This document shows, in pieces, positions 1 through 64,000 of a stretch of 64,000 nucleotides of DNA. This DNA is from Pleurotus djamor (lineage: Eukaryota > Basidiomycota > Agaricomycetes > Agaricales > Pleurotaceae), in assembly GCA_029747585.1 (NCBI GenBank), contig JAPEVF010000007.1, forward strand, positions 1 through 64,000. Direction: 5' to 3'. Below the pieces are notes generated by a model, which did no database searches, was not told the DNA's origin, and saw only the letters and a program-made list of their open reading frames with translations. Both the position numbers and the translations under genes were made by a program. Each line of letters opens with the position of its first letter. Position 1 is the first letter of the stretch.

Positions 1-1
1 C

Positions 2-290
2 GTCACCACCGCTCCCGACCTTGGACCAGGAGCCGGCGTGGTCCTAGGACCCTGGTATGCCGTAGTTATTGGGCGTGACGTAGGGGTCATGCAGCATTGG
101 TATGTCCATTATTATTTTTCTCGATTTATTCTTTATCTCATTTGATGATGGTAGGGACAATGTCGTGTGTCCACTGGTCAACGGTGTCCCGTATTGGCAG
201 TGCAGACGCTTCGCCACCTACGCCCAGGCCCAGGCCTACTTGGAGGAATGTGTGGGGGCTGGTCAAGCCTACCGCTACCACGGCCCTTAA
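2..290 (+). CDS. RNase H1 N-terminal/viroplasmin-like domain protein, 3' end only
   Basis: Two exons are visible, 2..99 and 155..290, joined through a 55-bp intron (gtatgt..gtag) that splits a Trp codon. The reading frame is open to the left edge, so the 5' part lies outside the window. The joined protein has the pattern PWYAVVIGRDVG..W, then DNVVCPLVNGVPY and an F.TY.QAQAYLEE tail. This is the layout of the small fold found at the N-terminus of RNase H1 and in caulimovirus viroplasmin (xxYAVxxGRxxGIxxxWxxxxxxVxGxxxxxxxxFxxxxxAxxFL). In fungi such domains are common as stand-alone proteins of unknown role and are thought to bind RNA/DNA hybrids. It ends with TAA at 288-290. The domain call is by eye. 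Confidence 0.65.
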
Positions 291-494
291 ACGTCGTACA
301 TACCGCGTACATAGCTGCCAATAGTGTAGTTATCAAGTAGTCCTCTCATGTCTGTTGCCGCTTCCCCTCCCCCTTACTACTGTCGTTACCATCATCACCG
401 TGTCAATATATGTGTTTCGCGAAATTTTTGGAGAAATTTAAGTCATCTAAGTTATAATGAATTATAAATACCAAAGGCATTACAGATAATCTGA

Positions 495-1246
495 CTAGTT
501 CATGTAAGACTGGTATACGAACTTCCCAAGTTGGTACGTCTCGGTAAATTCGGCATATCCACCGAGCACATGGGCAAAAGCGTCTTCAAGTGCAGACTCC
601 GCATCCCTGACTGATCGTTGAATGTTTTGAATCGTACGTAGCGGGGTGCCGACTCCGTCCATCTTTAAGACCGCATTGACACAACGCGAGATAATGCTGG
701 CAAAGCTACCGATCTCCAGCAACTCCTCTTCAAAGATGTCGGTGTTACGTTGGTTGTCTGCGTTGAGGTAGCGCTTGCAGAGGGAGTCAACATAATCACG
801 AATACGACCATTCTTGTGCTGCTTGAATGATTCGTTCGTATCCTTTGCTAGTGCAAGCCAGCCGGCTACGTTGGTCAGATCAAGACTGGGCAAAGGTCAG
901 CCGACAAATATGGATATAGTTAGTAGTGACGCACACTTGGTTGGAATACCAGCTTTCGTGGCGCCGTTGATCAAGCCCTTTCTACAAGGGAACCCATTTG
1001 AGTTAGCCATGAAAGAGGGAAACGATGTAGATGAATGATTAGATTGAACTTACCTCTCGGACTTGCCCCGGTAGCGGATAGTTTTACGGATGTTGATTAG
1101 TGCCTTATGTCTGTAATAAAAAATATAAGATAAATACAGGAAAATTCGTATGATCCTTACTTATCATAACTTCGTTTACTCTTGGCCCTGTTAGCCATTG
1201 CACGTTCTTCAGGAGTGTGATAGAGGCGGGGGCGACCACGAGCCAT
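495..1246 (-). CDS. Small basic 'GRPR' protein, KDZ-neighbourhood family
   Basis: Four exons on the minus strand: 1161..1246, 1054..1110, 937..981 and 495..885, all with good GT..AG borders and introns of about 50-72 bp. The joined CDS is 579 bp, 192 residues. The N-terminus MARGRPRLYHTPEER is followed by a run rich in Arg and Lys (NRAKSKRSYDKHK), which looks like an AT-hook-like or bZIP-basic-like DNA-contacting segment. The rest is helical and acidic. I know this opening as a recurrent basidiomycete family of unknown function, often seen near KDZ-type transposases; here a KDZ relic starts about 1 kb away on the other strand. No stop or frameshift is seen, so it may be intact. Function as a transposon-linked DNA-binding protein is inference. 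Confidence 0.6.
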
Positions 1247-1643
1247 ACAGTGTTAGGGATACGATGGGTTATAAGTACGTTTGCAATGGGAAACTTGAAA
1301 TGCTTAGTTCTGACCTTTATTTGTTCGTCTGACTTTTATTCATATCACTCCATCCCGCTAGCTGGAGCACTTGAAAAGTCTTGGATAAGGATAAGCAAAC
1401 TTGTCCAACCTTACCGCACCCTATAACTTGGGGACTATGCGAACGGCAAACACTCTATGAATTTCTTTTCGTTGGCCCCCTATGTGAGAGAGGGTCATGT
1501 GAGGGCTGCCTCGAGCGTAATAAATAAAGGACTTCCTGCTTTCTGAATGTGTCCGTCAACTCTACCCCACGTCTGGCCTCCCCTTTGGTGTACGTCTTCC
1601 CCCCTCTGATCGTGCCGCTTGCTGCTTTACTCAAGACTAGAAG
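1247..1643. other. Intergenic, between divergent genes
   Basis: About 400 bp separate the divergent starts at 1246 (minus) and 1644 (plus), so promoters of both should lie here. I see no clear TATA box or repeat. Confidence 0.4.
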
Positions 1644-2195
1644 ATGTCTCAGGAATACAGCTACACAGACCCTTCCCATGAGTGCCGTCGCGGTTACGCA
1701 CTCCAACTCCTGCCCTACCTCCGAAATGCACATGGACGACGCTCACCTACGCAGCGTGACGAGCTCCTTGCATACTTTAAGGCTGCCATTCCCTCCATGC
1801 TCGATAGATACCCCCCCTCCGCGCCGAGGCCGCAGAGCTTGTTCAAAAGCAAGACTTAGGCACATCAAACGAGTGAGTCAGGGTCGCATATTAGACATCC
1901 TTTTCCTTACTCTGTCCAGAACTTCGTCGCCGATTCTCTCTGGTATCTCGCCCAGAGCCGCTTTCGTGACGTTAACCCTTGTGATGGTGACTGGAGACCC
2001 CATATGACTGTTGAGGCAGACCGGGAACGTCGGGTATGTTTCTGAGTCTCATTCACGCAACGTATACGTCCCTAACTAACTGCTTCCTCATAGAGACAAA
2101 AGTGGCTATTGGAGGGAGTGGGACAACCACGGCAGTACCAGTACATTGTTGCGTTCCCGGATTATCAGGCCGAGTACGATCAATTCATAGAGTAG
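1644..2195 (+). pseudogene. Unrecognised small gene with a frameshift in a C7 run
   Basis: The 3' part is convincing. Exon 1920..2033 encodes NFVADSLWYLAQSRF and continues, after a 60-bp intron, into 2094..2195, ending FPDYQAEYDQFIE and TAG. The 5' part from ATG 1644 is coding-like (MSQEYSY.. DELLAYFKAAIPSMLD) but in another frame. The frames meet if one base is gained or lost in the run of seven C at 1811-1817, after which the frame runs to a gtgagt donor at 1873. Either the gene is broken or the homopolymer is mis-sequenced. I do not recognise the family. Confidence 0.4.
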
Positions 2196-2227
2196 AATAG
2201 ATATAGATATATTTACATCTCGTCATA

Positions 2228-5200
2228 TTGTCCATTGTGGGAAAATCAACACTACTCTTCATGCCACCGCCGCCATGCAAAAAACTTGCAGTTGTTGTCG
2301 AGCAATATGGGCCTGATGCCGAGCCAGCCACATCAACCAGCTCCGTTCACCGTCATACGGACTACAATGCTTCACACCATGGATTTGGGCACAACACGTC
2401 GCACTACTCAGCTCCCCCTGAGGATACCCAAACTTTTCCCCAGCGCACGGCTGTTGGCCACAATGGCCACGATGCAGACATGGATCCACCCAACTCCTCA
2501 TGGGATCCTTCTTTTCCGCTTGACTACAACGAAGATGCTTTCGATGAGGCAGATGACGGGGTGATGCCGCGGACAAGGAAGCGGACTTATGCTGGGGTAT
2601 GTTCTATTCTGTATGCCCGTGTTTTTATCTTAATGGTAATTCAGGATAACCCCATGCTCGTTTGGATGGATGAGCGAGACACCTACATCCAAGAATTACT
2701 TGCTCTCGAAGCTCCTGCTGGCGCGCTGATCTGTGCCAGATGTTCTCAACCCGCTATGTACCGGTGCTCCCAATGTTTTGATGCTAGAATGTTTTGTCAA
2801 GCCTGCATCGTTTCGCACCATGCCAGTTCCCCCTTCCATCAGATTGATGTACGTCCTAGCCGAATTCCATTATATCAACACGAAGTTGAAAAAGAGGTTT
2901 AGATGTGGAATGGGCAATGCTTCGAGAGACGATCTCTTCGGTCGCTCGGTCTTTGAATTCAACTAGGACATCCTCTTGGGGAACGTTGCGTGAACCCTGG
3001 CCCAGCCTTCAAAGATGGCTTCGTGGTCATCACATCGCATGGAGTTATTGTGTGCAACCTCGATTTTTGTAGCTGTGCAAGCGCTGTGTCGAAACCGCGT
3101 CAACTCCTGGCTGCCCAGCTGTTTCCCGCTACCGTCATCGAACCTCGAAGTGCAGCAACATTCGAAGTACTACGGTTTTTTCAACTACTGTCATTTAGTT
3201 CCAAGGTTTCAGGCTATGAGTTCTACCAGTCACTTGTTCGGCTTACTGACAACTTGGGAGGGGAAGTCCCTGTACGTCTGTAACCTCCTAAGTGTCAAGC
3301 ATTCTTCTTGATGTGTCTTGAAAGGATCGATATACAGTCTTTATGAGAATCATATGTCAATGGCGCCATACACGCCAACTAAAACGGGCAGGCCGTGGGA
3401 ACGAACCTTCCGGTGTCGCCGGGACTCAGCCAGGAGAGCTAGCGGTTTTGTGCCCGGCATGCCCACACTCTGACAAAAATCTCCCTGGACAATGGTTTGC
3501 TCAGGGAGTAGCCATAGTGTACGTAGAGTCCGTTATCAGTCGCCAGCACTAGCTTACGCTTGCCCCCATCCCCATCGTCATTAAGGTGGATTTATGCTTT
3601 ATTTTTGGCCATCGACGCGAATTTTCGGTTGAAGCGGCACTCTATCTCTGATGACACCCGCGATCCTGGACTGTCAACTGGGTTAGCGTACTTCGTAGAT
3701 GAAAAGAAGTATAAAACGTTTCTTTCTGCGCCTGGGATGGCAGTTCCCGAGGAGTCGAGCAACTGCAATAACTATGATGTGGTGAAATTGGCCACCATCC
3801 GCGGTGGTCATGATGTCTCTTCGAGCGGGGTTGGTACTATTGAATGTAGCCGTCACGATATGAAACGTCCGCTTTCAGTTGGAGACCTACAGAAGGGAGA
3901 ACGGTTGAGTTGATCAATCGCAATTCGGTCCCACTTTACTGACATACCCCTTTTAGTTACGTCAATATGGATTACCTCTACTTCTCAAGTATCGAAAACC
4001 ACTCACCTAATCAATGTGTCATCTCATATGACATCGCCTGTCAGTGGACTCATAATATAGGGAAACGCGCCAGCGCATATCCTGCGGAAGTGGTGGGCAG
4101 TCGATTCCACCAAATTCAACCGACATATCTTGTACCGAAGTTCCATCTCTATGCTCACCGGGACCAATGCCAAGTCAATTACTCATTCAATCTCACTCCT
4201 CACGTTGGTCGAACAGATGGAGAGTCTCCTGAGCGTGGCTGGGCGGCCATGAACCCAGTTGCCAGCAGCACCAAGGAAATGGGCCCAGGCTCTCGACGCG
4301 ACACCTTAGATGATCACTTCGGAGACTATAATTGGCGAAAGGTCATTAACATGCGTGCGTCAGACTCTCACACCCTATCATTTGTTCTATTGATGGCTTG
4401 TCTAGATGAAACACTTCTTCGCCGTATCAAAGAAGCTGTTCCCACGCAAAGTGAACATGTCATTGCCTTTCAAGAATTCAGCAATTCCCTCCCCCCGAGT
4501 CAACTCTGGCTTTCTCTCAACATGTTTGGAATTGGGAAGCTGGAAGGACAAAGAGTAATCCATACAAATCAACAGCTGAGCTAGAGTCGCTGACAAGCAT
4601 CCGTTGCCAACTAGCGGAAGAGGACGCTGCTTTGGCTCAACGCGAAAACGACTTTGTGATGCACAAATCCGTGAGCCCCAGCGTCCTCATTAGTCAAGGC
4701 CTAGACCTTGAAGATCAACAAGCTCGATTGGTCGTGGATGCAAAGCTGATCAGCTCGGGCTCCACGGATATCCAACGCACCAAAATCATTGAGCGTCAAA
4801 CTCGATTGATCTGTCGAATCGCCGGATGGAGTGCCATCCAGGAACACTACATGCCTGGTGTTTCGTCGTTGCGTCAGCCCACGGCCAGTTCACCTATGGC
4901 TCAAGGGGAACTCTTCCCACTCATTCTTCCCAGCTCGCCGCTGTGCCCTGCTCGCATCAACATCAAGTTAGCTCATTATGAATGGCGTCTCCGTTATGGC
5001 AAAGCACTCGATTGCTTGGCTGAAATTCGGCACCTCTTACTGGTTCTCAGTTTGATGTATCAATCAAAGAGTAAGTACTCACGGGGACAGCAACAGAACA
5101 CTTGGAGCGTCTCCCTCATTGGGAATGTTCAGCAACACATCAATCATACCGTCCAACGCTACCGTGTGTCGCAAACGGCACTCGAAGGTTTGGCGAAGCG

Positions 5201-5738
5201 GCTAAAGAAGTCTGGGTGGGAATCGATGATCTTACCCCTTCAAGACAGTGACGTTCGAAGTCTCAAGGAGGGTGACGATGCAGGCAGCTCAGAGGGTCGC
5301 CGAAGGTTGTCGTGGATATGGTCTGCACAGCATACATCTGATAGCAAGTTCGTGAAGGGTAAAAATGAAGGTAAGTCAAATAAGTATTTTATTGGGTGTC
5401 CGTCTTTGTGATACTGTCTCCAAAAAGCGCTACGTATTGAATGGTGCAAGGCACGCACCAGGGCTCACCGTTGGCAGGAAGAATGCATCCTTCTCTCCGA
5501 GGAGATGTGTCGTGTCGTGGCTTTCCACACCTGGCAGGCAGGTGTTTGGAACCGCCGAGCCCACCAGGAAGCCCAGTCCCCCGGCGCTGCCGCGTATGCA
5601 TGGCGTCAAGAAAGTGTTCGACTAATTTTAGCGCAACGGTGCAAGAAGGTGTGGATTTTGGTGGAGGCATGGGTGTCTATGGGTGAGGGAGCAATTTTGG
5701 TTGGCGAACGGTTTGTTGAGCAACATGAAGCCGTCTAA
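2228..5738 (+). pseudogene. KDZ-type transposase with CxC2 cysteine cluster, inactivated
   Basis: This is a KDZ (Kyakuja-Dileera-Zisupton) superfamily transposase. In order: a disordered acidic start (ATG probably 2261); the CxC2-like cluster CARCSQPAMYRCSQCF..C..CIVSHH; GHPLGERCVNPGP; DRYTVFMRIICQWRH..LKRAGRG with the CPACPH motif; RWIYALFLAIDANFRLKRHS; GVGTIECSRHDMKRP..GDLQKGER then YVNMDYLYF, VISYDIACQW and PKFHLYAHRDQC, the catalytic-core region; and a C-terminal helical part to TAA at 5736-5738. Several introns fit. Breaks: an in-frame TGA at 2954-2956 where the family usually has Arg (CGA to TGA), loss of a clean junction around 3530-3590, and a frameshift near 4555. It is therefore a dead copy. 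Terminal inverted repeats were not found. Confidence 0.88.
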
Positions 5739-5753
5739 TCAAGCCGTCTAATC
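5728..5753. repeat. 13-bp perfect tandem duplication at the KDZ/copia junction
   Basis: AAGCCGTCTAATC occurs twice back to back. The KDZ stop codon lies in the first copy, and the stop of the oppositely oriented gag-like ORF begins at the last base of the second. It marks the seam between the two elements. Confidence 0.8.
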
Positions 5754-6913
5754 TAATTCCTACCCGCTGTCATACCCCAAAATTGAATCTTGGGATATGA
5801 ACATGAATCTGTGTAGTCAGCATCAGTCATCCGCGTGACAGAGACAAGGTTGTGAGGCGACGAGGGAGCATGCAGAGCATTCCTGAGAGTGATGGTGTAA
5901 GTACTTCCATCAGCAAGGGTAGACAGGAGTTTGACAGATCCTTTCCCAAGGCAGGGAATCTCTCCCATACCTCGGATAGTGTGTCCAGGAGTCTCAACAT
6001 AATCAGAGAAGAGAGATTTATCTCTGATAACATGTGAGGTACAACCAGAGTCAGCAAGCCAGGTAGTAGATGAAGCTGCAAGGCCTTCGTCGGCCATAAA
6101 GGCAAAGTCTTCAAGTCCCTGGTCAGAGACAGCTTCGTGTGCCTGATCCGATGGTTTCCCCCTCTGGAAACGCTTTCGGTCAGGACCCTGAGCCTTCGCA
6201 GGTAAACAGCATTCAGGACTCTTGTGTCCGCGCTTCCCACAGTTATAGCAAGTGACATTAGGATTATACTTAGGCTTCCTGTGGGCAGCAGAGAGGGCAG
6301 TATCAGCGCCAGGCTTAGACTGAAGTCGGTAGTCCTCTTCAAGGATGCGGGCAATGAGCGGAGCAGATTTTTCGAGAGTGCTAGAGTCGATAGCGGAGAT
6401 AAAGGAATTCCAAGATTCCGGAAGTGTCGTCAGCAGAGTGATTGAGAACTCAGGGTCTTCGATCTTCTGGCCAAGACCGTGCAGCTCCTCCTGGTAGGAC
6501 CTAAGCATACGAATATGTTCCTCGATGCTCATGCCTTCCACGCACTGAGCACGGAAGAACTTTCGATGAGCCAGGACAATACCTATGGGTCCTCGGGCTT
6601 CCAGCATGTCACGCATAGCATTCCATGCCTCAGCGGAGGTTTTTGCACCAGCGGCAAAAACAAGTAATTTATCAGCAATTCGCAACCGGATAGTGCATAG
6701 AGCTTGCTTATCCTTCTTCGACCAGGCAGTCTTGTCAAGGTCAGGAGCATCGTTATCAGGCTTTTTCTCTGAGCCGTCAACGTAACCGATTAAATCGAGG
6801 TCAGTCAGTATGTCCGTCATCTTGATCTTCCATACTGAGTAATTCTCGGCACCCTTGAGAGGGTCGATGCGGTAGATGCTGGTCGAAGACGAGGAGGTCG
6901 ATTGAGTCGACAT
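5753..6913 (-). pseudogene. Ty1/copia-type gag-protease fragment
   Basis: The 386-residue ORF starts at 6913. It has the gag_2-like helical domain (W..KM.DIL.DLDL.GYV, then LTTLPESWN), the zinc knuckle CYNCGKRGHKSPEC and the aspartic protease motif LADSGCTSHV. It reaches the start of the pre-integrase region (NLVSVTRMTDADY), then switches to unrelated sequence and stops. Integrase, reverse transcriptase and RNase H are missing, so this is a 5' piece of a copia-type element, broken near position 5800, where the KDZ relic begins shortly after. The ORF itself is undamaged, which suggests a fairly recent copy that was truncated by rearrangement. Confidence 0.88.
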
Positions 6914-6945
6914 GGTAACGGGCGTGATTGATTAGATCAGCGGGT

Positions 6946-7502
6946 TGTGAGAGGATAAGATAGATAATAGGTGGGGGCAAGAGTAATACTAGAGCTTGGG
7001 TAGTAAAAGTTATAAGGGTTTAGAGTAATAGGCTTGCTGTTAGACCCTATCCAGAAAGGGGCTATAGGGGACGGCGTAGGCCGAGATGTCGGCCGAGCGA
7101 ACGAGATAGGGGTGAGTACAGCGACTGAGGCGCAGCGCTGGACTCCTACTAACACTCCGGGCTCGGTGTACCAGGCCGGGTGCAAGGCCGAGGATACGAG
7201 GAGGAGAAAGAGGACGACGAGTAGAGGAGGACCAAGTCGTCTCGGGCCCGGGTCAGGTCGTCAGGCCGGACGAGGATCAGAGAGGATAAGGTGGAAACGT
7301 CTATAAACGAGCTAAGGAACAAATACAACTATGAGGAACTATATATACTATGCTACATGAGGCTTCGGCTAAGAGAACAATGGCGGGTCCGTTTATGTAA
7401 CTACTGCGCGAGTGGGTCCACTAGATCCGTGAGTCACGTGACAGACGGTATAGGGGTGTCACGTGACCACAGGAGCTAGGGGACCTGTCACGGATCGTGA
7501 CA
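6946..7502 (-). repeat. Probable copia LTR (5' LTR of the truncated element)
   Basis: Read on the minus strand, this 557-bp stretch starts TGTCACGATCCGTGACA, an inverted repeat in itself, and ends ..CTCACA, giving TGT..ACA termini. It ends 32 bp upstream of the gag start codon, leaving room for a primer-binding site beginning ACCCGCTGATC. No second LTR is present because the 3' end of the element is lost, so the borders rest on terminal dinucleotides and position only. Confidence 0.6.
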
Positions 7503-10500
7503 TCAACCATCTGTATGAGACTATCCAGAAAAGTCACAGCAGGTACCCAATCTGTCAGCCCTGTAACCCTGTAAGCCTCTGGCAGCTCTGTAATGTTCTG
7601 TGCAGGACTGCAAAGCTTATCTGTTTTTCCTGATGCCGAGTACTGTACTTCCGTCTCGTTTCTCCATTCCACATCTTCTGGCTGCATATCGACATCCCAC
7701 CATACCTGCGTGACCCAGCCGTCGACTACTTCATGTTTCATTTGTAATTTGGCAATCTCTATCCTAAGCGAGCGAATGATCTGTTGAGCGTGGACTCTCA
7801 GAAAGAAAAAGACGACATAATCTACAATCCTTGACGTCTAGATCGGTCGACTACACCACACGTCCAATCAATTTGTGGAATTTTCTCAGCTTACCTAGCC
7901 TTGTCAAAACTTGATAGCGCTCGGTGGAACTTTGACACCACTTCATTGGCGTTTCATTTAAAATGTTCCTTGGTGAGCAGCGTCCTCCCGATGTCTCGAC
8001 GGTCAAAAGGAAGAGTGTCGTCTGCTCAAAGGATGGATGTTATGTTGATCGACCGAACGGAGTCAGGTTCACGGACGATTTTCATGACTCCTCATTTCTA
8101 TTTGGTGAATCAGATGGGAGACGATGTGAAAAGGAGAAGGACGGAGGAAGGAAGTGCGGGGGAAGTGGTGAAAAAGTTAAGTCTCGTGGAATGGTCACTT
8201 AATCATGTCCACACATACATTTCAGGTGCCCATCATACAGGTTTTGCGATTTGCCTGTTTGACCTGGGTGGTCTGTCTATCCCGAGGTCTTCGAAGTTGA
8301 AATCAAAATGCATTCTACTTCATGAACCCCTTGTGCGTTTTGAAGGTCCCTCTATCCAACTGCGCCGATTCTCATCCTGCCTCCCGAATCTAATGGCTTG
8401 CCGCTCAATGTGTCCGCGACGACCCACGAGCTTGCCTTCACTGCGAATGGTCCCCGTGCGACCTCAGTATGTAGAGGTAGAAGGACGGGAACGGTGGGTG
8501 GAAGAAGGTGTCTAGATGCCACAGTGAAAAAAGACCTGGATTTTGACATCGAACACGGGACTATGGTTCAGGGGAGGTCTGATTGTGTTGTGTGTTTTTT
8601 TCGTGTGACCTGGTGGACGTGTCTGGTATTGAGTCAACGTGACGCCACCTCTGCTCTCACACTGCAGTCATTCCTCGTTGGTAGTGGATGTCGCGCTGTC
8701 AGAAGATCGCGGTTCATATCACCCGGTTTATCGCGCTTGTATGCTCCTCTTGTTCGGAGGGATGCATTTGTTTGGATTGTTCTTGGTAGCTCCGTGTCGA
8801 GCCGTATTCTTTTTAATCCGACCCCTACCACAATAGAGTATGTCAGCTCCAACCTCGCCGATGACGCGGACGGCTCATCCAAGGTGGCCACACCATTGCA
8901 AAACGATCTCTCCCACCTCTACGAGCTCCAATCCTTCTCTATGCGTGACCCGACCTTGTCTCTATCCATACGATACCACCAGCCACTCACCTTTGTGTCC
9001 GGTGAGAATGCTGAAACCCTGCCGACGACGATGGAGTACAAACGGCGGATAAAAGCTCTTGACTCTGCTAGTCGGTCCATCCACTAGGGTGAAGCCTGAG
9101 ACAATCCCTAATCGACGGTTGGCGACAAAATTACCTGGTTTCTTACTCATGCTGGTTGAACGACTCACCCCCAGTTCCGCGTTGCTAAAACCTTGGAGTA
9201 GCCTCAACGTGTGTGCGTGTGTTACAAGGAAGGTAGGACACCTGCGAGCATGACCTCAAATGAGGATAGTAATATACTACATCAGTCAAGAAAAAATTCG
9301 ACTCCTCGTAGCAAGCATATTACGCCGGTGGTTTCTCAGGTGGATGAGCGGCGGGCCTGTGGCTCCTGCGATTTTCTCACGTCACCTGTCACTTATACAG
9401 ATACTCCACCCCTTATGTTGTTCGCTCAGATTGTCCTCCCTTTATTTCAAGCTCCGGAGCACGAGGGCTGCAAGACGAAGAAACGGAGACAAATACACTG
9501 TGGACATTGGCTCCTCCATGTCCCCCAGGAATAAAAGAAGGTGAGAGATCCCTTATACAGCAGCTACCGACAAGCATCTGGGTTATCCCCGCAAGCTTTG
9601 CAATTCTCCCAATCGACCTGTCGCCCCCATCCGCCCCCTCATGATTTACGTCCCCTCATCACCATGGTTCCGCCGTCGATGCCCTCTTATCCAGCTGAGA
9701 CTGATTACAGTATATCTCCTCCGCCACCGTGTCCTCTGTGCTCAGGTCCCAGTCGTAGCCCGTTCGTTACACCTGTTCGTCACTCGAATCGTCTACCTTT
9801 TAGTGGTGCTGTATAAGTCAATGACTGGGATCAAAAACTCTGGGTATCAGGCGGTTACGCATTTCCAATGACGATCAAAGCTAGAAAGCCTGACGTATCC
9901 AGACGTGACTCGCGAACGATGAGGGATCATGGGATAGATCGGACACGAAACGGCGACAAATTGATGTATCAGAGTGGATCTTCTCAGTAGTAGTGTTTGC
10001 CTTGTACTTCAGCTGGGATGCGAGGATCAGAAAACCATATTGAAAGTTGATGAAAGACCAAAGGGAAATCCGAAAGACAAGGAAGGGAAAGCGGAGTTCA
10101 TAAATCAGCGCTCGACTAGCGCTCGCCTCGAATACGACCTCTTCATGATGATTCCAGCTTCAACGCTTTCCATCGTTCAAATGTCCAATACCCGGACCAA
10201 TGAGATTCTCCAACTCCCCTTTATATTCCATTTCAACACCGTGCTCCCTGAGGGTCGTTTTGACCTTGTAACGGAGCCTTGAACTCAAAGTCCACGTACA
10301 GCGCAATGCTTATAGGTCTCAGAGGGTACGTACACACTTGATTTAGACATTTCTCGTCCCCTCAACTTGTCTGCTGTAGATTCACAGAATTACAATGCTT
10401 GTAACGCACTCCAAAAGCCTTTCTCAGTCCTGAGCGCACTTACCCATACAAACGACAGTCTGCCCGTTGAACGTTGATAACCCGATCCATACCCGGCCGA

Positions 10501-12173
10501 TGGTATTCGTATACTGTTCACGTGCACGAACTCAAGGACCAATGTGACTCTCGAATGTACGTCTTCACGCACCGATGATGCTGGAGATGAGACCCAGGGA
10601 ATAGCCACAGTTCTCTTGCATTCGCTTTTATTGGCTATAAAGGTGCGCATATTGGCCATCTCGACACCTTCATCGCCTCAGTCTGTTTCGCAGGGCCATG
10701 GGCAGGAAATCGTTCTTCGAATCTTTCCGTGCTGTTCTGCTCTACACGTCGACACGGGTTTCCTTAGCTCCGAACCAATTCGCCGACCGGTACCTACACC
10801 GTACCGGGTCCATAGTGTCTGCTCCCGCGACTCACAGTCACAACCACAGCTCCCGCCCATGAGTATGCTCTCATCTCCATCTCCCATCCTCTCCCCCTTC
10901 ATACCTTGTACCACTCCCTCTTCTGTACTTACGCATTATGAATGTTATACTTTCTCTCTCTGCTACCTGTCCAGTTTTCTCTTATTGATCCACGAATACA
11001 CGGCGCTCAACTCCTGCGAACTGTGTTCCCATTCACTGCCAGTTCGTCGTTTACCAGCCACGGCCCATGGGTATGAAGGGAATAACAGTGTCGACTCCAC
11101 AGCTCTGAGTCCGTAAGTATAACATTATTGAGCTTGAAACCACGAATCCTACGTCGGCGAATAGATGTAAAGTAGCATTCCAGAAAACTAGAATCGTCAC
11201 ATGCGACTCGTTCCCTTTCTCCCGTTTCTGTGTCCAATGACTTGAGATCAAAGACAACCGTGCTCGACTTGTGTCTCCTCCTCCTAGCCTGTCCGAAGAG
11301 GTGTGGATCCTTTCAAGACACTATATGCCTTGTATCACGCGGGGGTTTGAAATTGTCGGACACTGGGTGATAGAAGGACATTGGTGTGTGGAAAGTGTTA
11401 TCCTCCCAGCCCATCATCTGGACACTCAGTGTGTTTAGCTTTTTTTNCTTAGTCCACCTACTTGCACTAGAGTATACAGAGTGTGAACAAGTCTTTGCGT
11501 CTAACCAGTCACTCTTTGTACTCAATCAAACCGAAATCGTAGAGCCAAGCATAAAAACACAAGGGTAATAGAATGTACAAAAAAGGAGTGGTCGAAATGT
11601 CTGACCTCGGAGACCCGTGTTTCATCAGGTCGATGTTACGTTGGTTTTGCAATTTTCTCAGTTGACCTGGTTTGTGTCCTTTGGGAAGTCGTGTTCGCGT
11701 TTCGTGAATTGTCAAGGTGTCTGTTTCCTTCGAGATAAGTGATTCATCCTTTGCGGGCATACTTAATGTGGGCGGACTTGAGTGTGACTACGGGTGCCTC
11801 ACAAATCCGAGTGCAGGGAGTATGGCAGGCTTGAGGAAGTAAGCATGAGACAAGGCCTGTGCGGGGACGCACGGAGTTTGAAGGTGAGCGCTCGATTAGC
11901 GCTGGATGACGCGGCGTTCGTTTGTCCTCAACATTCAGGCTCTTTCAATCTCTATCTTTCTACAGACTCGGGGTATGGGTTGCAAATGGGTTGGGTGTGC
12001 TCATGGCCACGCTTATATTGCAGAGGTGCGTATACATCCGCTCTGACCCCTTTTCTTCACTTCAATCTGTCCTTCACAGCCCCAGATTCAGCGACTACCT
12101 GCCACGATGCTCTGATACAGGCCATTCTCATCTCTAAACCCACAATACGCGCCCCAGCCCAATATCTCTTGTC
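7503..12173. repeat. Non-coding block with diverged copies of a dispersed repeat
   Basis: I see no convincing gene here. Several phrases recur with variation in this block and in 18,033-21,170. 'AATTTTC(C)TCAGnnnACCTG' occurs near 7881, 9374 (diverged), 11652, 18577 and 20472. 'GTTTGACCTGGG' occurs near 8254 and 19105. 'AGGTGCGcAT' occurs in variants near 8225, 10641, 12014 and 20155. The longer stretch 7650-7990 aligns by eye with 18,440-18,730 ('CCACCATACCTGCG..ACnCAGCCGTCG', then 'CGTCCTCCCG..TCGACGGTCAAAnGGAA'). This is an old, non-coding interspersed family or the remains of a non-autonomous element. Long ORFs in this block lack family features and are probably chance. Confidence 0.5.
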
Positions 12174-12182
12174 CCCACCGAC
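12174..12182 (+). repeat. Target-site duplication, left copy (CCCACCGAC)
   Basis: The 9-mer CCCACCGAC directly precedes the left terminal inverted repeat and is repeated exactly after the right one at 18,024-18,032. Confidence 0.85.
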
Positions 12183-12330
12183 TAGGCTTGTGACCATCCT
12201 GTCTATGATATTGTCGATAGACAGGCTGGTCGATCTGAGTTTAAACCTGGCGTACAAGCTGAACTGTCAAAATATGTCAGAAATATGTCAGAAAAGCGAC
12301 AGGTCCTCGCGTGGACGAGTCACATGACCA
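12183..12330 (+). repeat. Left terminal inverted repeat with iterons
   Basis: About 150 bp matching, inverted, the block at 17,861-18,023, with the best conserved core at 12205-12280. It holds three spaced TGTCA words (..TGTCAAAATATGTCAGAAAT..) and ends near GTGGACGAGTCACATGACCA. Similarity fades inward; the outer end is sharp at the target duplication. Confidence 0.8.
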
Positions 12331-12434
12331 TGGACGCGTGGCAGTCACGGTCACACGATCGAACGGAGCAACGGAAGGAAACGACCGGTTTTTTTTTNCT
12401 AAGTTCAAACTTGTGTTCGCGCTCGACTGGACAA

Positions 12435-14498
12435 ATGCCTGATCTTCTATCTCCCGAGATAAAATCTGCCCTTGCCGCCATCCGAACGCTGGCCCCCAAC
12501 GAGATCGCTGCTGCGTATGAACACATTCCGGAGAACCTGAGGCCTTCAGCGGACTTTTTGGCTACCCTCAAACTGGACGAACTTGTTATGGCACAGCGGC
12601 TATGCCTTCTCCTTATGGCCACAACTCAGGGTACCCGTTGCCCCCGCGATTTCCAGCTTCGGAGTGCTATTGCGGCTTTGACACAACACGACTGCCTTGT
12701 CGACGCCGGGACTGGCTCCGGGAAGACCCTGTGTATGATACTTCCCTTGCTGATGGATCCATCGGGAATTACCATCATGGTAACACCTTTGAAACGCCTA
12801 CAGGCAGCTCAGGTATGTTCTTTGTGACTTCAAATTTATCATCTGTACACATTAATGTGCTTTGAGGTCGCTGAATTCGCATGTTACGGTATTGAAACCA
12901 TTCCAATCAACGAAGATACACCAAAACATGACAAGGACCTCTGGGAGGTAAGTTAGAATTGGAATACTGTGCCGGTTGTTCCCACTGACATGTAGCCAGC
13001 GCATCAGCGATGGTAGCATACTGCACCTACTTGTTCAGCCTGAACAACTTACCAAAGTTCACAACCACCTTCCGAAGCTCGCACAGATCATACGGGATAA
13101 CCGAAAGTTTGTCAAACAGATTAAACGGTTCAATATTGACGAAGCACACTTTATCGTCACCGCGGGGATGGATCAGCATGGTGTTCAGGGCTGTCAAAAA
13201 GCATGGGGTTGCTTAGGCGAAGTACGTGTATGCCTTTTCAAGGATGTCCCATGCCTTGCAATGTCTGGAACGTTTCCACCATACATCAAGGCCCATGTTA
13301 TTGCGAGTCTGGCCTTTGGCTCCACATATGTTTCGATAAAACTCTCGAGCAACCGCCCAAATACAATCTATGCGACTTATCCAATTGCCGAGTCTCTAGT
13401 CAAATATTGGAACCTCGACTTCTTAATTCCCTACTCCTACGATCCTACCGCTCGCCCTCGACGAAAAATCCTTGTATTTGTGGACAACAGAAATGAGAGT
13501 GCAAAAGTACGGGACTACCTTGATGGGTTGCTACCACCAGAGCAGCGCAATATGGGGTTTATCAAACACTACCACAGTGGAATGTCCAAGGAATATCTAC
13601 TACATACATATGACAACTTTGCAAATCCCGATGGAAGGTGTAATTGGCTGATTGCCACGGAGGGCGCTTCAACGGTCACTTTTTTTTTATTTCCACCTAC
13701 TCAAGTTTGACTCAAAGTATCATTTCTAGGGTCTTAACATTCATGATCTCTACGCTGTTGTTCAGTATGGGATTTGCCGTGATATGGCTGGAATGCTTCA
13801 ACGAGGTGGCCGCTGTGGACGAGTCCCCTCTAGCAAAGCTGTCTTTCTTGTACTTTATGAGCCCTGGGTTCTGAAAGCTGATCTCACCAAGTTCGCCTCA
13901 TCTCCACCACCTGATCCGGACCATCCAGTCATCAAACTCACACAGACGGCAACTAAGGAAGAACGTACTGGTATCGCTACAATCTCGTATTGTCAACGCT
14001 TATCCTGTCTTCGTACAAGCATCGCCAGTTATAATGATGACAGATCCTCTCGAGGTGTGTACTTTCTGTTCAACATCAATATCAATCAGATATTTACTCT
14101 TATTTACCAAGCAATCTTACACGATTTTGAATGTTGTGTTCACTGTGATGATATTGACCTGGCAAATTTATTTTTTNGGTAGACCACTTGCGAAATCAAA
14201 GCCATATCAATTTGTTCTATAGACACCAATGGAGGCGCAAAGTTTACCATGTCTATCTGACGCCAAGCAGAAGATCTTGATAAACAAGCTCAAAACATGG
14301 CGGACTCAGATGTGGAAGGAGTCACCATTACAAGCGATACGACCCCCAACCTACATCATTTCCGATACGGATATCAAGACTTTGGTATCTACTCCTCTGG
14401 CTCATCTTCAAAGCCCTGATATGATCACCACTCGAATTGAGGAGACGGAGGAATGGGGAGAAATGTGGGCCCAAAAGATTTTTCAAATCCTTAGATGA
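12435..14498 (+). CDS. RecQ-like DEAH helicase of the TIR element
   Basis: Exons 12435..12812, 12867..12950, 13000..13674, 13730..14054, 14112..about 14178 and 14223..14498; about 600 residues. All superfamily 2 motifs are present: Walker A AGTGSGKT at residues 91-98, VTPLKRLQ (Ia), DEAH at about 201-204, AMSGTFPP (III), KILVFVDNR (IV), IATEGAST|GLNI (V, split by an intron) and QRGGRCGR (VI). After them, CLRTSIASYND..ECCVHCD looks like the RecQ zinc-binding segment. No premature stop is seen. An N at 14177, after six T, sits at the fifth exon border and leaves the phase there unclear. RecQ enzymes unwind DNA 3' to 5'; a role in mobilisation of the element or in repair of its ends is inference. 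The donor at 13675 (gtcact) is weak. Confidence 0.85.
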
Positions 14499-14510
14499 AA
14501 GTGGTGCAAT

Positions 14511-14545
14511 GGAGTAGAATTACAATAGTAGAATTACAATAGAGT
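14511..14545 (+). repeat. Short tandem duplication in the 3' intergenic gap
   Basis: GTAGAATTACAATA is duplicated between the convergent helicase and DUF6589 stop codons. It is a small replication-slip-type feature. Confidence 0.6.
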
Positions 14546-14554
14546 ATCAACATG

Positions 14555-17500
14555 TTATAGCTCATCCTCAGTATCAAATGTAAATGCTACTGGGGGTAGT
14601 TCATTACTTGCATCCTCTTCTTGCTCCTCATCCCCTACTTGACACTGTACCATTGCCATGATCTTTCTGTTGAATGTCGCAAGTTTTGATGATCGGAGCT
14701 TCTCTTCCCCAGCAGCGAGGATGTCTGTTACACACTTTGCAGCATTCCCCCTTGAGCGTGACAACAGCGATTTCTGCAAATTTAGCTCTCGGGCCTTATT
14801 AGCAATCTTCCATACCAGCTGTGAAGTATCTGGAGTTGAGTGGCTTGAACCATGGTACGCCACCGACAGCGCCAAATTCACTTCTTTCTTGAGGTGCTGT
14901 AAAACTGAAATTCCAGCGGATATGTCCCCAAGCCGGTCCCAGGTTGAGTAGACACCCTTGGCCACAAATAGTGACTAGCTCTATTAGATAAACACTCAAA
15001 TCAAATGAATATAGTGGACGTACCTTGAGATACCCAATCAGATGCTCAATATTCAAGTCAACAGGCATGGCATGCCCTGGCAGCCCCGAGATGTTCACAA
15101 GCATGTTATCACGCATGATGTTTCTAGTATCAAAGTCAGTGGTATTAGGGAAAGGAGAGAATAGAATCATATGCAAACTCCGGAGTCCAGACCTTCTTTA
15201 GATTAAATAGAAAGTGGAGAATCTCTGAGCAATAGTTGTTTGAGCCAGCACCTCGGAACATCATTGCCAACTGTGGTAGAAAGTCTTCTATCGCCCCAAA
15301 GTCTCCAGTGCTAATGGCGCGAATAAGCTCCAGAACATATAGTAGATCTCTTGTGAGTAGCCGAATATTATGGTTAACTTTGTCCGTTGAGGGTGAATCT
15401 GTCGGTGAAGCATAACAGAGAATAATATCCGCAGCCTTGGAAAGTATCTCCTGACCAGTGGGGTGTGAGCGAGCATACGATGATAGGCTGGAATGTCCAC
15501 AAGAGTCACGCCAGGCATTGAGGAGAAGCCCATGAACAACCTGTTCTAGACTAGCAAGGAGTGTGTAGTAGTCTGGATGTTCACCATTGAGTCGCTTCTT
15601 ATCCAGTAGGGCAAAAAAGTACGTCAGGCTTCCAGGCTGAGACAGAGAGCCACGATGAACGTTTAAAAGGCACCAGACAAGGTTGAGGCATAGATGGAAG
15701 AGGCCGAACCCAAGTTGAAAAATATCCCGCCGAGACCATTCATTTTCATCATGAGCGCGCAGGATCTTAGCTCCTTGAATCCGAGCGTTGGTAGATTGAT
15801 CATTGATACAGGGTATCGCGAAAAGACAGAGCTCTTCTTCGCTTCGCTTCAGTTGGTTAATGTAAATGTCTTCATGGACGGCCAGATTCCCCTCAACCGA
15901 AGCCTCTTCAATCGTCGATGTGCGAAGTGGATATTGCTTAGTCTTGTGACCCGCCGGCATGGCTTGACGTTGGGTATGTTGCAGCTCAGGTAGCGTCTTG
16001 TAGGTCTCGAAGCCTGGAGCGTACGTAAATAGCACCTGGGCAACGATAACAGTAAGTTAATGATGGAACGCCGTAGATTGATCGAGGGTGGGCCGAAGAT
16101 CAGCAAAGCGGAGGGGGGTAGCGTTTCGAAAGCGCCGCAGAATCGGGGCAAGTAGCATGTCCTCACGTCGTGCATTCCGAAGCTCGTAGATGACAGCAAA
16201 TGTGCCAGACTGAACCTTTGAAGGGGTAGCGGCACCTCGCTGCTCGGTATGGATGGAGGTACTGATATTGACATTGTCATACGCACATAGATGGGGTCCA
16301 CGGCTGACCCTTGCGGCCCTTTCGAGGCATTGCATACCGAGGCTAGCGATGGAGTTGAGGACTGTATCGTAGGAGACGGTGAGACCGCATCGAAAGAGGG
16401 CGTCAATCGTTTGTCGTTGACACCCCGTACTCCAGAGGAAAAGCCCAAGAACGCTATGAAATTTTGAGCTCCGGTTGGACCGTTGATACGCCAATTGCGT
16501 GACAAGGACTTTGCAAGTCTACAAGGAAAAGAGTTGGTCAGGTTTTATGGAGAAACTTATAAAGGATCACGCACAAGATCTGGATTTTTCAAGATATTTT
16601 TCTCTTCGGCTTCATGTGTCTGAGCGGCAGTGTGTAGGATCGACGACAGTGTTGGCGAAGCTATTGAATCAAGGATGTTCGCGTGCGACCAACCCTTGAG
16701 ATACTCAACGGTCAAGTCCGAGACACCTCTTGGAAGAGATAGATGCTTCTTGACAATATCCATCTCCTTGTAAACCTCGGCTGTTACAGTTTCAAGCGCA
16801 TGGGGTCGCATGAAGTCCTTCAGTGTCGCGGCGCCTTTCGGACTCTCCAAGACCAAGTCAAGGAGTTCAACCAGCTTTTCGGGGGCTTTCGCAAAAAGAC
16901 CGCTGCGGTACTGGTCATTGGACCACTTCCGAGGGTTAAGAACTTCAAGTAGAAGATCAATTGGAGCAAGCCTCCCTTGTCGAAGAATTTTGAGAGCCAT
17001 CTCGAGGCGTTGGGTCCGTGACATACGTGTGGACGAGGAGGTGTCAAGAGGGGAGACCGGTTCGTCATCTGGTGGTGATTCTGGAGGGTAATAATGATAG
17101 AACGACGTGTCGTTCGTTGGTTGGGATGGGAAGTAATGGTAGTCGTAGCATGGCGATTGAAAGAACGGGGACGGGGGCGGCTCGGAGATCATGCCTGCTG
17201 GGTGGAAATCAATTAGGTTCGCTGGCGATGATGTGTAAAAAAAACCACGTACCATCATAAAGTGATCCTGATACTCCAATACTCCCGAACTGTGTCAACT
17301 GGGGGAAGTCCTCGGTTGGGAGCTGATCAATAACATATGCGTCCAGAGTCGATGATTCGGTGCTGAAGAGCAAGGAAGAAGACAAGGAAGAGTCGGAAAT
17401 AGAGGAATTATAGCCAGGCCACCAAAATTCCGCGCTCGAGGCCATCGGTTGAGGAAAGTCACTGGTCATGTATGATTGAGGAGCTGGGGGGGGCCCCGGA

Positions 17501-17712
17501 CTGCGAAGAGAGCTCGGATTTGAGCCATGTAGACTGCGAGACTGTCGCCGCAGCCCGGGGCTTGCGTACGGCGAACAACGCGGCTGTTCAGTTCGGTGGG
17601 ACAAACTAGAGCGTCGTCGTGGGAGGCTTGGATTGTTGGCATATTGGTTGGAGGTGTAAAGGTTCTGCGCTGTAAAGAGCGGAGGACCGAGCTCAGGGCT
17701 TGCGTAGCTCAT
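14555..17712 (-). pseudogene. DUF6589-domain protein of the TIR element, one nonsense codon
   Basis: Exons on the minus strand: 17253..17712, 16575..17197, then 16518 down to about 15180, a short exon around 15,010-15,130, and a last exon to 14555; about 980 residues. The first 200 residues are Ser/Pro-rich and disordered. DUF6589 follows: KVLVTQLAYQRS, LFLWSTGCQRQTID, YDNVNIS, TKQYPLRTSTIEEASVEGNL, CINDQSTNARIQGAK, FQLGFGLFHLC, SLTYFFALLDKKRLNGEHPDY, LLTRDLLYVLELI, MMFRGAGSNNYCSEIL, NMLVNISGLPGHAMPVDLNIEHL. One in-frame TAA (16059..16057) interrupts ..TAFHH, where the next codons continue LTVIVAQVLFTYAPGFE in frame with no usable donor before it; CAA to TAA fits. Apart from that stop the gene is whole, so the copy may be young. 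The function of DUF6589 is not known to me; a nuclease/transposase role is proposed in the findings. Confidence 0.82.
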
Positions 17713-17860
17713 GGGTGTGAGACCGATAGAGCTACGAAACAGTCGACGCGTTGATGAAGGCGATTGCTGAGGGTATGCGGCGACGGAACGGAATCAACGG
17801 ACACGAAACGCGTTGATCGTTGATCGGTCACACTGTCCACATGTTTTGCTTACATCATAC

Positions 17861-18023
17861 GCACGTGACTCGTCCACGTGAGCATATGTCATTTTCTTGA
17901 CATTTCTTGACATTTCTTTGACATTTCAGCTTGTCTACTCGGTTTAAACTCAGATCCACCAGGCCGTCTATCGACGGTCTCCTTTTCAAGCGACGACCTC
18001 ATAGCGGTCTGGTCACGAGGCTA
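17861..18023 (-). repeat. Right terminal inverted repeat with iterons
   Basis: Inverted match of 12183-12330. On the minus strand it runs TAGCCTCGTGACCA.. GTCGATAGACGG.. GATCTGAGTTTAAACC.. ACAAGCTGAAATGTCAAAGAA, with the word TGTCAAGAA repeated in tandem, and CACGTGGACGAGTCACGTG. It is slightly longer than the left copy because of small insertions near the outer end. Confidence 0.8.
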
Positions 18024-18032
18024 CCCACCGAC
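18024..18032 (+). repeat. Target-site duplication, right copy (CCCACCGAC)
   Basis: Exact copy of 12174-12182, directly abutting the right TIR end (..GAGGCTA). Confidence 0.85.
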
Positions 18033-21000
18033 GTCTACACATACGATCTCCCTCTATGGGATATGATATATGAAGGAGGAGACTCCCCGAGCCCGGGTTC
18101 ATGGCAACCCCATCGCGTACATCCTTCCTCCTGTCGAGCTCTCCCCTTCTACGTCGTAATACCCCATCGTAGCTGGACGGTTCGCAGCTCTGTACGGGAA
18201 CAAATTCGATCTTTGCTTTACCAGACTACATCCGAAACTTTCTCTCCATCATCCAATTGCAACATCACGTTTGCTCTCATACGATCTAGGTGTTTGTGTC
18301 CGTTCCTATTGTTCTCACAACTTGCTATTCCACCTGCGCACCGACTCCTTGGTCTTTCCCTCTCCAACGCCATGGCCACATGTGTCTTCCTCGCGTGTTT
18401 CTGCTCAACGCTCCCATTTTGTGTCTAGTCCAAGTTCTCCATTGTCCAACTGCGTATACTCTACGTACACCCACCATACCTGCGATACTCAGCCGTCGCC
18501 TGAGGCGCGTTTCATTCTTTATTTGAGAAGCCCCATCGACAGCGTTCTAGTAGACCGCAATCTAGTTGTGAATTTTCCTCAGCAGACCTGTCCGTCTCCC
18601 GATTCGTCAATCCTAAACGGCGCTAGGTAAAACTTCAAGCTCTCTTCATTGCATGTTCATTTTTCCACGGTGAGGCACCGTCCTCCCGTTTTCTGGACGG
18701 TCAAATGGAAATGTCTGATCTGGTAAAAAATGAGACTGCCAATCGCTCAGATTCATTGAGCGCTGGAGGATTGTCACGACCCCCAAGTCAGTTTGGTGAT
18801 TTGTCCATTCCACCTATTATTCAATCCCGGTTCTGGCTTATAAGTTATCGCTGCGGCCGAAGGCCCTTTTCGTTTCGTGGGACATCACTCCTAGGTTCCC
18901 TCGTCAACATCGACTGACGATGCTCGTTGGAATACTGGAAGTAGGACTCGGATGCCGTAGTCACATAGGACACAGAGCGGAGACTGGGGGAGAAAACAAT
19001 CGCGGGGAAGTGTACTGGGTGCAAAAGATGATTGGCGCGGTGGCCTATTCACTTAGGCTGTTCCATACAGGTATACATCCGTGCGTGTTTTGTAATATTT
19101 CCGTTTGACCTGGGTGATGTGTCCATCAAGCACCACACTAAGCTAATGTCGGGTTCGCTTTTGAGTTGAGCTAGCCATCATCAATCCGCCGCCGTCGCTT
19201 TTTTCCCTCAAATCCGTTTCGTTCAGAGACCACTAGGAGCAGGTCTTCGAGACGATGTCTCCCCATGCACTACCTTCGGTTCATTTTCCTCGGTCATTGT
19301 AACGGCTACGATCTACCGAACATGACGACTCGAAATACATTCTTTCGCTAAAACCACGAACTCCGTCCTCCATCTTTCGGCGGCGACTCTTTAAACGCAT
19401 GTGCATTCACCTCCCCTTCTTCTTGATATACTTCCAAGGCCCATGTTGTTAAAATAATCAAAAAGGATACACCTAGTTGTTGAGATTCATCGCATTCCGT
19501 GGTAGTCCCAAGGAGAGATGGCTGAGGGTTTGGAAATTTCTAGCGTAACCTGTTTATCGGCCAAAGGCGCGTTTCCAGTCGTCGTTTGGATTTTGCATAC
19601 AAGTCTGCTTGATGGAGAAGGACCCAACCCCGCGCTGAGGTAGAAGTACAATGGAGGGAGCAACCAGCAAGAAGGCGCAATGGTCCATGTACAAATGCAT
19701 AGTCAAAAAGGAGAAGGTTGTGGTACACCAAGAGGGATCGCGGATCCTAGGTGTGGTATCGCTAGGTTTCGTGATTCGTTCATTCCACCTGTTTGAGCCG
19801 TTCCTCAAGGGTGTGAGTCCCTGAGGAATCGTGCATCTGTTCGCCATATTCAGATGCTGGAACGAGAAGTTGGATCGCCCAAGCAAAGAGTGGAGTTCGA
19901 ACTGAGTGATCGCGAGACCAAGGGTGATCTGGTAAAACAAACAGACGCGTCTGCAGGCCTCATCACCACCGGTGATGACGCTGCGCGCTGGGAGATCATT
20001 GTACGACTTTTCAAATTTCTTCGCTTCGCCTGTTTGAACCTGGTTCATCTAGATATTTCGCGTCCAGATTCTTGGCCAATGTCGGGAGTGAATGGACAAA
20101 GCATCTAACCTACCTTCAACCTTGGGCTACGATAACTCGGTTCTGACAGTACAGGTGCGCATTGTCAGGCTGTCGCACGTCACCATTTGGCGGGTTAAGG
20201 TCGAATCATCTTTGGCGGTGTCTAAAGGCCTCCAACATGCTTAATTCCAGAGTACATTCTGCTCGTCACCTTTTCCGACGACATTCGCCAACGCTGCCTT
20301 GTCACCTTTATTACGCTAGGAAACGTGCAGCAACCCGTCTACTAACCCTTGATAATCACCTCCCCCCGCCGTGTTGTTCCCAGAATACTAGTCTCGAAAA
20401 ATTAAAGGCCGACTAAATGGAGCCACCGACTCACGTCCTTTTGACCTTCTGAAGTCGAAGACGCCTAGTTTTCAATTTTCCTCAGTTCACCTGTATCAAG
20501 ACTTGCGATCTCGGCAAGGAGAGTTTCAGGTATTGATTCAGACACCTTTCATCACTGACTCATTGACTACCTTGAAGAAGTGTTGTAAGTCACTTTGACG
20601 CAAGATGGTGAGAATGGAAATTGAAACGGCGAGAGAACTGCGTGTTCACCACATGCGCGAGTGAGTCTCCTCCTTCGGTCCAAAAATCTGGGATCACTCA
20701 AACATCAGGGGTTCTACTCTGCGTGCGGCTTTTTTCAGCTTGCTCAAGCTTGCTTGGGCTCAAGCAAGTGCGAAAAGCGCGAAAAGGTCGAGAAAATGCC
20801 AAATGTCGACAAGCGGCGTAGGATAGCCCAAAAAAACTGGCGAAAATAGGTTCGGTGAGGCCTTTTGCCCTTTTTTCCTCTACCGAGGTTCTCAATTTTC
20901 CGTCCAACGAAAGGCGGATTCGAGGTCTTGGTATGAATTTGATATTCCCTCCGAGTCGCCTTCTCAATATCCTTCTCAGTCTTGCTGTGGATATGTCTCC

Positions 21001-21216
21001 CGCTTTTGATGTTATCATGTTCGTCACCGATTCATCTTTGAAATGGCCACCAGACCCAATATTGGATATTGAAATGCGGGCGATGCACGAGCTAACCCTC
21101 TCAACACCATTGCGACTGCATTTCAGATATGACGATCTGTAGAGTATGCTTCCATTTTGGCTTTGGCGGGGGTTGTAAGCTACTCACTCCCCTCGTACTC
21201 TAGAGTACTCTAGGCT
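18033..21216. repeat. Non-coding continuation of the dispersed-repeat block
   Basis: Before the TIR element inserted, this block was continuous with 7,503-12,173. It holds further diverged copies of the same repeat (for example 18,440-19,150 and around 19,980-20,560). A local T/C-alternating stretch near 20,730-20,800 (CTTGCTCAAGCTTGCTTGGGCTCAAGC) can form a hairpin. No gene is supported. Confidence 0.45.
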
Positions 21217-21822
21217 CTACTCACTACCTTGACTCCGCATCGAATCCTCCTCATCCTCCACCTTCGTTCTACTATCCTTATTAGGACTTGAGCTGGACGC
21301 AGACATCGAGTTGGAAGCACCCAATGATGGTTTGCTGAATGTATACCAGTACATCTCCAATAATGTCATCGGTTTGACGGGTGGCATTTGCGGAATATGT
21401 AGCATCGAATAAGGGTCGAACCAAGACGTCCTTACACGACCAGTATCAACGCCAGTTACACTACGAGGAGCCATGTCACAGTCGGTATCGTTCAAAGGTC
21501 TTCTTGGTTCGCGGTCGTCTAAGTGAGTCGTGAGTTGAGGTCTTCGTGGGGAAGGAACAGCACGGCTGAATACGTCTGTATCATCTTCATTTCGCAGGCT
21601 GGTAACATTGTTCACCGTCCCGCGACCACAGTAGTTGCTTGACAGTCCACGGAAACCTTGATTCGTGTTCCTGGTACGACTTTCACATTCCCTCTCCTTC
21701 ACATTTTCAGTCTCGACAAGTACCTTGGCCTCGTTGATCATCCAAGGCGGAAGGATGAGATGTGAATGCGGTGTTTCAGTTGGCACACGACGACGTCGGA
21801 TGTCTTGATCGTTGGGATTCAT
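21217..21822 (-). CDS. Unrecognised 201-residue protein
   Basis: A single open frame from ATG 21822 to a stop at 21217. The N-terminal half is polar and probably disordered. The segment SWFDPYSMLHIPQMPPVKPMTLLEMYWYTF is hydrophobic and aromatic and could be a short conserved domain. The tail is Ser/Asp/Glu-rich. Support as a gene comes from the uninterrupted frame and from a TATA-like box (TATAAAAG on the minus strand, 21882-21889) about 60 bp upstream of the start. No family was recognised. Confidence 0.5.
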   Translation of the reverse strand: MNPNDQDIRRRRVPTETPHSHLILPPWMINEAKVLVETENVKERECESRTRNTNQGFRGLSSNYCGRGTVNNVTSLRNEDDTDVFSRAVPSPRRPQLTTHLDDREPRRPLNDTDCDMAPRSVTGVDTGRVRTSWFDPYSMLHIPQMPPVKPMTLLEMYWYTFSKPSLGASNSMSASSSSPNKDSRTKVEDEEDSMRSQGSE

Positions 21823-21881
21823 AGTCGTTTGAGTTTGAGTTCAAAGTAGATTCGTTGAGCTTCTCTTTTCTACCTTCTTCT

Positions 21882-21889
21882 CTTTTATA
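21882..21889 (-). promoter_or_regulatory. TATA-like box (TATAAAAG)
   Basis: On the minus strand, 60 bp before the ATG at 21822; sequence and spacing fit a core promoter. Confidence 0.5.
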
Positions 21890-22223
21890 CCTTCTCGTGG
21901 ACAACAGCGGAAGGGGCGTCGCCGTGGTTGATTGGTTGATACGGGGAGAGGACAGGCGGTGGGGCGCTCGGAAAGTAATTGTGATGGTTTGCCTTGAGGG
22001 AGGAAAGTTATGGCGTCGCGGCGACAATACATGATCCTTTCTCTGCTTCGTCATTCCTGTCTTGTTTTCGACGGCAAGACGGCACAATGACGCACATTCC
22101 GCACTAGCCCTGCCGACAGACAGATAAGTGTCCACAGAGGGGACGGAAAAATGAGGTAAGATGTATTATAGTGGAATAGGATGGATGAGGCGTCTGGAAG
22201 GACACCTCTTGCTCCTTCGGTTG

Positions 22224-23293
22224 TCATATTCGTGTACCACGCACTCGATACCCCTTTACCCACTCGCCCATCCGGGTGCATCCCTTCGTATTCCTCCAGC
22301 ACACACAGGGTATCATCTTCAAACTCTTCTCACCCATGTACCGTGGTACGCCCCCGTTAGATTGATGCGGTAGGAACGTTTGGGGATTGACGTAGGAAGG
22401 ATAAGGATGATACGGAGGGTGGTCTCGGGGTTGGAGTGGATCGTTCATCAGAAAGGTGGGGTGTTGGTGTATTTTGGAGAAGGGGGCGGATACGGACCGG
22501 CGTTGGGGATTGGTATGATGATAGGATGGATGGGTAGAGGCGGAGGTGAACGTGGAAGTGGAGGTTAGAGTGGAGGTTGAAGCTGGGAGAATCGTGGGTG
22601 CGGGTATACCGAATGTCGAGCAGGTAGACAGGCAGGACTGTGTCATAGCCTGAAATACGGTGAGAGAGGAATAAGAGAAGGAGAGAAATGAGAACCACAA
22701 AAAAAGGAACACGCACCTTCCAGGCCATCCCCCTCTCATCCCTCTGCCTCTTCATCTCTTCTCCCCACCCTCTCATCGCAGCATTCTCCTCTTCAAACCT
22801 CCTCACCAGCGTATCCATTTCCTTGACCCGCCTCAATGCATCATCTCGTTCGAGTTCTATCATGTCCGCGTGTCGGCTGAGGGATTCGTTCGAAGAGAGG
22901 AGGTCGCCAACTGTCTTTTGGAGGGCGAAAAGACGGGTATGTATAGTGTCCCATGAGGATGATTCCGAGGAGCGAGTGTCACGGATTCCAGCAGCACATT
23001 CGAGGTCTTCCAACTGAGAAACGATCCATTCCCTTTCCACTCTCATTTCTTCGGATTCATCCGCTTGTCCGAGATCTAGGTCTAGGTTTCAAGAAAACCG
23101 AAAGCCGAAGATGAACGGACGTGTAAGTATAGAAACGAAGACTGGACATACTTTCTGGATCTTGAGCCGAAGGTTGGGAGCCTTGCTTGCCAGTCGTTGC
23201 TTTCGGTTTCGTCTGAGGTAATGATGAGGGAGGACGATCGTAAGGTGCGCCTGCGACTTGGCGTTTGGTTTTCGTTGCGGCTGGGACGCGCAT
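22224..23293 (-). CDS. Coiled-coil protein of unknown function
   Basis: Three exons fit exactly: 23152..23293, 22717..23081 and 22224..22649 (933 bp, 310 residues), with introns gtatgt..cctag and gtgcgt..ttcag. Residues of the first exon are basic and Pro/Gln-rich. The second exon carries a strong coiled coil (RVEREWIVSQLEDLE..; LERDDALRRVKEMDTLVRRFEEENAAMRGW). The last exon is Thr/Ser/Pro/His-rich and disordered. A further upstream exon cannot be excluded, because a coding-like frame with an ATG at 23391 overlaps the start. I do not recognise a family. Confidence 0.55.
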
Positions 23294-26200
23294 TGAACTC
23301 TAGCAGTAGTCGACGCTGAGATGATCCGAGTAGTTCTGGTAGTGCCCGGGGGGATTCGACGCGTAACCAACGCGTCTTGCGATTTCTGCATTACCTAAAG
23401 GAAATTGAGGAACGTGTATGTGACCCTGAAAATGATCGATGATATATTGACATCCCTGTTTGGAGTCAAAGTGTGTGCGCGAATCCGAGAGCCTCTTTGC
23501 ATGGAAGGTTAACGTTACTCGACGAGGTACGTAGCCTTGGATAGGAAGGTTACCTAACGAGCGAATGGGATGGGGAGCTGAACATCGAGAGAAAGGGGAT
23601 CATCGATCAGGGGGCAAGAAGGTGAAGCGTGGGATACTAAGTCCTAATGCGTCGAAGAGTCAAAAAGGCTTTCGATCAAATTTTATTCTCCTCGCAGTCA
23701 TATCCTCCCAGCGCGACTTACCAATGCCTTCAATTTCAAATCATACAGAGCCTGTAAAAGAGGCATCTACGGCACCATGAAACCATCTTGGTGTCGTCCG
23801 GTTGTTTCCCGTGCAGTCGATGTATGCTCAAGTTTTCTCCGTCGTTTTTTNGTTGTTATGCTCATCATGTTTCGTTTGTTCCAGCCATTTTCTCGATACC
23901 CAAAGCTAGCGAAACCTAGCGGAGCACCGCTCCTACACACTGGTCGATGTCTATCATCGTCTACTGTGCAAAAGGAAAGCCAGACTTTGCGCGAACGAAA
24001 CCTTCTAGAGGTTCTCGGAGTTGATGGTGATGGGGCGTATATGCTGCTCGGCTGACGGACCATGGATCAAGTGAGTATCCACGTTCGATTTGTCGTCTCT
24101 TTCACTCGCTAATGTTTCCTCTCATTTGAAGGCCAATCTGCTCTCCGGGATCTCAACTGAACGATTTGTCGCGCCAACGCGGGTCGTAATCTCTGCAAGT
24201 GTCGTTTTTGTCCTTCGCTTGCCATGGATGGTGCCGTGGGTTCAGGACTAGCAGGATGGTGAGGAGGAGCCGACGATGAAACATCTCATCTAGGTCTATC
24301 GTAGGAATCCTATACGGAGATCGAGGAATATGGGTGGAGCTTCGACCAACACCTACCACCACTACCTTGTTCTGTCTCTCAAGATATTGCGAATTCTACG
24401 ACCGCACGTCGTTTTACTCTTCCACCGCTCCGACTCCGTGCTTCCCTTTGAACCAAACACAGCTCAGACGCCACCCTCCAATCGTTTATCTACCGAACCG
24501 CGTCGCCGCTGCTCTCTATGCGCACACACTTCTACAGATGGAGTAGGATATCGGATGTGGAGGCTAGAGGATGCTGCTTTGGGGGTTCGAGTGGAGCGGT
24601 GACGATGAAGGTTGAACCAACGAAGAATTCCTCAAGAGTCAAATCCGCGACCGACGTCTGAAGCACGCATGCTGCCGTCTGTCGATGCACCCCATCATTT
24701 CGGGTTTCCCTCGTCGCCATATCTCCCGTTCCATCCCTCTCGATAGGCTGTTGGGATGCTCCTATGCGTGAACTCGTCAACACGTACCAGTACCTGGGCG
24801 GAGGGAGCCCGTCGACAATGACGACATCACACGCTCATCTCCAACTTCCATCCCCTCGCACCCCACTTCCGTGTGCGCTATTCCGTCCCTTTCCTCAGCG
24901 ACATCCCAGACCTCAGATTAGATGTCTCGACGCATACAACATCACACACGGCTGTCAGAGTCTGTCAGAGGAGTTTTAACGTCACGGGAGGTGGGTTTGG
25001 ATACGATGATGCTGACATTCGTGGTCGTGGTTGTGGGTAGAGATGTTCGGATGCGATCTTTGAAGCTGTAGCTGTGTTGATACAAGGACAAAGGGATGGG
25101 TTGACGAAGAGCATGAAGCCGATGTCGCCGAGGTTTGGAAGGAAGGTTGATTTGTGCTGTTGGTTCCCCCATCCTTCCCTCAAACTCCAAGCTCCGTGCT
25201 CGCTGCGCCGATGGGATCAACGAAACGGCCACAAGACAGAGCACATGAAAGGATTTATACCAAGTAAGCATTGGTTTTCGCTCCCCCCTCGTCTTTCATA
25301 CCCATCTTACATCCCGGCTTTTTGTAGGCTACTAAAGGCCTTCTCCGTCGCCCGCCCCCGTCTGGTCAATGGCACCTTGGGCTTCAGCTGCTGTTACCTA
25401 TGTCGTTTCGTCGCTGCTGTGGCAATTACGGGTGCAGTTGCAGATCCTTTTGTCGGCGGTGCTACTGGACAGAAGATAGACCTTGCTCTTACCGATAATA
25501 GCTCCGTCAAACTCTCGATCAATGAGTCCTGACCGGCGACCAATAGCCTCGCGCAGCGTTTTCGCTAGGATGGACGAAAAGAGAGAGATTATATTCAAAC
25601 TTGCCGTGGCGACAAGGAAGAAGAAGAAACTCAGCCACGGTTCCCGCTGTAGGATGGGAAGAGGTGATGAACATGGGGGCGTGGATTGGATGCGGTAGAG
25701 TGCTGGGTTTGGATGGGCGGACGAAGAAGAACACATCAAGAACCCCAACTCCCTGATTTACACGCAAATTGGCAGCAGCTTCTCGACCTCTCGTTGCTGC
25801 GGTCCGATCTCCGGTCGCCAGTAGCCACGCTGCGACTCCAGCCAATGTCCTCGGGTCCCAGCTCTGCCAACGCCGCCACGACTTGAAGATGTTATTCTCG
25901 CCGCCGAGAGGATCTTCGTGCATTGGGTTCAGTGGTTGGGTACGACTGGGGAAGGGACTGGAGATAGGATCCGTCGACCAACCTTTCGTATCCCATGCCG
26001 CCGCTTTGACCGCATCGTGGATACTCTTCAGTATCGCCAATGTCTCCTCCCCTCACGTTCTCGATGCAGAGCGCTTTGAATACGGCGGGCATCAACTTCG
26101 AGACGAAGACGAGGAATGCGACCGTAACCGGTCGTTACCCCTCCCTCCCTGCCATTTCAGTCGACATGGGATATGACCACACCTGGTGCTGCTCGCACTT

Positions 26201-29200
26201 GCGCTGCCTTAGCTGGTTCGAGTTATACGCTCGAGGCCGGAGGTGGTCAACGTCGGATACCAATGCGGAATCGACATCATCTACTCAACCACACCGCACG
26301 AACACCCTTCTTCTAGACACCTCCACCGTCGTAGACTTGCAAAAGACTCTGCCAGTTGTCGTCGGCGCCGAGCAGGAAGCGGAATATCGTGCCTGAGGTT
26401 CGCCTGGATTGATGGGATCGGGGGGGAAAGTCGTAGAAGAGGTTCGGGGTGGTGGGTATGGTTTAGGTCCGGCATGGTGTGGGATGGGATAGGATAGGAT
26501 TGGGTGGGTTGTTGGAAGACGAAGAACATGCACATCACTGTCTCTGGGTGCCCATTCGCTGTGGCTAGCCGCCGTTCTTCCCTTCCAAGTCCTGATTCAC
26601 GGTATCAAAACTCCGACGGCCACTACCCATCGCTCTGGTGTCCACGCTACGCAAAAGCCACACCTATGTATAGAGGCTCGAGGTTATAGTCGTTGGGCAT
26701 CATGGTCGGGTAAAGCTGGGTATGGGACTGTATCCCAGACCGCTGTCTTCGGCTTCTGGTGGACGTCTGTCATCCCCAAACGTCCTCGATGAATCAACGT
26801 TCGAATACGGCGGCTTAAAAATGAACAAGAACACGACCATAAGCTGCCGTCACGTCCGTCCCCTACCCTTTCACGCATAGCGCTCCTCTTCGCACACATG
26901 AGCCATAGTCTATGGTAGCACTAGGTCGCTCATACCGCGTATTGGTACCATACCTACACCTACCCGCCGCCGACACATAGCGCTCCTCTTTCCACACATG
27001 AGCCATCGTCTATGGTACCACTAGGTCGCTTATACTGCTTACGGGTACCATATCTACCTACACCTACCGCATCGCCGTCGACTTCCTTTCCTCATCACCA
27101 CTTCGAACCATCTCCTTGAGTTTGCCGATGCGTTTTTGTCGAAGTTATTGTTGGTCATAATCGCGAGTGACTTCTTGGTCGAAGAATCTTCGAAATTCGC
27201 AACCCATAGCTGCTATAGAGTCACGTCGTCGTAGGAGCGGATGGATGAACGCTACCGCTGGTACCTACATGCTGTCTTCAGGGTTCGATGTCCAAGGTCT
27301 CAACGTCAATGAGATAGGTCACCTTGACCTCAACACTTATCATTTGGATTGACGAAGAGCTATTCATCGATCAGACCTTCGGTCCACCCAAGACATCCCC
27401 CCTTCATACCCAGCTTCTGAATCATCGGGACAAATGAAGGCTGGGGTTCACTGGGGATGACATGACCTCTGGAGATGGATGGGTAGACGAGGAAGCACCG
27501 ATGACTGGCGCAATTGCAGGTGCTGGTTAAGGCTAGGGTGGTGGTGAATTTGCGATATCGATGGATCGACGAAGAAGTTTCCGTGAGCTCTGGTCTCATG
27601 ACCCCCACCCCCGACCGCAGTCTGCCAGCCCATGGCACGAAGTCGATACTTGCTCGTGGTATGGAATGGAATCGTGGTGGCGGATCGACGAGGAAGACGA
27701 AGACCATGGGATTCATGGACCATGTGCCTGCTTTGCGGTTCGACGTCGAATTCTACGCACAGTCGCTTCTCCGGTCCTTCATACACCTGCGCCCATCTGC
27801 TCTCCTGGCCGCTTCTATGAGAGTGTTCTGCCCTGCTAGGATCTGGTCGTGATGATGTCAAGAACCCCCGCGCGGAATGCCTCTCCTGACCAGATACTCT
27901 CGCGTTCGCCCCACTCATCCTCAACAATCGTTGTGGAGTCTGAAGTGATCTTGCCACGCTACGATGGTGCTGTCCTCGAATCCTCGAGCTTCGGTGGTTC
28001 GGTTGTGATACCAATCCCCAAGTTGGTGCTGATAGCGTCCCAGGGAACGATTCGCCTCATGATGGAAGTTCCTTGCCCTGTCGTTGTCCGTGCCCCACGT
28101 ATCTATAGCTTGCTTATATCGTCCTTTTCGCATCATGAACGTTCTACCCCATCATTCACCTGTTGTGTGCTCGTCGTTTACCATGTCGTCCCCATGCCGT
28201 CCCACTTGTTACAAGTTTGTTGGCTAGCTTTTATCCTTTTTCCGTCCAGAGTACGTACTTTTCATTGGGACATTGCGGACATTATTTGACTTGGTTCCTA
28301 TAGTATTTCGATTCCCACAGCCCAGCTTTTCACCCACCATACGTCGGTCATCGTTTGTCGCCGTGTACAAATCTATGTGTTTCCCAATAGAATGCTCTTG
28401 CTCGTACCTCATGCGTTCGTCGCTCGAGAGTATTCACCTTCGGAAAGCTTGGGCTTGGGCCCGTCTGAACACCTCTCAATGCGAAGTGCATTCTTTGCTT
28501 TGCCTTCGAGCTTCAAGTCCAGGATGCTGTTAATCCCACCGATTCCAGCCGAGAACATGAGAATCAAAACTGTCAGTTCCATCTCCGTCACCCTTCTACA
28601 TCTGCTGATCAAAACTTTTCCAGGACCCGAATTTCTTTCCGTTGAACAGCAATCAACTTTCTCAGGCGCTTTCGACGTTGGTCCATGCGATGCTTTCCAC
28701 ACAACCTTTTTCACCGGGTTGTCTTCGCTCGGCCATCGGTGGTGGACGTTGAAGAATCCATGTACGAGCTATCCATTCAACCATTATTCTTGTCGATTGT
28801 CGATCCTAGCCATTTACACTCATCGCAAAACCTTCTCAGCACGCTTCCTGAGAAGTCAGATGGACAGCAGTGTATGGTGCTCAGGCACCAAGGCGAAAGC
28901 ACCCCCATAGAAGGGGAAGTTGCGGCGGCTCCGGTGGATACCTTGTTATCCTAGAGCTTACGGGAGCTATTCCCAGCCGGACCTAGATATCCGGTGAACA
29001 GCGGTATTAACAATGCGCGGAAGCTGACTAGCAGGGATGCTCCGAATTCTAATTCAAGAGAGGGATGACTTAGTCGATAATGTGCGTGTAGCCTACCTTT
29101 TGGACCCGTCTTCATTACTCGTTGACGGAGAAGTTAAAGAGCATCCATAACGATCTGGTAATCAGACCTCTGTTTAGTCTCCGGGTGCCACTTATCGCCG

Positions 29201-29569
29201 GAGCTGAGCATTATGGAGGTGGCTGAAACTTCGATGAGTCTCTGGTTTAACCGCTATGAACGCGGAGCCGTCGACAACATCCACCAGCTCATGACAAGTT
29301 AAGGAAAGAGCCAAGGCTCTTGAACGCAAGGTAAGCATACTATCCTCTTCATTATACCTCGGACAATGATATTTGCTCCCCGACACTGTCAAGAACCCAA
29401 AAGCTTGCGCAACAACTCTCGACACAGATACTCCGCCAAGTATTGAACTCACGTACGAAGATGAACCTTGTGGGACCCAACAACCCGTATGCTACCTTCA
29501 TGGCCACGTCCATAAAAGCTATGTGAACGACCCCATCTCATTAGTAACCCAAAGACACACCTCGGTTTG
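23294..29569. other. 6.3 kb without a secure gene
   Basis: Short coding-like stretches occur in different frames but none forms a gene with consistent splice sites. Two stretches look like diverged copies of one coding segment on the plus strand: around 25,940-26,100 (..VRLGKGLE.. SPHVLDAERFEYGG) and around 26,705-26,820 (..VKLGMGLY.. SPNVLDESTFEYGG). This suggests a duplicated and decayed gene. On the minus strand 25,519-26,040 is open but matches nothing I know. An N lies at 23851 after six T. Confidence 0.35.
26872..27085 (+). repeat. Two-copy tandem repeat of about 103 bp
   Basis: Each copy begins CATAGCGCTCCTCTT, continues CACACATGAGCCATnGTCTATGGTA and CACTAGGTCGCT, and ends with ACCATA..CTACACCTACC. 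The copies differ at a few positions and lie head to tail. Confidence 0.75.
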
Positions 29570-31608
29570 ATGCTTACTTCCCTCCTCCTATTATTCCTCT
29601 TCGTGGTTGTTGCTGATACAATCCGTCGACGTCAACTTAGACGCGAACTACCACTACCACCTGGGCCGTCACGTTTGCCCTTTGTCGGAAACCTTTTCAG
29701 CATCCCAAAGACGCATCAATGGCTTCAGTATGAGAAGTGGGCAGCGGAATTCAGCAAGTGGAACCGTTACCAATCTCTCAGTGAATTCCTCACTAACTCC
29801 TGATCCTAGACTCGGACATCCTGTATACTGAGGTCTGCGGAACGCCGAACATCATTCTGAACACGTTTGAAGCCGCCAACGACCTCCTCAATCGCCGCTC
29901 GGCTATATATTCGGATAGGTTTGTTCGCTACAATTTGTTGCGCGGTGAACTGACCTCAGGGAAATTCCCATATAGACCAAGACTTAGGATGATGGAAATG
30001 TGAGTCTAAGAGAGCCTATGTTCTATTTCTTCCTCTTCTAACCGACCATCTGTAGGATGGGTCAAAACTTCAATTTCGGCGTTCTCCCATACGGCGATGA
30101 GTGGCGGGCTCGTCGACGCATCTTCTGGCAAGAGTACATGCCCGCGAATGCTCCGCTTCGAGAGCCCATTCAATCTAAGCACACGAAGAACCTTCTCCGT
30201 TTGTTGTTGCGCGACCCAGACAGCTTTCTCGGACATATTCGCTAGTACGTCCATTCCCACTTGCATCCGTCCAGGATATTTTCATGGACGGCTTCTGTGC
30301 AGCTCCCTCGGCTCTTCGATCATGGAAATGTCATACGGGATTACACCTTTGCCCAAGAATGATCCCTTCATTGCTCTCGGTGACAAGGTCACCCATTTCT
30401 TGAAGGACGCGCCCATCTTCGGGGCCTTTCTCATCGATCTCATGCCTGCTATTCAACATCTTCCTTCGTGGTTCCCCGGCGCCGCCTTCAAGGAAGCAGC
30501 CCACGCATCCTACCTGGCCGTTCAATAACTGCTCAATGTGCCTTACAATCAAGTTCTGAAGTCAATCGTGAGATTTGACTATGAGTTTTACGCTCCTCGC
30601 TTTCCACTGATAGAAATGGAATAGGACGATGAAACCGCGTCTCCCTGCTTTGCTACACGCGCTGTTACACGGCTGAGAGGACTTGGTATGACGGCTGATG
30701 ATGAAGCTGCGCTGAAGGACGCTATCGCGACTGGGTACGAAGGTTAGCTCCGATGTAATATCCGTTGACTTGCTTCTGCTTAAAGCTCCGACTCAGGTGG
30801 AATTGAAACGACGCCTTCCGCCCTCGCATCCTTTTTCGCTGGTATGCTATGTTACCCAGAAGTCCAGATACGAGCGCAGGAGGAACTCGACGCCGTTCTT
30901 GACCGCTTACCTGAGCTAACTGACTCACCAAGTCTTCCGTACATTCACGCCGTGATGCTGGAGGTTCTGAGGTACGCTAAGACCCCGTTTCCCGTTGCAT
31001 TCTTCTGGCTTAAGTCACGTCCTCAACGCGTTCGTAGGTGGCAGGTAGTCATTCCTCTTGGTTAGTTTGCATGGACCATCACACATACATGGTACTGAGA
31101 TGTATCACACATACTACTTACTCTAGGTGTGTCGCACGCTATCATGTCTAACGATGAGTACCGTGGCTTTCGCATACCTGCGAACTGCGCGGTAACTGTC
31201 AATCTGTGGTACGTTGAACATTACATGCACGCAGACTACATCAACCCCATTGTCCTTGATTTGTCTAGGGCGATTCTTAACGATCCCGTTCGATTCCCCG
31301 ACCCTCGGGAGTTTCGTCCCGAACGCTTTCTCCAGAACGACCACCACGCAGAGGAAGCCAGTCCACGACTCGAGGATATTGTCATGGCTTGCTTCGGTTT
31401 CGGTCGAAGGTACGTAATCGGTTCACACGAATTCTCAGACGTGAGCACTGAGATCGACCAGGATATGCCCAGGTCGTTCCCTGGCGCTGGACTCGCTATG
31501 GTTGGTGATCGCATCCGTTCTGTACACGTTCGATATCACGAAGCCAGACGGAGTGACTGTAGCCCCAGAAATCGAATACGAGCCGCTGTTCATCCGGTAA
31601 TGCTTTGA
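29570..31608 (+). pseudogene. Cytochrome P450 pseudogene
   Basis: The N-terminal membrane anchor (LLLLFLFVVVADTI) and proline hinge (LPLPPGPSRLPFVGNL) are clear. They are followed by YGDEWRARRRIF, the I-helix motif GIETT, the K-helix ExxR (EVLR), FRPERF and the start of the heme loop FGFGRR. After a small intron the loop continues SFPGAGLA, so the Cys that ligates heme in all active P450s is replaced by Phe. Several exons end in stops, for example after SYLAVQ near 30525 (TAA), and the first junction lacks a proper donor. It is a multi-exon fungal monooxygenase gene, now dead. The subfamily cannot be told by eye. Confidence 0.88.
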
Positions 31609-31998
31609 TTTGACATCCTTTCGCTTCCGTCGCGCTGACGGAATCAATCACCAGAAAAGTATTACCTTTCCAATGCTCTATCTCCCCTCGATCCGAAAAG
31701 GCACGCCGACTAGTTCAAGATTCTGACCTCTTGTCATTATAAGTTTCGTTGAATTTTTGATTCATTCCATCCTACTTAGCGCTTGTCGATGATAATGAAC
31801 ATGAAACTTATGCAGCTACTGTCCACCATGCTACGCGTCAAGTATTCATCACTGAAGCCACGGATGGAATATTTTGTTGCCGCAGCCCCAGCTAGACGAG
31901 CCCCGACGGTAGACTACAATTTTTCGTACTTGATGCCTCTTCCTGAGCTCCTTCCAGATATCCCCAGCCAGGTTCTTGTCCACACGTTGAAGTAATGC
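31609..31998. other. Intergenic
   Basis: Two overlapping short ORFs on opposite strands (around 31,783-31,995 and 31,849-32,142) are weakly coding-like, but neither has supporting features. Confidence 0.3.
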
Positions 31999-32004
31999 CC
32001 TGAT

Positions 32005-32026
32005 CGTGTGAATGACTTCTCTCACG
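32005..32026 (+). promoter_or_regulatory. 22-bp palindromic promoter block, copy A
   Basis: CGTGTGAA-TGACTT-CTCTCACG, preceded by TGAT. It lies 75 bp before the ATG of the first F-box-like gene and matches the blocks before the five paralogues. Confidence 0.65.
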
Positions 32027-32101
32027 ACAGCAAACTGTTGACACGGAAAAAATTCTTCTACTTGCACTCCCCCATCCTTCGCCGCTCTGGAAGTTTTGAA
32101 A

Positions 32102-33435
32102 CATGAAAGTACCGGCCATGCCCAAGACTCAGAGTATGTCATCCTCTCACTTAAGTCCCGTACTTACTCGTCCCCAGTAGCGGTTGGAGTATCTCAGCGC
32201 GCATCGCCATTGTCCGCAGAGCTTCCACTTGAACTCTGGACGATGATCATTGAAGAGCTCCAGCGTTCGCTGAAGAGAAATGATCTCCTGCCTCTCCTTT
32301 CTGTCTCGCGACAGATGTACAACCTCATCATCCCGTTTTTCTATCAGTCAATCACGCTGGACGGAATGTACATGATGACCGTACCAGAACCAACGACGTA
32401 TGCCAACCCCCATTGCCTAGAGTCCCTTTGTGTTAGCCTGAGGAATCCCTCGCTCTCCCAACACACAACGACCCTCATCGAATGGCTCTGGGGAACCGGC
32501 GAAAGCGTGGACGCCCTCTGTGGTTGTTTACGGGAGCTCAAAAACCTGCAACGACTCTATCTTTTCACCTCAGTCGAGAACAGCCTTAGTTCAGTATACA
32601 CTTCGGTCCCACGATGCGCTCCTCTGACTCATCTATCTGTCAACATTGCTTATCGGTGTGCACCTCTCCATTCCTTGTTGGAGGCGCATTCCTCGACGCT
32701 ACGCTCCCTTCGAGTAGAAGTGCAGGTTCTTGATACGGATCAGAACTTATTTCTTTCTGCGATGCCAAGCTTACATACCTTTGAAGGTCCATCATACTTA
32801 TGGGCAGATATAATCAAGGTGGCGCCAATCAAGCACCTGTCTGTATTCGATATCCTGGATAACGTCGCGGATGCCTTAGAGGATGACCAGGACCTCTTTG
32901 ACAACCTAACCTCGTTGAGGGTTCCTCTCTGCGAACTTGATACTGCAGGTCCCCTGCTTCGGAGTATCAGAGCACTCCATCTGTGTATCAACGAACGCGA
33001 TCCTACTGAGGTGATGGTGTCCCTTCACTACTATCAACCGCATATACCCAGATGAACTTACCCGTGTCTCTATACTCTAGATCAATATCCAACCCCTTAT
33101 GAATATACCATCAAAACACTTGAAATACATGAACTTCTCAAGATCCGAATTTTTGGATGGGTTCAACCATACTGTAGAGACCCTATTCCATCAGCACCCG
33201 TCGCTTGCTGTAATTGAGTTCACCAAGGGAGAATTGGACGCCGAAGGGGAAGTCTACCGCTACCATCGTCTGGATGAGAATCAGCCTGAACAGATCCGTC
33301 GACGTGCAACAGGGTTATTCGAGCCTTGGTTCGAACGCATGGGCGAAGATTTTGGGATACCTTGTCGTAAGAGCGCAGCAGCTTCTTCGCTATTTTGGAC
33401 AACTTTGAACGACTGTTCTAGGAGAGGAAAATTGA
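32102..33435 (+). CDS. F-box-like family protein A (first of tandem array)
   Basis: Exons 32102..32132, 32181..33010, 33081..33366 and 33422..33435 join to 1161 bp, 386 residues. An F-box-like segment (LPLELWTMIIEELQRS.. RNDLLPLLSVSRQMYNLIIPFFYQSI) is followed by leucine-rich-repeat-like stretches (LKNLQRLYLF, APLTHLSV, AHSSTLRSLRV, LPxLHxFEGPS-type) and a C-terminal block starting PSKHLKYMNFSRSEF and ending FEPWFERMGEDF. F-box proteins usually recruit targets to SCF ubiquitin ligases; no function of this family is known to me. All exon phases match paralogue B. The short first exon is supported by its donor, the phase and the conserved promoter block upstream. No damage is seen. Confidence 0.72.
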
Positions 33436-34036
33436 ACAATTATTGTCCTCGTTCTGCGCGTTTCGGTTCCCGCATCGCAAAAAATTGGATCAGGGATCAG
33501 GTAGCAGGCTGTATGCTTGGATGACAAAGCTATGGATGGACGACGTATAGAGTACATGTTGTATCCCCTTTCATGGAGTGTGCAACCAACGTTAGCGTGG
33601 CTACGTGTTGAGTAAAAGTGAAGTCAAAGCGGGCTTTAATCCACCAGCCCCCATCACTGTATGCGAGCGAATCCCTGAGCTAGGTTTATCCCCTTGTGTG
33701 GAGTTTGGCTTTCTCTGCCAGCCTCAATGTCAAAGGATACTTTTACCGACGACGAGATCACCTCAAGTCGCTTCCCTCGCTCCAATGGCAGCTTTATTAA
33801 ACTGAGCCCCTACCAGCACTTCAGTCACCTCGGCTTTTCTGGTTGATCTCTCTACCTAGCGTGACCATGTCAGTGAAATTGTCCGGTGAAACGACTCTGC
33901 AACAATTCTGGATAGGCCAATGCAGCTCCCTCACATAAAGGAAATCCGTCCCAACGACTTCTCAGGCACGTTGGAGGGTACGAAAGGAGGAATGTAAGGG
34001 GTCCTAGGAGCCTCGTCATAGCTCAATCGTTCTGAT

Positions 34037-34058
34037 CGTGCGAACACTTCTTCCCACG
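34037..34058 (+). promoter_or_regulatory. 22-bp palindromic promoter block, copy B
   Basis: CGTGCGAA-CACTTC-TTCCCACG, 64 bp before the ATG at 34123; identical to the block of the inverted paralogue F. A shared GTCCTAGGAG lies about 30-40 bp further upstream in both. Confidence 0.75.
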
Positions 34059-34122
34059 GGTTTCAAGTTCCCACTTTTTCTTCTTTAGGTTATTTGTTTC
34101 GCAAGCTCTGTTTGACGGACAA

Positions 34123-35471
34123 ATGACGGAGACACTTTTGGTACCAATGTCCGCCGCCCTCAAGAGTGAGTACTTGAGTACTCGTTGTCCCTTGTGTGAG
34201 GGATCTAGCTACTCACCAAACATGGCAGCTGGTCAATCTCAGCCCTCGTCGTTGCCCGCTGGAAAACTTCCCTTTGAACTGTGGAAAATGGTCGTCGACG
34301 AGCTCGGCTGTACGTTTCGGCGCAACGAGCTCCTCCCCCTCCTCTGTACTTCACGATTCTTCCACGCTCTCGTGGCTCCCATCTTTTATGAAACGATCGC
34401 CCTGCACGGATATGCACTCATGTCTAGAGCACCAGCACCGGCAACATATGCCAACCGCCGTCACCCAAAACGCCCATGTGTCGGTCTTCACAACCCATCT
34501 CTATCCCAACACACAAGATCCATCTTTGAAATATGCCTCAGCACTGACGAAAACGTAAACGTGGTTTCGGAATGTTTCTCGCACCTCACAAACCTCGAGC
34601 GCCTCTCGCTCTGTTCAGACGAGGATGAATTCACCCTGTTACTCGGGGCCATTCCCTTATCTGCTCCTCTCAGTCACCTATCCATTCTGCCGGAGTATGA
34701 GTGCTCCGCTCTAGGTGCTTTCCTGACAGCACATTCCTCGACGCTCCGTTTTATCAAGATCCAGTGCGGAAACTCTGATAATGTGGTCAAGCTTGCCTTC
34801 CCATCTACACTACCACATCTGCATGTATTCGAAGGACCATCATGCATATGGGAAGAAGTAATCAAGGTGGCCCCGATAAAGCATCTTGCCACAAACGATA
34901 CCCTAGAAACCATAGATGTCGCGCTGGCGTATGACCTCTTTGACAACTTGACTTCATTCATGTTCGGCCTCTACCAAATCGATGTCATGAGTCCTCTGCT
35001 TCGGAATATCTCAGCACTCCATATATCCATTGATGAAGATGATGGTCCTGAGGTAGCAACGTTCATCATCATCGCGCCTCACCAATACTAACGCAAACCG
35101 TCCGAATCCAGCAACAGATTAATATTCAATCCCTCATGAACATACCGTCGGAGCGTCTACGCTACATTCTCTTCTCCAGGGATAAGTTTATGGAAAATTT
35201 TGATAGCGTTGTTGATGCCCTATTCCGCCGCTATCCGTCACTCGGTGTCATTGAGTTCAGTGGAGGAGAATCATACGCTGAGTGCCAAGTCTACCGATAC
35301 AGGCGTATCATTCACGGACGTAGGCCCGCCCCATTCTGGCGACGTGCGCCAGGGGCATTTGAGCCATGGTTCGAGCGTATCGGAAAAGAGTTTTGGATAT
35401 TTTGTGGTAAGGCTCTTGCGCCTGTCGGACAATCTTGTATGTTTACACATTTTGTTACAGGGGAGCAATGA
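34123..35471 (+). CDS. F-box-like family protein B
   Basis: Exons 34123..34165, 34229..35052, 35118..35406 and 35461..35471 (1167 bp, 388 residues), all phases consistent. F-box-like LPFELWKMVVDELGC..RNELLPLLCTSRFFHALVAPIFYETI, then leucine-rich stretches (LTNLERLSLC, APLSHLSIL, AHSSTLRFIKI, LPHLHVFEGPSCIWEEVIKVAPIKHL, LLRNISALHI) and the C-terminal block MNIPSERLRYILFSR..FEPWFERIGKEFW, ending CGEQ. It is closest to the inverted copy F by eye, including the promoter and third-exon length (289 bp). The frame is intact. Confidence 0.75.
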
Positions 35472-36742
35472 TGGTTTCCTATGGCTTTCCAACCACATCG
35501 TTCGACAACGTTCATAACCCCTCGAAGTCAGTCTATGTTACTCTACTAGCAGAGCCAAGGCAGACGATGTCCTCGTCCACTCGTCACTCGTCAAGACTTG
35601 GATGTCTAGTAAACGGGTAACCACGGACAAGTAACTAGAGAGACGGTGGAAGCCCTAGATACATTGATAGCGTGTAGAAGAACATTATCTCCCCTCCCCG
35701 CGGTACAGCAAACCATACGTCATCTCCCAGAAAATAGTGTCTCTCAAGGCGTTCGTGATGCGGAAACAGACCATACCGTCATCGCTCTGAGATTGAAGGA
35801 CATGCTCCATGGAACGAGGGAGCGCATGCGAGGAGTATGACTGGAGAACCAAGGCGAAGGCACTTTGTAGCTGTCGCGGTCGGACTTCGTCTTCTTGCTC
35901 AACATCATCCGATGCTGAGTAAGTAAGTCGAGACAAGAGTACCAAAGAAGGTAGACGGAATGGTTCTGCGCGTCTTGAACGTCGAAAACGTAACGAACGC
36001 GCATAAGGAAAATTCAGCGGCATATCTTGCTCCAGCTCGACGCAACGACTCGTATCCGCTCCTCTTCCCGATATCATGGTGTAGGGATGCCTGTCAGAGG
36101 TCCACGCGTTGGAGCAAGAACTTAGGGAAGTCTCTGGAATATTGAAGGGAGAAGTAGATGGAAAAGAAAGTCTCTCTACTGCACATAACGACGGAACTCG
36201 CCTACTTCCAGGCGACGATCCCTAGCCAATCTACCCAGCCTCTTAACCACTTCATTTCCTTCAAAGCACGAGCACTTTCATCCAGGTGTAAGCCAGAAGG
36301 AAGAGCGAGCAACACTTGAGTAACCGCAAAAGGTCGCAGACTAGATAGAAGTCACTTCAGCACTGGCCGCACCCGTGGGTACTGAAAAGGAGAGGAATGA
36401 AGGAAAAGACCTACCAAGTCCAATCAGTGTCTATCCGGAGTCTCGCAAGTTGTTGGTGTTCCACAGGCTGTCGTTATCGAGGTGTCTTCGTCTTCGCAAG
36501 TCATGCATTCGAATTCCAAAGGCCAATGCTAGACGTCTACACGGCATCTACAAATGAAAGGTGAATAAAAGTGCAAAACCTTTGGGAGGAAAAGTGGACT
36601 GTACCGCTGACATGGTAGACATCGTTGGGAATGCACACCTTGCTACTATGCTAGAAAAAAAGATGGAGGTATCATCTATCAAGCGAAGTTGAAAGGGCGA
36701 AGTTTTGGGAAGGAGACTGATCCAGGAGAACTAAGCATTGAC
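35472..36742. other. Intergenic between array genes B and C
   Basis: About 1.3 kb with no supported gene. Open frames on both strands near 35,640-36,140 show no family features. Confidence 0.35.
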
Positions 36743-36764
36743 CGTGAGAATGTCTCTCCCCACG
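36743..36764 (+). promoter_or_regulatory. 22-bp palindromic promoter block, copy C
   Basis: CGTGAGAA-TGTCTC-TCCCCACG, flanked by TTGAC and GTCAG so that the palindrome extends to over 28 bp; 69 bp before the ATG at 36834. Confidence 0.7.
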
Positions 36765-36833
36765 GTCAGCGATTCTGCATTCGGATTTTTTGAGTGGCGC
36801 CNACCAACCTTCACGCACTCTGTGCTGCTGACC

Positions 36834-38175
36834 ATGCGAGCGATCGCCTCGATAAAGCGTGCGTATCACTTCTACTCTGTACTAGTAAATTGATCTTATT
36901 TACCTAGAAATAGGACTGGACCGCTCGTCAACCACGGAAATCCAGAAGTTTCCTGGTGACTTCCCCATTGATATCTGGATAGTGATTGTCGACGCCCTGC
37001 AGTCTTCGCTCAGGCGGAACGACCTTGTCCCTCTCCTGCGCACTTCGCGCGCTATGTACAACCTAGTCGCACCTATCCTTTATCAGACTATTGCCTTGGA
37101 CGGATGGCACGGAATCAGGGTCCCAGAACCAACGACATACACTAGCCGCCGTCACCTGAAACGTCTTTCCCTTGGTTTACACAACCCATCCCTTTCACAG
37201 AAGACAACGACATTTATCGAATGGCTACGGGATGAGCACAGAAAAGTGACCGTTGTTTGCCAATGTCTTCGTCATCTCCAAAACCTTCAGCGACTCGACC
37301 TCGCCGCATCAAGTGAGAGAGACCTCCGTCAAATTTTTGACGCTATCCCTCTGTGCGCTCCGCTAACACATCTATCCATTCATATTGGTACCGATCATAA
37401 TTATCCGAGTTTATCATCTTTTCTATCTGCACACTCCTCGACGCTTTGTTTTCTTCGAATGCGAGGGGAGACTCTGGATACAGAACAAAAGCTATTCCCA
37501 TCCGTACTGCCAAGCTTGAATACCTTCGAGGGACCATCACATCTATGGAAGGACATACTCAAGGTGGCCCCACTCAAGCATTTATCCATCGGCAGCGCTC
37601 CGGAACCCGTAACCAAGACATTGGGGGGCGATATCTTTCAGGACTTGACTTCCTTGATGATTCCCTTATACGACATTGATACTGTGGGACCCCTACTTCC
37701 GAATATTACTGCCCTAAGCTTATGGATTGACAATGAAGATGATCCTGAGGTGAGGACACCCTTCCATCTCCGTGTACCATCCCCGATCTGACAAACTTGC
37801 TGCTATCCCTCTACAGACGGATTTCCGATGTCTCATGGAAGTACCCTTGCACCACCTAAGATACATCAACTTCTCGCAATTCGAACGTCCGTACGGCTTC
37901 GCCGACACTGTTCAAGCCCTATTCCAGCATCATCCATCGCTGAGTATCATTGAGTTTAGCGAAGGAGAATTGTGGACCGAGTGCGAAGTCTACCGCTATT
38001 TCCGTTTTGATGAACAACCCAAGCGACTGTGGCGACGCGAGCCAGGCCTATTCGAAGGGTGGTACGATCGTGTGGGCAGAGAGTGCAAGACATTCTGTGG
38101 TAGGCTTGAGTTGCTTTTGAAGCCACTTCCTACGCTTATAACTGACCGTATCTCACCGCAGAAGAAGAAGTATGA
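36834..38175 (+). CDS. F-box-like family protein C
   Basis: Exons 36834..36884 (17 codons, MRAIASIKRAYHF..), 36946..37749, 37817..38099 and 38162..38175; 383 residues. Exon 2 begins KFPGDFPIDIWIVIVDALQSSLRRNDLVPLLRTSRAMYNLVAPILYQTI, the F-box-like part. Leucine-rich stretches (LQNLQRLDLA, APLTHLSIHI, AHSSTLCFLRM, LPSLNTFEGPSHLW, LLPNITALSLWI) follow, and the C-terminal block LRYINFSQFE..VYRYFRFDEQPKRLWRREPGLFEGWYDRVGRE ends CEEEV. Exon lengths 51, 804 and 283 equal those of gene D, so the two are recent tandem duplicates. An N at 36802 lies in the 5' leader, outside the coding part. Confidence 0.75.
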
Positions 38176-38827
38176 ATGGTTTAGAATTAGCCTTCATCCC
38201 TTTGGTCACCAGTCCGCGCCCTCGTCGTCATACTCTAAGTAGATATCGTGTGAAGTATAACAAGAGGCTGAACAATGCGCGAGATTGCTCAAGTTTGTAA
38301 CGAGCGACTCCAGTGGTACACCGTTGCCAAGTTAGTAATCCATCCAGAATCCCTCAAACCCGCTGTCTCCAAAGGTCTCGGCATCTCCGGCGTCCTCCGA
38401 ATGTCCCAGAAACGATCCTTAGCCAGTCTCTCAATTGCAACATTTTCCTTGGATTCCCCGGTAGCACCGTCCAGAAACCTCAGGATGTCTGGGAGAACTT
38501 GAGAAGGACGAGCATCGGTTGGATAACCGCTGAAATGTTGTAGTCTGTGTCATTGCTAACAGAAACATGAGCAATGACGCATGGAGCAAGTCCCAAATCG
38601 TTTCCCTAGCACCCGGAGAGATCATATTCATTTTGAGTGTCAGATTAGCGTGTCTTGAGCGTGTCCAAAAGGGTGGGTGGGCAAAAGGATTCAAAAGCAG
38701 CGCACTGATGACACGGTATGCGTTAGGATCGCATGTTGTGCCGCCCAAAAGGTGGAGGCAATGTGGAGGCAACATTGGACGAAGTTGGGAGCTTGGGAGA
38801 GCCGATTTTAGGCATATTCGCATTGAT

Positions 38828-38849
38828 CGTGCGAATATCTCTTCCCACG
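38828..38849 (+). promoter_or_regulatory. 22-bp palindromic promoter block, copy D
   Basis: CGTGCGAA-TATCTC-TTCCCACG preceded by TTGAT; 90 bp before the ATG at 38940. Confidence 0.75.
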
Positions 38850-38939
38850 ATAAGTAATTGTTATCCGTCGGATTTTCGGGTGGGCGCCCACCAAAGTTCA
38901 AACTTCCACGCAACCTCCACGCGTTCTGTGCTGCTAACC

Positions 38940-40275
38940 ATGCGAGTGATCACCTGGATAAAGAGTGCGCAGAACTTCTACTCTATACGAGTAAACTTCT
39001 TATCTGCCTTAAAATAGAGCTCCGCCGCCCATCATCGACCACGGAAATCCAGCCCTTTCCTCGTGACTTTCCCATTGACATCTGGACAGTCATCGTCAAC
39101 GCCCTGCAATCTTCACTCACGCGGAATGACCTCCTTCCCCTCCTACTCACCTCCCGACTCATGTACAACCTAGTCGCACCTATCATTTATCAGACAATCA
39201 ACATAGACGAGAAGTTCATGACGACGGTGTCAGAACCAAGGACATATGCCAACCCCCGATCTTTGAAAGGCCTTCGTGTCGGTTTGCAGAACCCATCCCT
39301 CTCTCAACACACAACTACTATCATCGAATGGCTCCGGGAGAACCGCGGAGAGTTTCCCACCTTTTGCGATTGTCTCTGTCATCTCAACAACCTTCAGCGA
39401 CTTGATTTCTTCGCGTCGACTGAAAGTGACCTTGGCCTCATATTCAGTGCTATTCCTCTAGCCGCTCCGCTGACTCATCTCTCCGTCACTTTTGAGCATT
39501 TTCATCAATGTCCAAGTTTGTCCCCATTTCTGTCCGCACATTCCTCGACGCTATGCTTTCTTCGAATCCATGGGTGGAGTCTTGATACCCAGCAAAACCT
39601 ATTCCCGTCCGCATTGCCTAACTTGCACACATTCGAGGGTCCATCAACGCTATGGAAGGCTATAGCTCAGGTAGCCCCATTAAAACATCTATCCATAAGC
39701 GAAACTCTGACACCCATAACCGAAACCTCGGGGGACGAAACCTTCAACAACTTAATTTCCTTGATGTTTCGCTTTTGTGAAATCGATGCCGTGGGCACCC
39801 TGCTTCAAAATGTCACTGCTCTCAGGCTATGGATTGACGATTATGAAGATCCTGAGGTGAATGCGACCTTCTACCGATGTGAACCATTTACAAGGAGACT
39901 GACGAACTTCCATTCTTCGACAGAAATATTTCCTATACCTCACGAAAGTTCCCTTCACTCGCCTAAGATACATCAACTTTGCAGCATACACCCGCCCGGA
40001 CGGGTTCGCGGAAATCGTTCAGGCCCTATTCCAACATCATCCATCGCTCGGTGTCGTTGAGTTCAGCGAAGGGGAAGTGGTGACGGAATGTGAGGTCCAC
40101 CGTTATCTCCGTTTTGATGAACAACCCAAACGACTGCGGCGACGCGAGTCTGGACTATTCGAAGGATGGTATGATTGTGTGGGTAAGGATTTCGAGACAT
40201 TTTGTGGTAGGCTTGCATCGCTTTCCAGTTTCCCGCGGTTATGACTGACCGTATTCGACTACAGGACAGGAATGA
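38940..40275 (+). CDS. F-box-like family protein D
   Basis: Exons 38940..38990 (MRVITWIKSAQNFYSIR), 39053..39856, 39924..40206 and 40265..40275; 382 residues. The organisation is the same as in gene C: F-box-like PRDFPIDIWTVIVNALQSSLTRNDLLPLLLTSRLMYNLVAPIIYQTI, leucine-rich middle (LNNLQRLDFF, APLTHLSVTF, AHSSTLCFLRI, LPNLHTFEGPSTLW), C-terminal LRYINFAAYTRPDGF..SGLFEGWYDCVGKDFETF, end CGQE. The longer open frame upstream of exon 2 is partly intron: the phase-0 acceptor ..AAATCCAG at 39052, shared with C, decides the model. No breaks. Confidence 0.75.
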
Positions 40276-40731
40276 ATCATTTAGAATCAGTGCTCGTGGA
40301 TTTGGGGTTTTCAATCCGTACCCCCGTTGTCACGTAGTTCCCCCGCCTCCGCCCGTACCATGTAGAGTACGCTCTAAACAAGTCTCGTGCACAAAAAGCG
40401 GCCCTAACAATGGGCTAGGATATTTGAGCTCAGAGCGAAGCTAGTGGGTATGCCACTTCAGGTTGGTGATCCATTCGGAACTCCTGAAGCCCTGCCATTG
40501 GTCCCACAAGCTCGAAATTTCGCTGCGAAGTTGCTGCGAAGTCATGTTCCAGGCGAGTTCCAGGTCAAACCTGTTCAACGTTGCAAAGGCTGATGCTCCC
40601 AATGATGCATTGAGCTCGAGCTGTTGACTAGAAGCTTGAAGCTTGAGGCCATGAAGCGATCGATTGACATTGCGTACGGGATTTGGTTCCAGACCTCCTA
40701 TTTTCAAGTTCAAAGGCCGGGTTTTTCTGAT

Positions 40732-40753
40732 CGTGAGAATCTATTTCGCTCTG
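40732..40753 (+). promoter_or_regulatory. 22-bp promoter block, copy E (right half lost)
   Basis: TGAT-CGTGAGAA-TCTATT is preserved, but the right half is TCGCTCTG instead of TTCnCACG. It lies 33 bp before the ATG at 40787. Confidence 0.5.
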
Positions 40754-40786
40754 GAAGACTCGCGTGCCAAGCCCTAGGCAATCTTG

Positions 40787-42054
40787 ATGCGTTCGACCAC
40801 ATCCATGATGAGTGCGTACTCATTTCCGCACATCAAGGCCATGCTACTCATCCACTTATATCTTTCCTCTGCTTGACCAGCTCCTCAAGCTCAAGTGTTT
40901 CCCATTGAAATCTGGATGTCCATCATCAATCAGCTCAAATCCTTGACCCATCGGAACGAACTCTTGCCTCTCCTCTATGTTTCGCGCGATATACACAAAG
41001 TCACTATACCCATACTGTATAAGACGATTACTTTTGAGGATGTGCCCAGTACAAGGGCGGAGTCAGAGCCGGCTACATATTGCATGCCTGACCACCTGGA
41101 ACATCTTTCTCTCGGATTGCAACGTCCGCATTACGCCAGACACACGACAACAATCATCGAACCTCGCTGGCCACGTAACAGGAACGTGTCCCTCTTCATT
41201 CAAATCTTCTCGTACTTCACAAACCTCCAACGACTATATCTGCTCAGTTCTAGCGATGACGGCGTCAGTCAGATTCTGCAAGCTATGCCGCCATCCGCAC
41301 CGATAACCCACCTATCCATCCCGGTTCGAAAGGGGTGCGATCACCTACCCTCTTTTCTAGCCGCACATTCTTCTACGCTATGTTTTTTTCGCGTTGATGT
41401 TGGCACATCGCAGACTCTGCAACAAGAGCTGTTCCCATCTGCGGTGGTATTTCCGAAACTACACACATTCGAAGGCCCCTCACGCCTCTGGGAACCTTTA
41501 TCCAAGGTAGCCTCAATCGAACATCTCTCTACGCTGGGATACCTTGGCCCCATACCAGAAACTTTGAAGACCGATCTCTTTGCTCGCCTGACGACCTTGA
41601 TGATTCCGTTCTTCGTCATTGATACTGTGGGTCCTCTGCTCCAGAGCATCAGAGCCCTCTACTTTTGGACTGATAGAAGTTATCCCGAGGTACGATGATG
41701 CTTCGTCACTGCGTCTCAGCAATAATAGGACCAACCCTTTTAACTTTTAAACAGGACGAGGATATTGTTCCATATTACATCGACATAGCGTCAAAAGAAC
41801 TGAGATACATCAACTTCGCCCAATGTATATCTATCGGTAACTTGGAAGACGTCGCTTACCCTCTGTTCGAGGAATATCCCTCTCTGCTTATGGTTGATTT
41901 CAGTCGGGGAGGAACTAGAAACGTAGTTTGTCGCTATACTCGGCGCAAGGGCGGCGATCAGGAGCCCTCATATTTTGAGCGGCGTGACCAAAGAGAATTT
42001 GAAGCTTGGTTTGGACCTGTAGGAGACGTTTTCACCGAACTTGTGCTACAATAA
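40787..42054 (+). CDS. F-box-like family protein E, divergent
   Basis: The main exon ends at 41689 and the last exon is 41755..42054. Within the main exon FPIEIWMSIINQLKSLTHRNELLPLLYVSRDIHKVTIPILYKTI is the F-box-like part, followed by FTNLQRLYLLSS, APITHLSIPV, AHSSTLCFFRV, FPKLHTFEGPSRLW and LLQSIRALYFW. The C-terminal block ELRYINFAQ.. is reduced but still ends after exactly 300 coding bases, like exons 3+4 of genes A, B and F; the last intron has been lost. A 17-codon first exon at 40787 (MRSTTSMMSAYSF..) matches C and D in place and length, but its donor would be GC rather than GT and the phase does not close cleanly, so the 5' end is uncertain. Confidence 0.6.
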
Positions 42055-45000
42055 TAGTAAGCTCGCAATATCGTGCCCGTATCAAGGTGTGGATTTATCC
42101 CATTACAGAATAGGAAGCAGCGTCCTCTACCACCGCGTCGCTAGTCCGTATTCATCTACGTAACTTAGACCTAAGACGTCCCAACTCTTGAAGTAAATGT
42201 GTTCGATGTACAGTAAACGAGTTCCAACGACGCGCGCAGCTGGAGTGCAGCGAATGAATATAGACAGTGTCCATGTCATCAGGCACAAGACAGGTAAGGT
42301 GATAAAATGAAGGAGTATGAAATGGTAGTAAGCTGGTCCTCAGTGCTAGAGTGCAAAGTTCAAGGTAACTAGCGACGGACAAAGGGAGTACCGAACGAAG
42401 CTTGAAGAAGAAGAAGATACGGGGAGGTCCGAGGTAATGAAGGAAATCCGTGAAATACAGAGACCTCTACTGGTAGTCATGAATACGCGACGCGAGTACG
42501 AAGAGTAGTCAACTGGCTGAGACTGGCATCTCCCACGTAATCGCTGGGGAAACCACAAACTTGTCTGTGGCCTGCGTTCTCTGCAGCTGGAGACCATTGA
42601 GAGATATCATCATTTCCGTGAAGGAAGGGTACGCCCAGACGCCGCCCTGTCGCTAGAAAGGCGAGCAGTCACAGGGAGCGATCAAGCGGCGCCATTCGGA
42701 GAAAGAGCTGAGGAGGTTTCAGGCGGCGAATGACGAGGTCGCGTAGGCTGGCGGCGGTTGACAGCCTGGCATCAATGGACGGCAGACCAGCCGGTGAGTT
42801 GTGCAGAAGACTTCCAGGTTAACTTGTCTCAGGTTCATTTCCCCCGATAGGACGCTCCAAAGAGAGTGATGAACTCTTCATTAAACACTGCGACAGAAGT
42901 GCAGATGTGACAGCGATGGTAAACGCGGGTTGAGAGGAAAATGAATGCGATGGGGACTGGATCACTGTTGGAAGCGTTGCACTGTTGGAAGCGTTGCCAG
43001 TGGGATGGGCGAGTCATCGTCCTGCATATCCTCCTTCAATCCACCCTCCCGTTGCTCTTCTCCGCATGGCCTCGACATCTCTTCCTCCCGTGGGACTGAG
43101 GTTCGTCCTGGCGTCAAGTCAAAGCCCAAGTAGCGGCTACGAGTGAGGACGCCACGGGATTCGACCAGGTGTGTAAGCCTCCAGATGCAGAGAAACAGGA
43201 AGGCGCTTCGAAGGACTGGGCTTTAAGGACACGAAGTCGGACGCGCAGTGCAACATTGATAGCTGGATTCAGAGCAAAGGTAGTCAGTAAAAGGGAAAGC
43301 GTTCAGTGAGAGACACACGTACCTGAGACCCGTGATCCACTGATCTTGGCCGTTGGAACCTGCAACCTAGTTGTAGAGCATATCCCCTCCCGCCTGATCT
43401 GACGTCTCGGACCTGCGTGTGTTCCCCACTCAAACTTCACAAAGATTGATTCAAAGGAATCTCTGTGAAGAAGGTCCTTGTGTGGTCGCATCCACACAAT
43501 TGGACATTCGAGTTATTAACCGTGCAGCGAACCGCGCTGTACGCAGAAGTCTGACGTTCTAATTCCAAGGAGATGAGGACGAGCTGAGTAGTTAGAGTAG
43601 AGAGGATGGCGTACCAGGTTATCCCTTGCAATCGCAGGAAGTGCAACGGGTTCTACGAAACCCTCTGTGGTTCATGAGAAAAAAAAAACTGGAGAAAAGT
43701 GTCAGGAATCAGCACCAGGGACAGTGCAAAATGCGGTGAACTCACATTTTTTNCGGTCAGCTTTCCATAGATCCAGTGCACTTCGGATCATAAGGCCGTA
43801 ACTCTTCCGACTCGAAAGCCTGGAAATATACGGTTGGGGTGCGTGAACGTTAGAGTTGCGTTTGAGTCTACTTGGGGCCTATTCAGGCGGGCGCTTAATT
43901 CACGGAACTAACCGTACTCTTCAAGCGCTCGTCTGGATTTTTTGAACCTTTACCTTGCTTTACCCAACCTTTATTGTGTTGTGGAAGGGCTCGCCAACTT
44001 TCGCTAATCTCATATAAAGCTACACTCTTGAGCTCCTTTGAAACCACTCTTGACTTGAAATTTTTTGGTGTTCTGTACTCTGCGCGATGCCTCCGTCCAG
44101 GCCCACCGTCACCGTGTTCTTCACCTGTGCCGATGCCCTCTGTCTATCAGGGTGAATAAATGTTCAAACGGAACTTCGAAAATCTGACGCTTTCCACTGC
44201 GTGCTGGGCTGATCATGCGCCTGCGGGATTTGACACCACTCTGTAGGCTGGACCATGCCAGCTGGCTCGCAAACGTCTACTCAACACCTACTAGTACTTA
44301 CCTCTCCCCTTGTGATGATCAAACGATTCAACTACGTATCTATCTTCTCGCGTGCACGCCGATCGATCACCCAGGCGACAATGCTAAGCTCTACTCGAAC
44401 CTTGCTTACTTCCGACATCAACGCACCAATCAACCAGTATCAATCACCAACCATAATACCTATTGTGACGCAAATCAGCCAACTCATCCGTCGGCCACGA
44501 GACTAGCCTCATCAATAGACTGGACATACATTAGCTATGCTTCCGCCTGCGACGAGAACAATCTTCCGTCTCAACGGGCTTGCTCATCACCGTCAAGAAG
44601 AGTGCATGCCTTGCCTGACAAGCTGACCGCCCGATTGCTATCAAACGGGCTAGTCCATACTCCGTTGACTCCCAACTTGATAGAATCTCTGAACCATGTA
44701 TGTATGCAAGCATTGTCCTCACGCTGCCGAAAATGATATATCAGTGCTTTGGTAGTACGTTTTCCTCCTTCTAACTTGCTTAGGAATGCAAATTTATGAC
44801 TAACATCCAGGGAACCGTCATCAAACGGCATTAACCGTTGACGTCTCCACGCGAGCAAGTGGAAGTTATCACTCGGAACTCGTACCATAGAGAGCCTGAA
44901 TTTACGGGGTAAGGGATAGACGGGAGCATGGAAATAAATCTCTGGCACCCCCTTGGCAGGTATCATATTTATCGTCCGTAAGTAATGGATGTCATATATC

Positions 45001-45070
45001 AATTTGTGAGTCGCCCACTCAGGAGTAGCCTACTGAATTGAAGCTAGGAAACGATGCTCGAGCCCTTCCA
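42055..45070. other. 3 kb without a supported gene
   Basis: Open frames here (for example 44,215-44,736 plus and 44,571-45,002 minus) overlap on opposite strands and lack recognisable domains. A run of nine A lies near 43,680-43,690, and an N at 43753 after six T. I see no repeat copies. Confidence 0.3.
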
Positions 45071-45511
45071 CTACTCTCTCTTCGTCAGCAAGCCTTTGAG
45101 TTCTTGGCCTAATTTCTCGATGCTTGAGGTAGGGATGGAGATGGGTAGGTATACGGCTCTGCCATCAGGGTAAAGGACGGCGATGCAATGTCGAGAACGA
45201 AGGACAATGGGTTGATTCGGACGGCTTCTCCACGCAAGGTCAAGCGAGAACCCAGGCCAAGTTTCTACGATGTCTCCAGTCCCATCATGGCCAAAGTGAT
45301 GGAAAATATGAGTGATGTCGTCGGCCGCTTCAGGAAGGATTTGCTCCCATTTTTCTTCCGTTACTAGCTCCGTACGGTGAGGAAGTATGGTAACTGGATG
45401 TGAAACGTCGTCTCTGTTGGCGAGGGTTCGGTATTCGCTGAAAGCTGACCATCTGGAGTAGCAATAACCACTAGCTTCCGAGCCGGCACGTTGTTGATTC
45501 TTGGAGGTCAT
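45071..45511 (-). CDS. Small protein of the 'HHFGHDGTGD' family, copy 1
   Basis: ATG at 45511 gives 146 residues (MTSKNQQRAGSEAS..). An upstream in-frame start exists but the paralogue at 57,586 begins at the same place. Shared features with that gene: a Tyr-rich polar start, DDVS, the segment WE..L.EAADDITHIFHHFGHDGTGDIVE..PG, a central strand pair RPNQPIVLRSRHCIAVLYPDGRAV and a basic helical tail ending KGLLTKRE. It has no signal peptide or membrane segment. The family is not known to me. The presence of two diverged but intact copies argues that it is a real gene. Confidence 0.7.
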   Translation of the reverse strand: MTSKNQQRAGSEASGYCYSRWSAFSEYRTLANRDDVSHPVTILPHRTELVTEEKWEQILPEAADDITHIFHHFGHDGTGDIVETWPGFSLDLAWRSRPNQPIVLRSRHCIAVLYPDGRAVYLPISIPTSSIEKLGQELKGLLTKRE

Positions 45512-48500
45512 GGTTGTTGATCGTTCCCTGGTAAGTTGGGTGGATACTGGTAGGTAATGAGCTGTAGTGATGTGATTAACCACAGTGCGACCGAGTCTTT
45601 AAGTAGGTCAAAAAGCATCGCTACCGGACATATAACCCTCCCCCGGTAGAAAAGTGGCGTCAAGGCGAGCATCATGAGGCAAAAAGCCTCTTTAGTACAG
45701 AACAATGATTAGGATAATGCAGATCATGCAAAGCTCTTTACGAAACGGTCCTGCAAATGCGGCGTTAGTAACCGTTACGAAGCAACTCAGTGGCGTTTGT
45801 GGGTCACGTCGATGTCGTATCTCAAGGTTTCCTCTCCAATCGCAGTGATCAAATTCAGGCAAAAGGGAATGAGAACTTGTTTCTCGAGTGACTTGTTAGC
45901 CTGTTCAGGAGGAGATGCACGACCACGGACGGAGGATAAGTAGTCGGAAACTGGGTGTTAACGTGAGTCGATGGAAGAGGACCGAGTCACCACGAGCGGC
46001 CGGTCGAGCGTACAAGCAGACATTGCATGCATTTAAAAAAANGTACACAAGTTCAACCACGGAAATTTCCTGTTCGTTGGTCGTCTTTGAATTATCAAAA
46101 TACAAGCAAACTGGGAGAAGCGCGTATAGTGGGATTGTGTCATTAGATATCTTTTCAGGTTTCTGTGGCTTCATCTACGAGGATAGTCAAAGTGGCACGA
46201 TTTCTCAACCGTTGGATTCCGCAAGACAATTCCAAGAAAGAGAGCCTCGGGACCCATTCTTACAGCGACGCCAGGCGCTCAAAAGGCGCCAAATCAACGG
46301 AAATGGCCGTAGACCGAACTTCATTCCGACCTTTTCGCTTTCTTCTTGACTCACGCGTAGACCGAGTGAAAACACTGGTCACTTGTCGGAACGATACCGA
46401 TACCATATCTGCCAATGGACGGAACACGTCTTGTGAGCGCACTTCGTCACCACCCCTACCAGCGCTCCGGCTCCCCTTCATGAAAGTTCATGTTTCGTTG
46501 CGGACTTTTCTGGCACATGAACCACCTCGGGTATGTGGCTTCCACTCTCGCTTTGTGTATTCAATATCGTTTCCAAACGGCTCAAAATAGCTCCCGATAC
46601 TCTCCGCGGCCACAGGCTGAGGGAGCTACTTGAAACACATAACCATACCTTCTCCACGATCGTCTCATTACAAGGCGATCGACCTATGACTGAAACTGTC
46701 AATCCCCAGCTTATAATGAAGCATGAGAGTTCTCATCTGACTCGATCCAGGCAGATACTGGAGCTTCTTCAGCTTCAATACCCGACGTGCTCGTATCGAT
46801 AGAACCGCAGAAACACATACTTCTAAACACGAGGAGGCGACCCTCACTTAAGGAGCTCTGGACGGTCCAATGCGTCCAATAATTGGTAGCCGCTTACCAA
46901 GGACTGGCGTCTCACTGACAAGTGCGTGTATATCTCACATCCGCTTTCTTATGGATTAATGTGTGGATCCATAGCGCGTTTTCCGTTCTGAGGTGTCTCA
47001 GTTCGCTGGCCTTGACCGTGCTCTGAAATTCGTGACAATGACACTTCAGCACGTCCGCTCCGCGGAGCAGTTCTGGACCCAGGTATAATTTGTGTAACTA
47101 GATAAGTCAAAGCCTTCCCCTGCCGCCGAACTGCTTGACCGATCATTCCCCGAGTGCAAAGTCGCGACACGCGTAAATGACATTTATAGATCGGCTGGAA
47201 AGCTCGCACTCAAGCGAAAGCATCAGCTTTTGTATATCGTTGTTCCAAAAAAAAGCTTAATTTCGCAGATAGAAATAAACAGGTTACGATACGCCGACCA
47301 CGCACTGGAGGTAAAACACCCCAGGCTCTGGCAGCCGCACCTCGGACCGTTCAACTTCATTAAGTTTTGTCCGTTTTGAGCCGACCTCGAAGCGTGGTCA
47401 GTAGGCTTTCGTGAGCTGGGAGCCGCCTGAAAGCCTAGAAAGTATGCAATCAGTCGACAAGCGCTCTTGGACAATTTGCTATCCCCGCAATGACTTCCCG
47501 GTGTTACTCAGGATCATCAGTCCCGAGGTGAAAGTCTCCCAAAAGGACGTACTGAATTCACTTGTAGATCTACTCGAATCTCAGGAATCCGGTTTCTTCA
47601 GCGCCGATAACATCGTGAAATAACCCGTTTCCTGCCGAGAATATTTTGAGGCTCCTCTGATGTAGACCACCGTCATGAAGGCGTTCTCCATTGAGTGTCG
47701 CTAGGTCATCTTTCAGTAATACATCTCAACATACCGACACCATCGCCTCGACGGAACAAAGGATACGATGTTCCCGCTTACACATCCCGGCTACCCGTTT
47801 CTAACGACTAAGTAGTCGCCTTCAGGAACGATCAATGTGACGCCGGGTGAAGTCCCTTCTACCGTTTTGTACCGTTGCGAAGGCAAACTCAATTCCTCAT
47901 TTTCAGCATCGAGAACCCGCCCCGCTCATCTCCATTACCAACAAAGGACAACCGCCGGGCTTAAGGTACCCCTCCCGACGTTAACCTTGTAAGGCTGGCA
48001 CCTCGGTGCTCTTTAACACCCGTACGTTTCACGATGGACATCAACCGAGACTAAAGATGCATTCTAAGGTCATTATTGTAGTCTTCCGTATCCCGCTTCC
48101 GGGCTATCGTGACTCGTGAGGAGGATATTCTTAGTTTAAGGCACACACAAGGAAGTCAATGTGTTCGGGCGCATTGACATTCACTGTCGTGGTAATCGTC
48201 GTGGCAGCGGTTGCGTATCCGAGATATGGCCAAGATCTCAACTTTCTTCGGTCATACGTCTACGTGTACGATACCCTCACCCGGCAATGTACCCTTCTCA
48301 GCGTGCGCTTGCTTCAACGCCCGGTGACCTAGACTTCTTCTTCCTGGCAGACTATACCCAATAGTCCTCGCGCTAGAAACTGAGCGCCCTTCGACCGAGA
48401 CAACGGCTCATTTCGTCCTCAACGTCTTCGCTCCGTTGGCTATTGAGGAATGACATCCCTCAAGCGTACTGTAAGACGAGAAAGGAAAAAGAAAGTATGT

Positions 48501-49832
48501 CTAAATTTCCCTCGAGTTTCCATCTTCTTGAGCTCCCCGTGGATCAAAACATCACATTTTAGCATCGCCTTTTCTCATTCTGGCATTCAGATCATACCCG
48601 GCATCACGGTATCTCTCGAAGGGGGTTTCGTTTTAGGCGCTATTCTACCTCCTCCCTCGGCAACGGTTGTTGTTGTTCTCTTCTATGAGACGCCCAAAAC
48701 GATTTAAGTCCGTTTTCTCCGTGCATCGTTGACATCCTCCTGCATTTCACTTCGAAACAGGTTACGCATGTGGATGTGACATTGTTCTCACAGGGTATCC
48801 CTAGAGTTAGCTCCATTAACCAGCCTCTTCGCCAGGCATGCTGACACCTCAGCCATGCAAACGCTGGTTTCCTATTTGCTCGGAGGACGGTTTTCTCCAT
48901 TGCCGAGAACGTCTGAGTCTTTTTTTTTTCGTCGGTGGAACTATACGCTAACATGCTTTCGCTCTCGTGACGCAACCAGCGCAGGAGTCGAACAAACTGG
49001 CTGACTGATGTATCATTCCGTTGAAGCATCCCCTCGTATGTTCTCGTTTCGTCTGGGGAGGTCATCCGTTGCTGACCGATATTGATCGGAGAATACGAGG
49101 TAAGTATAGCCCATAACATGAACATGATCTTTAGTCAGACGAGCTAGACGAGTCAGAAAGACAGTGCGTAGTCGATTTCATCATGGAAGATGCCCTCTTT
49201 CCGACTGATATAAACTTTTCGCAAACAAACAAACAACCCACACAGCTTACATTCGGTTTCCATGACAGATCAAAACATTGCGGTTCTCTCTATCCACGCC
49301 CTCGCCAGCTCGTCGCCCGGCATGGCCGCAGAGTCATACACTACCTCGACGCCTCTCAACTTGTGCGCAAAAAACGAAGTACACATTTCTTAAATCCGAA
49401 CCCCGTTTGGCGTTGCCGCAAGACGCGTGGCCAGAAGCTATTTCCATGATCGACGCGACGACGCAGCCCTGAGAAACGGGTCAGAGAATGGCCAGCCACG
49501 AGAGCGAGATGAGATGCGAGCGAGATCAAGTCTCAGAACCGTGATCCGATGCTAGTGGTACGCAATCGAAGTATTCCACATATCCCGTATTTCTCTGTCT
49601 ATATGTTGGCTTAGGTGGGTAATTCTCTATATTCCTAGGTGACGCTGTGAGGGTCTATCGAAAACGTATATTAACTGCAAGTCTTCAATCCACATAATTC
49701 ACTCATCCTCCTCCCTCTTACAGCAAACAGCGAGGCGACCCTCCGCCAGAACTCCTTCTTCAAATCTTACTTCTTGTTCGACTCAATTCCCTTCCCTTCT
49801 TACCCCCACCTGCCCTTCCCTCTTCGACAAAT
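45512..49832. other. 4.3 kb without a secure gene
   Basis: A coding-like fragment on the plus strand at 47,411-47,623 (KRSWTICYPRNDFPVLLRIISPEVKVSQKDVLNSLVDLLESQ) and hydrophobic stretches near 48,175-48,330 and 48,540-48,700 may be remains of a gene, but frames and splice sites do not connect. An N lies at 46042 after seven A. Confidence 0.3.
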
Positions 49833-50577
49833 ATGATTGGAAACAACCCTTTCGGACAAGCTGGCTGGCCCAACCTTGCTAACCAAAACGGTCGCGACAC
49901 AAGTGGTGCTCCCGCCCCATCCACCTACGGTGCATTACCCTACTACGTCCCTCCAACGTCGAACAACACCCTCTTCTTCCAATTCACATCTTTCAACCCG
50001 AACATCCTCAACTCGACCGTTCTCGGGCCGCAGAATCAGCCGTACTTCAGGGTGGTGACGGACACACCGACTCCTGGATGGACGGTTCTGCAGAATGGCC
50101 AGGGTAAGAATGTCGCTTTCGTGGAATGGGGAAGTCGTGGTTCGCATCCCTACGTTGAGGTCAAGAATGTCGTGCCAAAGCAGCGCGTTGCAGAATGGAT
50201 TCCTCTCTCACCTGATCGCAAGTATGTTGAATTCTTTATCCTTGGTCTTCCTCGTTGGAACTCATCCACCCCTCCGCTAGGTACCGCACGATGCGAGTGG
50301 GAAACAAGCAATACGCCTGGGTACCCAGCGGTCAAGTCATCTCCGTAAGCTCTCATATCTACTTTCTCGCTAGTAGCACCACCGCTGACTGTGTACTCAC
50401 CGTTTCTAGTTGACGCCTTTGGGAGGATCTGGCGGAGCGTCTGACGTGCTGGCCAAAATTTCATGTCATCAAGGCGGGGTTTTTCTAGAGATGACGAGCC
50501 AAGCGATCAATTTGGGTCTGCTCGACGCAGCCATCGTCGTCTCGTTTCTCCTCATGTGCGGTCGTAACGTTGACTGA
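49833..50577 (+). CDS. DUF6593-domain protein
   Basis: Exons 49833..50221, 50281..50344 and 50410..50577 (621 bp, 206 residues) join in phase. After a Gly/Asn/Pro-rich start, the domain reads LFFQFTSFNPNILNSTVLGPQNQPYFRVVTDTPTPGWTVLQN, VAFVEWGSRGSHPYVEV, KYRTMRVGNKQYAWVP, then DVLAKI and a C-terminal hydrophobic helix (LLDAAIVVSFLLM). This beta-strand-rich pattern, with NSTV..G, the W and YAW, is that of DUF6593, a family widespread in mushroom-forming fungi with no known role. All three splice junctions are canonical and the frame is intact. Confidence 0.8.
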
Positions 50578-53500
50578 TCCGGGGACTTCTTGATTCTTCC
50601 CTAACGCAAATCATCATAGCCACCAATAATTTCTTCCCTCGCATACTTCATAAAGCAATCCATTCCAACATACACTACTTGTACTCATCCATATAATCTC
50701 CCTCCCGTCATCATTTCCCGTTCGATCACCACTTTTATTAGACTGTCTCGTTAATTACCGTACTGAATCTCATAATGAATTCTAATCATAGTTTCGTTGC
50801 ATCACGTTTCGTCCGTCCCGCTCGACTCCACCCCGGTGCCGCTCGTTTGTCCCCTTCATTCATCAACCCAAGCGCAGGCGAACATTAGATTATCACAATG
50901 TGATCGAGGAAACGACATAAAACATGGAGAAAAAAGCATCACACGAGTATGAGAAGTATCAGTGGCTGGTCGTGGCGGAGGTTGGATTGGGAGTTGGGAG
51001 TTGGAGCAATTGATTGATCCGGAACAAACGGTTTCTGTGCTGGAGAGAAAATCAGACATACCGACATCGATTCGACTGCGGAGACGCAGTAGCTTCCCTA
51101 TATCACGAACTTGGCGGTAAGTAGGATTGGTCAGGTATTATTAATCCTCGGGCAGTTGCTCCGGAATGGTCCTCCGAGGCAAGGTGGGAGTCTAGTGCAC
51201 GAGTTTTTGTGTGGTACGATCTGGATATGCGTTTCCCATCCTTACGTGTCACTCTCCAGTTTGCACTTGTTGTTGATGGAGGTGACTCCGAGTAGATAAA
51301 AATGACCAAAGGAAGGGAGGGAAGATGCAAAATCAAAGAAAAANTGACGCAAAAACTTTGGCAAAACTTGGAAGAAAAACCAAAGAAAAACAACAGTGGG
51401 CGTCTGCGATTTCGGCAACCGCCGCCATTAAGCGCCGGTATTTGGCCAATTTCCCTCAAATTTCCCATCAATTTCCCCCCATTTCACTTCATCTGCTTCC
51501 TACAAGACTCTCGTGGACCTGCTCTTCGCGATATACGCCGATCTGGTAGTTCAACTAGAACTTCGAAACTTTATGCCTGTCTCGTATGACAATCCCGACC
51601 AAAGACAGGCTGGGCTGTCTATTCGTATCCTGTGAGGAGAATGGCACCCACTTGCGCTGACTCATGTCGCTGGTAAGTCATGTATTCCTCCGGGGNCNAG
51701 TTTTTTTATTCAATTTTCACTGACGGGCCCTCCAGCTTTGCCGTAGATCTGATTCGGAAGTTTTCCAGTCACGGTTGAAGACTCTCCGTAGGATATCCTG
51801 GTCAATTGCCTAATTACACGCTGGTGTCGGCCTTGTTGTACTCAGATGATTCGAAAGATGACGTGAACGAATTGGTCGAGCCCAGCATACTCTACCGTAA
51901 GGTCCGCCCGTATCTTCTTTCGTCTGCAAAGTCTCCGTCTCACCTCTGGTCTCCCCATAGAAGAAAATTGGACTTTCATTACTGCCGCCCATCTTGACCG
52001 GATGCCCTACAAGTGATCTGCACAGTTCTCCGACCCGCTCGATATCCAGGAAGCACGCTGCGATTGAACTCGGCGCACGGCATCCGCAGGCTCGCTCCAG
52101 TCATAGAGCCTGAAACGTCAACAAGCCATCCACAGACGCAGAATACTCACTGTGCTGCCCCCTCTCCCTCACGATCAGTACGCTCATCATCTTCGCCAAA
52201 CCCTCTCACTTCTAATTCGTCCTAAAGTGTTCTCTTTTCAAGCGGCAAACCGTTCCGTTTGCGCGTGGGTTGGCTCCTCTTCACAGAATCCTCCAGTCAT
52301 CATATATGGCCGTTGACTGGGCGTACAAATTCACATGTCGACCGCGGGACTCCAGTTACATATCGATTTGGCGAAGCTTTGGATCGGATAACTAGGAATG
52401 CTCTTAGTAGAATAGGGAGCAAATTGAGACTTGGATCGACTGTTGCTCGGTACGTGCTCAGTTTCTGGTATCGCCACCCAACCTCACGTACAGGATTTCA
52501 GCTAGCTCCAAGGAACCCTCACCTTGGCCGTGAAATGGATAACGTGGTCTTCATCAATCCGCACGGAGGCACGCTCAAGTCGCTGGTCGATGCTCAGATA
52601 TTGTTCCTCCTACGCCCTGCATTGTAGCAGATGCACCAGCTGCGCCCAGTCACCCACCCAATTATCAAGCCGCACAGTGATACCTACTTATCGAATTGGA
52701 TACCCTTTCCATCGAACCCCTCCAGCTTCGCATCATGCCGCAACATTCATCGCCTCAGACCTCTATGTCCTCGGACACCGCCCAACCGTTGCCATCCTTC
52801 CATTAGCCTGTCATCACAACACGATGCGCTCGACGCTCAGGTTACCGACACCCTCGACACCGGCAACCTACCACCTGTAAAAACCTAGAGCCATTTAATC
52901 CCTCAGCGCCCAGAACCGATTATTCGACCCTCCGAAGGTCCATAGAAACCCAAGGAACACTTCCATCCGCACCTATTAGCGCCGCCCGAATGCATAGGTC
53001 CGCTGGCTAAGCCGTGAATCAAGTGCCGTGCTCAGCCTTGGGATATGGTGTATCTAGAAGGATTGGTCGAGGACGTCAAGGGCTCATCCATGTCGCCAGC
53101 AAAACGCTCTCCAACTTCTCCATTGGGGTATCAACGCACCTTGTCGTCTCTATCATCTTTCTGGCTGTGCTGCCGCCACCGCTGCCCCCAGCTCGCCCTC
53201 CGCTAGCCCTGTGATGAATAGTGCTCCTCTGCCTACCTCAAGACGTTCTTCCCGGTTAATCCTTCTCCTCCTTCAAGCATCGAGTTTCATCCAACTGCAC
53301 CTCCCTTCACCAAAGGTTGGCGCTTGCCGCGTATTCGCTGGGGTCTAAGATGGCTGGAAAGAGCGTATGTAACGGAGTCGAGTTCGAGCTCGACGATGTC
53401 TTGGTGTCTGACATCGCAAGCCCTCTCTGTGTTGGAGGATGTCGTTAGCGCCCATTCCGTAAACGCCTGGAAATTCTGGCTGGTCCTGCTTCGACCCCTA

Positions 53501-53750
53501 CTCGCTGTCAGTTGCTCAGGTACAACTGTACAGAAAACACCGGCAGCCCTTCGCTGCCTTTCCCCCGTACGTGACGGTATGATTGAGGGAATGGCGCAGA
53601 CGACACACGAGGTCAAAGTGTACTATTCGTCCTAGCCGTCGACGCCTCCCTCACTTCCAATCATCCAGCTCTTCTTCGCTGGCGCCACCCTCACGCTTGG
53701 CCCACAGCGACGCATCGACCATGAGCGATCAGTAACTTCGCTGACGGTGT
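50578..53750. other. Decayed or low-quality sequence with coding-like fragments
   Basis: No whole gene is visible. Around 51,800-53,250 on the plus strand, coding-like pieces follow one another in shifting frames. One spells RSISRKHAAIEL (about 52,045-52,080), the core motif of FHA phosphopeptide-binding domains. Later pieces are Ser/Pro-rich (..SLSSQHDALDAQVTDTLDTG). They could be one broken gene of FHA type with a disordered tail. Three Ns lie at 51344, 51696 and 51698, so part of the disruption may be base-call error. Confidence 0.3.
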
Positions 53751-54229
53751 CAGCTCACTGTTGCGTTACATCGTGTATGTCAAGGGCTGGTCAAGGGTTA
53801 CCAGCTACCGTCCATCGGGCACACCTGCCGCCAGCTTCAATGCCTACGGTCGTTGTCAAAGATCAAGCCACGAACCACCTATTGGTCTGAGCGATGCTCA
53901 AAATGGCATGCTCCTACGTGGAACACGCTGCAATGCGACGTATATTGGCCCTTCCTTCGCTCAACAACTCCAATGGACTGCTCATGCTACGAACAGGCTG
54001 TATTCTTTTGGTTCATACATTTCCCTGTCATTTCTCATTGCTTCTCGTACATTCCTTATGATACAAACGCTTCATTCATCCTATGTTTCGAACAGATATC
54101 AGACGTTCCTATCTTGACAATATCTTTTCACGGACTATCGTTATGAACCTTTTTCTCTGTTCTGGTGTTTCTCCGGACCTTATACTGATCTTATACTTCT
54201 CCGCTTTGTCGCTTCGTACGACTACAATC

Positions 54230-54420
54230 CAATGGCTCGTAATCATCGTCCTCGAAGCCGATAATATTGACTTGGGCTCTCCTCTTGTTTGTCAAGAACG
54301 AAATTCGCTACGCGAGGGATTGCAATTCGGATGATGAATGGAACAAACGCCGTGCGCAGTCTTATCGTAGGGAATCCGAGCGATTGCGGACCATACGAAG
54401 ACGACCGACGCCGTCTTGGG
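54230..54420 (+). repeat. Diverged direct repeat, copy 1 (flanks gene F)
   Basis: The order GGGCTCTCCTCTTG.., TGCAATT(C)GG.., GGGAATCCGAGCGATTGC..ACGAAGACGACCGACGCC is repeated with changes at 57,110-57,290. Confidence 0.5.
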
Positions 54421-55077
54421 AAGGGGAGTAGATGCGAATGGTTGCGTCGGGCTGGAGCAGGATGTGCCGCCACATTGCCCCGTGAAATTCCATACTCTAC
54501 ATGCGTTCCTTCAAGTTTCGACTTTCAAGACGCACGTAACCATTCAATCCGCCTCCCTCCCGACTTCTTCACACAGGATTGGTCAATGATGGGTAAGACG
54601 AAGGGAGTGACTTCCTCTAACAATGGCTACAGACTGCTTTCACTTTCGTTCTCCCGAGTTTTCTGTTTGCATGTGCTCCTTCAGGGACCATGTCTTTGAA
54701 TCCCAGGGTACATCCACGACCGCCCCGAGGTTGAGGAGATGGCCGCGCTGGGAGGGAAGATGATGTTATCCTCGGCGCCGGAGATCACCTAGCGACCGCC
54801 TGTTGTACCTTCAAAACGGAGAGGTCCCAAGCTAGAGTCGTCTCCTCTCGTTCGTGAATTGTCTTACACGCAACTGATTATGCCTGGGACTCTAGAGTAT
54901 ACATTGGCTACCACTGTCTAGCTCGCTACTTGTCCGTGGCTACCCGACTACTAGTTGTGACAGTATTTGTGCGTGGACTTCGACGGCATGTACGTTGGCT
55001 GCAGGGGCAACAAGGAGAGAGGCTTCGAGGGGGTATGAGCATTGTCCAACGATGTGGTGGAAACCTACCGCAGACGA

Positions 55078-56419
55078 TTATTCCTCCCCTGTGAGCAACC
55101 GGGTTCGTCAATATATAAACTGGCATGAAAAACACTGAAACCTTACCACAGTATACCGCAAAGTCTTTTCCTATGCACTCAAACCACGACTCGAATGTCC
55201 CTGGCTCACGTCTCCAGAACTGTTCAGGTTTTCGCTCGATGTCAAGACGATTATAACGGAATACTTGGCATTCACAGCGGAATTCTCCTTCGCTGAACTC
55301 AATGACGTCCAGCGAGGGATAGCGGTGAAACAGGGCGTCCACGACGTTGTCAAAGTTTCCAAGACGCTTGTCTCTGGAGAAAATGATGTACCGCAGGCGT
55401 TTTGATGGTAGGTTCATGAGGGATTGGACATCGATCTGAGGGGGAGAATGTCTGAATATGAACGATATATAATGATGAATGAAATTTTCCTCGCCTCATC
55501 AGCGTCCTCCCCATCAATATGTATATGAAGGGCTATGATATTTCGAAGCAGGCGGCTCACAACGTGAATTTCGTAAAGGTAAATCATGAAGGAAGTCAAG
55601 TTGTCGAAGAGGTCGACGGCTAAGTTTTCCACCACATTTTCGAGTCTATCGCTCACGGCAAGGTGTTTGATCGGGGCTGCCTTGATTGCTGCAGTCCATA
55701 AATTTGATGTACCTTGGAATGTACGCAGACTAGGCATTGTTGGGAGGACATCCAAATCATCCAAGTCGTCAAAGTTCTCGGGCTCGTCCTCTATTTGAAG
55801 GAAACGGAGTGTTGAGGAATGGACACTGAGGAAGGAAGGGAGGGCATGACATCCACGCTGGATAGTAATGGAGAGGTGTGTAATGGGGGCGGATATGGGA
55901 ATGGCCTTGATCAATAGGCTAAGGTGCTCCTCTTCGAATGCGAAGATGGATAGGCGCTCAAGGTTGTAACCTTTCGCAGGCATCAGTTACGATCAGATGA
56001 TGGTCGGAGTGATCCCAGAGGCTGATACCAAAGTGTTCAAATATGGTTTTCGTGTATTGGGCGCAACACGGGTTCAATAAACTGGGGCAAGAGCGTTTCC
56101 GCGTGCGACTGCAGGCGTAGGTAGTCGATTCTGGGACCCTTCTCAGGAGTGCGAATCCGTATAAAGCAATCCTTTCATAGAATATGGGAGCCACAAGAGC
56201 GTAAAAGAATCGTGAGGTAGAGAGGAGAGGCAGGAGTTCGTTTCGCCTGAGTGAACACCCCAGCTGCTCGACGACCATCTTCCAGAGTTCAGAGGGAAGT
56301 TTGCCAGCAGACGATAATGAAGGCTGGGAGCGACGAGCTACTTTGGAGTACCTGTGAGTATAGTTGTATCCATCAAGAGACATAGAGTACTCACCACCAC
56401 TCTCGACAGCGGAAGCCAT
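55078..56419 (-). pseudogene. F-box-like family protein F, inverted sixth copy with a frameshift
   Basis: Minus-strand exons: 56398..56419, 55495..56337, 55147..55435 and 55078..55088, ending CGEE. The order of blocks is as in gene B: LPSELWKMVVEQLGCSLRRNELLPLLSTSRFFYALVAPIFYERI, then APITHLSITI, VHSSTLRFLQI, MPSLRTFQGTSNLW, LLRNIIALHI, and the C-terminal LNxPSKRLRYIIFSRDK..FESWFECIGKDF. Third-exon length equals that of B (289 bp). Exon 2 contains a one-base frame change around 55,955-55,975, between ..VTDACERLQ and NLERLSIF. The donor after exon 2 is GC (GAGgcgagg) where B has GT. The gene is probably broken, unless the shift is a base-call error. Confidence 0.72.
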
Positions 56420-56479
56420 TGGTGCTAAGGTTGAAAACGAGATGACAGAAAAAACGCGTGGTTAGGAAGTGTTGAAAGC

Positions 56480-56501
56480 CGTGGGAAGAAGTGTTCGCAC
56501 G
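56480..56501 (-). promoter_or_regulatory. 22-bp palindromic promoter block, copy F
   Basis: On the minus strand CGTGCGAA-CACTTC-TTCCCACG, identical to copy B, 60 bp before the ATG at 56419. Confidence 0.75.
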
Positions 56502-57585
56502 ATCAGAACGATTGTCACCCCTCCTAGGACCCCTTATATTTCTCCTTTTGTTCGCTTCCTTTTCACTCTTTTCTCCCTGGGTGACAAGTTGTCTGCACCG
56601 AACTCAAGTACTTGATGTAAGAGCGCCGTACGGTCCTTTTTAAAGCCGTCGTAGTACGGAGAGGAGTGAACTAAGTCATCGTACATGTAGATATGTCCTC
56701 CGTCCATACCCATCCTTCACCAGCATACCAGCTGCTCCCCGGTCCTACTTCAGGCGAGCTGGGAGCCTGGATGCGCGAAACGGGGCCATCAATCATTCAA
56801 CATTCCTCTCTTAGAACAGCCGGTCAACGAAGATGTCCAAAGTAGCCAAGGAACCACCGCGAGTCGAGCATCCCAAAATGTTAGCCTGGTCTACATATGT
56901 GCTCGAACCAAGCTTCGAATGACCCTGTCTCATGTCGACAGATCTGTTTGGGGTGATTTCCATCCCCGACGGATGGTAGAGGTAGACGTTGCTTTGATAT
57001 GCGGTTGACGGTACTGAAGGGACACCGTCACCTCAGCAGGGTCGCGTTTGCTGACACACAGATGGAGCACTCTTAAACTGTCCCGCTTTGCTGCTCGATA
57101 TGAACGCGATCCAGTTACGGGTCATAATCATCATGTTCTTCGAATCCAATCGTAATGACACGGGCTCTCCTCTTGCTCTCCTCTGTCCCTCCCGAGAAAA
57201 GTCCTCCTCCACGAAGGAGTGCAACTGGGATGTTGAACGGGAATTCGAGCGATTGCAGACAATACAAAGACGACGGACGCCCACAAACGCCATGGCGCAC
57301 TTTTGATACCTTCGTTGACGACGGTTACCAGCGCCACATCCTCGAAGGCGTACTCTCAAGAGCCTTCCAAGGTGTGGTTTTTNGTTCTTCATGATAATAG
57401 CGTGCTGTGCTGATAAGCAGAGTGCCGCCCACAACGCCACATTTGCCCGTATGCATTCGAAGGAAGGTTATGGTCCGGGTATTGATGCTCTTCCAGGTAT
57501 TTATCACTTCGACCTACTCTCAGCTCAATCCCCACCTAATTCGATACAGCTATCCCACCGCCTTCTCAGTAAACCCTCGATAACC
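56502..57585. other. Intergenic, includes second copy of a diverged repeat
   Basis: No gene is supported. 57,110-57,290 resembles 54,230-54,420 in the same orientation (CGGGCTCTCCTCTTGCTC.., TGCAACTGGGATGTTGAACGG, GGAATTCGAGCGATTGCAGACAATACAAAGACGACGGACGCC). An N lies at 57383 after five T. Confidence 0.4.
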
Positions 57586-58035
57586 ATGTTTAACAAAGCC
57601 CAACGACGTGCCAGCTCCAACGCCGCCCCACGCGATCTCTCCGTGTTTACGGACTATTATCAATACACGAGCGACCAGGACGACGTCTCAGACACTCCAT
57701 GGGACCTCCCACGACGCACAAACCTGCTCACACAAGACGATTGGGAGAAACACGTCTTTCGCGAAGTCGGCCACGATGTCAAGGTTATTTACCACCATTT
57801 TGGCCATGATGGAACAGGAGATCTCGTAGAACCGCACCCTGGGTATACAACCCAGGTCGTGTGGAGATTTGGTCGTGGCCAGCCGCTCATTCTTCGCCAT
57901 GCGTGTGCTTTGATTGTTCTTTACCCGAACGGTAGAGTAGTCAAGTTGATGTCTAATGAGACCGACCCTCCCGAACCCTCGTTTTTCGACAAATTTGTCC
58001 ATCAAGTCAAGAGTTTGTTGAAGAGGAGGGAATAG
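57586..58035 (+). CDS. Small protein of the 'HHFGHDGTGD' family, copy 2
   Basis: ATG at 57586 (MFNKAQRRASSNAAPRDLS..) gives 149 residues. The longer open frame upstream is ignored because the minus-strand paralogue at 45,071-45,511 starts at the matching point. Key segments are FTDYYQYTSDQDDVSD, LTQDDWEKHVF, VIYHHFGHDGTGDLVEPHPGY, RGQPLILRHACALIVLYPNGRVVKL and the tail VHQVKSLLKRRE. It lies just upstream of a third, more distant relative in the same orientation. Function unknown; the predicted fold is mixed alpha/beta and cytosolic. Confidence 0.7.
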   Translation: MFNKAQRRASSNAAPRDLSVFTDYYQYTSDQDDVSDTPWDLPRRTNLLTQDDWEKHVFREVGHDVKVIYHHFGHDGTGDLVEPHPGYTTQVVWRFGRGQPLILRHACALIVLYPNGRVVKLMSNETDPPEPSFFDKFVHQVKSLLKRRE

Positions 58036-58496
58036 TGGATACACACTAGAGTACATTTTCCCTGGTTTTCTCTACAACGTAGTCGCGCCTAGTTATACAG
58101 AGTATTCTGTACAAAACTGTCACGATGAAACTTAACACGACGAAGTCTGTCTTGATGTGCCTCTCGCAGCCCGTTCAGGAATGATTAGGATTGTCATATC
58201 TCACACGCAAGCACCAGAGCTACCGAAGAGGTGGTACGCTCACGATGCCCGCCAATTATGCTTCCCGTAGTTTACAATCTTCGGAGGCATAGAGTAGAGT
58301 AGTACCGCTGACAATAGCACTCCAAGCCCGCCGTCAGGGTTGGCGTGTTGACGTTATTGTACTTTGGAGGCGCGTCGTTGGGGCGTCGTTGCCACATGAG
58401 TTCCTCTGACTTAACGCCCCACGACGCACGCCATCCTTGTGTTCCAGCTAATCCCATACTGTACCACGCAGCGACGAGGAGACAATCACTCTGTCT

Positions 58497-58505
58497 TCAT
58501 AAAAG
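58497..58505 (+). promoter_or_regulatory. TATA-like box (CATAAAAGG)
   Basis: Lies about 125 bp upstream of the ATG at 58629 and is followed by a C/A-rich leader; plausible core promoter. Confidence 0.35.
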
Positions 58506-58628
58506 GCGGTTAGAGCACCATACAACCCCCCCACTCCTCATCAAATCGGTTGACTCCCATCTAATATCAACTCCAAACCACTCACATCCCAGCCTCTAGT
58601 CACTTCCTTCGATAACCTTCCCATAGCC

Positions 58629-59153
58629 ATGGAAAACGCCTACGACCAGTACACATACACAAGATCTCGCCCTAAGGATGATCTGCCCAGCACTCCTCGA
58701 GTCGAGCAGAGATCCACACCTCTACTCCATTCGTTACGAGAGCGTCACGTTGCTCCATACGAGCACATCAAGACATACCGTATCCGCCCATTCTCAACGA
58801 TAGAACGGCCGTATCCTCCACCGCCACGCTACTTCAGCGTCATCCACGACACTCGTACTTCCATGACAAGCCTTGATGAAAAGACCCACGCAGGGATGCT
58901 CATCCCGGATGACGACGGCTTCATCTGGTGGGTATGCGCGAATAATGGACCTATCATCAGACGCGAAAGCGGCGGTCGCCTCTTGTTCATCTACGACAAC
59001 GACACGGTCATCCATCTCGATGCTGAAGGAGATGAGATCAAACCTCCGAAAGATTGTGTCCCGAAGAAGATTCGAGCGGTGTTGGATGGGTTGATACGAA
59101 GGGTTGTGGAGACTGGGTGGATTTCGGAACGCCAGAAAGTCCGGTTTGGGTAG
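58629..59153 (+). CDS. Small protein, distant relative of the two 'HHFGHDGTGD' genes
   Basis: A single exon, 174 residues, with an open frame from ATG 58629 to TAG 59151-59153. After a polar, Tyr/Pro/Arg-rich start (YDQYTYTRSRPKDD..) it carries TSLDEKTHAGMLIPDDDGFIWWVCANNG, then a strand pair GGRLLFIYDNDTVIHLDAEGDEI and a helical tail VLDGLIRRVVE. The order (acidic linker, central motif, L-strand/V-strand pair ending in xxG, basic helix) resembles that of the two smaller proteins, and it follows one of them directly. The central HHFGHDG motif is not conserved, so the kinship is likely but unproven. Confidence 0.62.
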   Translation: MENAYDQYTYTRSRPKDDLPSTPRVEQRSTPLLHSLRERHVAPYEHIKTYRIRPFSTIERPYPPPPRYFSVIHDTRTSMTSLDEKTHAGMLIPDDDGFIWWVCANNGPIIRRESGGRLLFIYDNDTVIHLDAEGDEIKPPKDCVPKKIRAVLDGLIRRVVETGWISERQKVRFG

Positions 59154-60397
59154 GGAGGCATGTTCGTAAACTCTGGATAGAAATGTCAGCCTATATCAGC
59201 TCATCAGTATAGAGTCGAGCTAACCTTTGCTTTGATGTACGAATGGTTCTACCCTTGAGCTTGATGCGTCGTATCCAACAATGGAGGGATCATCCTTGGA
59301 CAAATGGGAAACGCGGATTTTTCGAGCTCTACGTTGAGTAGATCGAGTCTCTCTCGCAGCCTGCTGAGATTGAGAGCGAGCTCACAATGTGTGTGCACTG
59401 GAAGAAAGGAAGGAGTAGAAAATGAATTCATGGGTTGTCCATAGGATTCAGGAAGAACGCTGCCTGTGGTGGTGGCAGGGAAAGGCAATAAGCGCTCGTT
59501 CCCGCCGACGCAAAAAGTAAGCGCCAGAGACTTCCTTCTTGCTTTCTTCTTACCTCCCGAGCCTCAGCTGGCGGTACAGCACACATCCCTGTCCCGCCCT
59601 TCGTATTCTAATCCCATATACCCAGAAGCTGGCTATCTCTGGACGACTCTGACCGGCTCAAAACGCGTATACAACTTGCCGAACCCGATGAGGCGTCGGT
59701 GGGTCCATCCCAAGCAAGTCCAAGTTCCGAGGTTTCTACGACTCACCTACGACTCACCACCGCTCACCCTGTCCGGTTTTCATCTTCACCTTCCAAATGC
59801 ACTTCACCGGGCATCAATACTTTCATCGATAGACCCTTTTCCTCGGTAAGGGACGTTGGGGAACGCCTAAAGCTTGTTTTTTAATGATAATTTCCCGCCT
59901 GGATCCAAGATGTGGCGTCGCGTCGTCAAGGTGTGTCCCTCCATTCCAAGAACTCATACGCCTCTTTCTCACCAGACCTCAAATACGAGTCATTTCTCGT
60001 CAGGGCATCGTGTTTCGGGGCCGTTCTTCCTTGGCTTTTGAAGACATATCTTCGGTTTGTGTGCTTATCTTCGGGATATTCGACTTCAAACCGGTACTCA
60101 GCCCTCGGGTCTTGCGTTCGACATGATAGGAGAGTGTATTCCTATTGTTTTCTACTGCTTTTTGCACTCACTTCAACTTCAGAGAGTATACGCAGTATCG
60201 TAAGACGCCTCTGCCGAATGTTTCGTGGAGTCCTTCCATTTCTCTGGCGTGGCGTCATACAATAAAACGGAAAACTATAAAAATGGATGACTAGAAATGT
60301 TTGCCTAAACGCCATCTGCATTCTCTTGCGCCTCTCCAAGCAGTCAATCTTGCTCAACGAAACGAAACGATTCACCCCTTGTCATCGTGCGTCGAGA
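59154..60397. other. 1.2 kb without a secure gene
   Basis: A 79-residue minus-strand frame at 59,249-59,488 (..LALNLSRLRERLDLLNVELEKS..) is helix-prone and might be the end of a gene; nothing else supports it. Confidence 0.3.
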
Positions 60398-60700
60398 ATG
60401 AACAAGACCATCGTCACTGCGACTGCCCGCAATGTTGGCAAACTCGCCACCGCGGCGACGCCTACTAAAGACGCGGCACAGCGGAATGTGGCGGGGAATG
60501 GTCAGGGATCGGTTACCCGTGTCATTGGCGTGCGCAATGCCGTCAAGCAGGACGACAAATCGACACCAAACAAAGTCTCGACCGAGCAAAACAATCGTAA
60601 TCCCACAACCAACAAAGTCGTTGGCGTACAAAACGCTCGTACTACGCCATCCGCTCCCGCTGGGACCGCCAACAAAGTCATCGGTGTTCGGTCTCCCTAG
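60398..60700 (+). CDS. Small basic protein with three imperfect internal repeats
   Basis: ATG 60398 opens a 100-residue frame (MNKTIVTATARNVG..). It holds three copies of one phrase, TRVIGVRNAV, NKVVGVQNAR and NKVIGVRSP, separated by Thr/Asn/Pro-rich linkers of about 20-25 residues. The protein is basic and has no membrane segment. The repeat unit, conserved at protein level with synonymous variation, supports a real gene. No family recognised. Confidence 0.5.
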   Translation: MNKTIVTATARNVGKLATAATPTKDAAQRNVAGNGQGSVTRVIGVRNAVKQDDKSTPNKVSTEQNNRNPTTNKVVGVQNARTTPSAPAGTANKVIGVRSP

Positions 60701-62168
60701 CATCGGGGGACTTGGAAATCGTCCGACGAAGAAACCATAATATGCTCTTCGCGAAGCGCCAATTTGGCCTGATTCGCAATTATGCTTATTGCCAGAGTCA
60801 AACGCTCCTCAGGGATCACTGGAGAAAATGCAGCCGGTGGTTCTGGGGAGTCGTATATGCTCATTATTTACCTCGAACGTCTACGATGCAGACGGCGCAG
60901 GGCGCGGCTGTATTGCAATTCGTCGTATACAAATCGGTTTCACCCCTTTGAGGGTACCACCAATACCGTATACGACGCACCATCCACCTCTGTATATACA
61001 ATCCACACAAATTATCTTGTCTGTCACGCGCTAAAGCCTAGATCGATTTTGCTGTATCATAGAATATTTTGTTGAATTCGTTGTATAGAACAGCCCATAG
61101 ATAAACCCACGAGAAGAATTTACTATATCCGTTCCAAACAGTCGAGCTGTGATCCCCTTTGGGCGGAGGCAAACAAAAAANTATTCGCCAATATAGAAGT
61201 AGTTCATTGGAGGAATGGGAGGAGGGGTTTCCAGCAGTTTGTTCGGCGACCCTGGCGGGTGAGGGACCCTGAATGTGGCCCACGAAGTTAAATTTGACTG
61301 TGGGAACATGACTTCCCACGATCAGAAACTCGTTGACGGACTGGCCATCATTCTCCCATCCTCCATATCTTTTTTTTCGTCAGCACTATATGGTTACTTG
61401 CGATGTTTTCGGTGTGTCGTGCTCCCGTCTTCCGTCTGTGAACCATTACTGATACTCCTCATGCATAGACTTTGTCGTCTCCGGCTGGAATTCTGATTTC
61501 AGCAAGACGTCCGCGTCATTTGTGACTCAATAGCAAGACGTGCATATATTCCAGTCCTCCCATTTACGCGAAATTCTTGGTGGCCAACGACGCGATGATT
61601 CACTGCGTAAGTATTCGCTTATCTGGCTATATTCTGTCAACCGGGGTTCTGAACCGCCCTCAAAAGACAGTCATGTGTCTGCGACCAAGGAAGCAGTCTC
61701 ATTACGCCGTGGACGCATATACGCCGTCATAATCGCCTCACTATCGGACTTCTGGGACGTTTGAGCGCAGGTTTAGAGCCGGGGACTGGAAGGGGGAGAG
61801 TGGTCGCGCGAAATCGTCGAATTTCTGGCTAGGTACGTCAGCCTCTTTAATTTCTCCGTTTTCTCGTCCTCAATCGCCTTGCTATCCTACTCTGCGCGTA
61901 GGATTTGGAGTTGTCGCTTTTTGATGGCTGCTCTTTCGAGCTTTGAGGGCCGTAGCAAGTTGGCAGGAGAGAGGTTGGTTGTGACGGGTGGACGAGGAAG
62001 CTGTCAGTTGCGGGTTCTTATCTTCCGTACGCTTCCGCCGACGCTTCTGCGAACGGTCCTCCACGTCTTCGCACTCAAGATACGCCAGCATTTCCTTTCT
62101 ACCTACTTCAAACCCATCCACATCACTGTCTTAATACCACTCCCATCGATTTATGGTGGTCCGCCATC
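60701..62168. other. 1.5 kb without a secure gene; one orphan palindrome
   Basis: Contains the orphan 22-bp block at 61,299-61,320 and an N at 61181 after six A. No frame here shows family features. Confidence 0.35.
61299..61320. promoter_or_regulatory. Orphan 22-bp palindromic block, best palindrome of the set
   Basis: TGTGGGAA-CATGAC-TTCCCACG followed by ATCAG. Both half-sites are the word YGTGGGAA. Its spacing is the same as in the F-box array promoters, but no array gene is recognisable beside it. Confidence 0.55.
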
Positions 62169-62335
62169 CATGGAATCCATCCCTCTTCACGTTCTCATCT
62201 GGTCCCTCCCCTTCGAAGATTCGCTCGTGACGTCTACACCACCCTTCTCAACTGGTGTCGAAGTCATTCACGGAATCCATCCCACCCCCCCCCTTCTCAT
62301 CTGGTCCCTGCCCCTCGAAGATGCGCTCGTGGTGG
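62164..62335 (+). repeat. Two-copy repeat of about 62 bp, 103 bp apart
   Basis: GGAATCCATCCC followed by CTCATCTGGTCCCT, CGAAGAT and CGCTCGTG occurs at 62,169-62,231 and again at 62,274-62,334. In one frame both read LIWSLP(F/L)ED(S/A)LV. The large open frame around it (61,879-62,754) is otherwise of unknown reality. Confidence 0.6.
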
Positions 62336-62749
62336 AAACCCAGAGTGTCGGCGGTTCAATCCACCGCGTAGACTTACGGCCTCCCATCCTCCACACCAAC
62401 CATCTGGAAGCTACGTTGACCGTTGACCACCTCTCCCTTTTGTGGAATGGGGGAGGATCAATGCCACGCTGGGCGTGCTTTCCTTTTTGCTCGGTTCCGG
62501 AGGGGGAGATGTCCCTTGGAGGACAGGCGATGTATTTCGACCTACGCAAACACCATCAAGACCGTCCCGGTACCCCAACGTCCGGTGAATCACCGCGGAG
62601 GGTTCGCTCTTACCATCAGCTCGGACCAAGGCTACTCAAGTACCCCATCATTGGTTATCGCTCGCTGCCGCCCAAGACTCACATCAACACTACCCCGCCC
62701 ACCGCGTTACCCAAAATCCAAAATACAACCCACCAAACTTCTACCCATT

Positions 62750-64000
62750 CATGAACACCACCAAGCGTTAATCCCACCACTGGTACTGAGCCCTCAATTC
62801 GATGACATGCACCGCCCTGCTTGCTCTCGCTAGCTTGATTTGCCTCCCTCTTTCGGCCTTGGGCTTCGACGACAAGCTGCCCCGACTACGTCCCAGCTCC
62901 CCAGTGCTGTCAAAGCTCCCTTCGTCGCCCGAGTTCATGCTGTGCTAAAGTTAAACCCGTCAGCTTGCCTGGCAGACTCCGGCCATTCGTCGTCATACCA
63001 GCGTTTCAAACCTCGTTTTTGACAGTAGAGCAGATTACCTGTGGAGGAGGAGGGGAGAGGAGGGGAATCTTGGCGGAGAGGGAAGAGGAATCTTGGCGGA
63101 GCGGGAAGGGAGAAGGTTGGAAGAGAGAAGGGTAGGAAAGGCTCAAGAGACCGATGAATACAATGCCTACCTTTTGAATCCCACTGCGGCGCCGCATCGA
63201 CCATCCACCCACCCTCTCAACGACTCAACCACCACTAAACCACCACAGGGAAATTTTCATTCAGCTCGGACCCAAGACGATTCGAAATTCAAATGTTCGT
63301 TTGTTTTCCTTGCCTGCCTATTTCCTCGCACCCTATCATGACGAGCACCCCACCAAGCGTCGAACCCGCCACCGAGGCTTCAATTCGATGACATGCATTG
63401 CGCAGGTTGCCCTAGCCGAGTTGAGGTGTCTCCCCTGGCCTTGCATTCGATGACTATTCGACCCCGGTAACATCCTGGCTTACTCAGCTAGCTACAACAT
63501 TAGATGACCCCCATCCCCCCTCGGTTTCGGCCCTGTATCGAACATATTAGCCTCATCAACCTTGCTAGTCAAGTTTCGGAGCATACACTGCCTTGCTCAG
63601 CGCTCATGCCTCAAAACTCGATTTTGACTGGTAAGGAATCTCGGTGGGGAGGAATCTCGGTGGGGAGGAATCTCGGTGGGGAGGGAAGAGGAAGAAGGAA
63701 GGGGGCAGGCTGGAAGGGAGCAGTGTAGGAAAGGTTCAAACGACCTGGAGGCGACGAACCCAATGCCTACCTATGCCTACCTATTACCTCGTCGACGTTA
63801 CCCAATCATGAACACACCTCAACAAGCGTCAAACCCGCCGCTGAGCGTTTGGTTCGATGACATGCGCCGAGCTGCTTGCTCTAGCCAACTTGAGGTGTCT
63901 CTCTTTGGTCTTGTATTCGACGACCATTGGGCCCGGCTGCGCGCCCAGTTGGATAGTGCGGCATTGCTGTAGAGGACCTCCATCATACACCGAGTCCCGG
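62750..64000 (+). repeat. Tandem array of diverged 0.5-0.6-kb units, running off the window
   Basis: Three unit starts are seen: about 62,752, 63,340 and 63,807. Each begins with ATGA..CACC..CAAGCGT..CC, then TTCGATGACATGC, GCTTGC or GGTTGCCCTAGCC, and CTTGAGGTGTCTC-like text. The first two units continue with a GGAATCT(T/C)GG(C/T)GG minisatellite (63,060-63,110 and 63,640-63,690), GTAGGAAAGG and CAATGCCTACCT. Unit lengths differ (about 590 and 467 bp) because of internal gain and loss. The third unit is cut by the window end. Confidence 0.7.

Follow-up and report, generated by a model that had tools for sequence, protein, structure and literature searches.

The window (the whole 64,000-nucleotide stretch of Pleurotus djamor DNA analysed here) contains a complete element of 5,841 bp at positions 12183–18023, delimited by its tips, terminal inverted repeats (TIRs), and flanking direct repeats. 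Perfect copies of the 9-bp sequence CCCACCGAC abut its left tip (12174–12182) and its right tip (18024–18032) as a target-site duplication; neither the element nor the duplication has a strand. The original prediction of a TIR transposon with a 9-bp duplication, enclosing just two convergent genes, was confirmed, with a RecQ-like superfamily 2 (SF2) helicase gene on the forward strand (12435–14498) and a DUF6589 gene on the reverse strand (14555–17294).

The helicase gene was modelled without internal stops in five exons (12435–12812, 12867–12947, 13000–13674 or 13665, 13730–14056, and 14223–14498). Eight splice variants encoding 569–578 amino acids were compatible with the model, and the 575-aa variant was taken for analysis. 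It matched PF00270 (1.2e-8), weakly PF00271 (0.0011, below its cut-off), and the recQ_fam model TIGR00614, which we take to be the same model as CDD:129701 (4.1e-26; 91.8 bits, below the curated cut-off of 219.8). Among PDB sequences, the Bloom helicase (BLM) was matched (4.8e-15). By these profile matches, the predicted protein is RecQ-like and stands outside the strict RecQ models. Single N bases beside T runs at 12399 (upstream of the helicase start) and 14178 (within a predicted helicase intron) probably reflect assembly uncertainty.

The DUF6589 gene, encoding a putative DDE transposase, has multiple exons with approximate borders and a provisional N-terminal start, and an open reading frame (ORF) upstream of it extends to 17793. 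PF20231 (DUF6589) was matched at 1.4e-70 over the ORF at 15145–16056, with further pieces at 3.5e-10 and 5.9e-5. An in-frame TAA on the reverse strand (16057–16059) is flanked on both sides by family-aligned segments and would be either a disabling mutation or a piece of an unrecognised short intron. Because of this one stop, the window copy may no longer yield a full-length transposase.

Borders of the element

Both tips, inverted relative to each other, follow the consensus TAG(G/C)CT(T/C)GTGACCA, with TAGGCTTGTGACCA at 12183–12196 and, read as the reverse complement, TAGCCTCGTGACCA at 18010–18023. The imperfect TIRs, defined by the inverted arms plus the tip, span 12183–12326 (forward strand) and 17862–18023 (reverse strand). 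Their arms pair at 12213–12271/17917–17975 (59 nt, 85% complementary) and at 12285–12326/17862–17903 (42 nt, 79% complementary). The inner block GATCTGAGTTTAAACC at 12232–12247 is mirrored at 17941–17956 with zero mismatches, as had been claimed along with the inverted tips.

Positions 10001–20000 of the window were scanned for exact direct repeats of 8–11 bp combined with inverted 12-nt tips (two mismatches or fewer), and CCCACCGAC with the above tips was the sole candidate border pair around the gene pair. The borders lie beyond chance, because the same ends bound short elements elsewhere in the genome. The 1-kb flanks on both sides were single-copy in the genome except for a 43-bp patch (the search skips very common words), and therefore the repeats of the element stop at the duplications; the TIRs are not part of a larger repeat extending past the duplications, which would have spoken against the original prediction. 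Searching with these flanks revealed no empty site or allele in the same genome, and no RNA family was matched in 11000–19000 of the window.

Related loci in the same genome

At least 27 DUF6589 matches were found on 13 contigs of the genome; the window, together with sequence of at most 9.9 kb fetched around the match on each of the other 12 contigs, gave 13 DUF6589 loci for analysis. A RecQ-like helicase was located near DUF6589 in 12 of the 13, in line with the expectation that the pairing would recur elsewhere. The sole locus lacking it was C194, whose contig ends 930 bp past the DUF6589 match. The two genes were convergent in 11 of the 12 paired loci and divergent in C974. The paired helicases have diverged down to about 25% identity; those of C544, C548, C63, and C1153 were missed by the first helicase tblastn and were found with other queries. 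The window helicase matched 13 contigs, nine of which were DUF6589 contigs, and four of which (C986, C521, C736, and C1085) gave no DUF6589 match.

Mutator-like elements (MULEs), toward which the original prediction had leaned, typically combine long TIRs with a 9-bp duplication, and both are present here; a MULE with a captured helicase gene would account for them. No MULE domain was detected at E ≤ 1 in nine element ORFs or in 37 homologues, however, and a helicase that accompanies DUF6589 at so many loci and has diverged so far is not a one-off capture. The Mutator reading is thereby largely refuted, and we consider it extremely improbable.

Perfect TIRs and perfect 9-bp duplications enclose a helicase and DUF6589 at two further loci, C489 (5,861 bp; TIR of 167 bp; duplication AACTCAGAC) and C1051 (7,207 bp; TIR of 160 bp; duplication CATGGAGGA). 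C698 and C231 have TIRs and no target duplication, and C548 has only a 71-bp inverted repeat (79%) and no duplication. Convincing TIRs were not found in the fetched stretches of seven of the 13 loci (C974, C993, C1216, C544, C63, C1153, and C194), owing to decay or to ends lying beyond the stretch. The suggested check of other gene pairs for TIRs and 9-bp duplications was thus positive at C489 and C1051 and failed at these seven loci and, for the duplication, at C698 and C231. Inverted matches of 12–16 nt around five loci (E 0.1–0.9) were discarded as noise. The tips of C489 and C1051 exceed that of the window family by two bases, and the tips across the family read YAGSCT...

Two further observations concern individual copies. 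The right end of C231 (L065, approximately 6433–6462) has a doubled tip, consisting of two tandem copies of the 15-bp end with no target duplication, perhaps left by an insertion that was aborted or occurred tip to tip. The elements of C1051 (L060) and C698 (L061) are approximately 85% identical, and approximately 885 bp of the former is missing from the latter.

Short derivatives and foldback ends

The window ends, used as queries, matched 24 contigs besides C1084 and C231. Inverted tip pairs of the window family, spanning 87–727 bp, were identified on 11 contigs, and perfect 9-bp duplications flank eight of them (C1288, C1371, C741, C845, C199, C1044, C800, and C471). Of the remaining pairs, C618 has one mismatch in nine bases, C578 retains eight of nine bases with a displacement of 4 nt, and C530 lacks a duplication. 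The 11 do not include C478, whose loose 226-bp pair lacks a duplication and was judged chance-like, a single recognisable tip was seen in C289, C533, C901, and C567, and the matches on C588, C718, C1215, C772, C840, C1229, C729, and C376 stand outside the count with no locus given. For the C1051 family, two of the three short elements examined carry a perfect 9-bp duplication (C515 and C610, not C206), and C123 and C1136 were also matched outside this count; the ends of C489 were found nowhere else in the genome. The copies of 527–727 bp resemble the full element at their ends only, and four elements of 87–90 bp retain little beyond the foldback ends described below.

The 710–711-bp copies in C530 (L007, 837–1588) and C1044 (L008, 1–751) are 99.5% identical and have a common 41-bp left flank, at which the C1044 contig begins. 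Their right flanks differ, and the 9-bp duplication is present only in the C1044 copy. The two may be one insertion; a split made during assembly or a rearrangement of one allele could explain the pair.

The short ends-only copies look like derivatives mobilised in trans, and we infer that the transposase of the window family moved them. The window element may itself have become a passenger, with a dead transposase copy and movement only in trans by, for example, a C231-type member. The in-frame TAA and the existence of short relatives that must be moved in trans favour this, whereas the intactness of the 9-bp duplication suggests that the element inserted fairly recently, and the TAA could sit in an unrecognised intron; we rate the chances as even, and the passenger state is compatible with the class assignment preferred below.

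Every TIR tested folds back on itself, with one arm starting 9–19 nt from the tip and its complement lying 10–92 nt further in. Significance was evaluated using 300 dinucleotide shuffles per end. The score of the hairpin in the left end (12192–12231, forward strand; arms 12192–12206 and 12217–12231) was reached by none of the 300, and that of the weak hairpin in the right end (17958–18013, reverse strand; arms 18005–18013 and 17958–17966) was reached by 32. Foldbacks were strong in C231, C1051, and C698 (one, two, and two shuffles, respectively) and weaker in C489 (17 shuffles); those of C698 and C1051 are not independent, given the similarity of the two elements.

DUF6589 as a predicted transposase and the class of the element

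Three putative catalytic residues were placed on the reverse strand of the window, namely a first Asp in a YDN motif (16276–16278) and a second Asp aligned to a GD motif (15799–15801), both from profile alignment, and a Glu in a D...EH motif (15045–15047) from a motif search. The D, D, and E are conserved; both Asp residues of C489, C1051, and C698 were missed by a motif regular expression and found by profile alignment. For a good AlphaFold model of one DUF6589 homologue, the best VIA-align matches were the P-element, Hermes, Transib, and RAG1 proteins; the same model gave no match at E ≤ 0.001 against the Foldseek PDB and viral libraries. The predicted fold comprises an RNase H-like core whose second Asp and Glu are separated by an all-helical insertion, and in this it resembles the P element, hAT (Hermes), Transib, and RAG1, from which DUF6589 differs in having no detectable sequence similarity (the DUF6589 profile matched no PDB sequence at E ≤ 1). 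To our knowledge, these DDE recombinases do not have a RecQ-like helicase. The conserved D/D/E residues and the homologue's model suggest that DUF6589 is probably the DDE transposase of the element.

One search returned at least 395 DUF6589 relatives among 7,996 candidates scored. With the diverged DUF6589 of C548 as the query, 34 proteins were obtained from 7,996 candidates scored, all belonging to PF20231; no animal relative was found among them, and the named organisms were mushroom-forming fungi. DUF6589 was mentioned in none of the 5.39 million papers searched.

The AcademH lineage of the Academ superfamily is attributed to Kojima (2020, Mob DNA 11:15). In the text available from PMC10045372, duplications of 9 or 10 bp are assigned to AcademH and of 3 or 4 bp to AcademX, and the lineages are tied to a helicase and a nuclease, respectively. 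Most fungal Academ copies are described in a passage of PMC6416283 as containing domains that can be recognised, among them PF00270 and recQ_fam (CDD:129701), and as often being annotated as host genes, and AcademH is reported in an extract of PMC10799480 to be low-copy in Basidiomycota. The window element shares with AcademH its nature as a DNA transposon, the helicase, and the 9-bp duplication; DUF6589, the foldback ends, and the tip motif are features of the window element. Its helicase is an SF2 protein of the DEAD/DEAH, recQ_fam type (the recQ_fam score being below the curated cut-off), matching PF00270 and TIGR00614 as in the fungal Academ copies, for which the passage of PMC6416283 mentions neither TIRs nor DUF6589 and states no duplication length. 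Duplications of 9 bp were found at the window, C489, C1051, and the 8 of 11 and 2 of 3 short elements, not at C698 and C231, and the DDE/D transposase expected of AcademH is present here by prediction from alignment and fold. Because the helicase type and the 9-bp duplication fit, the element agrees with both testable printed marks of AcademH.

Several other classes were rejected. AcademX, of the same superfamily by name, differs by its nuclease and its 3–4 bp duplications (PMC10045372, in the text available) from the helicase and 9-bp duplications here, and no nuclease domain was detected at E ≤ 1 in the nine element ORFs. No Plavaka or KDZ match was obtained from Pfam at E ≤ 1 in the 37 homologues. 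For Helitrons, no domain was found in the nine ORFs, and TIRs and a 9-bp duplication are present. A separate superfamily, in which DUF6589 would be an unrelated DDE transposase paired independently with a RecQ-like helicase and also making 9-bp duplications, is in keeping with the lack of any text linking DUF6589 to Academ in the literature searched, and Academ is known here by description; we think it unlikely, as helicase type and duplication length, two marks printed for AcademH and fungal Academ, both fit. We therefore assign the element, with high confidence and by comparison with published descriptions of reference Academ elements, to the AcademH-type DNA transposons, with DUF6589 as the predicted DDE transposase. 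The view that the helicase and DUF6589 form an undescribed transposon type was not upheld, since the fungal Academ domains in the passage of PMC6416283 and the AcademH duplication length in that of PMC10045372 already fit. What is new is the DUF6589 assignment, the foldback ends, and the derivatives of approximately 88 bp, and the DUF6589–AcademH link appears to be unwritten in the literature searched (Repbase and subscription journals lying outside its scope).

These elements are discrete mobile units with 9-bp duplications. In the mechanism that we propose, the DUF6589 transposase would bind and pair both ends at their YAGSCT... tips and cut or nick there, exposing 3' ends that would be joined to the target strands at positions staggered by 9 bp; repair of the resulting gaps would then create the duplication. 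The helicase would act with the transposase by unwinding either the ends or the gapped junctions with the target; its role might be to open the hairpin-prone ends, to clear these junctions so that repair can proceed, or to drive a copying mode. Short derivatives with ends only would be moved in trans. A stronger and rather doubtful version is that the helicase and the TIR hairpins form one unit, in which the ends must be unwound or extruded by the element's own helicase before DUF6589 acts and an end pair of approximately 40–50 bp, as in the 87–90-bp derivatives, suffices in cis. If true, DDE transposition in this coupled unit would depend obligatorily on a dedicated helicase. The size of the 87–90-bp derivatives suggests that the natural substrate is very small, so that the role of an element-encoded RecQ-like helicase in DDE transposition becomes directly testable.

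DUF6589 has been an unexplained family of mushroom-forming fungi. If it is an AcademH-type transposase, annotators could drop such genes from host gene counts and do the same for genes named 'II DNA helicase', which are relatives of the helicase paired with DUF6589.
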